A DNA stretch of 64,000 bases. It comes from Cellulosimicrobium sp. CUA-896 (GTDB lineage Bacteria; Actinomycetota; Actinomycetes; Actinomycetales; Cellulomonadaceae). The stretch lies in NCBI RefSeq assembly GCF_001942335.1, contig NZ_MKKH01000004.1, positions 1 through 64,000 on the forward strand, written 5' to 3'. The stretch's first letter is position 1; each line of letters opens with the position of its first letter. The notes under the pieces are model-generated. The model worked only from the letters and a program-made list of their open reading frames with translations, had not been told where the DNA came from and did not search any database. Both the position numbers and the translations under genes were made by a program. This document shows positions 1 through 64,000 of this stretch, piece after piece.

Positions 1-51
1 TCTCGGGCGGTGCGACCGGCCGTCGAAAGTGTAACCTGCTCCGCCGGGTGC

Positions 52-1968
52 TCAGGACGCGTGCGGCTCGGGCGTCGGTCGGGTCCGTGGCGGCTTCGTC
101 GGGTCCGTCGGTGGCTTCGTCGGCGGCGTGGTCGGCTTCGGGTCCGGCTTCGGGTCCGTCGGCGTGGGCTTCGGCGTCGGGCCCGGGCCGGGAGTCGGCT
201 TGGGCGAGGGGCCGGGCGTCGGCAGCGGCTTCGGGTCCGGCGCGGGCGCGGCGTCGTCGGCACGACGTCGATCTCCCCCGGCGTGTACCGGTCAGGCATC
301 GGGCCGGCGCCGAAGAACTCGAAGTGCCACGGCTCGGGCTTGATCCCCCCGGGGCGCGCCCAGGTCGGGTTGTCCCACCCGTAGTCCGGCCCGTGCGTGC
401 GCAGCCACACGTACTCGGCGGACGTACCGGACGGCACGGTGCCGCCGACGTCGATCGCGAGGCCCCAGCCGTGCTGCGACGTGCCGGGCACCGCCGCGAG
501 GTACGGCTTGATCGCCTTCAGCCGCACCTGCGACTCGTACGTGCGGTAGGAGTCGGTGATGGCGAGTCGCTTGCCGAACTCCTTCTGGAACTCGGCGGCG
601 AGCGCCTCGAGCTGCTCGGCCGCGTCGCACCGCAGCGAGTGGCCGGGGGCGAAGGACAGGTCGCACAGGGCGTCGGGCGGGATCCGCCCGTTCTCGTAGT
701 CCTCGGTGGTGCCGGCGTACTTGGCGACGACCTCGCGCAGACGCTCGCGCAGCGCGGTGGCGGTCTGCGGGGTGACGCCGTCCGCGGGGAGGACGCCGAC
801 GGACGGGTACGTCGCCGAGGCGCGAGGAGGTCGGCCAGGCGGGTCGCGGTCCCGACCACGTCGTCCAGCGTCACGGACCCGTCGGCGGTCGCGCCGTCGC
901 CGGTCGCGTCGTCGTCGAGCGCGTCGTCGTCGAGCGAGCCGTCGGCGGCCGCGTCGTCGTCCGCCCCGTCGTCGCCGCGCTCCGCGCCGTCCTCCCGGGA
1001 ACCGCCCGGGGCGAGGCCGTCCTCGTCCGGCGCGTCGTCGTCGGACGAGCCGGACCCGCCGGGCCGCACGCCGTCCGGTGCCGGGACGTTGTCCTCCGGC
1101 AGCACGCGCCCGTCGTCGTCCTCCGTCCCGTCGCGGCCGGGCGCAGCGGGCGACGGCGTCGCCGGCGCGGTCGGACCGGTCGACGGGGACGGCGAGGGGG
1201 TGACCGACGGCGACGGCGCCGGCGTCGGCGACAGGTGGGCCGAGGTGAGCGCTGCGGTCCCGGCCGTGTCGTGGGCCGCCGGCCGCTCGTCGGTCCGTCC
1301 GGCGGCCTGCCGGACGTCCGGCTCCTCGCCGGACCCGCGGCGGCCGTCCCCGGACTCCTCGTCGCCGGCTCCGCCGCCGTCCCCTGCGGAGCGGTCGCCC
1401 GACCGCTCGTCGACGCCGATGCCCGGGCCGGCCAGGCCGGTCACGCCGCCCTGCCCCGGGACGACCGGGCCGGGGAGCGTGGGCAGCCGGAGACCGTCCG
1501 GCGCGCCACCGAGGTCGTCGAGAGCGTCCTCGTCCGCGGGACCGAGCCCGTCGGCCTCCTCGCGCTCGTCGGCGACCGCCGGGACCGTCACGCGACGCTC
1601 CGCGTCCTGCTGCGCGAGGTACGTGGCGAGGAGGACGCCGAGGTCCGAGCGCGCCGCCTCGATCGACGGGCTGACGCGTCGGAGTCGAGCGCGTTCGCCG
1701 TGGCCAGCACCTCGATCGCGCCCTGGATCTGCTGCGTCTCGTCGAGGCCCCGGTCGACGTCGCGCGCCACGGTCTCGACGGTGCCCGACACCGCTGTCGA
1801 GGCGAAGAACGAGGCACCCTCACGAGGCTGCGCACTGCCCGCGAGGGCGGCGGCGAGCGTGATGCCGAGCGCGGACGAGATCAGCACCTGCGAGACGGTG
1901 CGCACACCGCGCGACGGCGCGGGCAGGACGCGGTCGGCCGCGTCGTCCCGGTGCGTCGACGTGCTCAC
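52..1968 (-). CDS. Secreted M15 (VanY-like) D-Ala-D-Ala carboxypeptidase, split by three apparent frameshifts
   Basis: Likely cuts the terminal D-alanine from peptidoglycan stem peptides outside the membrane. The GTG at 1968 follows GAGGGAG and gives an N-terminus with one hydrophobic segment (SSALGITLAAALAGSA, about residues 28-43), then a long acidic and Ser/Pro-rich stretch. The catalytic domain is read at about 290-800. It has the M15 signatures DSYRTYESQ, GTSQHGWGLAIDVG (zinc His and Asp) and EPWHFEF (base Glu and zinc His). A proline-rich tail of PKPTP repeats ends at the TGA at 52-54. The reading frame changes near 1675, 820 and 255, and each neighbouring frame continues the expected protein. 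I take this as one gene of roughly 640 residues with base-call indels. The fold and motifs are secure, but the exact peptide substrate is inferred. Confidence 0.8.
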
Positions 1969-2150
1969 GCTGACTCCCTCGTGCGCTTGCTCTGGCGGAC
2001 CCCGCCGTCGCGGACGCCCGGCCCGGTCGCGCGCGTCGTCGCGCACCCGGGGCCACGGCGACGACCGTCGCGGTGCCCTCGTCGCCCTACCGTACACCGC
2101 GCCTCCCGGGCTCTCACCCGGCTCTCATCCGCCGGGGGCACAATGGCGCC

Positions 2151-2666
2151 ATGAGTTCATCGCCGCGTCGCCCCAGGTCAACTTCGCGCGTCGTCGTCGC
2201 CGCGGTCGCCGCGGCAGCGACGCTCACCCTCGGCGCGTGCGCCGACGACGGCTCCGTGTCCGTGCCGGAGTTCACCCTCTCGAGCGACGGGCTCGAGCAG
2301 CTGCTCGAGGACGCCCGTGCGCAGGCCGAGTCGATCGGCGAGGACGTCCGCTCGCTCACCGACGACCTCGGCTCCCTGCCCGACGACGCCCAGGCGCGGG
2401 CCGAGGAGGCCGTCGCGTCCGCCCAGCAGGCCGCCGACGAGGCGCGGGCGGCGGTCGACGACGCCGCCGCCGCGGGCGAGGACGCGCGTGCCGACGCCGA
2501 GCAGCGCCTCGCCGACGCGCAGGACGCGCTCGACCAGGCCTCCCAGGACCTCGAGTCCGTCACGTCCTCGCTGTCGGGCGCCGACGCCGCCGTGCGGTCG
2601 GCGCTCGAGGACCTGCGCGCCCAGGTCGACGAGCTGAGCGCGGAGATCGACTCCTCGGGATCCTGA
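2151..2666 (+). CDS. Small coiled-coil lipoprotein, function unknown
   Basis: This 171-residue protein has an arginine-rich N-terminus, a hydrophobic segment and a lipobox (LTLGAC) at about residues 26-31, so it is probably an exported lipoprotein. The rest is Ala/Asp/Glu-rich heptad sequence expected to form a long coiled coil, ending in LRAQVDELSAEIDSSGS. The ATG at 2151 is preferred over upstream in-frame starts because it places the signal sequence at the terminus. A -10-like CACAAT lies just upstream. A second protein in this window (10640-11059) has the same build and a related C-terminus, so the two look like paralogues. No enzymatic motif is visible. Confidence 0.75.
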   Translation: MSSSPRRPRSTSRVVVAAVAAAATLTLGACADDGSVSVPEFTLSSDGLEQLLEDARAQAESIGEDVRSLTDDLGSLPDDAQARAEEAVASAQQAADEARAAVDDAAAAGEDARADAEQRLADAQDALDQASQDLESVTSSLSGADAAVRSALEDLRAQVDELSAEIDSSGS

Positions 2667-2690
2667 CCCCCTCACCGTCCTGACCCCCGC

Positions 2691-2728
2691 GAGGACCAAG
2701 GTCCCCGCGCCCGGCGACCTTCGCCCGG
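2691..2728. promoter_or_regulatory. Two candidate DevR/DosR-type boxes upstream of the DoxX-like gene
   Basis: GGACCAAGGTCC at 2693-2704 has perfect 5-bp arms around AA. GCGACCTTCGCCCGG follows at about 2714-2728. The second shares ACCTTCGCCCGG with a site in the devR/usp intergenic region at 6937-6948. The likeness to a DevR-family operator rests on the linked DevR-like regulator and on the shared sequence. No binding evidence exists. Confidence 0.45.
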
Positions 2729-2809
2729 CTCCCGTCCCCGCCCCGCCACGGTTGGCTGAGGACCGAGGAGCCCGGCCAGAAGGACCGGGTCGACGAGAGG
2801 GGACGACCA

Positions 2810-3380
2810 TGGTGGGGACGATCGACCGGAACGTGAGCACCCCGCTCCCGACGGTCACGAGCACGGGACCGGGACACCCAGCCTCGCCGCACGGGCGGGA
2901 CGGCCGACGCAGGCCGTGCTCGGCGTGCTGCGCATCGTGCTGGGCCTGTACTTCCTGTGGGCGTTCCTCGACAAGACGTTCGGCCTCGGCTTCTCGACGC
3001 CGGCCGAGCGCGCCTGGGTCGAGGGCGGCAGCCCGACCACCGGCTACCTCTCGGGGGTCGAGGGCCCGTTCGCCGACTTCTTCCACGGCATGGCCGGGGC
3101 GGCATGGGCCGACTGGCTCTTCATGGCCGGCCTGCTCGGCATCGGGCTCGCGCTCGTCCTGGGCGTCGGGATGCGGGTCGCGGCGGTCAGCGGAGCGGCG
3201 CTGCTGCTGTTCATGTACCTCGCGTCGCTGCCGCTCGAGACGAACCCGGTGCTCGACGACCACCTGACGATGGCCCTGACGATCGTGGCCCTCGCGATGA
3301 TCGGCGCCGGCGACGTGCTCGGCCTGGGCCGAGCGTGGAAGCGGGTGCCGCTGGTGCGGCGCCACGCCTGGCTCGTCTGA
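2810..3380 (+). CDS. DoxX / thiosulfate:quinone oxidoreductase-like membrane protein
   Basis: This is a four-helix membrane protein of the DoxX family. Hydrophobic segments begin at LGVLRIVLGLYFLWAF, WLFMAGLLGIGLALVLG, AAVSGAALLLFMYLA and MALTIVALAMIGAG. Family members act in thiosulfate oxidation or redox defence, but most actinobacterial ones are uncharacterised. The start is set by GAGGGG eight bases before the ATG at 2810. The first ~30 codons are in a different frame from the rest, with a one-base shift near 2900, probably a sequence error. An internal GTG at 2916 is the alternative start. Two DevR-like boxes lie about 100 bp upstream, which would place the gene in the same regulon as the two-component system at 4.4-6.9 kb. 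Confidence 0.75.
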
Positions 3381-3401
3381 GAGGCCCGGCCGCTGCAGGG
3401 A

Positions 3402-3441
3402 CGGGGTGTGCGGGTGGTGGGGAGACCGCCCGCACACCCCG
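3402..3441. terminator. Hairpin between convergent genes
   Basis: A 16-bp stem (CGGGGTGTGCGGGTGG paired with CCGCCCGCACACCCCG, with one G:U pair) and an 8-nt loop lie between the DoxX-like gene and the TPR gene, both of which end here. There is no clear T run, as is common in actinobacteria. It is probably a bidirectional terminator. Confidence 0.65.
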
Positions 3442-3462
3442 ACGTCGTGCTCCCGACGGTGG

Positions 3463-4254
3463 TCAGCCGAACCGCGACAGCAGCTCCGCCGCGTAGGCGT
3501 CGCCCTGCGCGGCGGCGTCGTGCCACAGCGCCATCGCCTCGGCGACGCGCCCGGCCCGCAGCCGCAGCACGCCGAGGCTCGTGCGCGACGCCGGGTCCCC
3601 GACGAGGACCGCCTGCTCCAGCAGGTCCTCCGCGTCGAGGCCGCGACCCGCGCGCACGTAGAGGTCCGCGAGCGCCGACGCGACGCGCACCTCCCCCGCG
3701 TCCGCCCACGCCTCGAGGAGCCCCGTGGCGGCCTGCGGGTCCAGGTCACCCGACAGCGCATGCTCGACCGCGGCCTCCCAGCTCTCCCCGGCCGCCGCGG
3801 CGAGCAGGCGCCCTGCCTCGCCGGTGTCGCCGAGCGCGCGGAGCACGCGGGCGAGGCGGACCGGCGCCCCCTCGACGTCCTGGGCCTGCTCGTACCAGCG
3901 TCGCGCGGCGTGCAGGTCGCCGTGCTCGTGCGCGACGTGCCCGGCCATGAACGCGCCCTGCGCGTCGCCGGCGAGGCCCGCGAGCTCGAAGCAGCGGAAC
4001 GCCTCCGCCGCGTCGCCCGCGTCGTGGTGGGCGAGGCCGAGCCGGTAGAGCGCGCCGGGGACGTCGTGCCCGACGGCGGCCTCGTAGAACGGGACCGCCG
4101 CGGCGGGGTTGCCGAGCGCGCACAGGTCGTCGGCGATCGCGACGAGCGCGAGCGGGTCGTCGGGGTGCAGGTGCGCGACGGCGGCCCGCAGGTCGTCGAG
4201 CGCGAGCCGTGCGCCGTCCGGGACGGGCGTCGGTGCGGTCGGGGTGGTCGTCAT
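3463..4254 (-). CDS. TPR/Sel1-like repeat protein
   Basis: This 263-residue soluble protein is built almost entirely of helical repeats resembling tetratricopeptide or Sel1 units, for example AVPFYEAAVGHDVPGALYRL, AFRCFELAGLAGDAQGAFMA and AMALWHDAAAQGDAYAAELL. No signal peptide or catalytic motif is seen. Such proteins usually act as protein-protein scaffolds, and nothing here identifies a partner. It starts at ATG 4254 and runs opposite to the histidine kinase gene, from which it is separated by about 200 bp that would carry both promoters. Confidence 0.75.
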   Translation of the reverse strand: MTTTPTAPTPVPDGARLALDDLRAAVAHLHPDDPLALVAIADDLCALGNPAAAVPFYEAAVGHDVPGALYRLGLAHHDAGDAAEAFRCFELAGLAGDAQGAFMAGHVAHEHGDLHAARRWYEQAQDVEGAPVRLARVLRALGDTGEAGRLLAAAAGESWEAAVEHALSGDLDPQAATGLLEAWADAGEVRVASALADLYVRAGRGLDAEDLLEQAVLVGDPASRTSLGVLRLRAGRVAEAMALWHDAAAQGDAYAAELLSRFG

Positions 4255-4457
4255 CGGAGCAGCACGTCCTTCCGTCCCCCTGCGTCGACGGGCGGGTCGG
4301 GCATCGCGGATGCCACCCGGCTGGCGGCAGGGTAGCGCACACGGGTGTCGTGCAGGTCACACGCACCGCGGGCCACCGTGCGGGGCGGTGCAGGGCCGCA
4401 CCTGGGCCGCACCTGGGCCGCACCGGAGCCGCGCAGGGGTCTGGAAGACTGCGTCGG

Positions 4458-5621
4458 GTGAGCGGAACGACCGACCTGCCGGACGCCGTCGGGCAGCGCG
4501 TGCTCGACGCGGTGGTTGCGGTGACGAGCGACCTCGACCTCGACCAGGTGCTGCGGCGGATCGTGCAGGCCGCGATGGACCTCACCGGGGCGCGCTACGG
4601 CGCGCTGGGCGTGCTCGACGCCTCCGGCCGCGAGCGCCTGACGCAGTTCATCCCGCTCGGGCTGACGGACGACGAGGTCGCGGCGATCGACCACTGGCCG
4701 CACGGCGAGGGCCTGCTGGGCGAGCTCATCGACCGCCCCGAGGCCATCCGGGTGCCGGAGATCGCGGACGACGTCCGCTCGGCCGGCTTCCCCGAGGGCC
4801 ACCCGCCCATGCACACGTTCCTCGGGGTGCCGGTGCGCGTCCGCGACACAGTCTTCGGCAACCTCTACCTCACGGACAAGGCCGGTCGCGTGCCGTTCAC
4901 CGCGCGGGACGAGGCGGCGGTCGTGGCGCTCGCGGCCGCGGCGGGCGTGGCGGTCGACAACGCGCGCCTGTACGGGCGCGCCAAGCAGGTGGGCGTGCTC
5001 GAGGACCGCGACCGGATCGCGCGGGACCTGCACGACGTCGTCATCCAGCGGCTCTTCGCGTCGGCCATGTCGCTCATGAGCGTCCAGCCGCTCGTCACGG
5101 ACCCGGGGGCTCGCGCGCGCATCGAGGAGACCGTGGCGGACCTCGACGAGACGATCCGCCAGATCCGCTCGACGATCTTCGCGCTGCACACCGCCGCCGA
5201 CCCGGACGCGCCGTCGATCGAGGACCGGCTGCACGCGCAGGCCGAGGCCGCGACGACGGTCCTCGGGTTCGCCCCCGCGGTCGCGGTCGAGGTCGCGGGC
5301 GCGCGGTCGGGGGCGGGTGTGACGGACGGCAGCCCGAGCATGCCCGCGGAGGTCGCGGACCAGCTCGTCGTCGTGCTCGGCGAGGCGCTGACGAACGTCG
5401 CGCGGCACGCGGCGGCGAGCGCCGTCGTCGTGCACCTGGGCGTGACGGCCCACGAGGCGCGCCTGGTCGTGACGGACGACGGGGTGGGCATCCGCGCGGG
5501 GGGCCGTCGCTCCGGGCTGCGCAACATGGCGGCCCGCGCCTCGGCGCTCGGCGGGGGCTGCACGGCGGTCGCGCTGCCCGACGGCGGGACGAGGCTCGAG
5601 TGGTGGGCGCCCCTGCCGTGA
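4458..5621 (+). CDS. GAF-domain sensor histidine kinase, DevS/DosT-like
   Basis: This 387-residue cytoplasmic kinase has one GAF domain (about residues 20-165) followed by a HisKA_3 dimerisation domain and an HATPase_c domain. The phospho-acceptor is His192 in ARDLHDVVIQRLF. The ATP site shows the N box GEALTNVARHA and the G box DDGVGI. The architecture resembles mycobacterial DevS/DosT but has one GAF domain instead of two, so whether heme is bound cannot be judged. The start is the GTG at 4458, and the Shine-Dalgarno is weak. A DevR-like response regulator (6148-6870) lies close by on the other strand and is its probable partner. A stop at 5621 leaves only 12 bp before the converging flavin-binding gene. 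Confidence 0.85.
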   Translation: MSGTTDLPDAVGQRVLDAVVAVTSDLDLDQVLRRIVQAAMDLTGARYGALGVLDASGRERLTQFIPLGLTDDEVAAIDHWPHGEGLLGELIDRPEAIRVPEIADDVRSAGFPEGHPPMHTFLGVPVRVRDTVFGNLYLTDKAGRVPFTARDEAAVVALAAAAGVAVDNARLYGRAKQVGVLEDRDRIARDLHDVVIQRLFASAMSLMSVQPLVTDPGARARIEETVADLDETIRQIRSTIFALHTAADPDAPSIEDRLHAQAEAATTVLGFAPAVAVEVAGARSGAGVTDGSPSMPAEVADQLVVVLGEALTNVARHAAASAVVVHLGVTAHEARLVVTDDGVGIRAGGRRSGLRNMAARASALGGGCTAVALPDGGTRLEWWAPLP

Positions 5622-5633
5622 CGCGTCGACCGG

Positions 5634-6050
5634 TCAGCGCACGATGCGGCGCCCGGTGACGATGCGCGGCACGACCTTGACCACGCGGTCGCGCTCGCCC
5701 GGCACGAACGTCTCGAGCGGCAGGGCGAGCAGCCGTCCGCGCTCGGCGGGGTCCGTCACCTCGTAGGTGCGCCCCACGAGGACGACGGACCAGCCGCTGC
5801 GGGCCTCGGCGTCGAAGGAGTCCGCCTCGAACGCGACGACGGCGCGGCTCACCGCGACCGCGAGCTTCGACCCCGCGGCGGTGCGGAAGACGACGTCCGG
5901 GCCGTCGAGGGCGAAGTTGACCGGCTGGATCGCGGGCAGCGCGCGGTCGGTGAACACGACGCGCCCCACGGGCACGGTCGCGAGCAGCGCGTAGCTCTCC
6001 TCCGGCGCGAGCTCGGTGAGCCCTGCCGAGGTGACCCCGGTCGTCTCCAT
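5634..6050 (-). CDS. Pyridoxamine 5'-phosphate oxidase-fold, flavin/F420-binding protein
   Basis: This 138-residue protein matches the small split-barrel flavin-binding family (for example SYALLATVPVGRVVFTDRAL and PAIQPVNFALDG, then GWSVVLVGRTYEVTD). Members bind FMN or F420 and act as oxidases or reductases, and several belong to DosR regulons in mycobacteria. ATG 6050 is the likely start. Between it and devR lies a GAAGGTCC-containing box resembling those near the stress protein and DoxX-like genes. The substrate is unknown. Confidence 0.75.
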   Translation of the reverse strand: METTGVTSAGLTELAPEESYALLATVPVGRVVFTDRALPAIQPVNFALDGPDVVFRTAAGSKLAVAVSRAVVAFEADSFDAEARSGWSVVLVGRTYEVTDPAERGRLLALPLETFVPGERDRVVKVVPRIVTGRRIVR

Positions 6051-6083
6051 GACGCCATCGTCGCGCGCGGTGCGCGGCCCGGT

Positions 6084-6102
6084 CAGTGCCGAAGGTCCTG
6101 AC
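6084..6102. promoter_or_regulatory. Candidate DevR-type box upstream of the flavin-binding gene
   Basis: CAGTGCCGAAGGTCCTGAC (reverse complement GTCAGGACCTTCGGCACTG) lies about 35 bp upstream of the start at 6050. It shares GGACCTTCG with the box at 6934-6946. The match is partial, so its assignment is tentative. Confidence 0.35.
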
Positions 6103-6147
6103 GGCACCTGCGCGCCCGCACCGACGTCGCCGGTGCCGGGCGAGCCG

Positions 6148-6870
6148 TCAGCGTCGAGGCCGTCCACCCGGCCCCCCGCCGGGCGTCGCCGGACCGCCGG
6201 CCGGACGCCCGCGGCCCGACTCCTCCTGCCGGAGCTCCGTCGCCAGCACGGCGACCTGCGTACGACGCTGGAGCCCGAGCGTCGCGAGGACGTGGGACAC
6301 GTAGTTCTTCACCGTCTTCTCGGCGAGGAAGAGGCGCGCCCCGATCTCGCGGTTCGTCAGGCCCTCGCCGATGAGCGCGACGATCTGGCGCTCCTGCGGC
6401 GACAGGCCCTCGAGCCGGTCCGGGGCCTCGTCCGCGGCGTGGCGCAGGCGCTCGAGCACGCGCGCCGTGCTCACCGGGTCGAGCAGCGAGCCGCCCGCCG
6501 CGACCGTGCGGACCGCGCCGACGAGGTCGGAGCCGTGGATCTGCTTGAGCACGTAGCCCGACGCCCCCGCGACCACGGCCTGGAACAGCGCCTCGTCGTC
6601 CGCGAACGACGTGAGCATGAGGCACGCCACCTCGGGGAGCTCGGAGCGCACCTCGCGGCACACCTCGACGCCGGACCCGTCGGGCAGGCGCACGTCGAGG
6701 ACGGCCACGTCGGGCCGCGTCGCGCGGATGCGCGCGAGCGCGGAGGCCGCGGTGCCGGCCTCGCCGACGACCGTGATGTCACCGGCCGCCTCGAGCAGCG
6801 CGGCGACGCCGCGGCGGACCACCTCGTGGTCGTCGAGCAGGAACACACGGATCGGCTCGGGGGTGCCCAT
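6148..6870 (-). CDS. NarL/LuxR-family response regulator, DevR/DosR-like
   Basis: This 240-residue protein has a receiver domain with the acidic pocket Asp13/Asp14, phospho-acceptor Asp59 (VAVLDVRLPDGSG) and a conserved Lys in YVLKQI. Its C-terminal LuxR-type helix-turn-helix includes EKTVKNYVSHVLATLGLQRR, which is very close to the DNA-recognition helix of mycobacterial DosR. It is therefore expected to bind DevR-type boxes when phosphorylated by the nearby GAF kinase. ATG 6870 starts it, divergent from the stress protein gene, with a candidate box in between that could serve both. A Gly/Pro/Arg-rich tail follows the HTH. DosR systems answer hypoxia, nitric oxide or redox signals, but the signal here is not shown. 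Confidence 0.85.
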   Translation of the reverse strand: MGTPEPIRVFLLDDHEVVRRGVAALLEAAGDITVVGEAGTAASALARIRATRPDVAVLDVRLPDGSGVEVCREVRSELPEVACLMLTSFADDEALFQAVVAGASGYVLKQIHGSDLVGAVRTVAAGGSLLDPVSTARVLERLRHAADEAPDRLEGLSPQERQIVALIGEGLTNREIGARLFLAEKTVKNYVSHVLATLGLQRRTQVAVLATELRQEESGRGRPAGGPATPGGGPGGRPRR

Positions 6871-6931
6871 GGCACTCAACCTAGTCCGCGACGGCGCGTC
6901 CGCCCGGACCGTCGCGCCCGGCTCGCCGCGA

Positions 6932-6952
6932 TCGGGACCTTCGCCCGGGACC
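6932..6952. promoter_or_regulatory. Candidate DevR-type operator between devR-like and usp genes
   Basis: GGGACCTTCGCCCGGGACC at 6934-6952 contains a 13-bp imperfect dyad and an overlapping second GGGACC half-site. It is located in the divergent promoter region, where it could control both the regulator and the universal stress protein. Related sequences occur at 2693, 2714 and 6084. Confidence 0.5.
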
Positions 6953-7064
6953 TCGGTGACCTCCGGCCCGGGCCGGAGGACCCGTCCGGGCGTGCCGGGA
7001 ACCCGGACCCGCGGTAGGCAGGGAGGTGCGGCGGGCAGGCGCCGCGGCAGGACGAGGTGGGGAC

Positions 7065-7880
7065 ATGCCGGGGACGGACGACGACGTCGGTCGCGCGGTG
7101 CTGGTCGGTGTCGACGGCAGCACGACGAGCGCCAAGGCGGTCGAGCGCGCGGTGCGGGAGGCGGCGCTGCGTGGCGCCGCGCTCCACATCGTGTTCGTGG
7201 CACCCCGTACGGACGTGCGCGAACAGGGCGCGTGCGTGCTCGACGCCGCGGCGGACCGCGCCGCGCGCGTCGACCGGCACGTGCGGGTGCGCACGACGCT
7301 GCGGTCCGGCGCGCCGGTGGCGGTCCTGCTCGAGGCCGCGCGCACGGCCGAGGTCGTGGTCGTCGGCACGCGGCGGCTGGGCACCCGGCGGCCCCGGCCG
7401 GACGAGGCGGTCGCGTGCGGCTCCGTCTCGACGCGCGTCGCCGCGGCCGCGGCGGTCCCCGTGGTCGTCGTCCCACCGGTCGAGGACCGCCGGCGCAGGA
7501 CGAGCGACGTCGTGGTGGGCGTCGACGGCTCCGCGGCGGCCGACGCCGCCCTGGCCTTCGCCCTCGACGAGGCACGGGTCACGGGCGGCCGCGTCGTGGC
7601 CGTGTGCGCGGGGGCTCCGGCCTCCGAGGGCGCGGCCACGGTCCGGGCCGCGCTCGACCGGGTGGGCGCCGTCGGCCACGGCGGTGTGGACGTCCACCCG
7701 CTCGTCGTCGGCCAGCGGCCGCCGACGGCGCTGCGCGAGCTCGGCGCGGACGCGGCGCTGACCGTCGTCGGGACCCGGGGACGACGCGGCCCCTCGGGCG
7801 CGGTGCTCGGGCCGGTGAGCCAGGAGGTGCTGCGCAACGCCCCCGGGCCGGTCGCGGTCGTCCACGCCGGACCGCGGTGA
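7065..7880 (+). CDS. Tandem universal stress protein (two Usp domains)
   Basis: The 271-residue protein has two UspA folds, about residues 8-140 and 148-270. Each begins with a strand ending in VGVDGS. The second keeps the ATP-binding signature as VVGTRGRRGPSGAVLGPVS, while in the first domain the equivalent region (VVVGTRRLGTRR) is degenerate. The start ATG 7065 follows GAGGTGGGGAC, a strong ribosome site. Two-domain Usp proteins are typical members of DosR regulons. The position next to a DevR-like regulator and a candidate operator supports induction by that system. Confidence 0.85.
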   Translation: MPGTDDDVGRAVLVGVDGSTTSAKAVERAVREAALRGAALHIVFVAPRTDVREQGACVLDAAADRAARVDRHVRVRTTLRSGAPVAVLLEAARTAEVVVVGTRRLGTRRPRPDEAVACGSVSTRVAAAAAVPVVVVPPVEDRRRRTSDVVVGVDGSAAADAALAFALDEARVTGGRVVAVCAGAPASEGAATVRAALDRVGAVGHGGVDVHPLVVGQRPPTALRELGADAALTVVGTRGRRGPSGAVLGPVSQEVLRNAPGPVAVVHAGPR

Positions 7881-7890
7881 CGGCCGACGC

Positions 7891-7938
7891 TTGCTCGGCA
7901 CGGGTTGCCGCACTAGATTTTTCGGTATGCCGAACTTT
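7891..7938 (+). promoter_or_regulatory. Promoter and DtxR/MntR-like operator over a probable leaderless start
   Basis: TTGCTC (7891-7896), a 17-bp spacer and TAGATT (7914-7919) make a good sigma70-type promoter whose transcript would begin at or beside the ATG at 7927. The dyad TTCGGTATGCCGAA (7921-7934), flanked by T runs, covers the transcription start and the start codon itself. Position and form fit a metal-dependent DtxR-family repressor such as MntR. The assignment is inferred from the downstream metal transporter. Confidence 0.6.
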
Positions 7939-8878
7939 TCCCGTCGAGCGTGGGCCGCGGGCGCCCTCGCGCTCCTCGTGCCGCTCGCCGCCTGCTCGAC
8001 GAGCACCGACGCCGCGCAGGCCGGCGGCGACGACCAGCCCGTCATCCTGACGACGTTCACCGTGCTCGCCGACATGGCGGAGAACGTCGCGGGCGACCAC
8101 CTGCGCGTCGAGTCGATCACCAAGGTCGGCGCGGAGATCCACGGCTATGAGCCCACCCCGGGGGACCTGCGCCGGGCGGCGGAGGCCGACCTCGTGCTCG
8201 ACAACGGGCTCGGGCTCGAGGCGTGGTTCGAGCGGTTCGTCGACGACCTCGACGTGCCGCACGCCGTCGTCAGCGAGGGCGTGGAGACCATCCCCCTCGG
8301 CGACGACACCGCCGAGGAGTACCGCGGCACGGCCAACCCGCACGCCTGGATGTCGCCCCTGAACGGGCAGCGGTACGTGGAGAACATGGCCGCGGCGTTC
8401 GCGGAGCTCGACCCCGCGCACGCGGACGACTACGCCGCGAACGCCGCGGACTACGCGGCCGAGCTGGGGACGCTCCACGACGAGCTCACCGCCGCGCTCG
8501 ACACCCTGCCCGACGACCACCGCGCGCTCGTCACGTGCGAGGGCGCCTTCTCCTACCTCGCGCGCGACGCCGGCCTCACCGAGCAGTACCTGTGGGCCGT
8601 CAACGCCGAACGGCAGGCCACGCCGCAGCAGGTCGCCCGCACCATCGAGCTCGTCGACGACGCCGACGTCCCCGCCGTCTTCTGCGAGTCGACCGTCTCC
8701 GACGAGGCGATGCAGAAGGTCGTCTCCGCCACGGGCGCCGCGTTCGGCGGCACGCTGTACGTCGACTCCCTCTCCGAGGCCGACGGCCCGGTGCCCACCT
8801 ACCTCGACCTGCTCCGCCACGACGTCGACACGATCGTCGCCGGCCTCACCGGGGCCGCGCCCGAGGACGAGGCTGATG
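7927..8878 (+). CDS. Metal (Mn/Zn/Fe) ABC transporter substrate-binding lipoprotein
   Basis: This is a cluster A-I (ZnuA/MntC/SitA type) solute-binding lipoprotein that captures a divalent metal outside the membrane. It has a signal peptide with lipobox LVPLAAC (about residue 23). Metal-site motifs are AEIHGYEPTPGD, ANPHAWMSP, a Glu in AERQATPQQV, and an acidic residue in the VDSLSEADGP region. The lack of a long His-rich loop favours Mn or Fe over Zn. The frame stays open past 8878, but the ATPase gene begins there, and a one-base correction near 8870 would give a stop overlapping its ATG, as usual in this operon type. It is the first gene of a three-gene operon. A leaderless start at ATG 7927 is likely. 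Confidence 0.85.
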
Positions 8879-9605
8879 ACCGCCCCCGCGATCGACGTCC
8901 GCGACCTCACCGTCCACTACGGCGAGGTGCTCGCGCTCGACGGCACCACCCTCGCCCTCGGGCACGGGCACCGTGTGCGGGCTCGTGGGCATGAACGGCT
9001 CGGGCAAGTCCACGCTGTTCAAGGCGATCATGGGCATGGTGCGCCCCGACCGGGGCACCGTCCTGCTCGACGGCGCCCCGCCCGCCCGCGCCCGCCGCGC
9101 CCAGGCGGTGGGGTACGTGCCGCAGAGCGAGGACGTCGACTGGGCGTTCCCGCTCGCGGTGCGCGACGTCGTCATGACCGGCCGGTACGGGTTCCAGGGC
9201 TGGACCCGGCGCCCGCGCGCCGCCGACCGCGAGGCCGTGGCGCACGCCCTCGACCGCGTCGGCCTGTCCGACCTCGCCGACCGGCAGATCGGCGCGCTGT
9301 CCGGCGGCCAGCGCAAGCGCGCGTTCGTCGCGCGCGGGCTCGCCCAGGGCGCGACGACCCTCCTGCTCGACGAGCCGTTCGCCGGCGTCGACAAGCGCTC
9401 CGAGGCGACGATCACCGCCCTGCTGCGCGAGCTCGCGGCCGACGGCGCGTGCGTCCTCGTCTCCACCCACGACCTGCACGCGCTGCCGGCGCTCGCGGAC
9501 GAGGCGGTCCTCTTCCTGCGCCGGGTGCTCCTGCGCGCGACCCCCGCGGAGGTCCTGCGCCCGGAGAACCTCGCGCTGGCATTCGGTCTGGAGGCCGCGC
9601 CGTGA
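8876..9605 (+). CDS. Metal ABC transporter ATP-binding protein
   Basis: This ABC ATPase drives the metal importer. It has Walker A GMNGSGKST, a Q-loop in VPQSEDVDWAF, signature LSGGQRKRAF, Walker B TLLLDEPFAG and a switch His in VSTHDLHAL. The first ~28 codons from ATG 8876 (IDVRDLTVHYGEVLALDGTT) are in another frame. An extra G in the GGG at about 8960 explains the shift, since removing it joins LALGTGTVCGLVGMNGSG smoothly. The stop overlaps the permease GTG (GTGA at 9602), so translation is coupled. Confidence 0.85.
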
Positions 9606-10471
9606 CCGTCCTCGACCCCCTCCTCGAGCCGCTGTCGTTCGAGTTCATGCGCACCGCGCTCGCGGTCACGCTCATGGCGGGCGTGGTGTGCGGGGTGCTC
9701 TCGTGCTGGCTCGTGCTGGTCGGCTGGTCGCTCATGGGCGACGCCGTGTCGCACGCGGTCCTGCCGGGCGTCGTCCTCGCGTACGTCGTCGGCGCGCCCT
9801 TCGCGCTCGGTGCGCTGCTGTTCGGCCTGCTCGCGGTGACGCTCATCGGGGCGGTGCGCGACACGAGCCGGGTCAAGGAGGACGCGGCGATCGGCGTCGT
9901 GTTCACGACCCTGTTCGCACTGGGCCTCGTGCTCATCTCCGTGACGCCGAGCCAGACCGACCTCAACCACATCCTCTTCGGCAACCTGCTCGGCGTCTCC
10001 CGGGCCGATCTCGTGCAGGTGCTCGTGCTCGGCGCGGTCGCGCTCGCCGTCGTCGTGCTCAAGCGGCGCGACCTCACGCTGTTCGCCTTCGACCCCGTGC
10101 ACGCGCACGCGATCGGCCTGTCCCCGCGCCGGCTCGGCGCGCTCCTGCTGGGCCTGCTCGCCCTGACGGTCGTCGTGGCCCTCCAGGCGGTGGGCGTCGT
10201 GCTCGTCGTCGCGCTGCTCATCACGCCCGGCGCGACGGCGCACCTGCTCACCGACCGGTTCTCGCGCATGCTGTGGATCGCCCCGCTCGTCGCCGCCGGG
10301 AGCGGGGTGGTCGGCCTCTACGCCAGCTACTACCTCGACACCTCGTCGGGCGGCACCGTCGTGGTGACGCTGGGCCTCGCCTTCGCTCTCGCCTACCTCC
10401 TCAGCCCGCGGCACGGGCTGGTCGCCACGCGGTTCGCGAGCGCCCGCCGACGGCGCCTCACCCGGGTCTGA
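9602..10471 (+). CDS. Metal ABC transporter permease
   Basis: The 289-residue integral membrane protein belongs to the ABC-3 family (ZnuB/MntB/SitC). It shows eight or more hydrophobic segments and the family stretch LVGWSLMGDAVSHAVLPGVV near the N-terminus. The second half contains VVLVVALLITPGATAHLLTD, where the ATPase-coupling region lies. It overlaps the ATPase gene by four bases and ends the operon. With the binding protein and ATPase it forms a complete Mn/Fe-type importer. Confidence 0.88.
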   Translation: MTVLDPLLEPLSFEFMRTALAVTLMAGVVCGVLSCWLVLVGWSLMGDAVSHAVLPGVVLAYVVGAPFALGALLFGLLAVTLIGAVRDTSRVKEDAAIGVVFTTLFALGLVLISVTPSQTDLNHILFGNLLGVSRADLVQVLVLGAVALAVVVLKRRDLTLFAFDPVHAHAIGLSPRRLGALLLGLLALTVVVALQAVGVVLVVALLITPGATAHLLTDRFSRMLWIAPLVAAGSGVVGLYASYYLDTSSGGTVVVTLGLAFALAYLLSPRHGLVATRFASARRRRLTRV

Positions 10472-10639
10472 CCGCACGTGTGCGCGAGATCTCCACGTCT
10501 TCACCCGTGATTGTCGGGTTCTTCCCAGGTTCGACGGTCACACTGGTGGACATGTCAGCGTGGACGTGCCAGCAGCAGGCGACCCCCTTCCGGACCAGGC
10601 GTCCGCACGGGTGGCGGCGGCGAGCCTCCTCGCCCTCGC

Positions 10640-11059
10640 ATGATGCTCCCGTTCGCGGCGCGGTCCACCGCCTCCGAGGTCGAGGTCGAACAGCTCATCG
10701 CCCAGGCGCAGGTCCAGACCCGCACCATCGACGACGACCTCGAGCGCGTGACCCTGCACCTCGCCGCCCTGGCCCCCGCGCTGCGCGGAAGCGTCGTCGA
10801 CGCCGTGGGCTCCGTGGAGGCGGCGACGTCGGAGGCCCGGGCCGCGCTCGCCCGCGCGGCCGACGCCGACGCCGCCGCGGACGGCACGGCGGCCACCGCC
10901 CTCGGCGACGCCCAGGTCGCGCTCGACGCCGCCTCGGCCCAGCTCCGGTACGTCACGGACCTCGCGCACCAGCACGACGCCGACGTCGCCGGCGCCCTCG
11001 AGCGGCTCCAGGCGCACATCGACGAGCTGCGGGGCGAGACGAGCCGCGCCGGGTCCTGA
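10640..11059 (+). CDS. Coiled-coil protein paralogous to the 2.2-kb lipoprotein
   Basis: About 139 residues of Ala-rich heptad sequence, ending LERLQAHIDELRGETSRAGS. This parallels LEDLRAQVDELSAEIDSSGS at the end of the lipoprotein at 2151-2666. The start is uncertain: ATG 10640 has no clear Shine-Dalgarno, and an upstream frame (about 10553-10640) reads RVAAASLLALA, which looks like a lipoprotein signal cut by a TGA. A small indel may therefore have detached the true N-terminus, which would be near ATG or GTG 10552-10560. Function is unknown. Confidence 0.6.
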   Translation: MMLPFAARSTASEVEVEQLIAQAQVQTRTIDDDLERVTLHLAALAPALRGSVVDAVGSVEAATSEARAALARAADADAAADGTAATALGDAQVALDAASAQLRYVTDLAHQHDADVAGALERLQAHIDELRGETSRAGS

Positions 11060-11201
11060 CGCGGGCGCGAGCGACGGTGGGGAGTTTTCCCCCTGTTCAG
11101 GCCGACGTCCGTGCACCACAATGAGGGCCGCACCGCGCGGGACCGCCCGCGCACCGTCCGGACTCGACGCACGCGTCGGCCCCACAGAAAGCAGAGCACC
11201 C

Positions 11202-11506
11202 ATGACCCAGCAGTACCCCTCCGCCCCGCAGGCTCCCTCGGCGCACTACGGCGGCGCCCCGGTCGAGGACCCGGGCAAGACGCTCGGCATCGTCGGCCTC
11301 GTCCTCGCGTTCGTGTTCTCCATCGCCGGCATCGTCGTCAGCGCGATCGCCCGCAAGCAGAGCCGCGAGGCGGGCTTCGACAACACGATCGCCAAGTGGG
11401 GCCTGATCCTCAGCATCGTCTTCACCGTGCTGGGCGTGATCCTCGGCATCATCTACGTCTCGCGATCGGCGCGCTCATCGCGAGCGGCGAGGTCGCGACG
11501 TACTGA
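11202..11506 (+). CDS. Small DUF4190-type membrane protein
   Basis: This protein of about 100 residues has a Pro/Gln-rich N-terminus and two transmembrane segments (LGIVGLVLAFVFSIAGIVVS and GLILSIVFTVLGVILGIIYV), separated by a basic loop with IARKQSREAGF. That layout is typical of DUF4190. The last codons IGALIASGEVATY lie one frame over from the main ORF, so a missing base near 11458 is likely. Function is unknown. Confidence 0.7.
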
Positions 11507-11684
11507 CGACCCCGTCCCCGACCGAGGCCGTCGCCCCTGCCCGTGGCGGCGGCCTTCGTCGTCGCGCGGCGCGGCCCGCACGACCTGGTGGCGGAAGGAT
11601 CCGGCACCCGGCACGGTTGAGCCCGACGCCGCGCCCGTCCGAGGCGGGCGGGTCCACGCGAGCGCACGAGGACGAGGAGAGACG

Positions 11685-12770
11685 ATGACGGAGCCGACGA
11701 CCACACCCCCGACGGGTCCGGCCGGCGCGCCGGACCCCGCGAGCCTCGAGCTGGGGCTCGACACGTTCGGCGACGTCACCGCCGGGCCGGACGGCACCCC
11801 CGTCGCCGCGGCGCGGACGGTCCGCGACGTCGTCGAGGAGGCCGTGCTCGCCGACCAGGTCGGGGTCGACTTCTTCGGCGTCGGCGAGCACCACCGCGAG
11901 GACTTCGCCGTCAGCGCGCCCGAGGTCGTGCTCGCGGGCGTCGCGACGCGCACGTCGCGCATCCGGCTGGGGTCGGCGGTGACCGTGCTCAGCTCGGACG
12001 ACCCCGTGCGGGTGTTCGAGCGCTTCTCGACCGTCGACGCGCTGTCCGAGGGGCGCGCCGAGGTCATCCTCGGGCGCGGGTCGTTCATCGAGTCGTTCCC
12101 GCTGTTCGGCTACGACCTCGCCGACTACGAGGTGCTGTTCGAGGAGAAGCTCGACCTGTTCGTGCGCCTGCTCGACGAGGGCCCCGTGACGTGGTCGGGT
12201 ACGACGCGCGCCGGGCTGGCCGGCCAGGAGGTGTACCCGAAGACCGAAGGCGGGCGGCTGCGCACGTGGGTGGGGGTCGGCGGGTCGCCGGAGTCGGTCG
12301 TGCGCACCGCGCGGCACGGGCTGGGCCTCATGCTCGCGATCATCGGCGGCGAGCCCGAGCGCTTCCGCCCCTACGTCGACCTGTACCACCGGGCCGTCGC
12401 CGAGCTCGGCACGCCGACCCTCCCGGTCGGCGTGCACTCCCCCGGCCACGTCGCGGAGACCGACGAGCAGGCGCAGGAGGAGGTCTACGAGCACTTCGCG
12501 GCCATGAACAACCGCATCGGCCGCGAGCGCGGCTGGCCGGCGTACCACCGCGGCCGGTTCGCGCACGACATCCGGGACGGGTCGCTGTACGTGGGCTCCC
12601 CCGAGACGGTCGCGCGCAAGATCGCGTCGACGGTGCGCACGCTCGGGCTCGGCCGGTTCGACCTCAAGTACTCCAGCGGAACGCTCCCGCACGCGACGAT
12701 GATGCGCAGCATCGAGCTCTACGGGACGCAGGTGGCGCCGCGCGTGCGCGAGCTGCTCGCCGAGGGCTGA
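11685..12770 (+). CDS. LLM-class (luciferase-like) flavin-dependent oxidoreductase
   Basis: This 361-residue protein belongs to the bacterial luciferase-like monooxygenase superfamily (TIM barrel using FMN or F420). Conserved pieces include FFGVGEHHREDFAVSAPE near residue 65, RIRLGSAVTVLSSDDPVRVF, GRAEVILGRGSFIESFPLFG and the late substrate-loop region DLKYSSGTLPHATMMRSIEL. ATG 11685 follows GAGGAGA, a good ribosome site. It is a single gene converging on the epimerase, with a long hairpin between. Substrate is unknown. Confidence 0.85.
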   Translation: MTEPTTTPPTGPAGAPDPASLELGLDTFGDVTAGPDGTPVAAARTVRDVVEEAVLADQVGVDFFGVGEHHREDFAVSAPEVVLAGVATRTSRIRLGSAVTVLSSDDPVRVFERFSTVDALSEGRAEVILGRGSFIESFPLFGYDLADYEVLFEEKLDLFVRLLDEGPVTWSGTTRAGLAGQEVYPKTEGGRLRTWVGVGGSPESVVRTARHGLGLMLAIIGGEPERFRPYVDLYHRAVAELGTPTLPVGVHSPGHVAETDEQAQEEVYEHFAAMNNRIGRERGWPAYHRGRFAHDIRDGSLYVGSPETVARKIASTVRTLGLGRFDLKYSSGTLPHATMMRSIELYGTQVAPRVRELLAEG

Positions 12771-12820
12771 CGGGCCCGACCTCGGGACGTGCCACCGCCG
12801 AGCACCGGCCGGCCCGCTGC

Positions 12821-12875
12821 CGAGCACGAGGTTGGTGTCGCCATCGCGCGAAAGGCGACACCAACCTCGTTCTCG
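12821..12875. terminator. Long palindrome between convergent genes
   Basis: Arms of 22 bp with one mismatch (ending ACGAGGTTGGTGTCGCC) flank an 11-nt loop. It is between the end of the luciferase-like gene and the end of the epimerase gene, so a bidirectional terminator fits. The arm resembles the perfect palindrome at 53636-53680 (ACGACGTTGGTGCCG). Confidence 0.65.
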
Positions 12876-12894
12876 AGGGCGAGAAAGGGCGTGC

Positions 12895-14013
12895 TCAGGC
12901 GGTGAAGCCGACGCGCGAGCCGCCCGCGTCACCGACCGGCGGGGCGGCGCCGTCCGGGTCGACGCCCGCGGCGCGCAGCGCCCGCTCCTCGAGGTCGCGC
13001 GGCAGCCCGACGCCGGGCCGGTCCTCGCGCCGCGGCGGCGTCTCGCCGTGCTCGTCGAGCTCCTGCAGCCAGGCCCACGTGTCGTGGACCGTCTCGCGCA
13101 CGTCGCGCGTGCGCAGCCCGAGGCCGAACGCCAGCGACGTGTCGGAGCCGTGCAGGGCGTCGTGCAGCTCGCCCGGCGGGATCCACACCGGGAGCTGCGT
13201 CCACGGCGCGATTCCCGCCTCCAGGACCGTCTCCGGACCGACCCAGACGAGCTCGGCGGGCGGGTTCCCCGCCGCCGCGGCGGCGTCGGCGGTGACCGCG
13301 ACGCACGCGGAGAGGAGCTCGCGCATCGTGGCGTGCCCGGGCGCGGAGACGACGTCGACCGGCCCCGACGCCCCGGTGATCGCGGCGTCGAGCGCGAACG
13401 CGGCGAGGTCGCGCGCGTCGACGAGCTGCAGCGGGAGCTCCGCCGGACCCGGCGCCAGCACGGGGCCGCCCTGGGCCACGCGCCGCAGCCACCAGGGGAG
13501 GCGCCCGACGTTCTCGCGCGGGCCGAGGATCAGTCCCGCCCGCAGCAGCAGCGCGCGGTCGCCGAGGGCCTCGACCGCGGCGATCTCCGCGCCCCGCTTG
13601 GCGCGCGCGTAGTCGTCGTACGCCTCCTCGTCCGGGTCGCCGTCCACGAGCGGCGCCGACTCGTCGGCACCGCGCGGCGGCCACGGCCGGTAGACCGACC
13701 GGGAGGAGACGTACACGTACCGGCTGTCCCCGGGGACGCGGCCCGCGAGGAGGCGCGCGGCGTCGCGCACCGCGGCGGGCCCCCACGACCACGTGTCGAC
13801 GACGACGTCCCACTTCTGCGCGACGTCGTCCGAGCGCAGGGCGTCCAGGCCGTCGGCCCGGGTGCGGTCCCCGACGAGCGAGGTGACGCCGTCGGGCGCG
13901 GGCCGGGTGCCGCGGTTGAGCACCGTGACGTCCCACCCGCGGGCGAGCGCGTCGTCCACGACCGCGCGGCCCAGGAAGTCGGAGCCGCCGAGCACCAGGA
14001 GTCGAGTCGTCAT
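12895..14013 (-). CDS. NAD-dependent epimerase/dehydratase family protein
   Basis: The 372-residue protein is an atypical or extended short-chain dehydrogenase. It has a nucleotide-binding loop GGSDFLG (residues 9-15), SSRSVYRPW, the catalytic Tyr-x3-Lys as YARAKRGAE, and a C-terminal substrate domain. Reductases annotated in this group act on nucleotide sugars or other carbonyls, and neighbours give no further hint. It starts at ATG 14013 and ends facing the palindrome at 12821. Confidence 0.8.
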   Translation of the reverse strand: MTTRLLVLGGSDFLGRAVVDDALARGWDVTVLNRGTRPAPDGVTSLVGDRTRADGLDALRSDDVAQKWDVVVDTWSWGPAAVRDAARLLAGRVPGDSRYVYVSSRSVYRPWPPRGADESAPLVDGDPDEEAYDDYARAKRGAEIAAVEALGDRALLLRAGLILGPRENVGRLPWWLRRVAQGGPVLAPGPAELPLQLVDARDLAAFALDAAITGASGPVDVVSAPGHATMRELLSACVAVTADAAAAAGNPPAELVWVGPETVLEAGIAPWTQLPVWIPPGELHDALHGSDTSLAFGLGLRTRDVRETVHDTWAWLQELDEHGETPPRREDRPGVGLPRDLEERALRAAGVDPDGAAPPVGDAGGSRVGFTA

Positions 14014-14155
14014 GCTCCTCAGGGTCGCGCGCTCCGGGCCCGCCCGCAGCCCGTTACGCCTCGGGCAGAGCAGATCCGTCGCCGAGCCCGGGGTTCCGAC
14101 CCGATCACCGCCACCATCGATGCGCGGACCCGGGTTCGAGCGGGGTCAGGACCGT

Positions 14156-15003
14156 TCAGTCGGGGTCGGTCGGGTCGAGCGGCAGGTGGTGGTCGAGGTT
14201 CACGACGCCGCGGCGCCAGTACCCGGAGACTCGCGAGCTGGTCAGGGCGTGCGCCCACCGTACGGCGCAGGTGCCGGCGGACCGGCACGAGGTCGCCGGC
14301 CTCCCCTGCCGCGACGACGAGCTCGTCGTCGGCCGGGCCGCCGAGCGCGCGGACGGCCTCGGCGAGCTGGCCCGGCCCGTCGGTGCGGTAGAGGATCTCG
14401 ACGTCCGCGTGCCCGAGCTCGTCCTCGACGAACGCCTCGTCGACGTCGTCGCCGATCTCGACGACCGCGGTGACCGGGACGTCGGCGCCGACGGCCTCGA
14501 CCCAGCGCGCCGCCGCGGGCAGGCCCGTCTCGTCGACGGCGAGCGTCAGCCGGCCGACGCCTCCCGGGCGCCGACGCTGCCGCGCGGCCCGGCGAGCACG
14601 AGCTCGTCGCCCTCCTGCGCGCGCGCCGCCCAGGCTGACGCCGGGCCCTCGTCGCCGTGCAGGACCCAGTCGACGTCGACCTCCGCGACGCCGTCGACCG
14701 TGCGCGCGGCGCGCACCGTGTAGTCGCGCGAGATGGACACGACGCCCGTGGGCCGCTGCAGGCCACCGTCCGGCGTGATCGTCGCGCGTGCAGGACGCCG
14801 GTCGCCGGGTCGGGGAAGAAGACCTTGACGTGGTCCTCGGGACCCGGGACCCGTAGCGCCGCGAGCGACGACGCGGCGGCCGGGTCCGCGCCGTCGACGT
14901 CGCGGAACGTGATCCGGCGGAGCGAGCCCGAGGTCTCCCGGACGGCGTGGACGCGCACACGGCGCGGGACGAGGTCGAAGCGGGTGGTCTCACGGCGCAG
15001 CAT
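14156..15003 (-). CDS. Siderophore-interacting protein (FAD-dependent ferric reductase), frameshifted
   Basis: The SIP/ViuB family reduces ferric siderophores in the cytoplasm to release iron. Seen are the N-terminal [13 protein letters not shown] and [10 protein letters not shown], the FAD motif [10 protein letters not shown], the conserved [11 protein letters not shown], the NAD(P)H-domain stretch [14 protein letters not shown], and the family C-terminus SGYWRRG. These occur in order in three frames, with shifts near 14785, 14560 and 14255. With one-base corrections they give a protein of about 280 residues ending at the TGA at 14156-14158. The start (ATG 15003) overlaps the end of the MFS gene by 14 bp, so the two form an operon. 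Confidence 0.82.
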
Positions 15004-16210
15004 GCGGCGATGCTGCCACGTGCAGACGGCGCCGATCGAGCCCGAGCGTCCACGCCGCGCCCGCGAGCACGACGGCGCCCGTCGCGGCGAAGGCCCACGG
15101 GATCCCGAGGCGCTCGGCGACGAGGCCGAGCACGAGCGGCCCGGCGAGGCCGAGGTCGATGCACGCCGACGCGGTGCCCGCCGCCGCGCCGCGCTCGGCG
15201 GCCGGCACGCCGGCGAAGATCGCGGCGAAGAACGCGGGTGTGCTCAGCGCGACGCCGACGGCGAGGACCGCCGTCCCGACGACGAGCCCGGCCGGGGAGC
15301 GCCAGGCCGCGCACAGCGCGACGCCCACCGCGACGACGACGAGCGCGCCCGCGCCGAGGAGCAGGGGCCGGTGGCGGTCGACGACGCGCGCGAGCGCGAG
15401 CCGGCACACGACGACCACGGCCCCGTAGACGGCGACGACGAGGCTCGTGGGCGACACCCCGACGTCGGCCGCGTGCAGCGGCGCGAAGGCGAGGAACCCG
15501 CCGATGACGACGACCGACGCGAGGAAGCCGACGGACGGCGGGACCGCGGCGCGGTGCACGAGGGGACCCGGGTCCGCGCCGCGCTCGCCCGGCACGAGCG
15601 TCTCGGGCAGGCCGGCGCTCAGCACGGCGGCGAGCGCGCAGCACACCGCCGCCCCGTACCACGCGGTCCTGAGCCCACCGGCGGCGACGAGCGCCTCGCC
15701 GAGCGGCGGGCCGAGCGCGAGTCCCAGGTAGAGCCCGAGCGAGTTGTAGCTGAGGGCCTCGCCCCGACGGCTCTCGGGCGCGAGGTCGACCAGCACGGCG
15801 AAGGAGGCGACGAAGAACGCGGCCTCCGCGCCGCCGGCCGCGAGGCGGAGCAGCACGATCGGGACGATCTCCGACGTGTGCGCCAGGAGCAGCACGATCG
15901 GCACGCCGGCGAGCGCCCCTCCGACGAGCAGGGGCCGCCGGCCGCGGGTGTCGCCGACCCGTCCCGCGAGGGGCCGCAGCAGGAGGGCCGTCACGGCGAA
16001 CGCGCCGAAGGCCAGGCCCGCCGCCGCCGCGCTGCCGCCCGCGGGTCCGGTCACCTGCAGCGGCAGCACCTGGATGGTGACGCCGGCGGCGACGAACCAG
16101 GCGAGGTCGGCGGCGGCGAGGCGCACGAAGGGTCCGGTGAGGAGCCGCTCGCGCGGTGCGGTGGCGGAGGCCGCCGCGGGCCGTGCGGCCGGGGCGTGAC
16201 GGGTGCTCAT
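14990..16210 (-). CDS. MFS transporter, probable siderophore-linked exporter
   Basis: This 406-residue protein has twelve predicted transmembrane segments and the MFS loop 2-3 signature RPLAGRVGDTRGRRPLLVGG. ATG 16210 is preferred over an upstream in-frame start at 16246. It is translationally coupled to the siderophore-interacting protein downstream. The pairing suggests export or recycling of a siderophore, but it carries no substrate-specific motif. No siderophore biosynthesis gene lies in the window. Confidence 0.8.
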   Translation of the reverse strand: MSTRHAPAARPAAASATAPRERLLTGPFVRLAAADLAWFVAAGVTIQVLPLQVTGPAGGSAAAAGLAFGAFAVTALLLRPLAGRVGDTRGRRPLLVGGALAGVPIVLLLAHTSEIVPIVLLRLAAGGAEAAFFVASFAVLVDLAPESRRGEALSYNSLGLYLGLALGPPLGEALVAAGGLRTAWYGAAVCCALAAVLSAGLPETLVPGERGADPGPLVHRAAVPPSVGFLASVVVIGGFLAFAPLHAADVGVSPTSLVVAVYGAVVVVCRLALARVVDRHRPLLLGAGALVVVAVGVALCAAWRSPAGLVVGTAVLAVGVALSTPAFFAAIFAGVPAAERGAAAGTASACIDLGLAGPLVLGLVAERLGIPWAFAATGAVVLAGAAWTLGLDRRRLHVAASPHAAP

Positions 16211-16254
16211 GCCGTCGAGCGTGCGCCGGTGCCGCCCGGCGGGCATGGGTAGAC

Positions 16255-17823
16255 CTACGCATCCTCCGGTGCGGCAGGGCGGTCGGGCGCCTCCACGAGA
16301 CCGTGCCGCAGCGCGAACATCGCCGCGCCGGCCCGCGTCGAGACACCGGTGTGCGCGTAGACGTCCTGGACGTGGTGCTCGGCGGTCCGTCGGGAGATGA
16401 CGAGCTCGCGCGCGATCTGCGCGTTGGACAGGCCGCGCGCGACGAGGCGGAGCACCTCGACCTGGCGGGGCGTGAGCCCCGAGGGCCGCACGTGAGGCGC
16501 GGACCGCGGGCCCGGCCGGTCAGGTCTCGTCCCGGCGAGGACCGCGTCGACCGCGTCGGCGTCGAGACGGCCCGCGACGGACTCGGCGCGCAACCAGGAC
16601 GCGGCGGGCTCCGGTGCCGCTGGCGCGAGCCCGGGCCGCCCCTCGACCCGCGCCCGGTACGCGTCGGCGGCGGCGAGGACGCGCGAGGCGAGCGACAGGT
16701 GCGGCCCGGTGAGGCCTCGGTGGTAGCCGCTGCCGTCGAGCCGCTCGTGGTGCTCGCCGACGAGGCGTGCGACCCCGGCCAGCTCGGGCACCCGACCGAC
16801 GATCCGCTCGCCGTGGTACGCGTGCAGGCGCGCCTGCTCCCGCCCGGTCGCGCTCGGCGCCGTGGTCCGCGCCCAGACCGCGCTCGGCACGCCGACCTTC
16901 CCGAGCTCGTGCAGGTGGCCTGCCAGTGCGAGGTCCGCGACGTCGTCGCCGGCGAGCCCGAGCGTCAGCGCGGCACGCCGGGCCAGGGCGGCGACGGCCT
17001 CGGCGTGACCGAGCGTGCCGGGCGCCTTGAGGTCGACGAGACGCCCGAACGTCCGCGCCACGTCGACCGCGGTGTCGTCCGGGACGCGCCGGACGGGATC
17101 GGGCTCGGCGTCGAGCACCGCGCGGTACGCGTCGATCTCGTCGAGACCCTCGAACGTCGACGGCGCGCCGGCCAGGAACGCGGCGACGAGCGCCGGGTCG
17201 AGCGCCGTGCCCGAGCGGCGGCGCAGCTCGTCCGGCACGGCCGGGAGCCCGGCGTCGAGCGCGGTCGCCACGGCGACCGAGGCGACGTGGACGATCCGCG
17301 TGGCGAGGGGGATCTCGTCGCCGTGCACGGGCGGCACGCCCGAGCCGTCCCAGGCCGTGACGACGTGACCGAGCGCCTGCTGAACACCCTCGGGCAGGCC
17401 GAGGTCGCGGGACGCCGCACGCGCCACCTCGCACGTCGCGGTCGGCGCCGGCGCGAGGGTCCGGGCCGTCGCGAGGGTCCGCGCGAGCACGCGCGCCCGC
17501 GAGCGGCCGGTCGCGGCGGCCAGCCCGGGGACCCACTCGCGCAGCACGTCGCGCGCGCTCGAGAAGTCGGTGCGCAACGCGGACCGTGTCGCGGCGACGT
17601 CGTCGCCCCACAGCAGACCGGTCTCGTAGGCGAAGGCGGTGCAGCCGACGTGCTGGAGGAGGCCCGCGTAGAGGACGTCGGCGACCTCGTCCGGCGCGCA
17701 GCCCAGCCCCCGGGCGAACCGCGTCGCGACGACGCACCGGGTCAGCGCCTCGTCCAGCACCGCCCCGGTGCCGAGGTCGGTCACGGCCGACAGCCCGCCG
17801 AGAAGCCCCAGCAGCCGGAACAC
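16255..17823 (-). CDS. HD-domain protein with C-terminal LuxR DNA-binding domain
   Basis: The 522-residue protein has two HD-GYP-like segments and a LuxR helix-turn-helix at the C-terminus (LTPRQVEVLRLVARGLSN, then RRTAEHHVQDVYAHTGVSTR). The second HD segment has GHLHELGKVGV, where the usual His-Asp pair is His-Glu, and HHERLDGSGYHRG in place of the GYP loop. The first segment has lost the pair (LLQHVGCTAF). Phosphodiesterase activity is therefore doubtful, and a sensory or ligand-binding role is more likely. GTG 17823 opens the frame, but the GGAGG is almost adjacent, so the start is uncertain. Targets are unknown. Confidence 0.75.
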   Translation of the reverse strand: MFRLLGLLGGLSAVTDLGTGAVLDEALTRCVVATRFARGLGCAPDEVADVLYAGLLQHVGCTAFAYETGLLWGDDVAATRSALRTDFSSARDVLREWVPGLAAATGRSRARVLARTLATARTLAPAPTATCEVARAASRDLGLPEGVQQALGHVVTAWDGSGVPPVHGDEIPLATRIVHVASVAVATALDAGLPAVPDELRRRSGTALDPALVAAFLAGAPSTFEGLDEIDAYRAVLDAEPDPVRRVPDDTAVDVARTFGRLVDLKAPGTLGHAEAVAALARRAALTLGLAGDDVADLALAGHLHELGKVGVPSAVWARTTAPSATGREQARLHAYHGERIVGRVPELAGVARLVGEHHERLDGSGYHRGLTGPHLSLASRVLAAADAYRARVEGRPGLAPAAPEPAASWLRAESVAGRLDADAVDAVLAGTRPDRPGPRSAPHVRPSGLTPRQVEVLRLVARGLSNAQIARELVISRRTAEHHVQDVYAHTGVSTRAGAAMFALRHGLVEAPDRPAAPEDA

Positions 17824-17870
17824 CCCTCCACCATGGCACCTCCGTCACGGGTCGGCCCTACCGTGGGTCC

Positions 17871-18434
17871 ATGACGACCGAGGTGCGCTCCGCCGTCGGA
17901 CGCTTCGCCGACTTCGCGACCGTCGTGGGCCCGAAGAGCCCGGGCGTGCAGGGCTGCTGGTGCATGTCGTACCGCGACAGCCGCGTCGCGAACGAGGACC
18001 GCCCGGCGTACATGGCCGGTCTGTGCGAGTCGGACCCCGGCCCGGGCGTGCTGGCCTACGTCGACGGCGAGGTCGCGGGCTGGTGCTCCGTCGCGCCGCG
18101 CAGCACGTACCGGCGGCTCATGCGGTCCCGGACCATCCCGTTCGTCGACGAGCTCGAGGCCTGGAGCGCGGTGTGCTTCGTGGTGCGCGCCGGGTACCGC
18201 GGCCGGGGCCTCATGCACGACCTGCTCGCGGGCGCCGTCGAGCACGCGGCCGCCCACGGCGCGCCCGCGGTCGAGGGCTACCCCGTGGACAGCCGCGGCG
18301 AGCGGGTCGACGTCATCTCCGGCTACGTCGGCACCGTCCCGCTGTTCGAGGAGGCCGGGTTCGTCCGCGCCGCCCCGACGACGGGCGTGAGCGGTGGCGT
18401 GGCCCGCGTCGTCATGCGGACGGTCCTGCGCTGA
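17871..18434 (+). CDS. GNAT-family N-acetyltransferase
   Basis: A 187-residue protein with the GNAT acetyl-CoA motif: CFVVRAGYRGRGLMHDLLAG contains the R-G-x-G-L pyrophosphate loop, followed by the B-motif region VPLFEEAGFVRA. The N-terminal PKSPGVQGCWCMSYRD is typical of a subgroup often annotated as GNAT without known substrate. It is divergent from the HD/LuxR gene, with 47 bp between the two starts. Confidence 0.8.
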   Translation: MTTEVRSAVGRFADFATVVGPKSPGVQGCWCMSYRDSRVANEDRPAYMAGLCESDPGPGVLAYVDGEVAGWCSVAPRSTYRRLMRSRTIPFVDELEAWSAVCFVVRAGYRGRGLMHDLLAGAVEHAAAHGAPAVEGYPVDSRGERVDVISGYVGTVPLFEEAGFVRAAPTTGVSGGVARVVMRTVLR

Positions 18435-18588
18435 GCCTCCGGTGAGCACCCCGCGGCGGTGATGACCTCGCGTCCGTCGTCCCGGGCCCGACCGCCGCCG
18501 GTCGCCGCAGGTTCACCGGCGGGAACGGATCCGTTCACGTCGTTCCGGCACCGTGCGAAGGACATCCCCAAGGAAGGGTTCTCTTCGC

Positions 18589-21500
18589 ATGCCTCTGTCA
18601 CGACATGCCGTCATCAGACACATCGCGGGGCTCACGGCGACCCTCGTCGCCGGTGGATCGATCGCGGCCGTCCCGGCTGCGGCGGCCGCGGCCACCGACG
18701 TCGCCCCGAGCCGGTCGTTGGTGGTCACCGAGATCGCTCCCGACACCGTCGGCCACGACGACTTCGAGTTCTTCGAGGTCACCAACACGACCGGCGATCC
18801 CGTCGACGTCGCCGACCACGTCTTCACCTACGTCTACACGAACGCGGGGACGTCGAGCAGCGACAAGGTGCTCACGCTCACCGAGGAGACGGCGACGATC
18901 CCCGCGCACGGCAGCGCGGTGCTGTGGTTGCAGTACACCTCGGCCACGGTCGACAGCTTCGCCCGCTCCGACGCGGACTTCCGCGCCGCCGTCGGCGCCG
19001 ACGCCGACGTCCTGCTGCTCCACGCCACCGGGCAGCCCGGCATGGCCAACAGCGGGACGCGCGGCATCCGCGTCGACGACCCGGCGGGGCGCACCCTGAG
19101 CTGGTCGGTCTACGACCGCACCGCCACCGCGCCGGGCGTCTCGACCCACTTCGCCGTCCCCGGCGACGGGTCGACGGCCCTGGTGGAGCACTCCACCGGC
19201 CCGTACACGCCCGGTGCCGTCGACGCCGCGCAGCTCGCCCCGGTCGAGCCGGAGCCCGAGCCGACGGCGGAGCCCGAGCCCGAGCCCGAGCCCACCCTCG
19301 ACGCACCCGTCCTGCAGGTGACCGAGGTGGCACCGGACACGGCGAACGTCGGCGGGGCGGACGCCTACGAGTTCGTCGAGGTCTACAACGCCTCGGACGC
19401 GCCGGTGCCGTTCTCGGAGCACACGCTGAACTACCTCTACCTCGACGCGGACCACGGCGTCACCAGCAGCACGCTGTGGCCGGCGACGCCGTCCGACCCG
19501 ATCATCGAGCCCGGACGGACGCTGGTGCTCTGGGTCAAGAACGGCGCGAACGACGCCCTCGACGCCGCCGACTTCAACGCCCACTTCGGCAGCACCCTGA
19601 CGGCGGGCGTCGACCTCGTGGAGATCTTCTCCGGCGGCATGGCCAACGGCGGTCTGCGCGGCCTGCAGGTCGAGACCAACACCGGGCACGTGGTCTCGCG
19701 CGCCGACTACATGAACAACGACCAGACCCTCCCCGACCAGCCGATCCAGTACCGCTGGGACGAGGGCACGAGCCAGACGCTCGTCGGGCCCGGCGCGCCG
19801 ACGCCCGGCCAGGTCTCGAGCGACCAGGTGCCCGCCGGGCTCGTCGTCACGCCGCAGGACGACGAGGCGCCCGTGGTCACCGACCTCACGGGCAGCGACG
19901 ACGCCCCGGAGACGGACGGGCTGGCCCTGCTGGTCGAGGCGACGGACGACCGTCTGGTCAGCACCGTCGAGCTCACGCTGACCTCGGACGTCGGGGCGCC
20001 GGTCACCCGGCTGCTGCGCGCCGAGGCCGCCGACCGGTACTCGTACGCCGTGCCCGCCGTCGACCTCTACGGCAAGTCCTGGGTGGAGTACACCGTCCGG
20101 GCGTCCGACGGGCAGAACGGGACCACGCTCGGCCCGGTCCGGGTCGAGCTGGACGACAGCGGCGACGCACCCGTGCGGCTCGACGTCGCCGACGGGCAGT
20201 ACGTCGGTGGCGAGACGCGCGTCGCGGCGACGACCACCGGTGACCCCGCGGACCTGAGCCTCGCGATCGACGGGGCCGAGGTCGACGACCTCACCCCGGC
20301 GCTCGAGGGTCCCGCGCTGTTCGCGTTCGAGGCGACGAGCACCGACGCCTTCTTCCGCAACGGCGTCCGGCTGGGCGACGACGTGCTGACGATCTTCGAC
20401 GAGGCTTCTACTCCCGCGTCGAGACCGTCACGAGCGAGGTGCCGGTCGAGCGCATCGTCGCCGGGGAGGACCTGACCCTGGGCATCTACGCCGGCACCAA
20501 GGCGTGGCCCGAGCCGGACCCGGACGAGAACAACGACGACTTCGCGGCCATGAACCTGCGGCTCGCCCTGCCCGACGGTCGCGTGCTGCGCCCCGACGTG
20601 TGCGCCGGCGCGGGCGAGGGCCAGGAGGAGACGGTCCGCGAGTGCCCGGACCCCACCACGCGGATCGGCTTCAACGACGCGAACCAGGTCTACTTCACGG
20701 CTACGTTCGCCGTGCCGCAGGACGCGTTCGACTCGCTCGCGCACACGTGGGACACCTCCGCGGTGGACGACGGCGAGCACACCGTTTCCGCGACGCGCGG
20801 CGACGGCGCGGGGAACGAGACGGTGACGCGCACCGTCGTCGTGGACAACACCGCCCCCGAGCTGACGACGGACCTCGTCGACGGCGAGACCTACCGCGGG
20901 ACGGTCACGGTCGACGCGCAGGCGTCGGACGCAGGCTCCGGCGTCGACACCGTCACGGCGACGCTCGACGGCGAGCCGGTCGAGCTGCCGCACACGACGT
21001 CGTCGCTCGATCTCGCCGCCGGTGAGCACGTCGTCGTCCTCACGGCGACGGACGCCCTGGGCAACACCGCGGAGCGGACCGTCACGTTCACGACCCCGGA
21101 CGAGGTGCCCGACGTCGAGCTCGGCACGCCGGCGGACGGCGCGTCCGTGGACGCGGGCGACGTCACGCTGTCCGCGACCCCGAGCTCCGCGACGGGCGAC
21201 GACCTCGACGTGGAGTTCCGCGTCGGGCACTCCTTCGACGCCGCCGACCCGGAGGTCGAGGCGTTCGCGGGGACCACGACCGACGCCGTGTCGACCGTCC
21301 GGGACGACCGCGCGGCCCTGAGCGCCGAGGAGGTCGAGCGGATCACCGGCACGGACGGCCTGTCCTCCGAGGTCTCCTCCGACACCGCGCTGCCCTACCA
21401 GCTGTTCACGGTGGACGTCCCGGAGGACGCCGTCGCCGACGGCGAGGCGCGGATCGCCTGGTCCGGCTCGGCGAACGCCGACGCCAAGGTGCTGCTGTCG

Positions 21501-23150
21501 GTGCTCGACGTGGCCGACGGCACGTGGACCGAGGTGGACCGCCACGTCACGACCGACGGCGCGCCGACCGAGTTCGAGCTCGGCGGCACGGTGCCGCTGG
21601 ACGGGCACGTCCGGGACGGCGAGATCACGGTGCTCGTGCAGCACTCCGAGGGCTTCGCGGGGACTCCGCGCTCGGAGCGGGCGGACGTGGCGACGCCGTA
21701 CCACCCCGACGCCACGCCCCGGTCGGAGTACGACTTCACGATCGCCTGGGAGTCGGACACGCAGTACTACAACGACAACCAGGGGATGCCGACGGACGGC
21801 TCGGGCGACGAGTGGTACTCCCACCAGGAGGCGATCCACGACTTCGTGCTCGAGGCCCGCGACGAGGTGAATCTCCAGTACCTCGTCCACACCGGCGACA
21901 TCGTCGACGACTGGGACCAGGAGCACCAGTGGCTCAACGCCGACCCGTCGTACCGCAAGCTCGACGACGCGGGGCTCCCGTACGGCGTGCTGGCGGGCAA
22001 CCACGACGTCGGCGGAGCGCTGGCCGACTACTCGCAGTACTCCACGTACTTCGGGGCCGACCGCTTCTCCGGCAACCCCTGGTGGGGCGGTGACATCCAG
22101 GACAACCGCGGCCACTACGACCTCGTCAGCGTCCAGGGCGTCGACCTCCTGCTGCTGTACATGGGCTGGGCGCCCGGCGACGAGCAGATCGCATGGATGA
22201 ACGAGGTCATCGCGAAGTACCCGGAGCGCAAGGTCTGGATCAACCTGCACGAGTACATGCTCACCACGGGCGGGCTCGGACCGATCCCCCAGCGCATCCT
22301 CGACGAGGTCGTCGCGCCGAACCCGAACGTCGTGCTCGTCAGCTCGGGTCACTACCACGACGCCTTCACCCGGACCGACGACTTCGACGACGACGGCGAC
22401 GGAGTGGCGGACCGCACCGTCTACTCCATGCTGTTCGACTACCAGGGGCTGCCCGAGGGCGGGCTCGGGTACCTGCGCCTGCTGCACTTCGACAACGAGG
22501 GCGGCGCGGACGGCACGGGCCGGATCGTCGTGCGCACGTACTCGCCGTCGCTGGACGTCTTCGACTCCGACAACGCCGCGCTCAACGACCCGCCGGGGAT
22601 GCAGGACTTCGAGATCCCCTACGCCGCGCTCGGGATCGAGCCGACGACGAAGCGCCTCGCGACCGACGGCCTGACGGTCGACGTGCTCACCGGTGAGACC
22701 GTCGACACGGTCTCCGGCGTGCCGAGCGGGACGTCCGTGTCAGGCACGTGGGCCGACGTCGAGCCGGGCGAGCACGGGTGGTACGTCGTGGTGACCGGCC
22801 CGCACGGCGGGACCGTCACGTCCCCCGTCCGCACGTTCACCGCGGGCGAGCCGGCCGACCCGTCGCTGCTCATGGACGTCACGGCCGAGCCGCGCTGCCT
22901 CGCGGGGCGGGTGTACCTCGCGGTCCGCGTGACGAACGCCGACGACGCCGCGCTCGACGTGCGGTTCGACACGGCCTACGGCGCGAAGGACTTCGCCGCC
23001 GTCGCGCCGGGCCGGTCGGCGTACACGTCGTTCCCGACCCGGTCCGGCACGGTCGAGGGCGGCGAGGTGACCGTCACCGCGTCCGCCACGGACGGCGCCG
23101 GCCCCGAGGAGGCCGTCACGGTGCCGTTCGAGGGCGTCGCCTGCGGCTGA
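18589..23150 (+). CDS. Very large secreted metallophosphoesterase with lamin-tail domains, one frameshift
   Basis: The protein is about 1,520 residues. A signal peptide (about 1-36) is followed by a lamin-tail-like domain (about 40-195), a PEPEPEP linker, a second lamin-tail-like domain (about 240-400), several Ig-like beta modules, a calcineurin-like phosphoesterase (about 1045-1330) and a C-terminal beta domain (about 1425-1520). The metallo-site reads SDTQYY (Gln in place of the usual His), HTGDIVDDW, AGNHDV, INLHEY and SSGHYHD. The frame shifts near 20405, where restoring one G in a GG run gives DEGFYSRVETVTSEV. Likely an extracellular phosphatase or nuclease, but the substrate is unknown. 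Its C-terminal domain is related to that of the secreted glycosidase at 53.7 kb. Confidence 0.85.
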
Positions 23151-23175
23151 CCCTCCGCCGGTCCGCACGAGCGTC

Positions 23176-23209
23176 GTGACCCGTCCGCCCCTCCGGGCGG
23201 GCGGGTCAC
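23176..23209. terminator. Strong hairpin between convergent genes
   Basis: A 15-bp stem (GTGACCCGTCCGCCC with GGGCGGGCGGGTCAC, one G:U pair) and a 4-nt loop lie 26 bp after the phosphoesterase stop. It overlaps the stop of the converging gene and is followed by a short T-rich stretch. A bidirectional intrinsic terminator is likely. Confidence 0.75.
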
Positions 23210-23661
23210 GCCGTTCTTCGGCCCGGCAGCGCGTGCCAGGGGCCGCGGGTGTCGCCCGGCTCCTGACCGCGGGTCCACCACTGCGCGACGTACGACGCGC
23301 CGTCGTGGACGGCGACGTCCCCAGGCTCGAAGATCCGGCTGCGGGTCCAGAGCGCGGTGCCGTCCGGCGCCGTCGCGATCTCCTGCCACGGGCAGTGCGC
23401 CGACGCGCCGGGCTCGCGCCCCCGCGAGCGCCATGCGGCCTCGAACACCGCTCCGCCGCAGGAGACACGGTCGCCGAGGACGTAGACGGCGTCGACGTCC
23501 CAGACGGCAGGCCCCGGGCACGGGGCGGGTGCGGCCGGGAGCTCGGCCGGTCCGAAGGCGTCGTGGACGACGGCGCGGGCCTCGCCGAGCGGCGGCGCCT
23601 CCTCGACCGTGCCGTGCCCGCCGCCGACCTCGGGCAGCGTCGCGGCCCCGTCCAGGTACAT
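23206..23661 (-). CDS. Small protein with two CBM5/12-like carbohydrate-binding motifs, possibly a fragment
   Basis: The 151-residue reading has two chitin-binding type-3-like segments: AVYVLGDRVSCGGAVFEAAW with a following PWQEIA, and DVAVHDGASYVAQWWTRGQE with a following GPWHAL. Such modules normally sit at the end of secreted chitinases or other glycan-active enzymes. No signal peptide is seen, and the sequence remains protein-like upstream of ATG 23661 for about 17 codons to a TGA near 23720. The gene may therefore be the 3' end of a longer, broken one. Function cannot be assigned beyond probable glycan binding. Confidence 0.55.
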   Translation of the reverse strand: MYLDGAATLPEVGGGHGTVEEAPPLGEARAVVHDAFGPAELPAAPAPCPGPAVWDVDAVYVLGDRVSCGGAVFEAAWRSRGREPGASAHCPWQEIATAPDGTALWTRSRIFEPGDVAVHDGASYVAQWWTRGQEPGDTRGPWHALPGRRTA

Positions 23662-23836
23662 CGTCGTCCTGCCCCCTGCCTCGTCGACGACCGCGTCGTG
23701 CGCACGGCGGCCGGGGACTCACCCGAGCGCAGTCTCACGCCGGGACCTGACCGGCGGGCGAACACGCCCTGACGCCGGGCGGAACTCTCGCGGTCGGCCA
23801 CGAGACGGGCAGGGGCGCCGCGCCGCGGGCGACGCC

Positions 23837-24772
23837 TCAGGCGCGGTCGCGACCGGGCCGTCGCGGGGCGCCGTCCGGCGTCGACTCGTGGTCCTGGTCG
23901 GCGGCGTAGGCGGCGAAGACCTCGGTCGTCGACCCGCCCGTCCGTAGGTAGGACTCGTCGAGCAGCGCGGCGAACCGGTCGAGCGTCCACCGCAGCGACG
24001 CGCCCGAGCGGCGGGTCTCGGGGTCGTCCGAACGCAGGGCGCCGTCCGCGAGCGCCACGCCCGTCGAGATTGCCGCGGGCAGGGCCTCGTCGGCCACGGA
24101 GTCGCGGAAGTAGTAGGTCTCCCCGTAGTGCCGCATCTCGACGTGCACCATGCCGACCTCCTGCCCGAGGTCCTCGAGCGTCGTGACGGGGACCTCGACC
24201 GTCCGCCCGGCGCCGTCGCCCGAGATGCGGTCTGCGGCGGCGAGAGCGGTCAGGCGCCGCGCCAGGGACCGTCGGCGCGTGAGCGCGGGCGACACCTGGA
24301 GGACCCACGACATGGACGCGCTGAGCAGGGCGAACCCCACGATGGCCTGCACCGCGGTCCACAGCCGCGTCCACGGTGTCGTCGGCACGATGTCGCCGAT
24401 GCCGAGCGTGGACAGGCCGACCATCGAGACGTACACCGTGCTCACGAGGCGTTCCCCGACCGTGACGGCCGGCGGGCCGGCGGTGTCGTCGAAGCCGCTC
24501 GGCATGTGCGGCCAGAACACGAGCCCCCACGCGAGGATCACCCCGCCCGCCCACACGAGGACGACGGTCGCGAGCACGAGCGGGCCGGCGAGGTCCATCA
24601 GCAGGCGACGGGGCCTCGACCGGGCCGGGAGACGGTGCATCACCGCCCAGATCCCGCGACCCACGAGGCCGCTCAGGCGGCCTTCCCCGGCCGGGTGCCA
24701 CAGCGTGTGGAAGACGTCGCGCAGCACCAGCACGATGACGGCGATCCCCGCGACGGTCAGGACGACGTCCAT
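23837..24772 (-). CDS. Two-TM potassium-channel-like protein
   Basis: This 311-residue protein has an N-terminal hydrophobic segment (VVLTVAGIAVIVLVL), a helix around residues 60-80, a pore loop with filter-like STLGIGDIVPT near residue 125, and a final helix (VQAIVGFALLSASMSWVLQV). A cytoplasmic domain of about 150 residues follows. The filter differs from the potassium consensus TVGYG, so ion selectivity is uncertain. ATG 24772 follows GGGAGG. It is a monocistronic gene. Confidence 0.75.
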   Translation of the reverse strand: MDVVLTVAGIAVIVLVLRDVFHTLWHPAGEGRLSGLVGRGIWAVMHRLPARSRPRRLLMDLAGPLVLATVVLVWAGGVILAWGLVFWPHMPSGFDDTAGPPAVTVGERLVSTVYVSMVGLSTLGIGDIVPTTPWTRLWTAVQAIVGFALLSASMSWVLQVSPALTRRRSLARRLTALAAADRISGDGAGRTVEVPVTTLEDLGQEVGMVHVEMRHYGETYYFRDSVADEALPAAISTGVALADGALRSDDPETRRSGASLRWTLDRFAALLDESYLRTGGSTTEVFAAYAADQDHESTPDGAPRRPGRDRA

Positions 24773-24886
24773 GAACCTCCCTCTCTCGGCGTGCGATCAC
24801 CGTAGGCGCGGTGCGGGGGCTACGCCCGGAAACGGCCGCCCGTTCGCGCGCCGGTGGTCGTCGCCTTCGCCGAAAGAAGCCACATG

Positions 24887-24917
24887 GATGCATTACGTGG
24901 CAGTAGCATCAGGTTTT
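24887..24917 (+). promoter_or_regulatory. AT-richer promoter with probable leaderless GTG start
   Basis: TAGCAT at 24904-24909 lies eight bases before GTG 24918 and resembles a -10 box, with no Shine-Dalgarno in between. The segment is bracketed by GATGC (24887) and GCATC (24906), which form a weak dyad and could be an operator. An in-frame ATG at 24888 is the alternative start. Confidence 0.4.
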
Positions 24918-25511
24918 GTGAAGACCGGGCCATCGCTGCTGACACCCTTCGTCCGCTCCGACGCGCAGGGGGCGGTGCTCGCCGAGACGCTGCTCGACCC
25001 GAGCACCGAGCTGTCGATCTCCGAGATCGCGCGTCGAGCCGACGTCCTCCCCGCCGTCGCTCACCGCGAGGTCACCCGTCTCGTCGAGGCTGACGTGCTC
25101 CGCGACCGCCGGCAGGGGAACAACCGGCTCGTCCGCCCGAACACCGAGCACCCGCTGTGGTCGCTCATGTCGCAGCTGGTCGCCGAGACGTACGGCCCGG
25201 TTCCCGTGCTCCGCCACCTTCTCGGCGGCATCGACGGCGTCGCTGGGTCCTTCATCTACGGCTCGTGGGCGGCACGCCGATCCGGACAGCCGGGTCCCCC
25301 ACCCCGAGACATCGACGTTCTCGTCGTGGGAACGCCGTCGCGCACCGATCTGCTCGACGTCGCGGACGCGGCGCGGGAGAAGCTCCACCTCGACGTCAAC
25401 ATCCACGCCACGACGCCAACGGCCTGGGCGGCGAAGGACGACCCGTTCCTCGTGACCGTCGCGTCCCGGCCGCTGATCGAGCTGACCCGATCGGAGACCG
25501 CCGATGCCTGA
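24918..25511 (+). CDS. Winged-helix plus minimal nucleotidyltransferase protein (MNT-type)
   Basis: The 197-residue protein has an ArsR-like winged helix (about residues 10-75, with LSISEIARRADVLPAVAHRE) fused to a minimal nucleotidyltransferase domain. Its active site is GSFIYGSWAARRSG and RDIDVLVVG, the GS-x10-D-x-D pattern. MNT domains paired with HEPN proteins form toxin-antitoxin modules in which the nucleotidyltransferase neutralises the HEPN RNase. The next gene begins in the overlapping ATG at 25504 and resembles only the first ~35 residues of such a partner, so this copy seems to have lost it. Confidence 0.75.
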   Translation: MKTGPSLLTPFVRSDAQGAVLAETLLDPSTELSISEIARRADVLPAVAHREVTRLVEADVLRDRRQGNNRLVRPNTEHPLWSLMSQLVAETYGPVPVLRHLLGGIDGVAGSFIYGSWAARRSGQPGPPPRDIDVLVVGTPSRTDLLDVADAAREKLHLDVNIHATTPTAWAAKDDPFLVTVASRPLIELTRSETADA

Positions 25512-25620
25512 CTCCTCCGCAGCGCTCACTGGCGACCTCGGCTGGCGACCGGATGCGCCCGCGACCGCGTTCCTCCTCGACCGCGGCCAGATCGAGCGCG
25601 TCGAACCCCACGCCGCGCAC
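25504..25620 (+). pseudogene. 5' remnant of a HEPN-like partner gene
   Basis: ATG 25504 overlaps the end of the nucleotidyltransferase gene. The start (ALTGDLGWRPDAPATAFLLD followed by RGQIERVEP) resembles the N-terminus of the short helical proteins that usually follow MNT genes. After about residue 37 the family-like sequence ends: no HEPN helices or R-x4-6-H motif follow in any frame before the converging vapC at 25719. The region 25621-25718 holds no recognisable gene. Recognition is from pattern memory of the family, so it is moderate. Confidence 0.45.
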
Positions 25621-25718
25621 GGCGGTCGTAGCAGCGCGGTCGCACCCGATCCCGTCTCGAACCGGAACTCTGCCGGCAGTGGCTCGCCCTTGATGCGGGA
25701 CGGGAGGTTCATGGGACT

Positions 25719-26141
25719 TCAGGGCCGGGCTTTCCAGGGATCGACGACGTCCACGCCGGTGCCGACGAAGTCCCGCCCGTTGCGCGTCGCGAGCGTCGCA
25801 CCGTGCATTAGGCAGAGGGCGGCGATCTGCCCGTCGGCGGTGCCGATCGGCCACCCGGCACGGTCGCGCGCCGCCGCGACCGCTCCGAACGCCTGCGCAG
25901 CCGCGACGTCGAGGGCGAGGACACGCGGGGCCAGCGCGTCGAGGACGCGCTCGACCCGCGCCACCACGTCGTCACGGCGTGCGCCCGCCGGCAGCCGGGC
26001 GACGCCGTAGGACAACTCGGCCACCGTCACGGCCGTCAGGTACAGGTCCGCGGCGTGCTGACCGTCGAGCCAGCGCACCACGGTCGGCTCGGGTGCACGC
26101 CGCGCCACCTCGGAGATGACGTTCGTGTCGAGGACGATCAC
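25719..26141 (-). CDS. VapC/FitB-like PIN-domain toxin RNase
   Basis: A 140-residue PIN nuclease with the acidic site Asp5 (IVLDTNVISE), Glu42 (VTVAELSYGV), an Asp near residue 102 (GTADGQIAA) and the final TRNGRDF motif. It would cleave RNA when free of its antitoxin. GTG 26141 starts one base after the antitoxin stop, so translation is coupled. Length and motifs are complete, so the module looks intact. Confidence 0.88.
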   Translation of the reverse strand: MIVLDTNVISEVARRAPEPTVVRWLDGQHAADLYLTAVTVAELSYGVARLPAGARRDDVVARVERVLDALAPRVLALDVAAAQAFGAVAAARDRAGWPIGTADGQIAALCLMHGATLATRNGRDFVGTGVDVVDPWKARP

Positions 26142-26142
26142 C

Positions 26143-26397
26143 TCACGCCTCGAGCCGTGCCGCGCGCGGGACGTCGCCGCGCCGGACGTCGAAGATCCCC
26201 GGCTCGTCGTCAGCGACGCCGTCGAGCTGCTCGGCCAGCCACGACCCCAGCCCGCGCTCGACCGGGCTCGTCGACGTCGCCGCGAGCGTGAGGATGGCTC
26301 GCACCTCTGCCTCCATCGAGCGGCCGTGCGCGGCCGCGCGCTCACGCAGCCGGTCTCGCACCTGGTCGTCCACACCACGGATCGTCAACGTCGCCAC
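26143..26397 (-). CDS. VapB/FitA-like ribbon-helix-helix antitoxin
   Basis: The 84-residue protein has an N-terminal ribbon-helix-helix (ATLTIRGVDDQVRDRLRERA) that binds DNA and a C-terminal segment that would wrap the toxin. GTG 26397 is chosen because AAGGAGGTGATC, an unusually complete match to the 16S rRNA 3' end, lies at the right distance. Upstream in-frame starts at up to 26427 would ignore it. It would repress its own operon through the dyad at 26415-26436. Confidence 0.85.
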   Translation of the reverse strand: MATLTIRGVDDQVRDRLRERAAAHGRSMEAEVRAILTLAATSTSPVERGLGSWLAEQLDGVADDEPGIFDVRRGDVPRAARLEA

Positions 26398-26440
26398 GCC
26401 GATCACCTCCTTCCGCGATGCTAGCACTATGACAGCACTC
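26398..26440 (-). promoter_or_regulatory. vapBC promoter, operator and strong ribosome site
   Basis: Read on the minus strand, AGTGCTGTCATAGTGCTAGC carries two AGTGCT repeats, and the perfect palindrome TGCTAGCA follows from within it. An extended -10-like GCTAGCAT lies just before AAGGAGGTGATC. This fits autoregulation by the ribbon-helix-helix antitoxin. Confidence 0.5.
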
Positions 26441-26510
26441 AGGACGCGTTCTCGCTCGGCGAAGCCGGACGGCGATATGCGTTTGCGACGGGTTGAGAGA
26501 ATGGGTGGTC

Positions 26511-29500
26511 GTGAGTGCAGAGCCCCAGCCGACCCAGCGTGACGAGCGCCCGCCCCGCCGTCGCCGCGGCAACCGACGCGGCCGGGGCGAGCGGACGACG
26601 TCGGGCACCCGGCAGGTGTCGCGGGCCCAGCTGGAGCGGGCGGCGGAGGCGCGTGCGACGGTGACCGTCCCGCCGATCACGTACCCGGAGCAGCTCCCCG
26701 TCTCCGCGCGGCGCGACGACATCGCCGCCGCGATCCGCGACCACCAGGTCGTGGTCGTCGCGGGCGAGACGGGTTCGGGCAAGACGACGCAGCTGCCGAA
26801 GATCCTGCTCGACCTAGGTCGCGGTCGCGCCGGCCAGATCGGCCACACGCAGCCCCGCCGTATCGCAGCCCGCACGGTCGCGGAACGCATCGCCGAAGAG
26901 CTCGGGACGGAGCCGGGGGGCGTCGTCGGCTACCAGGTCCGGTTCACCGACACCTCGAGCGAGGACACGCTCGTCAAGGTCATGACGGACGGCATCCTGC
27001 TCGCGCAGATCCAGCGCGACCCGCAGCTCCTCGCGTACGACACGATCGTCATCGACGAGGCGCACGAGCGGTCGCTGAACATCGACTTCCTGCTCGGCTA
27101 CCTCGCGCGCCTCCTGCCGCAGCGTCCGGACCTCAAGCTCGTCATCACGTCGGCGACGATCGACTCCGAGCGGTTCGCCGCGCACTTCTCCCCCGCGCAC
27201 CTCGCCGAGCTCGGTGGCGCCCCGGACTACGTGGTTGAGGCCTTGCCCGACGCCGCGCCCGTCGTCGAGGTCTCCGGCCGCACGTACCCCGTCGAGATCC
27301 GCTACCGCCCGCTCTCGCCCGACCGGGAGCCGCGCGGCGATGTGAAGACCGTGGCGGGACCGGCGGGCGACCGCGAGGGACGAGCGGGAGCCGGGAGGTC
27401 GAGCACGCCGCGCGACTCCCGGTCGGAGGAGAAGGACCTCGTCACCGGCATCGTCGACGCGTGCGACGAGCTGATGCGCGAGGGCACGGGCGACATCCTC
27501 GTGTTCCTGTCCGGCGAGCGCGAGATCCACGACGCCGCCGACGCGCTCGAGGGTCACCTCGCCGACCGCGTGCGCGACCCGAAGCACCCGCAGCGCGTCG
27601 AGATCCTGCCGCTGTACGCGCGCCTGTCGTCGGCGGAGCAGCACCGCGTGTTCCAGGCGCACGGCGCGCGCCGCATCGTCCTCGCGACGAACGTCGCCGA
27701 GACGTCGCTCACGGTCCCCGGCATCCACTACGTCGTCGACCCCGGCACCGCCCGCATCTCGCGCTACTCCAAGGCAACGAAGGTGCAGCGCCTGCCCATC
27801 GAGCCCGTCTCGCAGGCGAGCGCGAACCAGCGCTCGGGCCGCTCGGGCCGCGTCGCCGACGGCATCGCGATCCGCCTGTACTCCGAGGACGACTTCCTGT
27901 CCCGCCCGGAGTTCACCGAGCCGGAGATCCTGCGCACCTCGCTCGCGTCGGTGCTGCTGCAGATGATCTCCGTGGGCGTCGTCGACACCCCGGACGACGT
28001 CGCACGCTTCCCGTTCGTCGAGCCCCCGGACACGCGCGCCGTGCGCGACGGCGTCCAGCTCCTCACCGAGCTCGGCGCCCTCGAGACCGTTGCGGCGGCC
28101 GACGGCGCGCAGCAGACCACTCGTCTCACCGAGGTCGGCCGTGTCCTCGCGCAGCTCCCCATGGACCCGCGCCTCGCCCGCATGATCTTCGAGGGTTCGC
28201 GGCTCGGCGTCGCACGCGAGGTCGCGATCATCGCCGCCGTCATGTCCATCCAGGACCCGCGCGAGCGCCCGGCCGAGCAGCGCGCCCAGGCCGACCAGCT
28301 CCACGCCCGCTTCACCGACCCCCGCTCCGACTTCCTCACGTACCTCAACGTCTGGGAGTACGTCCGTGAGCAGCAGCACGACCTCTCGTCCTCGGCCTTC
28401 CGCCGCCTCTGCAAGGCCGAGTACCTCAACTTCCTGCGCATCCGCGAGTGGCAGGACGTCGTCGCCCAGCTCCGCGAGATGTCCAAGCCCCTCGGCATCG
28501 ACATGTCGTACCGCCCGCGATCGGGCCGTTCGGGAGGCTCGGGTACGGCGGGCGGCTCACCCGGGCGACAGGACGGGCGAGCGGACGGTGCGACGTCGGA
28601 TGCGAAGGGCGTAGAAGCCGCGCGCGGAGACGCACGCCCGAACGCTCGAGGTGACGGCGCGGCCAGCCCGAGCAGCGGCGGCGCACCGGCTGCGGACCCG
28701 ACCACGACCACGACCACGACCACGACCGACCCGAGCACCGCGTACAAGCGCGCCTGGGACGGCGACACGATCCATCGCGCGCTCCTCGCCGGCCTGCTGT
28801 CGCAGATCGGGATGCAGGACACGGGCGACGTCAAGGCGTCGTCGGTGGCGCACCTGAAGGGCGAGGCGCGCGCGAAGGCGCTGCGCCGGGCGCAGAAGCA
28901 GGCGCGCAACGAGTACACGGGCGCCCGGGGCGCACGGTTCGCGATCTTCCCCGGGTCGCCGCTGAGCAAGAAGCCGCCGGCGTGGATCATGGCGGGCGAG
29001 CTGGTCGAGACGTCGCGCTTGTGGGCGCGCGACGTCGCGCGCATCCAGCCGGAGTGGGCGGAGGAGCTCGCGGGCGACCTCGCGCGGCGCACGTACTCCG
29101 ACCCGCACTGGTCGACGAAGCAGGGCGCGGCGATCGCGCGCGAGAAGGTGCTGCTGTACGGCGTGCCGATCGTCGCGGACCGCAAGGTGCTGTACGCGAA
29201 GGTCGACCCGGAGGCGGCGCGCGAGATGTTCGTGCGGCACGCGCTCGTGCAGGGCGAGTGGACGACGCACCACCGGTTCTTCCACGACAACCGCAAGCTC
29301 CTGCAGGAGGCGGAGGAGCTGGAGGCGCGGTCGCGGCAGCGCGGCCTCGTCGTCGACGACGACGTCCTGTTCGACTTCTACGACGAGCGCGTCCCCGACG
29401 ACGTCGTCTCGGCGGCGCACTTCGACCGCTGGTGGAAGTCGGCGCGCCGCCGCGACCCCGACCTGCTCACCTTCACGCTCGAGCAGCTCGTGCCGGACGC

Positions 29501-31391
29501 CGACCAGGTCGACACGTCGCAGTTCCCCGAGTCGTGGCCCCAGGCGATCTCACCCTCCCGCTGACGTACCAGTTCCAACCCGGCACCGAGGCCGACGGCG
29601 TCACCGTCCACGTCCCCATCTCCGTGCTCAACCGTGTCACGCCCGACGGGTTCGACTGGATGGTCCCGGGCCTGCTCGACGAGCTCGCGACCGCGACGAT
29701 CCGCTCGCTGCCCAAGCCGGTCCGCGTCCAGCTCGTCCCCGCGCCCGACGTCGCCCGCGACGTCGTCGCCTGGCTGCGCGAGCACACGCCCGCCTGGGAG
29801 GACATGGCCCGCGCCGGCGACATGGCCGAGCCCTTCCCCGTCGCGTTCACGCGCGCCGTCCGGGCCCTGCGCGACGTGATCATCCCGGACGACGCCTGGG
29901 GCCCCGAGCAGGCGGCTCGCCTCCCGGCGCACCTGCGCATGACGTTCCGCGTGGTCGACCCCCGACGCGGCGGCGAGGTCGTGCTCGACGAGTCGAAGGA
30001 CCTCCTCGCCCTGCAGCGCCGCCTCGCCGCCCAGAACCAGGCGGCGGTCCGCGCTGCGGTCAAGGGCGCCGTGGGTGCGGCGTTGCGTGAGGCGTCCGGG
30101 GCGGGCTCCGGGGAAGGGACGGCCGTCGGTGCTCGGACTCCATCCGCGCCGCTCGTCCCTCGCGGCGCTCCCGCCAGGCCCGCCACGTCCTTCGCATCCG
30201 ACGGCCGCCCCTCCCCCTCGCGTCCGGCTCACCTTCCGGCGCGGCACGCGACGGGTCCGACGGCGGCACGTCACCTCAGGCGACCGGGTCGCCCGGGCGA
30301 CGTGGCCGCGGAGCGGCGGCTGCGCCCGAGGATGCGAAGGGCGTGGCGGGCCTGGCGGGAGGAGCCCGAGGAACGAGGGCTCCGGATGGTAGCCCGAGCA
30401 CCTCGGGGGCAGCCGCCGCGAACCCGACCACGGCGTCCGACCCGACCGCGACGCTCGTCGCCGAGCAGACCGGGCTCACGACGTGGCCGGACGTGCCGGG
30501 CGGGGTGATCCCCGAGGCGGTGTCGACGGACGTCGGGGCCGGGGTGGTCGTGCGGGGGTACCCGGCGCTCGTGGAGGAGCCGGACGCGAAGGGCCGGCCG
30601 ACGGTGGCGCTGCGGGTGCTCGCCGACGCCGCGGCGCAGGCCCGGGAGCACGCGCGGGGTGTGCGACGGCTGCTGCTCGGGGAGACGGCGCTGCAGGGTG
30701 GGCGGATCACGAGCCGCTGGACCGGGACGCAGGCGCTGACGCTGGCCGCCAGCCCGTATCGGAGCACGGAGTCGCTCGTCGCGGACGTGCAGCTCGCGGC
30801 GGTGATCGCGCTGACGAGCGGCGGGAGCGGTGCCTACTGTCCCCAGCCGGACGCCGCCGCGGTGCGGGACGCGGCGGCGTACGACGCAGCGCGGTCGTTC
30901 GTGCGGCAGCGGCTGGAGGACCAGGTGCACGCGGTCGTCGGCCACGTGGTCGCGGCGCTCACGGCGGCGCGCACGCTCGACGGCGAGATCCGCGCGTCGA
31001 ACAGCCTCGCGCTGCTCAACACGCTGACGGACGTGCGTGACCAGGTGGCGGCGCTCGTGCACGACGGGTTCGTGTCCGCGACGCCGCGGCGCGCCTGCCG
31101 CACCTGACGCGGTACCTGCGCGCGGCGTCGTACCGGCTGGACAAGGCGCAGTCGAACCCGAACCGCGACGCCGAGATCGCGTGGCGCGTGCACGACGTCG
31201 AGGAGGCGTACGGCCGTGCACGGGCGGCATACGCGTCCGGGCCCGCGGACCCGGTGCGCGCCGGCGAGCTCGCCGAGGTGCGCTGGCTGATCGAGGAGCT
31301 GCGGGTGTCGCTGTTCGCGCAGCAGCTCGGGACGGACGGGCCGGTGAGCGAGAAGCGGATCCGCAAGATCCTCACGCCCGGCGGGTGGTGA
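26511..31391 (+). CDS. hrpA: ATP-dependent RNA helicase HrpA with repeat-derived insertions, three frameshifts
   Basis: A DEAH-box RNA helicase of about 1,625 residues once indels are corrected, longer than the ~1,300 usual for HrpA. Motifs are Walker [11 protein letters not shown] (about 85), DEAH (about 182), [21 protein letters not shown] and QRSGRSGRV, followed by the HA2, OB-fold and DUF3418 regions and the typical end [11 protein letters not shown]. Frames change near 29543 (a lost G gives [13 protein letters not shown]), about 30250, and about 31085. Low-complexity inserts at 27339-27425, 28515-28740 and 30090-30440 interrupt the conserved sequence and carry a dispersed DNA repeat. GTG 26511 is the probable start. 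Confidence 0.9.
27339..27387 (+). repeat. Dispersed repeat copy 1 (inside hrpA)
   Basis: GATGTGAAGACCGTGGCGGG followed by a CGAGGGACGAGC core. It aligns with the copy at 30331-30389 in the same orientation and encodes [10 protein letters not shown] where the other encodes [10 protein letters not shown]. It is in an insertion between conserved helicase blocks. Confidence 0.55.
28598..28728 (+). repeat. Partial dispersed repeat and ACCACG microsatellite in hrpA
   Basis: GGATGCGAAGGGCGT at 28598-28612 matches the start of the 30331 copy, encoding SDAKGV. At 28701-28727 there are more than four tandem ACCACG units, giving a run of nine threonines. Both are in a ~75-residue hydrophilic insert that separates conserved helicase regions. 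Confidence 0.55.
30141..30200 (-). repeat. Dispersed repeat copy 2, inverted (inside hrpA)
   Basis: On the minus strand it reads CGGATGCGAAGGACGTGGCG, then GGCCTGGCGGGAGCGCC, then CGAGGGACGAGC and CGCGGATGG. It is inverted relative to the copy 130 bp downstream, so the transcript could fold back here. It also matches the core of the MITE-like element at 53533-53570. Confidence 0.65.
30331..30389 (+). repeat. Dispersed repeat copy 3 (inside hrpA)
   Basis: GATGCGAAGGGCGTGGCGGG, then CCTGGCGGGAGGAGCCC, then GAGGAACGAGGGCTCCGGATGG in shorter pieces. The second half is almost identical to the reverse complement of 53533-53570, which is noncoding. This shows a DNA-level repeat and not just biased codons. 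Confidence 0.65.
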
Positions 31392-31403
31392 CGGAGCCGC
31401 TCG

Positions 31404-32717
31404 CTACCGCGCCGGGGACGCGATCCCGTCGAGGTCCTTCACGACGCGGCCGGACTGCCACACCGCCCGGACCGTGCTCGCGTCGCCGAACGTCGCGATC
31501 GCCGACAGCGGGTCGGCCCTCGTCAGGACGAGGTCCGCGAGCTTGCCGGTCTCCACGGACCCGAGGTGGTCCGCGAGCCCGGTGGTACGTGCGCTGACGA
31601 GCGTGCCGGCATGGATCGCCCCCAGCGGGCTCATGCCCACGTCGACCAGCAGGCGCAGCTCGTCGAGGTTGGTCCCGTGCGGGACGATGCCGGCGTCGGT
31701 GCCGAGCGCGATCGGCACCCCCGCCTCGACGGCCCGTGCGACGGCGCGCATCCCGGTGTCACGCCACCACAGCTTGCGGTCGATCGCCTCTTGCGTGGCA
31801 CGCCCTGCCTGCGGGATGCGGTTCAGCGCGGACAGCGTCGGGACGAGCGTGGTGCCCCGCCCGAGCATCTCCTCGATGAGGTCGTCCGTGAGGCCGTACC
31901 CGTGCTCGATGCTGGCGGCGCCGCCGCGCACCGCCTCGCGGATGCCCTGCTCGCTCTGGGCGTGCGCCGTGACGGGCTGGGACCGGCGCCGCTTCATCTC
32001 CTCGACGATGAGCGCGACGTGCTCCTCGGGCACCCCGAGGTCGGTCGGTGCGTCGCCAGGGGTGCTCAGCCCGCCGCTGGTGCAGACCTTGATGACGTCG
32101 GCCCCGATCCGGTCGAGCCGGCGCACGGTGCGCAGGACGTCGTCCGCGGTGTCCACAACCCGCCAGCCCGGCGTCGTCGCTCGCTGCGCGTAGACGGGCA
32201 GCGAGCCGTTGGGCGCGACGGGGTCGCCATGCCCGCCCGTGGGTGACAGGAGCGCGATCGCCAGGTGCAAACGCGGCCCGTCGATGTGGCCCGCGGCCAC
32301 GGCGTTGCGGAACCCCGGGGTGAGACCGCTCAGGTCGCGCGCCGTGGTGACCCCCGCGTCGAGCGTCTGCCGCAGGGAGCGAGCCGTCGAGAAGGCCTCC
32401 TCCTCGGGGAACCAGTCCTTGACGACCTCCGGGCCGACGTCGTTGGGCATGCACGCGTGGATGTGCAGGTCGAAGAACCCCGGCATGAGGTGGTGGCCCC
32501 GGGCGTCGACGACGGTGACGTCGTCCGCGGTGCCACCCGCAGCGGTGCCGTCGGCCGACTCGCCTCGCCGCGGACCGACGTAGCCGATGTGCCCGTCGAC
32601 GATCTCCACCTCGGCGTCCGGGACCGGCGGGACGAGTGTCCCGTCGAGGAGGGTGGCCCCGACGATGCGGGTGCGTCCTCGGCCGGCCGGGGTACGGGGC
32701 AGGCGTGCGCCGGTCAT
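31404..32717 (-). CDS. Prolidase-like metal-dependent amidohydrolase
   Basis: This 437-residue protein belongs to the amidohydrolase superfamily branch containing imidazolonepropionase-like and Xaa-Pro or Xaa-Arg dipeptidases. Metal ligands are visible as FDLHIH, the probably carbamylated Lys in DVIKVCTSGG, TAHAQSEQG, SIEHGYGL and the catalytic Asp in LGTDAGIVPHG. A small beta domain formed by both termini (ATLLDGTLVPP and KLADLVLTRADPL) is complete. It is the last gene of the peptide ABC transporter operon, 59 bp after the second ATPase gene, which suggests cleavage of an imported peptide-like amide. The start at ATG 32717 lacks a strong ribosome site. Confidence 0.82.
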   Translation of the reverse strand: MTGARLPRTPAGRGRTRIVGATLLDGTLVPPVPDAEVEIVDGHIGYVGPRRGESADGTAAGGTADDVTVVDARGHHLMPGFFDLHIHACMPNDVGPEVVKDWFPEEEAFSTARSLRQTLDAGVTTARDLSGLTPGFRNAVAAGHIDGPRLHLAIALLSPTGGHGDPVAPNGSLPVYAQRATTPGWRVVDTADDVLRTVRRLDRIGADVIKVCTSGGLSTPGDAPTDLGVPEEHVALIVEEMKRRRSQPVTAHAQSEQGIREAVRGGAASIEHGYGLTDDLIEEMLGRGTTLVPTLSALNRIPQAGRATQEAIDRKLWWRDTGMRAVARAVEAGVPIALGTDAGIVPHGTNLDELRLLVDVGMSPLGAIHAGTLVSARTTGLADHLGSVETGKLADLVLTRADPLSAIATFGDASTVRAVWQSGRVVKDLDGIASPAR

Positions 32718-32776
32718 CGGACGGATCCGGCGAGCGGACGGCGCAGGGCGGGGCGACGGGTCACAGTGGGCTCCTG

Positions 32777-33573
32777 TCAGGCGGGTACGGGGGCGACGGG
32801 GTCGATGTCGAGCGAGAAGTCGGGGGACCCCGGGTCGGCGCTCAGGAGCGCCCGCGTGTACCAGTGCTGGGGGTCGGCGAACACGTCGCGGGCGGGCCCG
32901 GACTCGACGACGACACCGCGGTAGAGCACCACGACGTCGTCGCTGACCCGCTGCACGACGGCGAGGTTGTGCGAGATGAAGAGCATGGTCACGCCGAGCG
33001 ACTGCTTGATCTCCGCGAGGAGCTCGAGGATCTGGGCCTGGACGGACACGTCGAGCGCGACGTGATCTCGTCGGCGATGACGAGGGACGGCTCGATGACG
33101 AGGCCACGGGCGATGGCGACGCGCTGGCGCTGACCGCCCGAGAACTCGTACGGGTAGCGGTGCATGGCGTCCGCCGGCAGACCCACCTGCTCCAGCCAGT
33201 GCGCGATGAGGTCGCGGTGCCGACCGACCCGTGCGCGACGCGGGTCGACGGCCTCCGCGAGCGCCTGCCCGACGGTCTGGCGGGGCGAGAGCGACGAGAA
33301 CGGGTCCTGAGGGATCATCTGGACACGGCGGCGGTAGGCGGCCAGCTCGCGACGGCTCGCCGTGGCGACGTCGATGCCGTCGACCCAGACCTGCCCGGAC
33401 GACGGGCGCACGAGGCCCACCATCGCCTTGGCGAGCGTCGACTTCCCGGACCCGGACTCACCGACCACGCCGACGGTCCGCGAGCGGTCGACGGACAGCG
33501 AGACGTCCTTGAGCACGTGCGCCGACCCGAACGAGACGTTCAGGCCCTCGACGTTGACGATCGTGTCGCTCAT
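32777..33573 (-). CDS. Oligopeptide-type ABC transporter ATP-binding protein (DppF-like), one frameshift
   Basis: The second ATPase of the importer. It has Walker A GESGSGKST, Q-loop MIPQDPFSSLSPRQ, signature EFSGGQRQRVAIA and Walker B LVIADEITS in one frame. The rest (SVQAQILELLAEIKQSLG, switch ISHNLAVVQRV and the C-terminal HWYTRALLSADPG) follows one frame over, with the shift near 33055. The C-terminal region is typical of OppF/DppF. ATG 33573 overlaps the stop of the upstream fusion gene by four bases. Confidence 0.85.
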
Positions 33574-35314
33574 GACCGACTCCCCTCCTGGGACACGGTG
33601 GCCGGGCGGACGTCGACGGACGGCGTCGCGGCCAGCAGCTGCTTCGTGTACGGGTGCTGCACGGTGTCGACGGTGAGCCGCTCGGTGGAGGTGATCTCCT
33701 CGACGACCTCGCCGTCCTTCATGACGAGCACCCGGTCGCACAGGCGGCGGACCACGCCGATGTCGTGCGAGATGAACAGGACGGCGGTGCCGGCCTGGGC
33801 GTTCATGCGCTTGACGATGGCCAGCACCTCGCGCTGGACCGTGACGTCGAGCGCCGTGGTCGGCTCGTCGGCGATGAGCAGGTCGGGCTCGGTGCTCATC
33901 GCGACGAGATCATGGCGCGCTGCTTCATGCCCCCGGAGAGCTCGTGGGGGTGCTGGCGCAGCCGGCCCTCCGGGTCGAGCAGCAGGACGCTGCGGAACCC
34001 TGCGGCGATTCGCGCGCGCGCCGCGCGACGGGACATCCCGCGGTGCGCGACGAGCACGTCCGAGAACTGCGATCCCAGCGTGAGCGCCGGGTTGAGGGAC
34101 GTCCCGGGGTCCTGGTAGACTAGGCCGATCCGGGTCGCCAGCTCGGTGGGGGGGACCTTGCCGAGCAGGTCGGTCTCGCCGAGGGTGAGACGACCTGCGG
34201 TGGCGTGCAGCCCTTCGGGCACGAGGCGCGAGACGACCGACGCCGTCAACGACTTGCCCGACCCCGACTCGCCCACGATGCCGAGGATCTCGCCGCGGTC
34301 GATGTGGAGGGAGACGTCGCGCACCAGCTCGCGGCCGCTGCGGGCGTGCGTGACGGTGACGTGCTCGGCGGTGAGGAGCCGGCGCGTCGGGGCGCTCGTC
34401 GCGTCACCGCGTCCGGCGCGCAGGAGCCGCGCCCGAGTGCCGACGGACCGCGGGTTGGCGGCGGCCGCCAGCCCGTCGCCCACGAACAGCGCCGCGAGCG
34501 ATGTGAAGAACAGGGCGAACGCCGGCCCGACGACCAGCACGGGGTTGACCATGAGTCTGCCCAGCCCGTCCTGCAGGAGGGTGCCGAAGTCGAAGGACGG
34601 GTTCTGCGAGCCCAGGCCCACGAAGGACAGGCCGGAGATCTCCACGAGCGCACCTGCGAGCGTCTGCGTCAGGAGGATGAGCATCGGCTCGGCCATGTTG
34701 GGCAGGACGTGGCGCAGCGCGAGGCGGTGCGCGGGGACGCCGACGAGCCGCGCCTGCGAGACGAAGTCGCGTTGCGACAGACCGGCCGCGAGGTTCGCCG
34801 TGAGACGGGCGAACCCGGCGACGTTGGCGATGCCGATGGCGATCACGACCGTCGTGGCGGACTGCCCGAGGATCGCCGCGATCATGATCGCGACGAGGAG
34901 CGTGGGGTACGAGACGGCGAACTCGATCGCGCGCAGGCCGAGCTCTCGCACCCGGCGTGGCGCCAGCCAGACACCGACGCCGATCGCGATGCCCGCGAGG
35001 CCGGCGATCGCGGTCGCCGCGAGCGCCATCAGCACCGTGACGCGGGTGGCCACGAGCGTCCGGGCGAGCATGTCCCGGCCGAGGGAATCCGTGCCGAGCG
35101 GGTGGCCCGGCGCGCTGCCGAGGCCGGCGTCCGAGCTGAGGGCGGTCGCCTCGTCGGTGAGGAACAACGGGGCCAGCACGGCGACCAGCACGACGACGCC
35201 GGACATGACGAGGCCGACGACGAGCGTCCCGTTCCACGAGAACCGGCGCTTGCCGCCGCCGGCCGCCACGGGCGTCGCCGTGGCGGCCGGCGCCGCGGTG
35301 GTCGCGTCAGTCAT
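33570..35314 (-). CDS. Fused ABC permease and ATPase (DppC-DppD), one frameshift
   Basis: A single reading of about 580 residues joins a DppC-like permease (about 1-300, with LGTDSLGRDMLARTL and the coupling loop VSQARLVGVPAHRLALRHVL) to a DppD-like ATPase. The ATPase has Walker A GESGSGKSL, LVYQDPGTSLNPALT, signature ELSGGMKQRAM, Walker B LLIADEPTTALD and switch ISHDIGVVRRL. The permease-ATPase junction (NPRSVGTRARLLRAGRG) has no stop in frame, so the fusion is real at that point. A one-base loss near 33905 splits the ATPase between its signature and Walker B. Permease-ATPase fusions of this kind are annotated in other actinobacteria. Confidence 0.82.
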
Positions 35315-36384
35315 GCTTGCCTCCCAGGGTGCGGGGGTCGATGAGGCCGAGGACCACGTCGATGATCAGCGTGATGAGGATCGAGACCGTGCCGATGAGG
35401 AACACCGACGCCTGGATGACCGGGTAGTCCTTGTCGACGGCGATGGCCTGGATGACGGTGCTTCCGAGGCCGGGCCACGCGAAGACGGTCTCGACGATGA
35501 GGGCCGAGCCGAGCATCGAGGTCATGATGATCCCGGCCAGGGTGAGGGTCGTGGTGAGCAGGTTCGGCACGAGGTGCTTGGCGTAGGCGCGCAGCGGCGG
35601 GAGCCGCCAGCCCCGCGCGGTCCGCATGAAGTCCATCTCCTGTGCGACCGCCGTCTCGCGGCGCACGATCCTGGCCACGGACGAGACGCCGCCGACGGAG
35701 AGGGCGAGCACGGGCAGGACGGCCGACTCGACCGGCCCGTACGCGAGGGTGTACGCCGGTGGCAGGAGCGCGAGCCACACGGCGAACACGAGGACGAGCA
35801 GCGTGGCCTGCAGGTACGGCGGGACGGCCTGCATGAAGCCGGTGACGACGTTGAACGCCCGGTCGAGCCACCGGTTGCGGTCGCCGCGCGTGGCGATCCC
35901 GACGACGACGCCCGCGGACGTCCCACCACGAGGACGAGCGCGACCGCCGCGGCCGCGATGCTCAGCGTGTACGGGAGCGCGTTGAGGACGACCTCCGTGG
36001 CGGGCACCCCGTACCGGAACGACGTCCCGAAGTCGCCCTGCAGCACGCCGGAGACGTACTGGGCGAGCTGCGCCGTCATGGGCTGGTCGAGGCCGAGGGA
36101 CCGGCGGACCTCCTCCACCTGGGCGAGGCTCGCGTTCTCCCCGGCGATCGCGGTCGCGGGGTCCCGGGGATGAGCTGGACGATGAAGAAGGTGAGCACCA
36201 CCAGGAGGGCGATGTTCACGACGACGCCGACGAGGCGTCGCGCGAGGAACCTGCGCCACAGCGTGGTACGTGAGCCGGCGCGGTGGCCGCCGGACGCGTC
36301 GGGCCCGGTGCCCGCGGGGCCGTCGGCGGCCGTCGGGCCGCCCGTGCCGCCAGCCGGGGAGCTCGTGACGAGCTGCGTGGTCAT
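35307..36384 (-). CDS. Oligopeptide-type ABC transporter permease (DppB-like), two frameshifts
   Basis: The N-terminus from ATG 36384 carries a Gly/Pro/Ala-rich cytoplasmic leader, then the first membrane helix VVVNIALLVVLTFFIVQLIP. The family sequence goes on as GDPATAIAGENASLAQVEEV and GVLQGDFGTSFRYGVPATEV one frame over (shift near 36165), and as MQAVPPYLQATLLVLVFAVW and FMRTARGWRLPPLRAYAKHL in a third (shift near 35920). The stop overlaps the fusion gene start. The periplasmic segment and helix count fit the DppB/OppB family. Confidence 0.82.
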
Positions 36385-36435
36385 GAGGACTCCTTCAGGA
36401 GCTGGCGGGCACGGACGGCCCGGAGGGGCGGTGGG

Positions 36436-38003
36436 TCAGGAAGCGATCCGCAGCGCGGAGACGTCCCAGTAGCCCGAGAACTCGTAGGTGTTGATGCCCT
36501 CGCGAGCGATGATGTAGTGCGTGCTGGTCGCGAGCGGCGCCACGTCGACGCGCTCCAGGACCGTCTCCTGCGCGGCGACGAGGTCGGCGCACTGCTCCTC
36601 GGGGTCGGCGGTCGACAGCGCCGCCTCGAGGAAGGCCTCGCCCTCGGCGTTGTCCGAGCTCGTGTAGTTCGTCCCGCCCTCGCCGAACGACGGGCCGATC
36701 TTCGTCAGGAGCGCCTGGTGGACGAGGCCGGAGGAGTTGGTCTCACCGCGGACGGTGAGGTCCCACGTCGTGGGCTCGGTGCGCAGCTGCTGCGCCCAGT
36801 CGGCCGCGTCGAGGGACGTCACCTCGACGTCGGCGCCCGCGGCGGAGAGGGCCTCGGTGACGTAGTCGACCGCGGGCTCCCAGTTGGTCATCGTGAGCAG
36901 TCGCACGGTCGTGCCGCTCAGCACCTCGGAGGCCGCCTCGGGGTCGTAGGGCTGCAGGAGCGACTCGTCGGTCGCGACGCAGGCGAAGCCGGAGTCGGTG
37001 ACGGAGGTCATGAGGTTGCCGAGCCCGTCCAGCGCGGCGTCGTTGAACGCCGTCGCGGACACCGCCTGCGCGGCCGCCGCCCGCAGCTCCTGGGAGTCCG
37101 CGAAGACCGAGCTCGGGTCCTCGTTGAACAGGAGCGTGTTCGCGGTGCTGTTGTCCGTGACGTAGGTGAACTCGTCGCTGTCCGTGAAGCGGGTCGCGTT
37201 CGCGTCGTAGAAGCGCGCGACGTCGAGGCCGCCCGTCTCCAGCAGGTTCGCGCTCGTGTTCGAGTCGGACTCGACCGTGATGTTGATCGTCGTGGCGGGG
37301 GTGCCCTCGACACGCTCCCAGTCGGGCCAGGCGTCGTAGTCGTCGCGCAGCGTGTACGTGGCGCTCACGCCGGCGACCTGATCGGTCAGCGTGTAGGGGC
37401 CGGAGAAGGCACCTTCGACGTCGCCCGTCGCCAGGCCGTCGAGGTCGGCGAGGCCCGCGGGGCAGATGATGCCCGTTCCCTCGATCGTGACGCCGCCCAG
37501 GAGCTGGGAGTACGGCGCGCTGAGGTCGATCGTCAGCGTGCCGGACTCCTCGTCGACCGTGAACGTCGGGTCACCCTCGCCGAAGGCCAGGCTCCGCGTG
37601 TTGGTCCCGTCGGAGGCGGCGAGGTGCTCGAGCGAGTCCGCGACCACCTGGGCGGTGATGGGCGTCCCGTCCGAGCACGTCGCGTCGTCACGCACGGTGA
37701 AGACGTACGACGACGCGGACGTCGCCTCCCAGTCCGTGGCGAGACCGCGAGGTACTCGCCGTCGTCGCCCTTGCGCAGCAGCGTGTCGAAGCCGAGGCGG
37801 GCCACCGTGAGGTCGGGCGAGCTCGTGGCCGCCGACGGGTCGAACGTCGACGGCGCGTACCAGAGCACGGTGTTGAGGGTGTCGGCGGCCGCCGGGCCAC
37901 CGGTGTCGGCGCCGCCCTCCGCCTCGGTGCCGGACGAGCAGGCGGCGAGCGCGAGGGCCGCCGTGGCCGCCACGGAGGTGGCGACGAGAGATTTCCTGGC
38001 CAT
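36436..38003 (-). CDS. Family 5 substrate-binding lipoprotein of the peptide-type importer, one frameshift
   Basis: An SBP_bac_5 lipoprotein of about 520 residues with signal and lipobox ALALAACSSG near residue 21. Early family sequence (NTVLWYAPSTFDPSAATSSP) is in frame one, and the remainder is one frame over after a shift near 37740. It contains VTDNSTANTLLFNEDPSSVF and PYDPEAASEVL. The class binds peptides, nickel, or small nitrogenous compounds, so a peptide ligand is not certain. It is the first gene of a five-gene leftward operon, and an ATTGGATACA-type site lies about 70 bp upstream. Confidence 0.83.
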
Positions 38004-38071
38004 GGTGATGCTCCCGTGAGAGAGGGACGAGGTCGCGGACGTCGGACGCCGAAGCGGCGAGCCGTGCAATG

Positions 38072-38101
38072 TGTATCCAATCTAACGACACATGTATCCC
38101 G
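38072..38101. promoter_or_regulatory. GntR-regulon site upstream of the binding-protein operon
   Basis: TGTATCCAATCTA at 38072-38084 (reverse complement TAGATTGGATACA), with a second partial copy CATGTATCCC at 38091-38100. It lies 70 bp upstream of the binding-protein start in the 317-bp divergent region 38004-38320. That region is otherwise noncoding and less GC-rich than its surroundings. Confidence 0.65.
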
Positions 38102-38243
38102 AACGAGTCGCTAATGTGTCCACCGTGTTACAGAGGTGCCGCAGTCCCAGGAAGCGCGCTATTTCGCCCGTTCGATCCCTGGTGAAGATCAGGGCGCGAC
38201 GGACTGGAGGGGCGACGGCGGCGGAGTCACCACCCGACGATGG

Positions 38244-38263
38244 TCTAGATTGGATCCATTACA
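38244..38263. promoter_or_regulatory. GntR-regulon site upstream of the amidohydrolase-deaminase-creatininase operon
   Basis: TCTAGATTGGATCCATTACA includes TAGATTGGATCCA, differing by one base from the site at 38072. It is 58-77 bp upstream of the ATG at 38321, on the other arm of the same divergent region. Confidence 0.65.
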
Positions 38264-38320
38264 CCCACGTCCGGGCACGCCGTCGTGGGGAACCGACCCG
38301 CGACGCAGGAGGAAGCACGG

Positions 38321-39082
38321 ATGATCATCGACGCCTACAACACGACCCAGGACGTCCGCGGGCGCAGCGACTACCTGACGGGCGTCCGCCCGGGGCAGCC
38401 CGCGCCGCCCTACACCCCGTTCGACGCGGGCCGGATCCTCGGCCGCATGGACGCGGCGGGCGTCGACAAGGCGATGGTGTGCTCCCTCGCGCAGCGCATC
38501 GAGAACGACTTCCTCGCCTCGCTCGTCCAGGCGCACCCGGACCGCCTCTTCGGGTTCGGCCAGGTCATGCCGCAGGACGACGACGCCGAGGACCAGATCC
38601 GCCGGTTCGTCGACGCGGGCCTCGTGGGCCTCAAGCTGCACCCGAGCATGCACGGGTACCACGTGGCCGACCACGGCCTGCTCGACCCGGTGTTCGCGGT
38701 GTGCGCGGAGCTCGGCATCCCCGTGCTCATCAACGCGCTCGACGACGCGTTCTGCGCGCCGCTCGCCATCGAGGAGATCGCCAAGGACCACCCGACCGTG
38801 ACGACGATCATCGCGCACATGGGCGCGGTGTGGAACGTGCCGGAGGCGATCCTCGTCGCAGAGCGCCGGGAGAACGTCTACCTGGAGACGTCCGCGACCC
38901 TGATGGCGGACGTGAAGCGCGCGTACGCGCGGCTGGGCGCCGAGAAGATCCTCATGGGCTCCGAGTGGCCCGGCAGCGACTTCGACCTCGAGCGCATGAA
39001 GATCGCGAAGGCCGTGCCGGACGAGGCCGACCGCGCCCTGATCGAGGGCGGCAACATGGCCCGGATCATGGGGTGGGCGTGA
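38321..39082 (+). CDS. Amidohydrolase-2-like TIM-barrel protein lacking the HxH metal motif
   Basis: The 253-residue protein follows the amidohydrolase_2 (ACMSD-like) pattern: LVGLKLHPSMHGY, IIAHMGAVWNVPEA, NVYLETSATL and ILMGSEWPGSDF. The N-terminal DAHxH metal motif is replaced by IIDAYNTTQDVRG, and the usual GSD near the end reads GSEWP, so the metal site is altered. It may be a variant hydrolase, a decarboxylase-like enzyme or a non-catalytic subunit. ATG 38321 is fixed by CAGGAGGAAG. The GTG of the next gene overlaps the stop (GTGA). Confidence 0.75.
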   Translation: MIIDAYNTTQDVRGRSDYLTGVRPGQPAPPYTPFDAGRILGRMDAAGVDKAMVCSLAQRIENDFLASLVQAHPDRLFGFGQVMPQDDDAEDQIRRFVDAGLVGLKLHPSMHGYHVADHGLLDPVFAVCAELGIPVLINALDDAFCAPLAIEEIAKDHPTVTTIIAHMGAVWNVPEAILVAERRENVYLETSATLMADVKRAYARLGAEKILMGSEWPGSDFDLERMKIAKAVPDEADRALIEGGNMARIMGWA

Positions 39083-39552
39083 CGACGTCCGCACGCCCGG
39101 CTCTGACCGAGACCGTCCAGGCCATGCCTCCGGCCGACCGGAAGCTCCTCGAGACGGCGCGCTCCGTCCTGGCCAGCCGGTACGCCGCCGGCCGCCACGA
39201 GGTCGCGGCCGCCGCACGGCTGGCCTCCGGCCAGGTCGTCACCGGACTCCACGTCGAAGCCAGCCAGGGGCGCGCGTCGGTGTGCGCGGAGTCCGGGGTC
39301 CTGTCCGCCGCGGCCGTCGCAGGCGAGGAGATCGTCGGCCTGGTGGCCGTCCTGCGTCGCCCCGACGGCGCCGAGCACCTCATCGAGCCCTGCGGCGTCT
39401 GCGCCGAGATCCTTGCCGACCACTGCCCCGACGCCGCGGTCTGGGCGGCCCGGCGAGGAGCCACCGAGCGGGTCGCCGCCGCCGACCTGCTCCCGTTCCG
39501 TCACGTGCGCACCGCACGCCTCGCCCCTCCCCGGAAGGACCCTCAGTCATGA
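39079..39552 (+). CDS. Cytidine-deaminase-fold protein
   Basis: This 157-residue protein has the zinc deaminase signature: RASVCAESGVLSAA supplies Cys and the proton-shuttle Glu, and EPCGVCAEIL supplies the PCxxC pair. The substrate strand usually reading FxNAS is HVEASQGRAS, so the preferred base or heterocycle is probably not cytidine. The length and layout are close to cytidine and blasticidin-S deaminases. It is the middle gene of a three-gene set coupled by GTGA and ATGA overlaps, which argues for a pathway role with the creatininase-family enzyme and not for nucleoside salvage. Confidence 0.8.
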   Translation: MTTSARPALTETVQAMPPADRKLLETARSVLASRYAAGRHEVAAAARLASGQVVTGLHVEASQGRASVCAESGVLSAAAVAGEEIVGLVAVLRRPDGAEHLIEPCGVCAEILADHCPDAAVWAARRGATERVAAADLLPFRHVRTARLAPPRKDPQS

Positions 39553-40355
39553 CCGCACTCCCCCCCACCGGCCTCGACGTCCCCGCGCTGGCCGCCGAGC
39601 TCGGCGGAACCGGCCGCCCGGTCCTCTGGGAGGAGCTCGACTGGCCCTCCGTGCCGGCCGTCGTCGAGCAGCACCGCGCGGTCATCATCCCCGTCGGCGC
39701 CATCGAGCAGCACGGGCCGCACCTGCCGCTGAACGTCGACACCGAGATCGACCTCGCGGTCGCGACCGCCGTCTCGGCGATCACCGGCATCCCCGTGGTC
39801 CCGCCGGTCTCGGTCGGCGTGTCGGCGTCGCACGGCGACTTCCCCGGCACCCTCACCGTCCGCCCTGAGACGCTCGTGGCGGTGATGGGCGACCTCACCG
39901 ACTCCCTCTACCGCTCGGGCGTGCGGCAGTTCGTCTTCATGTCGGGGCACATCTGGAACAACGGGGCGCTCGACGTGTCGATCGAGAACCTGCGCACCCG
40001 CTATGACGACGTGCGCGCCCGGTCCGTCGGCTACGTGACCATGTACCCCGGCCCCGAGGTGGACGGCCACGTCCGGTACGGCCGCGGCCTCATGCACGCG
40101 AACTTCTTCGAGACGTCGGTCATGCTGCACCTGCGTCCGGACCTCGTGCGGATGGACCGCGCGGTCTCCCACCGCGACGTGGACTCGTTCTGGGACTACC
40201 GCATGGACCAGGTGAGCGACACGGGCGTGTGGGGCAACGACGTCGCCGACGCGAACGCGGAGCACGGCCGCGCCGAGTTCGACCGCTGCGTCGAGCGCAA
40301 CGCGCGCGCCCTGGCGGCCGCGGTGCGCGAGCCGGAGCCGGAACGCAGCCGCTGA
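39549..40355 (+). CDS. Creatininase-family amidohydrolase
   Basis: The 268-residue protein has the creatininase metal and active-site motifs: GAIEQHGPHLPLNVDTEI (Glu, His, Asp), ASHGDFPGTLTV, MSGHIWNN and HANFFETSVML. In place of the common NGHGGN it reads SGHIWNN, and HAGxxETS is HANFFETS. Family members open cyclic amides such as creatinine or hydrolyse formamides in flavin and cofactor pathways. ATG 39549 overlaps the deaminase stop. Together with a deaminase-fold enzyme and two amidohydrolases it suggests stepwise ring opening of a nitrogen heterocycle, but the compound is unknown. Confidence 0.82.
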   Translation: MTALPPTGLDVPALAAELGGTGRPVLWEELDWPSVPAVVEQHRAVIIPVGAIEQHGPHLPLNVDTEIDLAVATAVSAITGIPVVPPVSVGVSASHGDFPGTLTVRPETLVAVMGDLTDSLYRSGVRQFVFMSGHIWNNGALDVSIENLRTRYDDVRARSVGYVTMYPGPEVDGHVRYGRGLMHANFFETSVMLHLRPDLVRMDRAVSHRDVDSFWDYRMDQVSDTGVWGNDVADANAEHGRAEFDRCVERNARALAAAVREPEPERSR

Positions 40356-40416
40356 GCGACCTGTCGGCACGACCCGGACGGGCCGGCCCCTCGTGGGGCG
40401 CCGTCCGCGTCCGCCG

Positions 40417-41645
40417 TCAGACCCGGACGCCCTCCGGTGCCGGGACGAGGGGCCGCGACCGGGCGAGCCGGAGCACGGGCACGACGAGGAGCTGCGCGGC
40501 CGCGACGCACAGGAGCGCCGCGGGCGACCCCCACAGCCCGATGAGCACCCCTCCGCAGGCGGCGCCCGCCGCCATGCCCAGCGACGTCGCGGCCGAGAAC
40601 ACCCCGATCGCGGTGGGTCGCTCGCGCTCCGGCAGCGCGGTCGTGCTGAGGAGCGTCAGCGACGGGTAGAGGGGCGCGTAGCCGACGCCGAGGACGACGG
40701 CCGCGAGCGCGGCCACGCCGAACGACGAGGCTGACGCCATGACCGCGAGCCCCGCGGCGACGACGACCAGGGCGGCGCCCGTCACCCGGACGGCACCGAG
40801 GCGGTCCGGCACCGACCCGAGGGCGAACCGCGCGGCGACGACGCTCGCCGCGAAGACGAGGAAGATGCTCGACGCCCCGAGCACGCCCGTCGACGACAGC
40901 CGCGCGACTCGAGGTGCTGCACGAGGAACGTCGTGAACACTCCCTGCGCGCCCCACGCGGTGAGCGCGACGAGCGCGGGCGCACCGACCACGGCCAGGAC
41001 CGGCCCCGCGCGGCCGCCACGCCGCTGCGGGAGCGGGGCCTGCGCCGCGGGGGACGGAACGGTGCGCGTACGCGGCGGCGCGGCGACCGACGAGGCCGCG
41101 ACCAGGACGACGGCCTGCACCGCGAGCAGGACCGTCCACGCGGCGACGTTGCCCCGCGACGCGTACACGTTCTCGACGAGCAACGGACCCAGCGCGAGCC
41201 CCACCCAGACGCTGACCCCGTAGTAGCCGAAGGCGCGGCCGCGCTCCCCCGGTGGCGACGTGGCGGAGACCCACGCCGTCGTGGCCACCGTGATCCCCGC
41301 GTTGCCCACGCCGTACAGCACGCGGGCCGCCGCGACGCTCGGCGTCGTGAAGACCACGACCATCGCGCCGATCGCCAGGACGGCGACGAGGGCGCTCACG
41401 AGCGTGACGGCCCGGGGCCCGAACCGACCTGCCGCCATGCCGACGAGGGTCATGCAGAGGGCACCGGTCAGGCTCGCGACGGAGACGAGGGCGCCGGACG
41501 CGGACTCGTCCGCACCCAGGAGGTCCGGAGCGGCGCGCGCGATGAGCGGTGCCGTGGCGGCGAGGACCGTGTAGTTGGCCGTCGCTGCCAGGACGACGAG
41601 CCAGAACCCCATCGAACGCGTACCACGGGCTCGGCAGGGGGACAC
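40417..41645 (-). CDS. MFS transporter of the GntR regulon, one frameshift
   Basis: A twelve-helix MFS protein of about 410 residues. The first nine helices, from FWLVVLAATANYTVLAATAP through LVALTAWGAQGVFTTFLVQH, are in one frame. The last ones, from GVLGASSIFLVFAASVVAAR, are in the next, with a shift near 40905. The loop RFGPRAVTLVSALVAV is the family signature region. GTG 41645 is chosen because GAGGAG is upstream, and ATG 41612 is the alternative. Two regulon sites lie 25-60 bp upstream. It is probably a second importer or an exporter for the pathway compound. Confidence 0.8.
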
Positions 41646-41670
41646 GGGCACTCCTCGGATCCGGTGAAGC

Positions 41671-41703
41671 GCGTATCCAATACGCACTAGATTGGATCCA
41701 ACA
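41671..41703. promoter_or_regulatory. Paired GntR-regulon sites upstream of the MFS gene
   Basis: GCGTATCCAATACGC (41671-41685) is a palindrome with perfect 6-bp arms. CTAGATTGGATCCAAC (41688-41703) contains the near-palindrome ATTGGATCCAA. The two are adjacent and contain ATTGGATAC and ATTGGATCC, the core shared by all sites of this cluster. Confidence 0.7.
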
Positions 41704-41746
41704 GTACGGCCGCGGGGCCCGCCCGGCGAAACCGCGCCCTGTCGGG

Positions 41747-42460
41747 TCAGCCCCGGATCGTCGTGGACGACCTCAGCTCGTACCAGCGCGCGACCTGCTC
41801 GCCGACGTTGAGCACGTGGCGGCGCATGAGACGCGCCGCGAGGTCGCCGTCCTCCGCGGCGAGCGCGTCGATGATCTCCACGTGCTCGCGGTGGTTGCCC
41901 TCGCGGTGCTTCGCGTTCTCGCGCAGCAGCATCGCCGGCACGTTGCGCGGGTAGGACAGCAGGATGTCGTTGAGCAGCCGCTGGAGGCGTCCGTTGTTCG
42001 CGGCCTCGTGGATCGTGGAGTGCAGCGCGTAGTCGTTCGCGGCGTCGAGCTCGCGCACCCGCATCGGCGTCGAGCGCTCCGCTGCCGTGCGAGCCAGGTC
42101 GTAGAGCGCGTCGTTGGACTCCCGCATCATGGCGATGGTGCGGGCCGACAGCCGCGTCGCCGCCCGGCGGGCGGCGAGCGCCTCGAGCTCGGCACGGACC
42201 TCGTACGTCTCGCGCACCTCCCACGGGACGGGGACGCGCACCACGGCGCCACGGTGGGGGTGGATCTCGATGAGACCGCTCGTCTGGAGCTGGCGCAGGG
42301 CCTCTCGCACCGGCGTGCGGCTCGTCCCGAACTGCTCGGCGAGGTCCGCCTGACGCAACGGCTGGCCGACCGGGATCTCGCCGGAGAGGATCTGGTCGCG
42401 GATCCGGGCGGCGAGGCCGTCGACCAGTGCGGCGCCGTCCCTCGCCTTCGTCGTCGTCAT
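41747..42460 (-). CDS. GntR-family regulator with FCD ligand domain
   Basis: The 237-residue protein has the GntR winged helix (RIRDQILSGEIPVGQPLRQA, then EQFGTSRTPVREALRQLQTS) and an FCD effector domain with metal-type residues in YALHSTIHEAANN and REHVEIIDAL. FCD regulators typically bind carboxylates and release a short palindrome near ATTGGATACAAT. ATG 42460 follows GAGGAG. A TTG at 42523 would extend the frame but lies within the operator-like site, so it is rejected. It is the likely controller of the catabolic regulon at 31.4-41.6 kb and of itself. Confidence 0.87.
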   Translation of the reverse strand: MTTTKARDGAALVDGLAARIRDQILSGEIPVGQPLRQADLAEQFGTSRTPVREALRQLQTSGLIEIHPHRGAVVRVPVPWEVRETYEVRAELEALAARRAATRLSARTIAMMRESNDALYDLARTAAERSTPMRVRELDAANDYALHSTIHEAANNGRLQRLLNDILLSYPRNVPAMLLRENAKHREGNHREHVEIIDALAAEDGDLAARLMRRHVLNVGEQVARWYELRSSTTIRG

Positions 42461-42513
42461 GGGTCTCCTCGCAGAGGGATGGCGCTTCGTCGCCGCGCGG
42501 GAGAGCGTGGCGG

Positions 42514-42527
42514 ATGTATCCAATCAC
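42514..42527. promoter_or_regulatory. GntR autoregulatory site
   Basis: ATGTATCCAATCAC (reverse complement GTGATTGGATACAT) lies 54-67 bp upstream of the GntR start. It matches the core of the sites at 38072, 38244, 41671 and 41688. Confidence 0.6.
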
Positions 42528-42553
42528 GCGCGTGTGTCCGTCGTGTGACGGGA

Positions 42554-43081
42554 TCAGCCCTCCCAGAGGACGCCGCGCTCGTCGTCGAACACCCGCAGGC
42601 GGGCGAGGCGCAGGGGCCGCCGCGCGAGCTCGCCGAGCGCGGCGACGCCGGGGCCGAGCTGGTCGTCGGCGACGCGGCGGGCGAGGGACACGTGCGGCGT
42701 CCAGCGTCCGGGCTCGGTGAGCTCGCCGGGCTCGGACCGCACGAGGTGCTCGCGGAGCCACGCCTGGGCGGTGAGCAGGCCGACGTCGGGCACGACGTGC
42801 AGGGCGAGCGCGCGGCGCCGCCGCCCGCCGAGGAGCACGAGGCCGTCGACGCGGGTCTCGCGCCCGGTGAGCCGGGGGTCGGCGCGCCGGACGGCGGACT
42901 CGAGCCGGTCGGCCGCGTCGTCGTTCAGCGCCCGGCACACGACCGCGGTCAGGTGCGGCCGGTTCGACGGCGAGGTGTGCAGCGCGAGGCTCGCGAGCCC
43001 GGCGGACGTCATGAGGTCCCAGTAGTCCCGGACCCACGCCTCGCCGCGGGCGTCGAACAGCCACTCCACGGTCTGTGTCAT
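42554..43081 (-). CDS. 2H phosphoesterase / 2'-5' RNA ligase-like protein
   Basis: A 175-residue protein with two H-x-T/S motifs, PHLTAVVC (about residue 42) and PHVSLARR (about 130), each at a strand end, as in the LigT/2H phosphoesterase superfamily. These enzymes hydrolyse or join 2',3'-cyclic or 2'-5' phosphodiesters in RNA or nucleotides. ATG 43081 is the likely start. It is divergent from the KAS II gene and appears independent of the GntR cluster. Confidence 0.75.
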   Translation of the reverse strand: MTQTVEWLFDARGEAWVRDYWDLMTSAGLASLALHTSPSNRPHLTAVVCRALNDDAADRLESAVRRADPRLTGRETRVDGLVLLGGRRRRALALHVVPDVGLLTAQAWLREHLVRSEPGELTEPGRWTPHVSLARRVADDQLGPGVAALGELARRPLRLARLRVFDDERGVLWEG

Positions 43082-43219
43082 CCCCCACAGCATGGGCCAC
43101 GGACCCCGCTCCCACCGTTCCGCGAGCGCCGGCCGAAACCTGAACTTCACCCGGATGAGGCACAGTTGTGCCAGCAGGTCCCGTGCAGGGCGGGACCCGG
43201 GGCTCGCAGGGGGTGCCGG

Positions 43220-44428
43220 ATGGATCGTGTCGTGGTGTCGGGGGTCGGTGCGGTGACGCCGATGGGTGTCACGGCAGGATCGACGTGGGGCGCGCTGGTC
43301 GAGGGCGCGAGCGGGATCGCCTCGATCAAGGACGACTGGGCGCAGGAGCTGCCCGTGCGCATCGCGGGGCGGGTGGACGACGCGTTCGCCGACGCCCTCG
43401 CGGTGCGTGAGCTGCGTCGTACGGACCGCGCGGAGCAGCTGGCGCTCGTCGCGGGACGCGAGGCGTGGGCGGACGCCGGCAGCCCCGACGCCGACCCGGA
43501 GCGCGTCGCGGTCGTCATCGGCTCCGCCAACGGCGGTATCGCGACGACCCTGGAGCAGAGCCGCGTGCTGGAGACCCGCGGGCACCGGCGCGTGTCGCCG
43601 CACACGGTGACGATGCTCATGTCGAACGGTCCGGCGGCGTGGCTGTCGATCGACCTCGGCGCGAAGGCGGGCGCGCGGGCACCGATCAGCGCGTGCGCGG
43701 CGGGCGCGGAGGCGATCGCGACCGGTCGAGAGATGATCCTCGCCGGGTCGGCGGACGTCGTCGTGTGCGGGGGCGTGGAGGCCGGGGTGCTGCCGTTCTC
43801 CCTCGCGGCGTTCGCCCAGGCGCGCGCCCTGTCGACGCGCAACGACGAGCCCGAGCGGGCGTCGCGCCCGTTCGACGTCGGACGCGACGGGTTCGTCATG
43901 AGCGAGGGGTGCGCGCTCGTCGTGCTCGAGCGCGAGAGCCATGCGCGGGCGCGCGGGGCGCGCGTGCTCGGCGCGATCGCCGGTGCGGCCGTGACGTCGG
44001 ACGCGTTCGACATCGTCGGCGGCGACCCGGAGAACCAGGCGCGCACCATCACCCTCGCCCTCCGGTCGGCCGGCCTGGCGCCCGCCGACATGGGGTTCGT
44101 GCACGCGCACGCCACCTCGACGCCCGCGGGGGACCTCGCGGAGGCCGCCGCCATCCGGGCCGCGCTCCCGTCGCCGCCGCCCGTCACGTCGACGAAGGGC
44201 GCGACCGGTCACCTGCTCGGCGCGGCGGGGTCGCTCGGGATCGTCGCCGCCCTGGGTGCGCTGCGCGAGGGCCGCGTCCCGCCGACGCTCAACGTCGACG
44301 AGCAGGACCCGGGGGTCGACCTCGACGTCGTCACCGGCGCGGCGCGCCCGACGACCGCGGAGCACGCGCTCGTCAACGCGTTCGGGTTCGGCGGGCACAG
44401 CGCGGCGGTCGTGGTGTCGCGCGCCTGA
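43220..44428 (+). CDS. Beta-ketoacyl-ACP synthase II (KAS II)
   Basis: This 402-residue thiolase-fold condensing enzyme extends acyl chains on ACP. It shows the N-terminal VVVSGVGAVTPMGVTAGSTW, the active-site Cys in PISACAAGAEA (about 158), and the two His residues in HAHATSTPAGD (about 296) and STKGATGHLLGAAGS (about 330), so the Cys-His-His triad is complete. The active-site loop reads ACAAG instead of ACATG. It stands alone, with no other fatty acid or polyketide genes nearby. Confidence 0.87.
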   Translation: MDRVVVSGVGAVTPMGVTAGSTWGALVEGASGIASIKDDWAQELPVRIAGRVDDAFADALAVRELRRTDRAEQLALVAGREAWADAGSPDADPERVAVVIGSANGGIATTLEQSRVLETRGHRRVSPHTVTMLMSNGPAAWLSIDLGAKAGARAPISACAAGAEAIATGREMILAGSADVVVCGGVEAGVLPFSLAAFAQARALSTRNDEPERASRPFDVGRDGFVMSEGCALVVLERESHARARGARVLGAIAGAAVTSDAFDIVGGDPENQARTITLALRSAGLAPADMGFVHAHATSTPAGDLAEAAAIRAALPSPPPVTSTKGATGHLLGAAGSLGIVAALGALREGRVPPTLNVDEQDPGVDLDVVTGAARPTTAEHALVNAFGFGGHSAAVVVSRA

Positions 44429-44478
44429 GACGCGCCGGCGTCCGCCCGACGGCGCGACCGGCCGTGGGTCGCGGGCCG

Positions 44479-45896
44479 TCAGGCGCGCGCGTCGCCCGCC
44501 CTCGCGTCGCCCGTCGTCGTGTCGCCCGCCGTCGTGTCGCCCGCCCCGTCGCGGTCGGGAGCGCGCCTGCCGCGGCCCCCGCCCGTCCAGCGCACCACCG
44601 CGTAGAGCACGACGCCGACGGCGAGCAGGATGCCGGCCCGCAGCCACGTGGCCGCGTCCTGCTGGCTGAGCAGCAGCACGCAGGAGGCCACGCCGAGGAC
44701 GGGCACGACCGTGGCGACGCGGAAGTGGGGCTCGTCCACGTGCTCGCGCCGCAGCACGAGCACCGCGACGTTGACGGCCGCGAACACGACGAGCAGGAGC
44801 AGGACCACGGTCTCGGCGAGCGCCGCGACGTCGCCCGTGAAGACGAGTCCCATCGCGACGAGGGTCGTCGCGACGATCGCGACCCACGGGGTGCGTCGGC
44901 CGGGCAGCACGCGGCCGAGCGCGGACGGCAGGATGCCCTGCTCGGCCATGCCGTACGCGAGCCGGCTCGCCATGATCATGGTGAGCAACGCACCGTTGGC
45001 GACGGCGACGAGGGCGATGAGGGAGAACACCCACTGCGGCACCGAGCCCTCGGCGTCGACGACCTCGAGCAGCGGGCCCGTCGAGCCGGCGAGCGTGTCG
45101 GGCGCGACGACGGCGACCGCGGCGATCCGACCGCGACGTAGACGACCCCCGCGGTGATCAGCGCCCCGAACAGGGCGCGCGGGTAGGCGCGGCGTACGTC
45201 GCGCACCTCCTCGGCCAGGTTGGCCGACGTCTCGAACCCGACGAAGGAGTAGTACGCGAGAATGGCTGCGGCGAGGACGGCCAGGGCCGGCGTCGTCCCC
45301 TCGGCGAACTGCGTGACGCGCGCCGGCTCGCCCTCCCCCCGGCCGAGCACGACGGCGGCGAGCACGACGACCAGCACGAGGCCGGACAGCTCGATCGCGG
45401 TCATGGCGACGTTGGCGCGCAGCGACTCCTTGATGCCGCGCGCGTTGAGCGCGGCCACGGCGGCGAGGAACAGCACCGCGACGAGGCGGTCGGGCGCGTC
45501 GACGAACGTCGCGAAGTAGTCGCCCGCGAACGCGAGCGACAGCCCCGCGGCGCTCGTCACGCCGGCGGCGAGCATCGAGAAGCCCACGAGGAACGACACG
45601 AGGGGGCTGCGGAACGCGCGGTCGGCGAACACCGCAGCACCGCCGGCGCGCGGGTACTTGGTGACGAGCTCCGCGTACGAGCCGGCGGTGAGCAGCGCGA
45701 GGCCGAGCGCGACGAGCAGCGGCAGCCACACGGCCCCGCCGACCTCCCCCGCCATCTCGCCGACCAGCGCGTAGACGCCGGCCCCGAGCACGTCACCGAG
45801 GATGAACAGGTAGAGGAGCCGTCCGCCGACGGAGCGGGACAGCCGGGTGTCCGGGTCCGTCCCCTCGCGCCCGGCCGGGGCGTCGGTGCTGGTCAC
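44479..45896 (-). CDS. APC-family amino acid permease, one frameshift
   Basis: An amino acid/polyamine/organocation transporter of about 470 residues with twelve helices. The first helix carries the substrate loop LGAGVYALVGEMAGEVGG, and YYSFVGFETSANLAEEV is the conserved helix-6 region. Frame one covers the first seven helices, and the rest follows a shift near 45130. The GTG at 45896 is the likely start. The C-terminus ends in a hydrophilic repeat (GDTTAGDTTTGDARAGDARA) encoded by tandem 15-bp units. Confidence 0.82.
44482..44541 (-). repeat. Tandem 15-bp repeat encoding the permease tail
   Basis: Four units with pattern GTCGCCCGYCSTCGY on the plus strand encode GDxxx pentapeptides at the permease C-terminus. 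Copy number may vary between strains. Confidence 0.5.
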
Positions 45897-46030
45897 GCGA
45901 TCACGCTCGCACGGCGCCCCGGCGCTCGCGCGCGTTGCGGCTCGGCCGTCGACGTCCGGCGCCGAGGATCCGGGTCGGATCGGGGGACACCCCGATGTCG
46001 CGGGACGAGGAGTCGCCGTAGTTTCGAGCC

Positions 46031-46234
46031 ATGAGCACCTCCGCAGCCTCCCCGTCCCTGTCCCGTCCGCGCCACGGCCGCATGATCGCGGGAGTGTGCG
46101 CGGGCATCGCCCGCCGCTTCGGGTGGAGCACGACCGTCGTGCGCGTCGTGACGGTCGCCTCCCTCCTCCTGCCCGGTCCGCAGGTCCTCGCCTACGTGGT
46201 CCTGTGGCTCCTCATGCCGAACGACCGCGACTGA
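46031..46234 (+). CDS. PspC-domain small membrane protein
   Basis: A 67-residue protein that is nearly all PspC domain: RMIAGVCAGIARRFGWSTTV followed by the membrane segment VVTVASLLLPGPQVLAYVVL and the family ending LLMPNDRD. PspC proteins take part in membrane stress responses. ATG 46031 is the only sensible start. It is followed after 69 bp by the ene-reductase gene. Confidence 0.82.
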   Translation: MSTSAASPSLSRPRHGRMIAGVCAGIARRFGWSTTVVRVVTVASLLLPGPQVLAYVVLWLLMPNDRD

Positions 46235-46303
46235 CGCCGGCCACGCCGGCGGCCGTGGCGCGCGTCACGGAATGCGCGGGCGGCGGCCGACGCTGGGACC
46301 TGC

Positions 46304-47376
46304 GTGAAGATCTTCGACCCCATCACCGTCGGCAGCGTCCGGCTCGCCAACCGTGTCGTGATGGCGCCGCTCACCCGGTTGCGCGCCGGGCGGGCCGGCG
46401 TCCCCGGCGACCTGCTCGTCGAGCACTACCGCCAGCGGGCCGGCATGGGCCTGGTCCTCACCGAGGGCACCTACCCCGTGCTCGAGGGCCGCACGTGGAC
46501 GGGCCAGCCCGGCATCGAGACCGCCGAGCAGGCTGCCGGCTGGGCGCGCGTCGCCGACGCCGTGCACGCCGCGGGCGGGCGCATCGCGATGCAGGTCATG
46601 CACGGCGGCCGCATCGCGCATCCCGACGTCACCGGTGCGCGGGTCGTCTCCGCCAGCGCCGTGGCCGCTCCGGGCGAGATCCGCACGCCGTCCGGCAAGG
46701 CGGACCACCCCGTGCCGCACGCGCTCGAGGCCGACGAGATCGCCGAGGTCGTCCGCGGCTTCGCCGCCGCCGCCCGCCGCGCGGTCGACGCAGGCCTCGA
46801 CGCCGTCGAGGTGCACGGCGCCAACGGCTACCTGATCCACCAGTTCCTCTCTCCCGCCAGCAACCTGCGCACCGACGCCTACGGTGCGACGCCCGAGGGC
46901 CGCGCGCGGTTCGCGATCGAGGTCGTGACCGCCGTCGCGGCGGAGATCGGCGCCGACCGGACCGGCATCCGGCTGTCGCCCCAGCACGACATCCAGGGCG
47001 CGGTCGAGACCGACCCCGAGGTCACCGCCGCGACGTACGCGGCCTCGCGGACGGTCTGGCGCCGCTCGGGCTCGCGTTCGTCGACGTGCTGCACCGGGAC
47101 CTGGGCGGCGAGCTCGTCCAGGGCATCCGCCCCCGCGTCGGCGCGCCGCTGATCGGCAACTCCGGCTTCGCGGTGAGCACCACGCGCGACGAGGCCGTCG
47201 GCCTGGTCGAGGACGGCGTCGTCGACCTCGCCGCGGTCGGCCGCGCCGCGATCGCCAACCCCGACCTGGTCGCGCGCTGGGCGCGGGACCTGGGCGAGAA
47301 CGCGCCCGACCCGGCCACGTTCTACGCCGACGGCGCCGAGGGGTACACGGACTACCCGGCGGCGGGCGCCGCCTGA
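46304..47376 (+). CDS. Old yellow enzyme-type NADH:flavin oxidoreductase, one frameshift
   Basis: An FMN ene-reductase of about 357 residues. It has RVVMAPLTRLRA (FMN contacts), the catalytic HGANGYLIHQFLSPASNLRT with the His/Asn pair near residue 168, and the FMN phosphate region LIGNSGF. After about 47050 the protein continues one frame over with GLAPLGLAFVDVLHRDLGG. GTG 46304 is the start. Such enzymes reduce activated alkenes, quinones or nitro compounds. Confidence 0.85.
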
Positions 47377-47419
47377 GCCCCCGCTCCGGCGGGCCGGCGG
47401 CGGCGACCACCGGCACGTC

Positions 47420-48271
47420 CTACTGGCGCCGCCGTCGCGAGAAGACCCATGCCGCGCCGACGAGGAACACGACGACCAGGCCCGCGCACCACGCGAGGGC
47501 GAGGGCCGCCGTCGGCCCCAGGTCCGCGACGGGCTGCGCGTCGCTGCCCAGGCCGACGAGCAGGCCGCGGATCGTCTCGATCACGGGCGTGACGGGCTGG
47601 TGCTCGGCAAAACCGCGCAGCCACGCAGGCATGGTCCCCGGCGGGACGAACGCGCTCGACACGTACGGCAGGAACAGCATGAAGAAGCCGAACCCGCCGG
47701 CGGCGGCGGGCGAGCGCACGAGCACGCCGAGGAACGTCGCGACGCACGTGACGGCGACGATGTACGCCACGATCACGCCGACGGCCGCCAGCCACTCGAG
47801 CGCCGTCGCGTCGGACCGGAAGCCGAGCACGTGGGCGACGCCGAGCACCACCGCGGTGGTCACGAGGTTCTTCACGACGCTCGCCACGACGTGGCCCACG
47901 AGCACGGTCGCGCTCGCGATCGGCATGGACCGGAAGCGGTCCATGATGCCGCCGGACATGTCCTGCTCCACCGCGATCGCGGTGTTCGACGCCCCGTACC
48001 CCGCGCACAGCAGGACGATCCCGGGCGTGGCGTACGTGAGGTAGTCCGTGCCCACGGACATCGCGCCGCCGAACACGTACACGAACAGCACCATGAGCAT
48101 CACGGGCAGGACCAGGGCGAGGAGCAGCTCGTCGGGCTCGCGCCGCACGAGGCGCAGCGAGCGCCCGATCATCGCGGACGTGTCGGTGAGCACGTGCCTC
48201 CCCGGGCGGGCGGCGGGAGCGGGACGGCGCGGCCGGGTGCCCGACGGCGCGGGCAGGGTCGGGGCGGTCAT
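47420..48271 (-). CDS. ABC-2 type exporter permease (DrrB-like)
   Basis: A 283-residue membrane protein of the ABC-2 family with six helices. It contains FVYVFGGAMSVGTDYLTYAT, GGIMDRFRSMPIASATVLVG and the conserved end LPYVSSAFVPPGTMPAWLRG. It overlaps the ATPase gene by four bases. Together they resemble daunorubicin-type DrrAB drug exporters. Confidence 0.85.
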   Translation of the reverse strand: MTAPTLPAPSGTRPRRPAPAARPGRHVLTDTSAMIGRSLRLVRREPDELLLALVLPVMLMVLFVYVFGGAMSVGTDYLTYATPGIVLLCAGYGASNTAIAVEQDMSGGIMDRFRSMPIASATVLVGHVVASVVKNLVTTAVVLGVAHVLGFRSDATALEWLAAVGVIVAYIVAVTCVATFLGVLVRSPAAAGGFGFFMLFLPYVSSAFVPPGTMPAWLRGFAEHQPVTPVIETIRGLLVGLGSDAQPVADLGPTAALALAWCAGLVVVFLVGAAWVFSRRRRQ

Positions 48272-49224
48272 GCCGCGGCCTCCTCGTCCCGGGTCCGGGC
48301 GGCGTGCCCGGTCAGCGTGAGGAACACGTCGTCGAGCGTGGGCGCCCGCACCTCCCAGCGCTCGGGCTCGACCCCGACCGCCGCCGCGACGGCGGCGAGC
48401 ACGTCGCGCACGTGCGCGACGGACCCGTCGGTCGGCACGCGCAGCACGCGGCCGTCCGGCGTGGCCCCCACGAGTCCGACCCGCGCGACGTCCTCCGCCG
48501 AGGTGAAGGTCAGCTCGACCGCCGCGTCGCCGACACGGCGCTTGAGCTCGACGGGAGCGCCCTCCGCGACGACGCGCCCGTCGTCGATGAGCGCGACGCG
48601 GTCGGCGAGCTGGTCGGCCTCCTCGAGGTACTGCGTGGTGAGGAACAGGCTCGTGCCGTCGGCGACGACCTCGCGCACGACCTCCCACATGGTCTGGCGG
48701 CTGCGCGGGTCGAGGCCGGTGGTCGGCTCGTCGAGGAACATCACGCGCGGTCGCGTGAGCAGGCCAGCCGCGAGGTCGAGGCGGCGGCGCATCCCGCCCG
48801 AGTAGGTGCCGACGCGGCGGTCCGCCGCGTCGCCGAGGTCGAACGCGTGCAGCAGGTCGTCGACCCGGCCGCGCACGAAGCGACGCGGCAGGTGCGCGAG
48901 TCGCCCCATCATCGTGAGGTTCTCCCGGGCGGACTGCTTCTCGTCGACGGCCGCGGACTGGCCGGTGAGGCTGATGACCTGGCGCACGCGCGCGGCGTCG
49001 TGGACGACGTCGTACCCGGCGACCATCGCGGTCCCGCCGTCGGGGCGCAGGAGCGTCGAGAGGATGCGCACGGTCGTCGTCTTGCCGGCGCCGTTCGGAC
49101 CGAGCAGCGCGAGGACCTCGCCCTCGGCGAGCGTGACGTCGACGCCGTCGAGCACGCGGACGGGTCGCCGTGCGCTGCCATAGCTCTTGCGCAGGCCCGT
49201 GGCCCGGACCAGGGGTGGGGACAT
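48268..49224 (-). CDS. ABC exporter ATPase (DrrA-like)
   Basis: The 318-residue ATPase has Walker A GPNGAGKTT, a Q-loop in VISLTGQSAAVDE, signature YSGGMRRRLDLA, Walker B VMFLDEPTTGLD, a switch region LTTQYLEEADQLAD and a DrrA-like C-terminal domain ending in APTLDDVFLTLTG. ATG 49224 follows GGAGGA. It is divergent from a TetR-type regulator, a common arrangement for drug-efflux control. Confidence 0.87.
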   Translation of the reverse strand: MSPPLVRATGLRKSYGSARRPVRVLDGVDVTLAEGEVLALLGPNGAGKTTTVRILSTLLRPDGGTAMVAGYDVVHDAARVRQVISLTGQSAAVDEKQSARENLTMMGRLAHLPRRFVRGRVDDLLHAFDLGDAADRRVGTYSGGMRRRLDLAAGLLTRPRVMFLDEPTTGLDPRSRQTMWEVVREVVADGTSLFLTTQYLEEADQLADRVALIDDGRVVAEGAPVELKRRVGDAAVELTFTSAEDVARVGLVGATPDGRVLRVPTDGSVAHVRDVLAAVAAAVGVEPERWEVRAPTLDDVFLTLTGHAARTRDEEAAA

Positions 49225-49250
49225 GGCTGCTCCTCCGTGTGAGGCCGTGG

Positions 49251-49290
49251 TGAAACTGTTTATGGGCAAAACGTTTCTGTTTACGGTAGA
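49251..49290. promoter_or_regulatory. Divergent promoter/operator between drrA-like and tetR-like genes
   Basis: An AT-rich island with two CTGTTTA repeats (49257 and 49278 regions) and the palindrome AAACGTTT. It lies 27 bp upstream of the ATPase start and 35 bp before the TetR start. Likely the TetR operator. Confidence 0.5.
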
Positions 49291-49324
49291 CACGGTTGCA
49301 GGTCCGGTCAAGACCCGGGAGAAG

Positions 49325-50203
49325 ATGGCGCCATGGCGGAGGACGGTGCGACCACGACAGGCCCGCCACCGGGCGGCGACCCCGGCAGCGCCGGCCTCCA
49401 CCACGCTCCAGCGGCTCTGGCGGCGCGACGCACCCCGCCGTCGCGGGCCCAAGCCCGCCCTCAGCATCGACCAGGTGGTGCGCGCCGCGATCGAGGTCGC
49501 CGACGCCGAAGGGCTCGACGCGGTGTCGATGGCGCGCGTCGCCGAGTCACTCGGCTACTCCTCGATGGCGCTCTACCGGTACGTCGCGAGCAAGGACGAG
49601 CTGCTCGCGCTCATGGCCGACGCCGCCGCGGCCGACTTCGAGCTCCCCCCGTTCCCCGACGGCGACTGGCGCGCGGGCCTCGAGGCGTGGACGCGCGCGC
49701 AGATCGACGGCGCCCTCGCGCGGCCGTGGTTCCTCGACCTGCCGCTCGCGACGGTCCAGCTCGGGCCGAACCGTCTGCGCTGGGTCGACGCGGCGTTCTC
49801 GATCCTGCGCGACCTCGAGCTCACCGTCGACGAGAAGCTCCAGATCGTCGGGCTCCTCGCCCAGCACGTGCTCGGCGAGGGCCGCGTCCAGGTCGAGACG
49901 CGACGCGCCGCAGCGGACGCCGTGCGGCGCGAGCACGGGCTTCCGGCGAGCACCCCGGAGTCCGAGCTCGACCCGGACGCGCTCGACCGCGCGAACCCCT
50001 ACTACGACTTCGAGACGGTCCTCGCGCACCTCGCGAGCCCCGACGCGTACCCGGAGCTCTACGCCGCGCTCGCAGGCGCCCCGCAGCCGCCCGGCTCACC
50101 CCGGCACGAGGACCTGTGGGAGGACGACATCGACGTCGGCCTGCAGATCGTGCTCGACGGCGTCTCGGCGTTCGTCGAGCAGCGGATCGCCTCCCGGCGC
50201 TGA
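49325..50203 (+). CDS. TetR-family repressor
   Basis: About 290 residues with a TetR DNA-binding domain (IDQVVRAAIEVADAEGLDAV, then SMARVAESLGYSSMALYRYV) and a TetR_C ligand domain (RPWFLDLPLATVQLGPNRLR). The start is uncertain: ATG 49325 keeps one frame throughout, but ATG 49333 in the next frame gives a more protein-like N-terminus (MAEDGATTTGPPPGGDP) and would need a one-base correction near 49390. It probably represses the divergent DrrAB-like exporter. Confidence 0.82.
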   Translation: MAPWRRTVRPRQARHRAATPAAPASTTLQRLWRRDAPRRRGPKPALSIDQVVRAAIEVADAEGLDAVSMARVAESLGYSSMALYRYVASKDELLALMADAAAADFELPPFPDGDWRAGLEAWTRAQIDGALARPWFLDLPLATVQLGPNRLRWVDAAFSILRDLELTVDEKLQIVGLLAQHVLGEGRVQVETRRAAADAVRREHGLPASTPESELDPDALDRANPYYDFETVLAHLASPDAYPELYAALAGAPQPPGSPRHEDLWEDDIDVGLQIVLDGVSAFVEQRIASRR

Positions 50204-50241
50204 CCGTCCGCGCCGCCCGGGCGACGACTTCTCCTCGGGGT

Positions 50242-50268
50242 ATCTACTTGCCTACATGGAAAGTAGAT
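50242..50268. promoter_or_regulatory. Inverted repeat operator before membrane/regulator pair
   Basis: ATCTACTT (50242-50249) and AAGTAGAT (50261-50268) are perfect 8-bp inverted arms with an 11-bp spacer, in a locally AT-rich stretch directly before the membrane protein start. It is the probable binding site of the winged-helix protein encoded downstream. Confidence 0.65.
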
Positions 50269-50283
50269 GCTTCCATGGCAGGC

Positions 50284-50739
50284 ATGAGCGACACGACACC
50301 GGACCCCGAGCTCGACCCCCGGCGGGACCTCGACCGCGCGGATCGCCTCGCCGCCCGCACGCGCACCGCCGCCTGGCGATGGGTGCGCGCGTACCTCACC
50401 GGCTGGGCGGCGGGAAGCGTCGCCCTGGTGCTGCTCATCGGCCTCGGCGGCCCGGTCGGCACGGTCGTCGGTCTCGCCGCGTGGGCCGCGCTCGTCGGCG
50501 TCGGCGTGGCGTGGGCACGCCGCCAGGGCTTCACGGTCGCCGCCGCCGGACGACGCATCGGGGTGGGCGCCGGGCTGTGGGCCGCCGTCTACGGGATCGT
50601 GCTCGCCGTCGGGCTGCCGACGGCGGCCGGCGAGCCCGCGTACTGGGTCCCCGCCGCCGGGGTCAGCGCCCTCCCCCTGCTCGCGGCGCGTGGTGGCCGG
50701 CGCCGTCGGCCACCGAGACGCACACCCCGGCGGCAGCCG
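50284..50739 (+). CDS. Small membrane protein upstream of a winged-helix regulator
   Basis: About 152 residues with a charged N-terminus (DPRRDLDRADRLAARTRTAA) and four hydrophobic segments, including VALVLLIGLGGPVGTVVGLA. The frame stays open into the next gene without a stop, but the junction has an ATGA at 50740, so two overlapping genes with a small indel near 50690 are more likely than a fusion. ATG 50275 is an alternative start. Function is unknown. Confidence 0.6.
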
Positions 50740-51069
50740 ATGACGACGCCTGCCGGCCACCCCCGCCACGACCTCGACGAGCTGCTCCAGTCCGCCGTCC
50801 GGCTCTCCGTCGTCGCGGCGCTCGCGGGTGTGGACAAGGCGGACTTCCGCAGCCTCCGCGACACGGTCGAGGTGACGGACCCGACCCTGTCGAAGAACCT
50901 CGCGACCCTCGAGGCGGCCGGGTACGTCGCGCTCTCCAAGGACCGTGCCGGACGCCGGCCCCGCACCTGGGTACGGCTGACGCCCGCGGGCCGGACCGCG
51001 CTGGACGCGCACCTCGCCGCGCTCCGGGCCATCGCGACGGTGAAGGTCCCGCGCCCCGACGACGACTGA
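50740..51069 (+). CDS. Winged-helix transcriptional regulator (MarR/PadR-like)
   Basis: A 109-residue single-domain regulator. The helix-turn-helix is in LRDTVEVTDPTLSKNLATLE, and the wing follows in SKDRAGRRPRTWVRLTPAGR. Members of this family commonly sit after a small membrane protein gene and control both. The palindrome ATCTACTT-N11-AAGTAGAT before the operon is the likely target. Confidence 0.78.
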   Translation: MTTPAGHPRHDLDELLQSAVRLSVVAALAGVDKADFRSLRDTVEVTDPTLSKNLATLEAAGYVALSKDRAGRRPRTWVRLTPAGRTALDAHLAALRAIATVKVPRPDDD

Positions 51070-51173
51070 GCCGCGCGCGTCGAGACCGTGCACAGCCCCG
51101 GACGACGAGGGGTTCCTCCACAGGAACCCGGCGGCGGTGGTGGCGTGTCGGCCGCTCGCGGCACAGTGACGCC

Positions 51174-51799
51174 ATGACGACCGACGCCTCCGCCGAGCCC
51201 ACGACCTCGCTCGCCGCGCCCGACGACGCCCCGGCCGCTCCCCCGCCCGGAGCCCGCTGCTTCGCGACGGCGACCCGCTGTACGAGGAGTACCACGACAC
51301 GGAGTGGGCGGTGCCCGTCCACGGCGAGGAGGCGCTGTACGAGCGCCTGGCGCTCGAGGGCTTCCAGTCGGGGCTGTCGTGGATCACGGTGCTGCGCAAG
51401 CGGCCCGCGTTCCGCGAGGCGTTCGCCGGCTTCGACCCGGAGGCGGTCGCGCGCTTCGGGGAGGACGACGTCGCGCGTCTGCTCGCGGACGCGGGCATCA
51501 TCCGCAACCGGCAGAAGATCGAGGCGACGATCGGCAACGCCCGCGCGCTGCTCGCGCTGCACGAGCGCGGTCGCACGCTCGACGCGATGCTCTGGTCCTT
51601 CGCCCCTCCCCCGCGCGCGGAGCGCCCGCGCTCGTGGACCGACGTGCCGTCGTGGACGAGCGAGTCGGTTGCGCTGTCGAAGGCGCTGAAGAAGGAGGGG
51701 TTCCGGTTCGTCGGTCCGACCACCGCGTACGCCGCCATGCAGGCGTGCGGGCTCGTCGACGACCACCTCGCCACGTGTCCGGTCGTGACAGGGCGGTAG
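51174..51799 (+). CDS. tag: DNA-3-methyladenine glycosylase I, one frameshift
   Basis: Removes 3-methyladenine from alkylated DNA. Family motifs are RCF near the start, DGDPLYEEYHDTEW, EGFQSGLSWITVLRKR and AMQACGLVDDHLATC. The zinc ligands Cys, His, His and Cys are all present. The first ~30 codons from ATG 51174 are a Pro/Ala-rich extension in another frame. A lost base near 51263 separates RCF from DGDPLYEE. The stop is in a tandem repeat region. Confidence 0.87.
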
Positions 51800-51871
51800 T
51801 GACAGGGCGGTCGTGACGCGGCGGTCGTGACCGGGCGTCGTGACCGGGCGTCGTGACCGGGTGCCCGCGCG
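51783..51871 (+). repeat. Tandem 14-16 bp repeats at the end of tag
   Basis: About six imperfect units of the type GGTCGTGACAGGGC or GTCGTGACCGGGC run from the last codons of tag into the intergenic space before the serine dehydratase gene. No unique spacers are present, so it is not a CRISPR. Units resemble those at 59954-60000. Confidence 0.65.
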
Positions 51872-51919
51872 GCACCCCCCAGGCGCCCACATCGTGAGAC
51901 GAGGTGCGACGATGGGGGC

Positions 51920-53401
51920 ATGAGCTCGTACGTGTCCGTCCTCGACCTGTTCTCCGTGGGCCTCGGCCCGTCGAGCTCGCACACCGTCGGGCCGATGCGT
52001 GCCGCGACGGCGTTCGTCACCGCGCTGGCGGACCGCGGCGAGCTCGCCCGCGTGTCGGGGGTCCGGGTGGTGCTGTGCGGGTCGCTCGGAGCCACCGGGG
52101 TCGGGCACGGCACGCCGGACGCCGTGGTCGCCGGCCTCGTGGGGCTCGACCCGGAGACGTGCGACCCCGACCTGGTCCCCGGCCGCTGGGAGAAGCTCGG
52201 CGACGGCGTGCGGCTGCCGCTGCTCGGGTGGCACGAGGTCGTCGTCGCGCAGGAGGACGTCCGCCTCGCGCCCCTCACCCGCATGCCCGGGCACCCCAAC
52301 GGCATGCGGTTCACCGCCGTCGCGGCGGACGGCGCGGTGGTCGCGGAGGGCGAGTTCTACTCCGTCGGCGGCGGGTTCGTGCTCACCGCGGACGAGATCA
52401 CCGCGGCGGCCGAGGCCGAGGCGGCCCAGCGCAGCGCCGAGGTCGCCGGCGACCGGACCGATGCCGCGGCGAGGGACGGCGCCCCCTCCCCGGAGCGGGC
52501 GGACGACGTGGGCGTCCCCTTCCCGTTCGCGAACGCGGCCGAGCTGCTGGCGCTGTGCGAGCGGGAGGGCACGTCCGTCGCCCGGCTCGCGTGGGCGAAC
52601 GAGGTGGCGCTGCGGCCGTCCGCCGACGTCGAGGCGGGCGTCGACCGCATCTGGGACACGATGAGCGCGTGCGTCGACGCGGGGCTCGAGCGCGAGGGCG
52701 TGCTCCCCGGTCGGCTCCAGGTCCGGCGTCGGGCGCGAGCGCAGCGCGAGCGCCTGGAGGCCCTCGAGCGGGACCCGTCGAGCGCGGCCGACCTGTCCAT
52801 CGAGTGGCTGCAGGCGTTCGCCATGGCGGTCAACGAGGAGAACGCCGACGGGCGCCGCGTCGTCACGGCGCCGACGAACGGCGCCGCGGGGATCATCCCC
52901 GCCGTCGGGCGGCACTTCCTGCGCACCCACCCCGACGTCGCGGAGGACGGCGAGCGCCGCCGTCGGGCCATGCGGACGTACCTGCTGACGGCGGCCGCCA
53001 TCGGCGCGCTCTACAAGCGCAACGCGTCCATCTCCGGCGCGGAGGCGGGCTGCCAGGGCGAGGTCGGGTCCGCGTGCTCGATGGCCGCGGGCGCCCTGTG
53101 CGCCGTGGTCGGCGGCACCCCGGCACAGGTGGAGAACGCCGCGGAGATCGCCATGGAGCACAACCTCGGGCTCACGTGCGACCCCGTCGGCGGGCTCGTC
53201 CAGGTGCCGTGCATCGAGCGCAACGCCATCGCGGCGTGCACCGCCGTGTCCGCCGCCCGTCTCGCGCTCCAGGGCGACGGCTCGCACGTCGTCTCGCTCG
53301 ACACCGTCATCGAGACCATGCGCCAGACCGGCGCCGACATGTCGTCGAAGTACAAGGAGACGTCGACGGGTGGCCTCGCGGTCAACGTCATCGAGTGCTG
53401 A
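51920..53401 (+). CDS. sdaA: L-serine ammonia-lyase (iron-sulfur type)
   Basis: This 493-residue enzyme converts L-serine to pyruvate and ammonia with a [4Fe-4S] cluster. The N-terminal beta domain starts [20 protein letters not shown], and the catalytic alpha domain has [14 protein letters not shown]. Candidate cluster cysteines are in [15 protein letters not shown] (about 377 and 387) and GLTCDPVGG (about 419). It ends NVIEC, with the C-terminal Cys that enters the active site in this family. Alpha and beta domains are fused as is usual in actinobacteria. The stop region is duplicated just downstream. Confidence 0.92.
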
Positions 53402-53496
53402 GCCGGAGCGCAGCGGAGCAAGCGCAGGCTCCAGCACGACCACCAGCATCGAGTGCTGAGTGCTGAGTGCTGAGTGCTGAGCCGGAGCGCAGCGGA
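53389..53496 (+). repeat. Duplicated sdaA stop region with heptamer expansion
   Basis: CATCGAGTGCTGA and GCCGGAGCGCAGCGGA form the last codons and 3' flank of the serine dehydratase gene (53389-53417). Both parts recur at 53447-53496, but there GTGCTGA is present four times in tandem (53453-53480). Confidence 0.8.
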
Positions 53497-53507
53497 GGTC
53501 CGCGCGT

Positions 53508-53602
53508 CAGGGGGTGGGACGTGCCGGGTCTACCATCCGCGCCCTCGTTCCTCGGGCGCTCCCGCCACGACCCACCACCGACCCGGCACGTCCCACCCCC
53601 TG
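53508..53602. mobile_element. 95-bp MITE-like element
   Basis: Perfect 23-bp terminal inverted repeats (53508-53530 and 53580-53602, starting CAGGGGGTGGGACGTGCC) enclose a 49-bp core. The core (53533-53570) closely matches the inverted repeat copies inside hrpA at 30141-30200 and 30331-30389. There is no ORF and no obvious target-site duplication. It could be a nonautonomous mobile element or a REP-like hairpin. Confidence 0.6.
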
Positions 53603-53635
53603 CCCCGCTCGCCGGCCTGTCCATCCGCGCCCAGA

Positions 53636-53680
53636 ACGACGTTGGTGCCGTTATCCCGCGGATAACGGCACCAACGTCGT
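53636..53680. terminator. Perfect 21-bp-arm palindrome between convergent genes
   Basis: Arms ACGACGTTGGTGCCGTTATC(C) and complement around a 3-nt CGC loop, 16 bp from the stop of the leftward hydrolase gene. It shares ACGASGTTGGTGYCG with the palindrome at 12821-12875. Its position suggests a bidirectional terminator, though a perfect 21-bp stem is longer than most. Confidence 0.7.
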
Positions 53681-53695
53681 GTTCGGCCGGGCGGG

Positions 53696-56600
53696 TCAGC
53701 CGCAGGTGGCCGCCTCGTACGCGTGCGTGGTGGTCACGCCGCCGGCGGTGACCGTGGCCTCACCGGCGTCGACGTCCGTGGATCGGACGGCGAACGCTGG
53801 TAGAGGCTCTTGCCGGGTGCGACGGCGTCGGACGCCTTCGACCCGTAGGCGGTCGACAGCTCGACCGGGACGGCCGCGTCGGACGTGTTCGTCGCGCGCA
53901 CGGCGAGGTACGCCTTGCCCGCGAGGCACCGGACCTGCGTCGTGACCTCGACGGGGCTGGCGGGCGTCGACGCCGTCGCGCTCAGCGGCGAGACGGTGAT
54001 GCGGTCGACGATCGGCGCCTCGTCGCCCGCAGGTTGTAGTCCGCGGGCCACGTCTCGGACGCCAGCGTCTCGCCGTCCCAGTTCGTCGCCTCCTCGGAGC
54101 GCAGGGAGATCGTGTTCTCACCCTCGGCGAGGTCGAGCACGACCGTGCGCTCCCAGAAGTTGTTCTCGTGGAACGTCGGGACGAACAGCACGCGCTGCGC
54201 GTCGCCGGAGTTCACCGTGATGTCGGCGTGCCGCGCGACGGGGTTCGGGTTGTAGTGGGTCCCGTCCACCTGCTCCGGGTTGGAGAAGCGGAACACGACC
54301 GCGTGCGCCCCGGCCTCCGTCGCGTCGACGGTGAACGTCAGGGAGCTGTCGTTCCCCGGCGCGCCGCCCACACCGGCGACCGCCTGGCCGCCTTCCGCGA
54401 GGGAGAGGTCGACGACGGCGGCGGACCCGGTGAGCTCCGCGTCCTCCGCCTGGTACTCGGTCGCGGGGAGCACGCCCTCGCCCGGGCCGACGGTGAGGCG
54501 GTCGAGCACGAGCCCGTCCGCACCGCCGGTGACGACCACCTCGTTGACGCCGCCCTGCAGGTGCGCGGCGACCTCCTGGCCGTCGGCGAGCCCGAGCACG
54601 TCGTGGTCGTTGACCGTGAGCGTGCCGTCGCCACCGTCGAGCAGGTCCACGCCGAGCGTCGCCTCCGCGTCACGCTCGCCGTACACCCAGAACGTCGCCG
54701 TCTCGCCCTCGGCGAGCTCGACGCCGCCCGAGCCGGAGATCTCGCCCGCCTCGACGCCCGCGGGCGCCGTGTAGAGCGCGTCGCCACTTACGGTGGTCGC
54801 GAGCTCGGCCTCGTAGACGGCCGTGGCCGCGTCGGGGTTGGCGAGCGACAGCGTGATGCGGTCGACGATCGCGTCGCCCTGGGTCGCGCCGTTCCCCTCC
54901 GTGCTCTGCGCCGCGAGGGAGATGGTGTGCGTGCCGGCGGTCAGGTCGACGGTCGTGTCGGAGTGGTCCCAGACGACCCACTTGTAGCCGAGCGGGAGGA
55001 AGATCTCCTGCTCCTGCTCGCCGTCGACGCGCACGAACACGTTGGTCGGGCCCTGCTCCTGCACGAGACCGTAGGTGTTGAGACTGCTGGCGAAGACCGA
55101 GAGGTCGTACGTGCCGTCCTGGGGCACGGTGACCTCGAAGTCCAGCACGACGTCCGAGCCCGTGCGCAGGCCGCCGACGTCGTAGCCGCCGGACGTGTAG
55201 AACTTGCCGACGTCCGACGGCGAGCCCTCGGGACCGTTGCGCGTCCAGCCGCTGCCGGTGTGCGCGGCGTCCTCGGCCTCGTAGCTGCCCTGCCACAGGG
55301 TGGGCGTGGACGTCGTCGAGTCACCGGCGCCCGCGGGCGTCACGACGATCTCGTACGCGGAGGACTCCTCGAGCTGCGGGAGCGTCTCGCCGTCGAACTC
55401 GACGACGACCGTGCCGTCCACGACGGGCAGCGTGAGCTCGGCGAGGTGGCGGGGCTGCTCGGAGTCGCCGAGCTGGCCCGTCCACGGGATCTCGCGCACG
55501 AATGCGCGGACCTCGTCGCCGAACACGTCGGTCGGCACGTTCACCAGCTCGACGGGCGCGGCGCCGTCGGCCCCGCCGAGGATGGTGCGCGAGACGGCGC
55601 GCTCCTCGTCGAGCGACGAGACGCCCTGGAGCGTGTAGTTCTCGCCCGGGAACGGCGGGGTGACCTCGACGGTGTGGCCGCTCATCTGCGCGTACGCGTT
55701 GTACAGCCACCACTGGCCGTTGCCGCGGTTCTGCTGCACCGCCGAGTCCGAGAGGTTCCCGTTGATGTTCCAGAACGCGATCATCGCGTCGATCTTGGAG
55801 TCCTCGATCGCGGAGATCCACTGGATCATCTGGCCCGGGACGGACGTGTGGTAGTTGAACGCGTACTCGTTGACGTTGACCGGCAGCTCGGTGCCCTCGA
55901 GCTCCGTGCCGGCGAAGACGTCGGCCTCCCAGCCGCGGTACCGCTCGACGGAGTCGCGGATGTTCTGCGGGTGCGACAGCTCGTGCCACGTGATGATGTC
56001 CGGCACCGTGCCCGCCTCGACCGCGTGCTCGAGGAAGCCCTGCACCTGCCCGTACAGGACGCTCGTCCCCGGACCGGCGATGCGCATGTCGGGGTACGCG
56101 GCCTTGATCGTCCGGTACGTCTCGTCCCACGCGGCGAAGTAGTCGGTCGGGTCGTCAAGCCACGACGTGCCGTCGAGACTCCACTGGCCGGTGCCGAACA
56201 TGTTGCCCTCGGGCTCGTTGAACGGCTCGATGACGATGTTGTCGCGGTACTCCGGCTCGAGCTCGCCGATCTTGTCGAGCTGCTCGTCGAGCACGCGCGC
56301 GTAGTCGGCGAGCTTCTCCTCCGGGGTGTCGCCCGGCCACTGGTACGGGAAGCCGCGGTAGTAGTCGGTGACGCGCAGGTACACGTCGCCGTCGGTCGCG
56401 TCCGCGAGCGGCCGCACGACCTCGAGCGCGTCCGAACCCGGGTGCTGGGCGCCGTCCTGCGCCTTGGTCGCGACCGTGCGGACGTTCATGCCCTCGATGA
56501 GGTTGTCGGTCGGCATGCCCTCGCCGTACAGGCCGTAGAGCAGACCGGACGCTCCGCCGAGGAAGTCGCCCGTGTCCGTGCCGAGGTCGACGCGCAGCTC

Positions 56601-57605
56601 GCCGCGGTGCACGGTCACCTCCGCGGTGACCGGGGTCCCCCCGGCGTCGCCGGACACCGTGAACGTGCCCGTCGCCGCGTACTGCTCGGGCGCGACCTCG
56701 TCCCACACGACCGGGACCTCACGGTCGTAGCCGTCGGAGAACGAGCCGCGGACGGATTCCGGCAGCTCCGGCGCGACGCCGACCGTGGTGCGGATCTCGA
56801 ACGCGTCGTCGGCGAGTCCGGTCGGGGTCGGGAGCTCGTCGCCGACGAGCTCGGCCACCTGCTCCGCCGACAGCGCCGACCGGTAGACGCGGAAGTCGTC
56901 CACCGCGCCGTCGAACAGCGGGTCCGGGTAGAACGACCGGCCGATGTAGCCGGCCGACGTCGCCCCCGACGTCAGCAGGTCGCGCGCCGCGATCGTCGTC
57001 GGCGCCGACGCGACGGCCACGCCGTCGAGGTAGGTCGTGACGCGGTCGGCCTGGGTGTCGAGCGTCGTGGTGAGGGTGACCCAGTCGCCGGCCTCGAGCG
57101 GGCCGTAGCCGGTGACCTGGGCCTCGCCGCCACCCCCGTTCGTCGTGACCGCGGTGCGCAGGCGGCCGTCGCCGTTCGACGGCGTCGTGAACAGGTAGCG
57201 CGAGGTGTTCGTGCCGAGGTCGTAGACCCGCTGCCAGGCGCCGCCCGTGCCGTCCCAGCGCACGCGCGCGGACACGGTCAGGTCGGTCGCGTCGGCGAGC
57301 GCGCCGCGCGGGATCGTCACGTAGCCGCCGCCGGAGCCGCCGGCCAGGTCGAGCGCGGTGCCGCCGCCCTCGGCGTCCACCACGGCGGTGCTCCCGGTGA
57401 TCGTGCCGTCGAGGCCGTTGCCGGAGGCGTCGGGGACCGTGGACCCCGCGACGTCGTCCATCGTGTAGTGCAGGTCGGGTTCGGGCGTCTGGGCGGACGC
57501 CGGCAGCGCGAGCGCGCCGCCGAGCATGCCGCCCGTGAGCGCCATGGTCGTGGACAGCGCGACCGCTGTCCGTCGCGGCGAGCGCCGCGAGGAAGTCGTG
57601 CTCAT
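53696..57605 (-). CDS. Large secreted clan GH-A glycoside hydrolase with LamG and CBM modules, two frameshifts
   Basis: About 1,303 residues. A signal peptide (1-39) is followed by a LamG-type concanavalin domain (about 40-235), an Ig-like domain (about 250-325), a TIM-barrel hydrolase (about 330-700), carbohydrate-binding modules of CBM6/35 type starting YEAEDAAHTG (about 760) and YQAEDAELTG (about 1010), and a C-terminal domain. The acid/base Glu is in IEPFNEPEGN and the nucleophile Glu in VNVNEYAFNY, as in GH39 and relatives. Frames shift near 54030 and 53800. It is last in the saccharide operon and probably releases oligosaccharides from arabinose- or xylose-containing polymers outside the cell. 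The exact family is not certain. Confidence 0.8.
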
Positions 57606-57793
57606 CGTCGAGTACCTCTCTGGTCGTCGCGCGCCGTGCGGCGCACGCTCGGACGTCGTCGTTCGAGCTCTGCCCCGTGCCGGGGCCGTGCGTCCTCCTT
57701 CCGTCCGGGGCGTCGTCGCCGGGAGGGCCGTCGTCGAACCGGTTCGCCGACGGGCGTGCGGGTCGGCGTGCGGGCGCGGGCGCGCCCGCACGC

Positions 57794-59938
57794 TCAGGTC
57801 GTGGGAGCGCCGGGCGCCACCGCACCGGTCGTGCGGCCGACGACGTGCGCGAGCGCGCCGTCGCGCAGGAAGACGGGCACGACGTCGAGGGGCGCGTCCG
57901 CGTGGACCGTCCGCCCGCCGTCCTGCACCTCGCCGGTCGCCGCGTCGGTCCACCGGGCGCCCGCGGGCAGGTACACCTCGCGCTCGCGCGCCCCCGCCTC
58001 GAGGACGGGCGCCACGAGGACGTCCGGGCCGAGGAGGAACTCGTCGTCCACGTCCCACGCCCGGGCGTCGCCCGGGAAGTCGTGGAACAGCCCGCGCATC
58101 ACGGGCTGGCCGTCGGTGTGCGCGGCACGCATGACATCGCGCACGTACGGCCGCAGCGTCTCGCGCAGGTGCACGTAGCGCTCGAGCACGCTGTACACCT
58201 CCTCGCCGAAGCTCCACAGCTCGTTCGGCCCGCCCGACCGCAGGCGGCGCGAGCCGTCGGCGGCCTCGATCTCCTCGTACGGCAGCCGGTCGCCGTGGAG
58301 CCGCATCACCGGGCTGAACGCGCCGAGCTGGAACCACCGCACGAGCAGCTCGTGGAACGCCGGGTCGGTGACGTCCCCGCGGTGGAAGCCGCCGATGTCC
58401 GTGGTGAACCACGGGATGCCGGCGACGCCCATGTGGATGCCCGCGGTGACCTGCCGGGCCATGTCGTCGAACGTCGAGCTGATGTCGCCGGACCACACCA
58501 GCGCGCCGTACCGCTGACTGCCCGCCCAGGCGCACCGCACGAGGTTGACCACCTCCTCCTCGCCGTCGGCCCGCTGCCCGTCCCAGAAGGCCCGGGCGAA
58601 GAGCTGCGGGTAGAGGTTGCCGACCTGGAGGTTCGGCCCGCGGTGGTACCGGTACGCGTCGAAGTCGTACACGCCGTACTCGGGCTCGGCCTCGTCGAGC
58701 CAGAACGTGCGCACGCCGTGCTCGCCGTAGTTGCGGCGGCACGTCTCCCACAGCCACCGCCGCGTCTCGGGGTTCGTCACGTCGAGGAACGCGCTCGGCC
58801 CCTCGAAGGACATCTGCACGTCGAGGCCGCGCTCGGCCCGGACGAGGAGGTTGTTGCGGCGCAGGTGCGCGTAGTTCTCGGACTCGAGCGAGACCTGCGG
58901 CCAGACGGAGACCATGAGCTCGACGCCGAGCTCGCGCAGCTCGTCGACCATCGCCGACGGGTCGGGCCAGAACTCGTCCTCGAACCGGTAGTCGCCCATC
59001 CTCGGCCAGTGGAAGAAGTCGGCGACGATCACGTCGAGCGGCAGCCCGCGGCGGCGGTGCTCGCGCGCCACCTCGAGGAGCTGCTCGGCGTTCCAGTACC
59101 GCAGCTTGCACTGCCAGAACCCGAGCCCGCGCTCGGGCATCATCGGCGCGTGGCCGGTCGCGTCGGCGTACGCGCGCGTGATCTGCGCCGGGGTGTCGCC
59201 GGCCGTCACCCAGTAGTCGAGCTGCCGGGTCGACTCGGCGTACCACTCGGTGCGGTTGCGGGCGAAGGTCGCGCGCCGATCGCCGGGTCCTCCACAGGAA
59301 CCCGTACCCCCGCGCTGGACAGCACGAACGGCACGCTCGCCTGGGAGTTGCGGTGCGCGAGCTCGAACACGCGAGCCCTTGAGGTCCAGCACGTGCTGCT
59401 GGTACTGGCCCATCCCGTACAGCTTCTCGTCCGGGTCGGACTCGAACGACGCCGTGAGCTCGAGGTCGCCGCCGAGCCGCGGCCGGAACCGGCGCGCGAC
59501 GAGGTCGAGCGAGCCGCCGCGGTCGTGCTCGCGCAGCAGCAGCGTGCCGTGCCGGTCGTAGAACGCCAGCTCGCACCGGGAGCGCTCGTAGCCGACGGGC
59601 TCGTGGAACCACCGCGTCACGCGCAGCTCGACGCGCAGGTCGCCGACGACGAGCGTCGCGCCGTCGTCCCGGGTCTCGACCCGGACGTCGGCCGCCGTGT
59701 CGGGGCCGGCCTCGCCGTCCTGCCCGACCGCGCCCGGCACCTGGTCGCGCGGGAGCAGCGCGTGCTCGGTGTCGACGACGTCGCCCATGAGCGTCGCGCG
59801 CACCCGGACGCTGTCCCGGCCCCACGGCTCGACGACGAGCGTCTCCCCGTCGCCGCGCCACACCACGCGACCTCCGTCCACGTGGACGGGCGGCTGGTCC
59901 ACCGCGCTGCCGGTGCTGTGCGTGCTGTCGGTGCTCAT
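57794..59938 (-). CDS. GH31 alpha-glycosidase (alpha-xylosidase/alpha-glucosidase type), clustered indels
   Basis: A cytoplasmic enzyme of about 714 residues. It has the GH31 pattern ERGLGFWQCKLRYWN, the nucleophile Asp in TFWLDEAEPEYG (about 416), the acid/base Asp in LVWSGDISSTFDDM (about 483) and IPWFTTDIGGFHRGD. Between 59270 and 59390 the family sequence ELAHRNSQASVPFVLSS and GYGFLW appears in other frames, with at least three indels that restore the frame. ATG 59938 follows AAGGAGA. Members cleave alpha-linked xylose, glucose or galactose. Context points to side-chain removal from imported oligosaccharides. Confidence 0.85.
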   Translation of the reverse strand: MSTDSTHSTGSAVDQPPVHVDGGRVVWRGDGETLVVEPWGRDSVRVRATLMGDVVDTEHALLPRDQVPGAVGQDGEAGPDTAADVRVETRDDGATLVVGDLRVELRVTRWFHEPVGYERSRCELAFYDRHGTLLLREHDRGGSLDLVARRFRPRLGGDLELTASFESDPDEKLYGMGQYQQHVLDLKGSRVRARAPQLPGERAVRAVQRGGTGSCGGPGDRRATFARNRTEWYAESTRQLDYWVTAGDTPAQITRAYADATGHAPMMPERGLGFWQCKLRYWNAEQLLEVAREHRRRGLPLDVIVADFFHWPRMGDYRFEDEFWPDPSAMVDELRELGVELMVSVWPQVSLESENYAHLRRNNLLVRAERGLDVQMSFEGPSAFLDVTNPETRRWLWETCRRNYGEHGVRTFWLDEAEPEYGVYDFDAYRYHRGPNLQVGNLYPQLFARAFWDGQRADGEEEVVNLVRCAWAGSQRYGALVWSGDISSTFDDMARQVTAGIHMGVAGIPWFTTDIGGFHRGDVTDPAFHELLVRWFQLGAFSPVMRLHGDRLPYEEIEAADGSRRLRSGGPNELWSFGEEVYSVLERYVHLRETLRPYVRDVMRAAHTDGQPVMRGLFHDFPGDARAWDVDDEFLLGPDVLVAPVLEAGAREREVYLPAGARWTDAATGEVQDGGRTVHADAPLDVVPVFLRDGALAHVVGRTTGAVAPGAPTT

Positions 59939-59953
59939 CCGGTCTCCTTCGAC

Positions 59954-60000
59954 GGTGACGGGCGGGTGTGACGGGCGGGTGCGACGGGCGGGTGTGACGG
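59954..60000 (+). repeat. Tandem GTGACGGGCGGGT repeats
   Basis: Three and a half 13-bp units fill the gap between the GH31 start and the GH127 stop. They resemble the repeats downstream of tag at 51783-51871. Confidence 0.65.
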
Positions 60001-61966
60001 TCAGAGGGTGGGCAGGAACACCCGCATGGTCGACGGCCCGCGCTCGGCCCACCGGTGGTACGGCACGAGCGAGAGGTCGAGCTCCTCGCGCGGCACGGCG
60101 ATCTCGGGCGCGCCCGAATACGGCAGCCCGGTCCGGTCCGCACGCGGCACCACGACCGAACCGCGCACGACGGCGCCGTCGGCCTCGGGCCGCGGGGCGA
60201 CCGCCGGGTCGACGCGTACGTCCTCGAGCGCCACCCCGTCCGGCAGGTCGGTCGACTCCAGGCACAGCACGAGCGGACCGCGCTCGACCGCGACGCAGCC
60301 GCGCACCGCGTCGACGCGCGGATCCGGCCACGTCAGGCGCGGGTCCGTCGGGAGGTCGAGCACGACGCGTCGCCCGGGCGCAGCGCGCCGCGGACCTCGG
60401 CCCAGCCGGGGGCGACCGGACGGGCGTCCCGTCCCGGCGCGACGAGGGTCGCCCCGTGCGCCCACGCGGGCACGCGCAGCCGCAGGGAGACCTCGCGCTC
60501 CGGCGCGTCGAGGACCTCGACGCGCACGGCGCCGTCGTCGGGGTACCGGGACTCGACGCGCACGGCGAGCTCCCCGCCGGCGTCGAGCGACGCGCGGACC
60601 TCACCGGCCGCGTACTGCAGGAGCGCGAGCTCGTCGCCGTCGACCGACGCGGCGTAGGTGTGCCACGACGCGAGGGTGCGGGCCACGTTCGTCGGGCAGC
60701 AGGACACGTCGAACCAGGCGCGCGCACCCCGCCCTCGGCGCGCGGGTTCTCCGCGTCGGGCTCGACGTCCTGCCCGGCCACGCGCTGGTGGAGCGGGTTG
60801 GCGTAGAAGAACGCGCGTCCGTCGGAGCGGGGCGAGGTCGCGACGACGTTGTAGAACGTGCGCTCCATGAGGTCGGCGTAGCGGACGTCGCCGGTCGCGA
60901 GGTAGAGCCGCCACGACACCATGCCCGAGGCCACTCCCGCACAGGTCTCGCAGTACGCACGGTCGGACGGCAGCTCCCAGTCGTCGCCGAAGCCCTCGTC
61001 CTGGTGGCGCGACCCCATGCCTCCCGTGAGGTAGGTGCGTCGCTCGACGCTGCGCTCCCACTGCCGCGTCACGGCGTCGAGGAGCCCGGCGTCGCCGGTG
61101 TCGACGGCGACGTCGATCGCGCCGGCCGCGAGGTAGAGCGCGCGCACGGCGTGGCCGCGCCAGACGTCGGCCTCGCGCACGGGCACGTCGTCCTGGAAGT
61201 ACGCGGGGCTGAGCAGCGGGATGGGCGTGAGCGTGCCGTGCCCGCGCCGCTCCACGAACAGCCGCGCCTGCTCGGTGTACCGCGGCTCGTCGAGCGCGCG
61301 CCCGAGCTCGGCGAGCCCGACCTCGATCTCGGGGTGGCCGCAGATGCCCTGCCGTCCGTCGGGTCCGAACTCGGCGCACACCTGATCGGCCACGCGCCGC
61401 GCGACCTCGACGAGCCGGTCCTCGCCCGTCGTGCGCACGCGAGCGACCGCGGCCTGGAGCAGGTGGCCCGCGCAGTACAGCTCGTGCCCGCTCTCGAGGT
61501 CGGTCCAGCGTCCGGCCTGGCCGGCGTGCCCGAAGCACGTGTTGAGGTAGCCGTCGTCGTCCTGCGCCGCCGCGACCCGGCCGACGAGGCGCTCGAAGGT
61601 CGCCTCGAGCCCGGTGTCCTGCGTGCGCCCGAGCTCCCACGCCATCGCCTCGAGGAGCTTGTAGACCTCCGAGTCGGAGAACTGCCATCCCGTGCGGTCG
61701 CGGTCGGCGGTGCCGCCCGCGGCCACGGCGTCGAAGTTCGCGAGCCAGCCGAGGCGCTCCATCCACGTCAGGCAGTGGTCGAACGTCGCGCGGGCGTTCG
61801 TCTCCTGGAGGTCGCCCCAGAACCCGCCGGCGAGGCGGACCTCGCCGATGCCCAGCCCGCGGCGGCCCGGGGTCGGCGTGACGACGGGGCGGGCCCGTCG
61901 CGCGTCGTCGGCGGCACCCGCCGGTCCCGGTGCGGGCGGCGTGGTGAGTGTGGCGTGGTCGGTCAC
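60001..61966 (-). CDS. GH127 beta-L-arabinofuranosidase-like enzyme, two frameshifts
   Basis: About 655 residues of the (alpha/alpha)6-barrel GH127 family (HypBA1). The zinc and cysteine-nucleophile site is present: AYCETCAGV (Glu/Cys near 338-341) and SCCPTNVARTLAS (Cys pair near 419-420). These positions are very close to those of Bifidobacterium HypBA1. Other family sequence includes EVRLAGGFWGDLQETN, GHELYCAGHLLQAAV and YLTGGMGSRHQDEGFGD. Frames change near 60725 and 60370. GTG 61966 starts it. It would release L-arabinose from beta-linked arabino-oligosaccharides in the cytoplasm. Confidence 0.87.
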
Positions 61967-62048
61967 GAGGAGTCCTTCGGTGGGGGATGCGGGCCGGGCC
62001 GGGCCGGGCGCGCCGTCGTCCCGGGTGCGGACGACGGCGTGCGGGCGC

Positions 62049-62867
62049 TCAGTCCTTGACGGCGCCGGCGGTGACGCCCGCCGCGACGAAGCGCTGGGCG
62101 AGCACGAGCAGCACGGCGGCGGGCACGGACGCGACGACGGCGGTCGCCATGATCGCGTTCCACTGCGTGGTGTTGTTGCCGATGTAGTTGTAGATGCCGA
62201 GGGTGATCGGGATCATGTCGCCGTTGCGGTTGAGCGTGGACGCGAAGATGAAGTCCGACCACGCCCACAGGAACGCGAACAGCGCCACGGTGACGGTCGA
62301 GTTCCGGCTGATCGGGACGACGACCGACCAGAACGACCGCCACGGGCCCGCGCCGTCGACACGCGCCGCCTGGAGCAGCTCGCGCGGGATGCCGGACATG
62401 AACGCTGTGTACAGCAGCACGCCGAACGGCACCGCGATCGTCGAGTCCGCGATGATCAGGCCCGGGATCGTGTTGAGCAGGTCGAGGCGCACGTAGATCG
62501 CGTAGAAGCCCATCGCCATGACGACGGCCGGGATCATCTGCGCGACGAGCAGCAGGAAGTTCAGGCTGCGCCGGCCGCGGAGGTTGAGCTGCGCGATCGC
62601 GTAGCCCGCGGGGGCGGCGATGGCGATCGTCAGGACGACGGTGCCCAGACCCACGAGCAGGCTCGTGCCCAGCGCGGGGAGCTGCTGCTCGAAGACCCGG
62701 GTGTACCCCTCGAACGTGGGGTCCCACGGGAACCAGTGCGGCGGGTTCGCGCGCAGGTCCGACGTCTTCGTCAGGGAGACGTTCGCCATCCAGTAGACGG
62801 GGAACAGCATGAGGGCGGTGAAGACGACGCCGAGGACGGTCTTCCACCAGGGACGGGTCGTGGTCAT
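62049..62867 (-). CDS. Carbohydrate ABC transporter permease (MalG-type)
   Basis: The 272-residue permease has six helices and the EAA coupling loop LLQAARVDGAGPWRSFWSVV. It begins with a first helix LGVVFTALMLFPVYWM and ends in QRFVAAGVTAGAVKD, the classic CUT1 permease C-terminus. It overlaps the partner permease by four bases (ATGA). The operon context suggests arabinose-containing oligosaccharides as cargo. Confidence 0.88.
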   Translation of the reverse strand: MTTTRPWWKTVLGVVFTALMLFPVYWMANVSLTKTSDLRANPPHWFPWDPTFEGYTRVFEQQLPALGTSLLVGLGTVVLTIAIAAPAGYAIAQLNLRGRRSLNFLLLVAQMIPAVVMAMGFYAIYVRLDLLNTIPGLIIADSTIAVPFGVLLYTAFMSGIPRELLQAARVDGAGPWRSFWSVVVPISRNSTVTVALFAFLWAWSDFIFASTLNRNGDMIPITLGIYNYIGNNTTQWNAIMATAVVASVPAAVLLVLAQRFVAAGVTAGAVKD

Positions 62868-63842
62868 GACGCCTCCTGACGGCGCTGGAGCTGCAGGTGC
62901 AGGAACCCGAAGACGAGCGCGACGAGGATGAGGATGTTGCCCACGGCCGCGGCGGGCGAGAAGTCGGGCTGGCCGGTGCCGAACGCCTCGCGGTAGGACC
63001 ACACGGCGAACGTCGTCGACGCGTCGCCCGGCCCGCCGGTCGTCATGACCCAGATCACGTCGACGACCTTGAGCGTGTAGATGAGGCCGAGCAGGATCGT
63101 GATGGCCGAGACGGGGCGCAGGAGCGGCAGCGTGATGCTGCGGAACTGACGCCACGCGCCGGCACCGTCGAGCGACGCCGCCTCGTAGACGTCCCCGGGG
63201 ATGTTCTGCAGCCCGGAGTACAGGATGACGAGGTTGAACGGGATGCCGAGCCACACGTTCGCGATCGTCACGGCGATCAGGGCGGTGTCGGGCGAGGTGA
63301 GCCAGTTGATCTGCTCGACCCCGAAGGCGCCGAGCACCGAGTTGACGATGCCGTTCTCGCTGCTGAGCATCCACGCCCAGGTGGACGCCGACACGATGAG
63401 CGGCAGGAGCCACGGCACGAGGAACAGCGCGCGCAGCACGTTCGAGAGCCGGAAGCTCGACCGGAAGAACACCGCGAGCGCGAGGCCGATGACGAACTGG
63501 AACGCGATCGACACGAACGTGAAGACCACGGTGTTCCACAGCGCGGTGGGGAACGTCGAGGACGCGAACACGTCGGCGAAGTTCTCGAGGCCCACGAACT
63601 CGGCGTTGCCTGGACGAACGCCCGGATGTTGTAGTCGTGCACGCTGAGGTCGATGTTGCGCCACAGCGGGTACGCGTAGAAGAGCACCAGGTAGACCAGC
63701 AGGGGGGCCGCGAAGCCCACTGCCGCCCACTGGCTGGCGTTCGGTCCCCGCCGGCGGCGGCGGCCCCCGGGGGCGGCGGGCGTGGTGCCCGCCGCTCCAG
63801 GGTGCTGTCGCTCGTCCCGACGGCGGTCGGGATGGTCGTCAT
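62864..63842 (-). CDS. Carbohydrate ABC transporter permease (MalF/UgpA-type), two frameshifts
   Basis: About 325 residues with six helices and the EAA loop VYEAASLDGAGAWRQFRSIT. ATG 63842 follows GGAGGACGAG. The Pro/Ala-rich N-terminus is in one frame, the first helix (GFAAPLLVYLVLFYAYPLWR) in a second, and everything from NAEFVGLENFADVF in a third, with shifts near 63725 and 63605. With the MalG-type protein it forms the membrane channel of a CUT1 importer. No ATPase gene is nearby, so a shared MsiK-type ATPase is probable. Confidence 0.85.
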
Positions 63843-63895
63843 GACTCGTCCTCCACTGAGGTGTGATCGCTCACATCACGCGCGTCGCGCGTGCG

Positions 63896-64000
63896 TCAGC
63901 TCGTGGCGGCCTCGGCCTCGGCCTGCGCGGTCTCGAGAGCCTCCTGCGGCGTCGCCGCGCCCGAGAGCGCGTCCTGCACCGCGCCCCACAGCGCCTCGGA
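63896..64000 (-). CDS. C-terminal end of a gene upstream of the permeases, probably the sugar-binding lipoprotein
   Basis: The last 34 residues (ALWGAVQDALSGAATPQEAL, then an Ala/Glu-rich end) run off the window edge. The pattern A-x-Q-x-A-L-x-G-x-x-T-P-x-E-A-L is the usual C-terminus of SBP_bac_1 sugar-binding proteins, and the position before two CUT1 permease genes fits. Confidence 0.75.
   Translation of the reverse strand, partial: SEALWGAVQDALSGAATPQEALETAQAEAEAATS

Follow-up and report, generated by a model that had tools for sequence, protein, structure and literature searches.

We describe an actinobacterial gene cassette in which three overlapping genes, coding for an amidohydrolase-2 family protein (AH2), a zinc deaminase of the CDA fold and a creatininase-family hydrolase (CRE), are preceded by an operator-like site that recurs in front of neighbouring transporter and regulator genes and, in one family of bacteria, in front of a urea carboxylase gene. 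The cassette was analysed in a 64-kb stretch of the Cellulosimicrobium sp. CUA-896 genome (the window), and related loci were compared. The trio is very probably part of a catabolic unit, whose direction we infer.

Structure and distribution of the cassette

All three reading frames of the trio are intact in the window (Table 1); AH2 starts with an ATG that has AGGAGG upstream, and CRE starts with an ATG as well. A preliminary description of this DNA had placed the three genes and their GTGA and ATGA overlaps correctly. The 13 loci that hold both AH2 and the deaminase (12 genomes of the order and Cellulomonas sp. B6) all have a four-nucleotide overlap between these two genes, which reads GTGA in 11 and ATGA in 2. 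At the deaminase/CRE junction, present in 12 loci, a four-nucleotide overlap is seen in six, an 8-nt one in L016, and in L021 a 7-nt one, or a 4-nt one if counted from a GTG, while L022-L025 have none. As the loci are of common ancestry, these counts are not independent.

Table 1. Features of the cassette and its surroundings in the window
Feature	Coordinates	Strand	Remarks
AH1, amidohydrolase-1 family	31404..32717	-	Xaa-Pro dipeptidase-like, below cut-off; intact
Second ABC ATPase	32801..33573	-	Frame broken near 33058
Permease-ATPase fusion	33576..35314	-	Frame broken near 33902
ABC permease	35310..36384	-	Frame broken twice (35921-35957 and 36157-36169) relative to Cellulomonas sp. B6
Family 5 solute-binding protein, dipeptide-type ABC importer	36439..38003	-	Frame broken near 37746
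Operator-like site GATTGGATACA	38072..38082	-	Before transporter operon
Operator-like site GATTGGATCCA	38248..38258	+	Before trio
AH2, amidohydrolase-2 family, 253 aa	38321..39082	+	PF04909; without HxH (MIIDAYNT)
AH2/deaminase start/stop overlap, GTGA	39079..39082	+	13/13 loci
CDA-fold zinc deaminase, 157 aa	39079..39552	+	GTG start; HVEASQGRAS strand; CAE/PCGVC
Deaminase/CRE start/stop overlap, ATGA	39549..39552	+	6/12 loci
CRE, creatininase-family hydrolase, 268 aa	39549..40355	+	GHIWN replacing GHYEN
MFS transporter	40417..41612	-	Frame broken near 40887 (40887-40896); B6 homologue
Operator-like site GATTGGATCCA	41690..41700	+	Palindromic core; before MFS
GntR/FCD regulator	41747..42460	-	Proposed operator binder
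Operator-like site GATTGGATACA	42515..42525	-	Before GntR

The matches listed for 297 genomes of the order place AH2, with at least 80% identity, in 12 (own included). These 12 also have the deaminase, which is found in G128 too (35%), and CRE, at 69% or more and again with its own included, is in 11 of them, G205 being the exception; no genome in this list has CRE at that level without AH2. Counting the window protein, 13 deaminase relatives reach E 1e-15 or better, and 12 of them adjoin AH2. The overlaps had earlier been taken to imply matched synthesis; the conserved coupling, the near-perfect co-occurrence and the operator-like site upstream support action of the trio as a single unit.

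The distribution of the cassette across actinobacteria is patchy: among the matches listed, 4 of 47 genomes are positive in the family of G009, 1 of 39 in the family of G336 and 4 of 396 (own included) phylum-wide. A scan of genome contigs with a single protein as query returned one locus, that of Cellulomonas sp. B6 (L027), where the gene order is identical to that of the window and the transporter genes are intact. Viral contigs gave no match; plasmid matches to AH2 (Niallia, 33%) and CRE (Alicyclobacillus, 33%) stand in other contexts and were set aside, and two of the 12 plasmid records matching the deaminase were inspected. An AH2 relative in G148 (36%) and CRE relatives of 34-41% in G051, G066, G113, G185 and G205 (C2:1253395) were not counted as orthologues. 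Search cut-offs differed (1e-15, 1e-30 and 1e-25), and the genome searches scored the best candidates; the gene caller, based on codon-position GC, missed genes in the lower-GC loci L017, L018, L026 and L038 and others elsewhere, for instance UAAP1 in L090, gaps that were partly filled from open reading frame lists and by tblastn.

The deaminase is the least conserved protein of the trio in all five pairs of loci compared. Between the window and B6, a simple counting method gives dN/dS of 0.13 for AH2, 0.15 for CRE and 0.32 for the deaminase; its ratio is the higher one in three of the five pairs, the ratios are alike for L021/L022, and for L017/L018 synonymous change is saturated and dN/dS not measurable. 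All measurable values lie below 0.35, which fits purifying selection.

Divergent from the trio is an operon for a dipeptide-type ABC importer, with AH1 as its last gene, and beyond the trio are situated the MFS gene and the GntR/FCD regulator; the preliminary description had left out these genes, as well as the operator-like sites and the association with enzymes of urea and allophanate metabolism. Six frame breaks relative to the intact B6 homologues fall within 32801-41612, all in importer and MFS genes (those of the binding protein, both permeases, the second ATPase and the MFS transporter), and none in AH2, the deaminase, CRE, AH1 or GntR. Completeness of the genome is 83%, and another of its genes, a biotin-carboxylase-like one, is likewise split across frames, so assembly error is a possible cause of the breaks; decay of the importer is another. 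The cassette of the g51 group (L021-L025) also holds genes for an alpha/beta hydrolase, placed between the transporter genes, an arylformamidase-like cyclase, a gamma-glutamyltransferase-like protein and an Amidohydro_3 protein, and a TauD dioxygenase or M19 dipeptidase is encoded near some of these loci. Genes for E1 alpha/beta-like 2-oxoacid dehydrogenase lie near AH2 of the more distant clade in three genomes (L036, L037, L073), in G336 at a distance of about 15 kb.

Family traits and departures of the three enzymes

The earlier assignment of AH2 as an amidohydrolase holds at the level of the family, the match to PF04909 reaching 115.6 bits (4.8e-33) against a gathering score of 26.4. The HxH of metal-dependent amidohydrolases is absent from strand 1, which reads D[AS]YN in all 16 AH2 homologues, so the protein is not a standard member; AHMG and an acidic residue in GSEWP/GTDWP are retained. 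The best solved relative is the BB4693-like amidohydrolase (PDB 3irs, 2.2e-12), which is listed as uncharacterized and reads GTAYP where AH2 has its acidic residue in GSEWP. Predicted structures of AH2 and CRE, made from alignments of two rows each (the window and B6), were discarded at mean pLDDT of 44.8 and 48.6.

The deaminase matches PF00383 barely above the cut-off (5.4e-06), and the zinc motif of the CDA fold ([CH]AE, PCxxC) is kept as CAE and PCGVC in 14 of 14 sequences. Its characteristic strand reads H[VL]EASQGRAS in proteins of the window type and HV[ED]GS.RRS in those of g51 and G205; L026, where the gene does not adjoin AH2, has the shorter HLGSRRVN. The strand HVEASQGRAS, which had been pointed out as altered, is indeed present, along with an intact zinc motif, but it is not unusual for its branch: a Peribacillus protein above the PRK06848 cut-off (207 versus 131) has the strand HIEAYIGRITVCAE, containing HIEAYIGR, so this kind of strand belongs to a wider branch. 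This PRK06848 ‘cytidine deaminase’ branch (NF005314) has the H-[VI]-E-A strand and the zinc motif in common with the window deaminase, which at 82.6 bits remains below its cut-off of 131; against the cytidine deaminase model TIGR01354 it scores 51.1 bits, the cut-off being 113.65, with H-V-E replacing N-V-E. The only other deaminase match in the window genome has a normal CNVENAAYG strand and sits between what we take to be nucleoside-type ABC permease and pyrimidine-phosphorylase-like genes. With such an enzyme among salvage-like neighbours elsewhere in the genome, the trio deaminase is distinct from the housekeeping cytidine deaminase, in line with the first reading of the locus.

One locus, L038, bears upon the deamination step that had been proposed at the outset. 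Here a single run comprises an NMT1 binding protein, AH2, an ATPase, two permeases, a TRZ/ATZ-type aminohydrolase and CRE, and tblastn found no deaminase relative in the 17-kb stretch. The model nearest to the aminohydrolase is 8-oxoguanine deaminase, at 167 bits versus a cut-off of 532. As the place of the deaminase is thus filled by an aminohydrolase of another fold, deamination is plausible, and we read the TRZ/ATZ-type enzyme as one that may perform the same step by other structural means, at this one locus.

CRE belongs to the creatininase family (PF02633, 1.1e-62, 212 bits), and EQHGPH..VD, GH and FETS, which we take to be its metal-site elements, are kept in all 13 CRE sequences. GHYEN is replaced by GH[IMA]WN in each of the 13, and the window protein moreover reads GYVTMY for SYWDFV and YGRGLMH for LGWDIEH. 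The creatininase residues E122, W154 and W174, by what we assume to be their numbering and roles, are not matched in the window CRE, at positions which vary among solved mutants, and it has neither of the tryptophans mutated in solved creatininases. Its score is 123.9 bits against a creatininase (TIGR04448) cut-off of 235, and 120.4 against 172 for the mycofactocin peptidase MftE (TIGR03964). Lacking the creatinine-site residues, CRE is unlikely to have creatinine as its substrate. Known creatinine degradation, by creatininase with creatinase or creatinine deaminase, shares with the cassette a creatininase-family enzyme, a deaminase and urea as the likely product, and the cassette differs from it in the missing creatinine-site residues, in the CDA fold of its deaminase and in AH2, which is unrelated to creatinase, a protein of the M24 family.

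Operator-like sites and linkage with urea and allophanate genes

The sequence GATTGGATMCA occurs exactly four times in the window (expected 0.00; 0/100 shuffles), each time 55-80 nt before a gene: that of the binding protein, AH2, MFS or GntR. Its core, TTGGATMCA, is present 29 times across the 256 kb of the 13 cassette loci, with no locus lacking it, and leads cassette units in all 12 close relatives. With ‘upstream’ taken as the range from 330 nt ahead of a start to 60 nt past it, the starts being hand-entered and in part approximate, all 29 sites precede local transcription units; two of them, in G205, precede transporter genes of another type. The core was not found before AH2 in L019 and L020; L016 lacks it in front of GntR, MFS and allophanate hydrolase, and L038 has one site, inside a gene. 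The local GntR/FCD protein is probably what binds this putative operator.

A further 17 stretches (266 kb) hold the core nine times; they were picked for urea genes or flanks and hence are not a random control. One of the nine is a duplicate (overlap of L071 and L020), one is the in-gene site of L038, and seven precede candidate regulon genes. In G177 (L089, 2357 and 5738) these are an aldehyde dehydrogenase gene and a run in which UAAP1 and UAAP2, each scoring above its cut-off, are joined by allophanate hydrolase, and in G107 (L090, 10718 and 15938) an aldehyde dehydrogenase gene and a run in which UAAP2 and allophanate hydrolase were called; neither run includes a guanidine or urea carboxylase. 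Of the three G205 sites, one leads a gene pair for a binding protein and an M24 peptidase, another an amine-oxidation run, and the third a GntR relative together with a reductase. No core was found in the remaining 12 stretches (182 kb, including L036 and L037), nor at the three urease loci examined.

An operator-led run of G205 (L092 8177-14043, L071) codes for an EgtE-like PLP enzyme (below cut-off), an N-methyltryptophan oxidase (above cut-off), a gamma-glutamyltransferase-like protein (49% to that of g51) and a copper amine oxidase, with a LigXa-like Rieske enzyme and a glutamine-synthetase-like protein nearby. G201 (L091) and G205 (L072) each have a full cluster of the guanidine type (UAAP pair, carboxylase and allophanate hydrolase) with no operator, and that of G205 was treated as separate from the cassette.

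In the four loci of the g21 family the gene directly before AH2 is a urea carboxylase, in each case above the cut-off; one, scored as a protein, reaches 1530 versus 1304 bits. Allophanate hydrolase is encoded near GntR in the same four, one scored at 579 versus 511 bits and three found by tblastn. Core sites precede the urea carboxylase in all four loci, and a looser form of the core precedes allophanate hydrolase in three. Of the 47 genomes of this family 13 have the carboxylase: all four with AH2 and 9 of the 43 without it. By a published rule (PMC11410670), Asp at K. lactis position 1330 marks a guanidine carboxylase and Asn the urea type; UAAP1 and UAAP2 are the carboxyguanidine deiminase families. 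All four g21 carboxylases have Asn at this position and by this rule are of the urea type; a separate carboxylase of G205 has Asp.

Outside g21, allophanate hydrolase is above the cut-off in 6 of 10 AH2 genomes (own left out), and in L036 and L037 its gene overlaps AH2 by 4 nt. The window genome (G000) has neither urea carboxylase nor allophanate hydrolase above the cut-off. Urease is above it in 8 of 15 AH2 genomes and in none of the four g21 genomes, G205, G336 and G630; being widespread, urease is weak evidence by its presence. An Rfam scan of the window and 15 loci, a set without L089 of G177, gave 0 matches and thus no riboswitch.

Two known routes can be compared with these arrangements. 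Both enzymes of the urea amidolyase pathway, urea carboxylase (with the urea-type Asn) and allophanate hydrolase, are present in the four g21 cassettes, where they accompany the deaminase/creatininase/amidohydrolase set under a common operator, whereas the window genome has neither of the two above the cut-off. The core-led UAAP1, UAAP2 and allophanate hydrolase of G177 resemble the guanidine carboxylase pathway, which runs through guanidine carboxylase and carboxyguanidine deiminase to allophanate hydrolase, but no carboxylase lies in that run and the g21 carboxylases have Asn rather than Asp. Taken together, the G177 run, the g21 carboxylases and L036/L037 suggest that the unit handed on may vary by lineage, urea in some and carboxyguanidine or allophanate in others, and the end product may differ accordingly.

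A possible pathway and its alternatives

We propose that a dipeptide-type ABC importer would bring in a nitrogen-rich, probably ring-containing compound, that the deaminase would turn an amidine-like carbon of the ring into a carbonyl by removing its amino group, and that CRE and AH2 would hydrolyse the deaminated product, an N-C-N unit leaving as urea or an allophanate-level compound. Urea would be consumed by urease or, in the urease-less g21 hosts, by the co-regulated urea carboxylase and allophanate hydrolase, and the whole cassette would be governed by a common operator, probably through the local GntR/FCD protein. To this sequence of import, deamination, hydrolysis, release and assimilation we give an even chance. 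That the product is urea or an allophanate-level compound is rather probable, the N-C-N release being suggested by the gene linkage; the order deaminase, CRE, AH2 is a guess that we would sooner doubt than trust. The reading first given for the trio, deamination and ring opening with the product passed to an amidohydrolase, is partly supported: the trio forms a unit and a deamination step is plausible, while ring opening by CRE is a conjecture.

Several observations count against the proposed pathway. G205 has AH2 and the deaminase with no orthologous CRE, and neither deaminase nor CRE was found beside AH2 in L036 and L037; core sites are missing before certain units in L019, L020 and L016 and altogether in L036 and L037; G336 has neither urease nor allophanate hydrolase above the cut-off, and the window genome neither urea carboxylase nor allophanate hydrolase; and the lower conservation of the deaminase is odd for a core step.

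An unlikely alternative, though the strongest of those we weighed, is that CRE hydrolyses a creatinine-like ring, giving a guanidino acid from which AH2, in the manner of creatinase, would release urea and an amine, while the deaminase acts elsewhere on the molecule. It would agree with the family of CRE, with the urea enzymes in the operon and with the core site leading UAAP1/UAAP2 in G177; against it speak the absent creatinine-site residues and low creatininase score of CRE, and the conservation of the deaminase slot, which in L038 is taken over by an enzyme of another fold. Less probable is that the cassette serves to break down or detoxify a peptidyl nucleoside, for instance blasticidin S, which would be taken up by a peptide importer, cut by peptidases and deaminated at its cytosine moiety. 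The best solved relative of the deaminase is blasticidin-S deaminase (8.2e-10), the importer is of the dipeptide type, and gamma-glutamyltransferase and M19 dipeptidase genes occur in or beside g51 loci, but a cytidine deaminase matches equally well (8.8e-10), L038 has an NMT1-type importer with its TRZ/ATZ-type enzyme, and AH2 with its urea carboxylase would be left without a role.

Of similarly low probability is a triazine- or biuret-type pathway, in which, after ring deamination and ring opening by CRE, AH2 would hydrolyse biuret or an acylurea and so supply allophanate hydrolase with its substrate. The direct coupling of AH2 to allophanate hydrolase in L036 and L037 would suit it, while the urea carboxylase beside AH2 in four loci indicates urea, and to our knowledge natural triazines are few. 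Hardly credible, finally, is an ordinary pyrimidine-salvage deaminase that stands here by chance: it would account for the CDA fold and zinc motif, and it is opposed by the normal cytidine deaminase elsewhere in the window genome and by the adjacency to AH2 of nearly all deaminase relatives.

Beyond the proposed sequence of steps, we put forward as a tentative suggestion, which falls somewhat short of an even chance, that the cassette represents a new cyclic ureide or cyclic guanidine pathway, in which an AH2 without HxH would use a new kind of chemistry to free the N-C-N unit in the form of urea, carboxyguanidine or allophanate, within a GntR regulon whose operator, TAGATTGGATMCA, is common to several actinobacterial families. 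No description of the cassette was found among the titles and abstracts listed from the open-access literature, subscription papers being outside that scope. The enzyme families and the nitrogen outlets are already known; their combination, the HxH-less AH2 within it and the regulon appear to be new.

The cassette gives three loosely annotated types of enzyme, ‘cytidine deaminase’, ‘creatininase’ and ‘amidohydrolase’, a defined operator and a probable nitrogen outlet. Annotations of these types could be revised accordingly, and the regulon offers a way to find the substrate. If the proposed pathway is true, it would constitute a further entry route into urea and allophanate metabolism, beside those from guanidine, triazines and purines.
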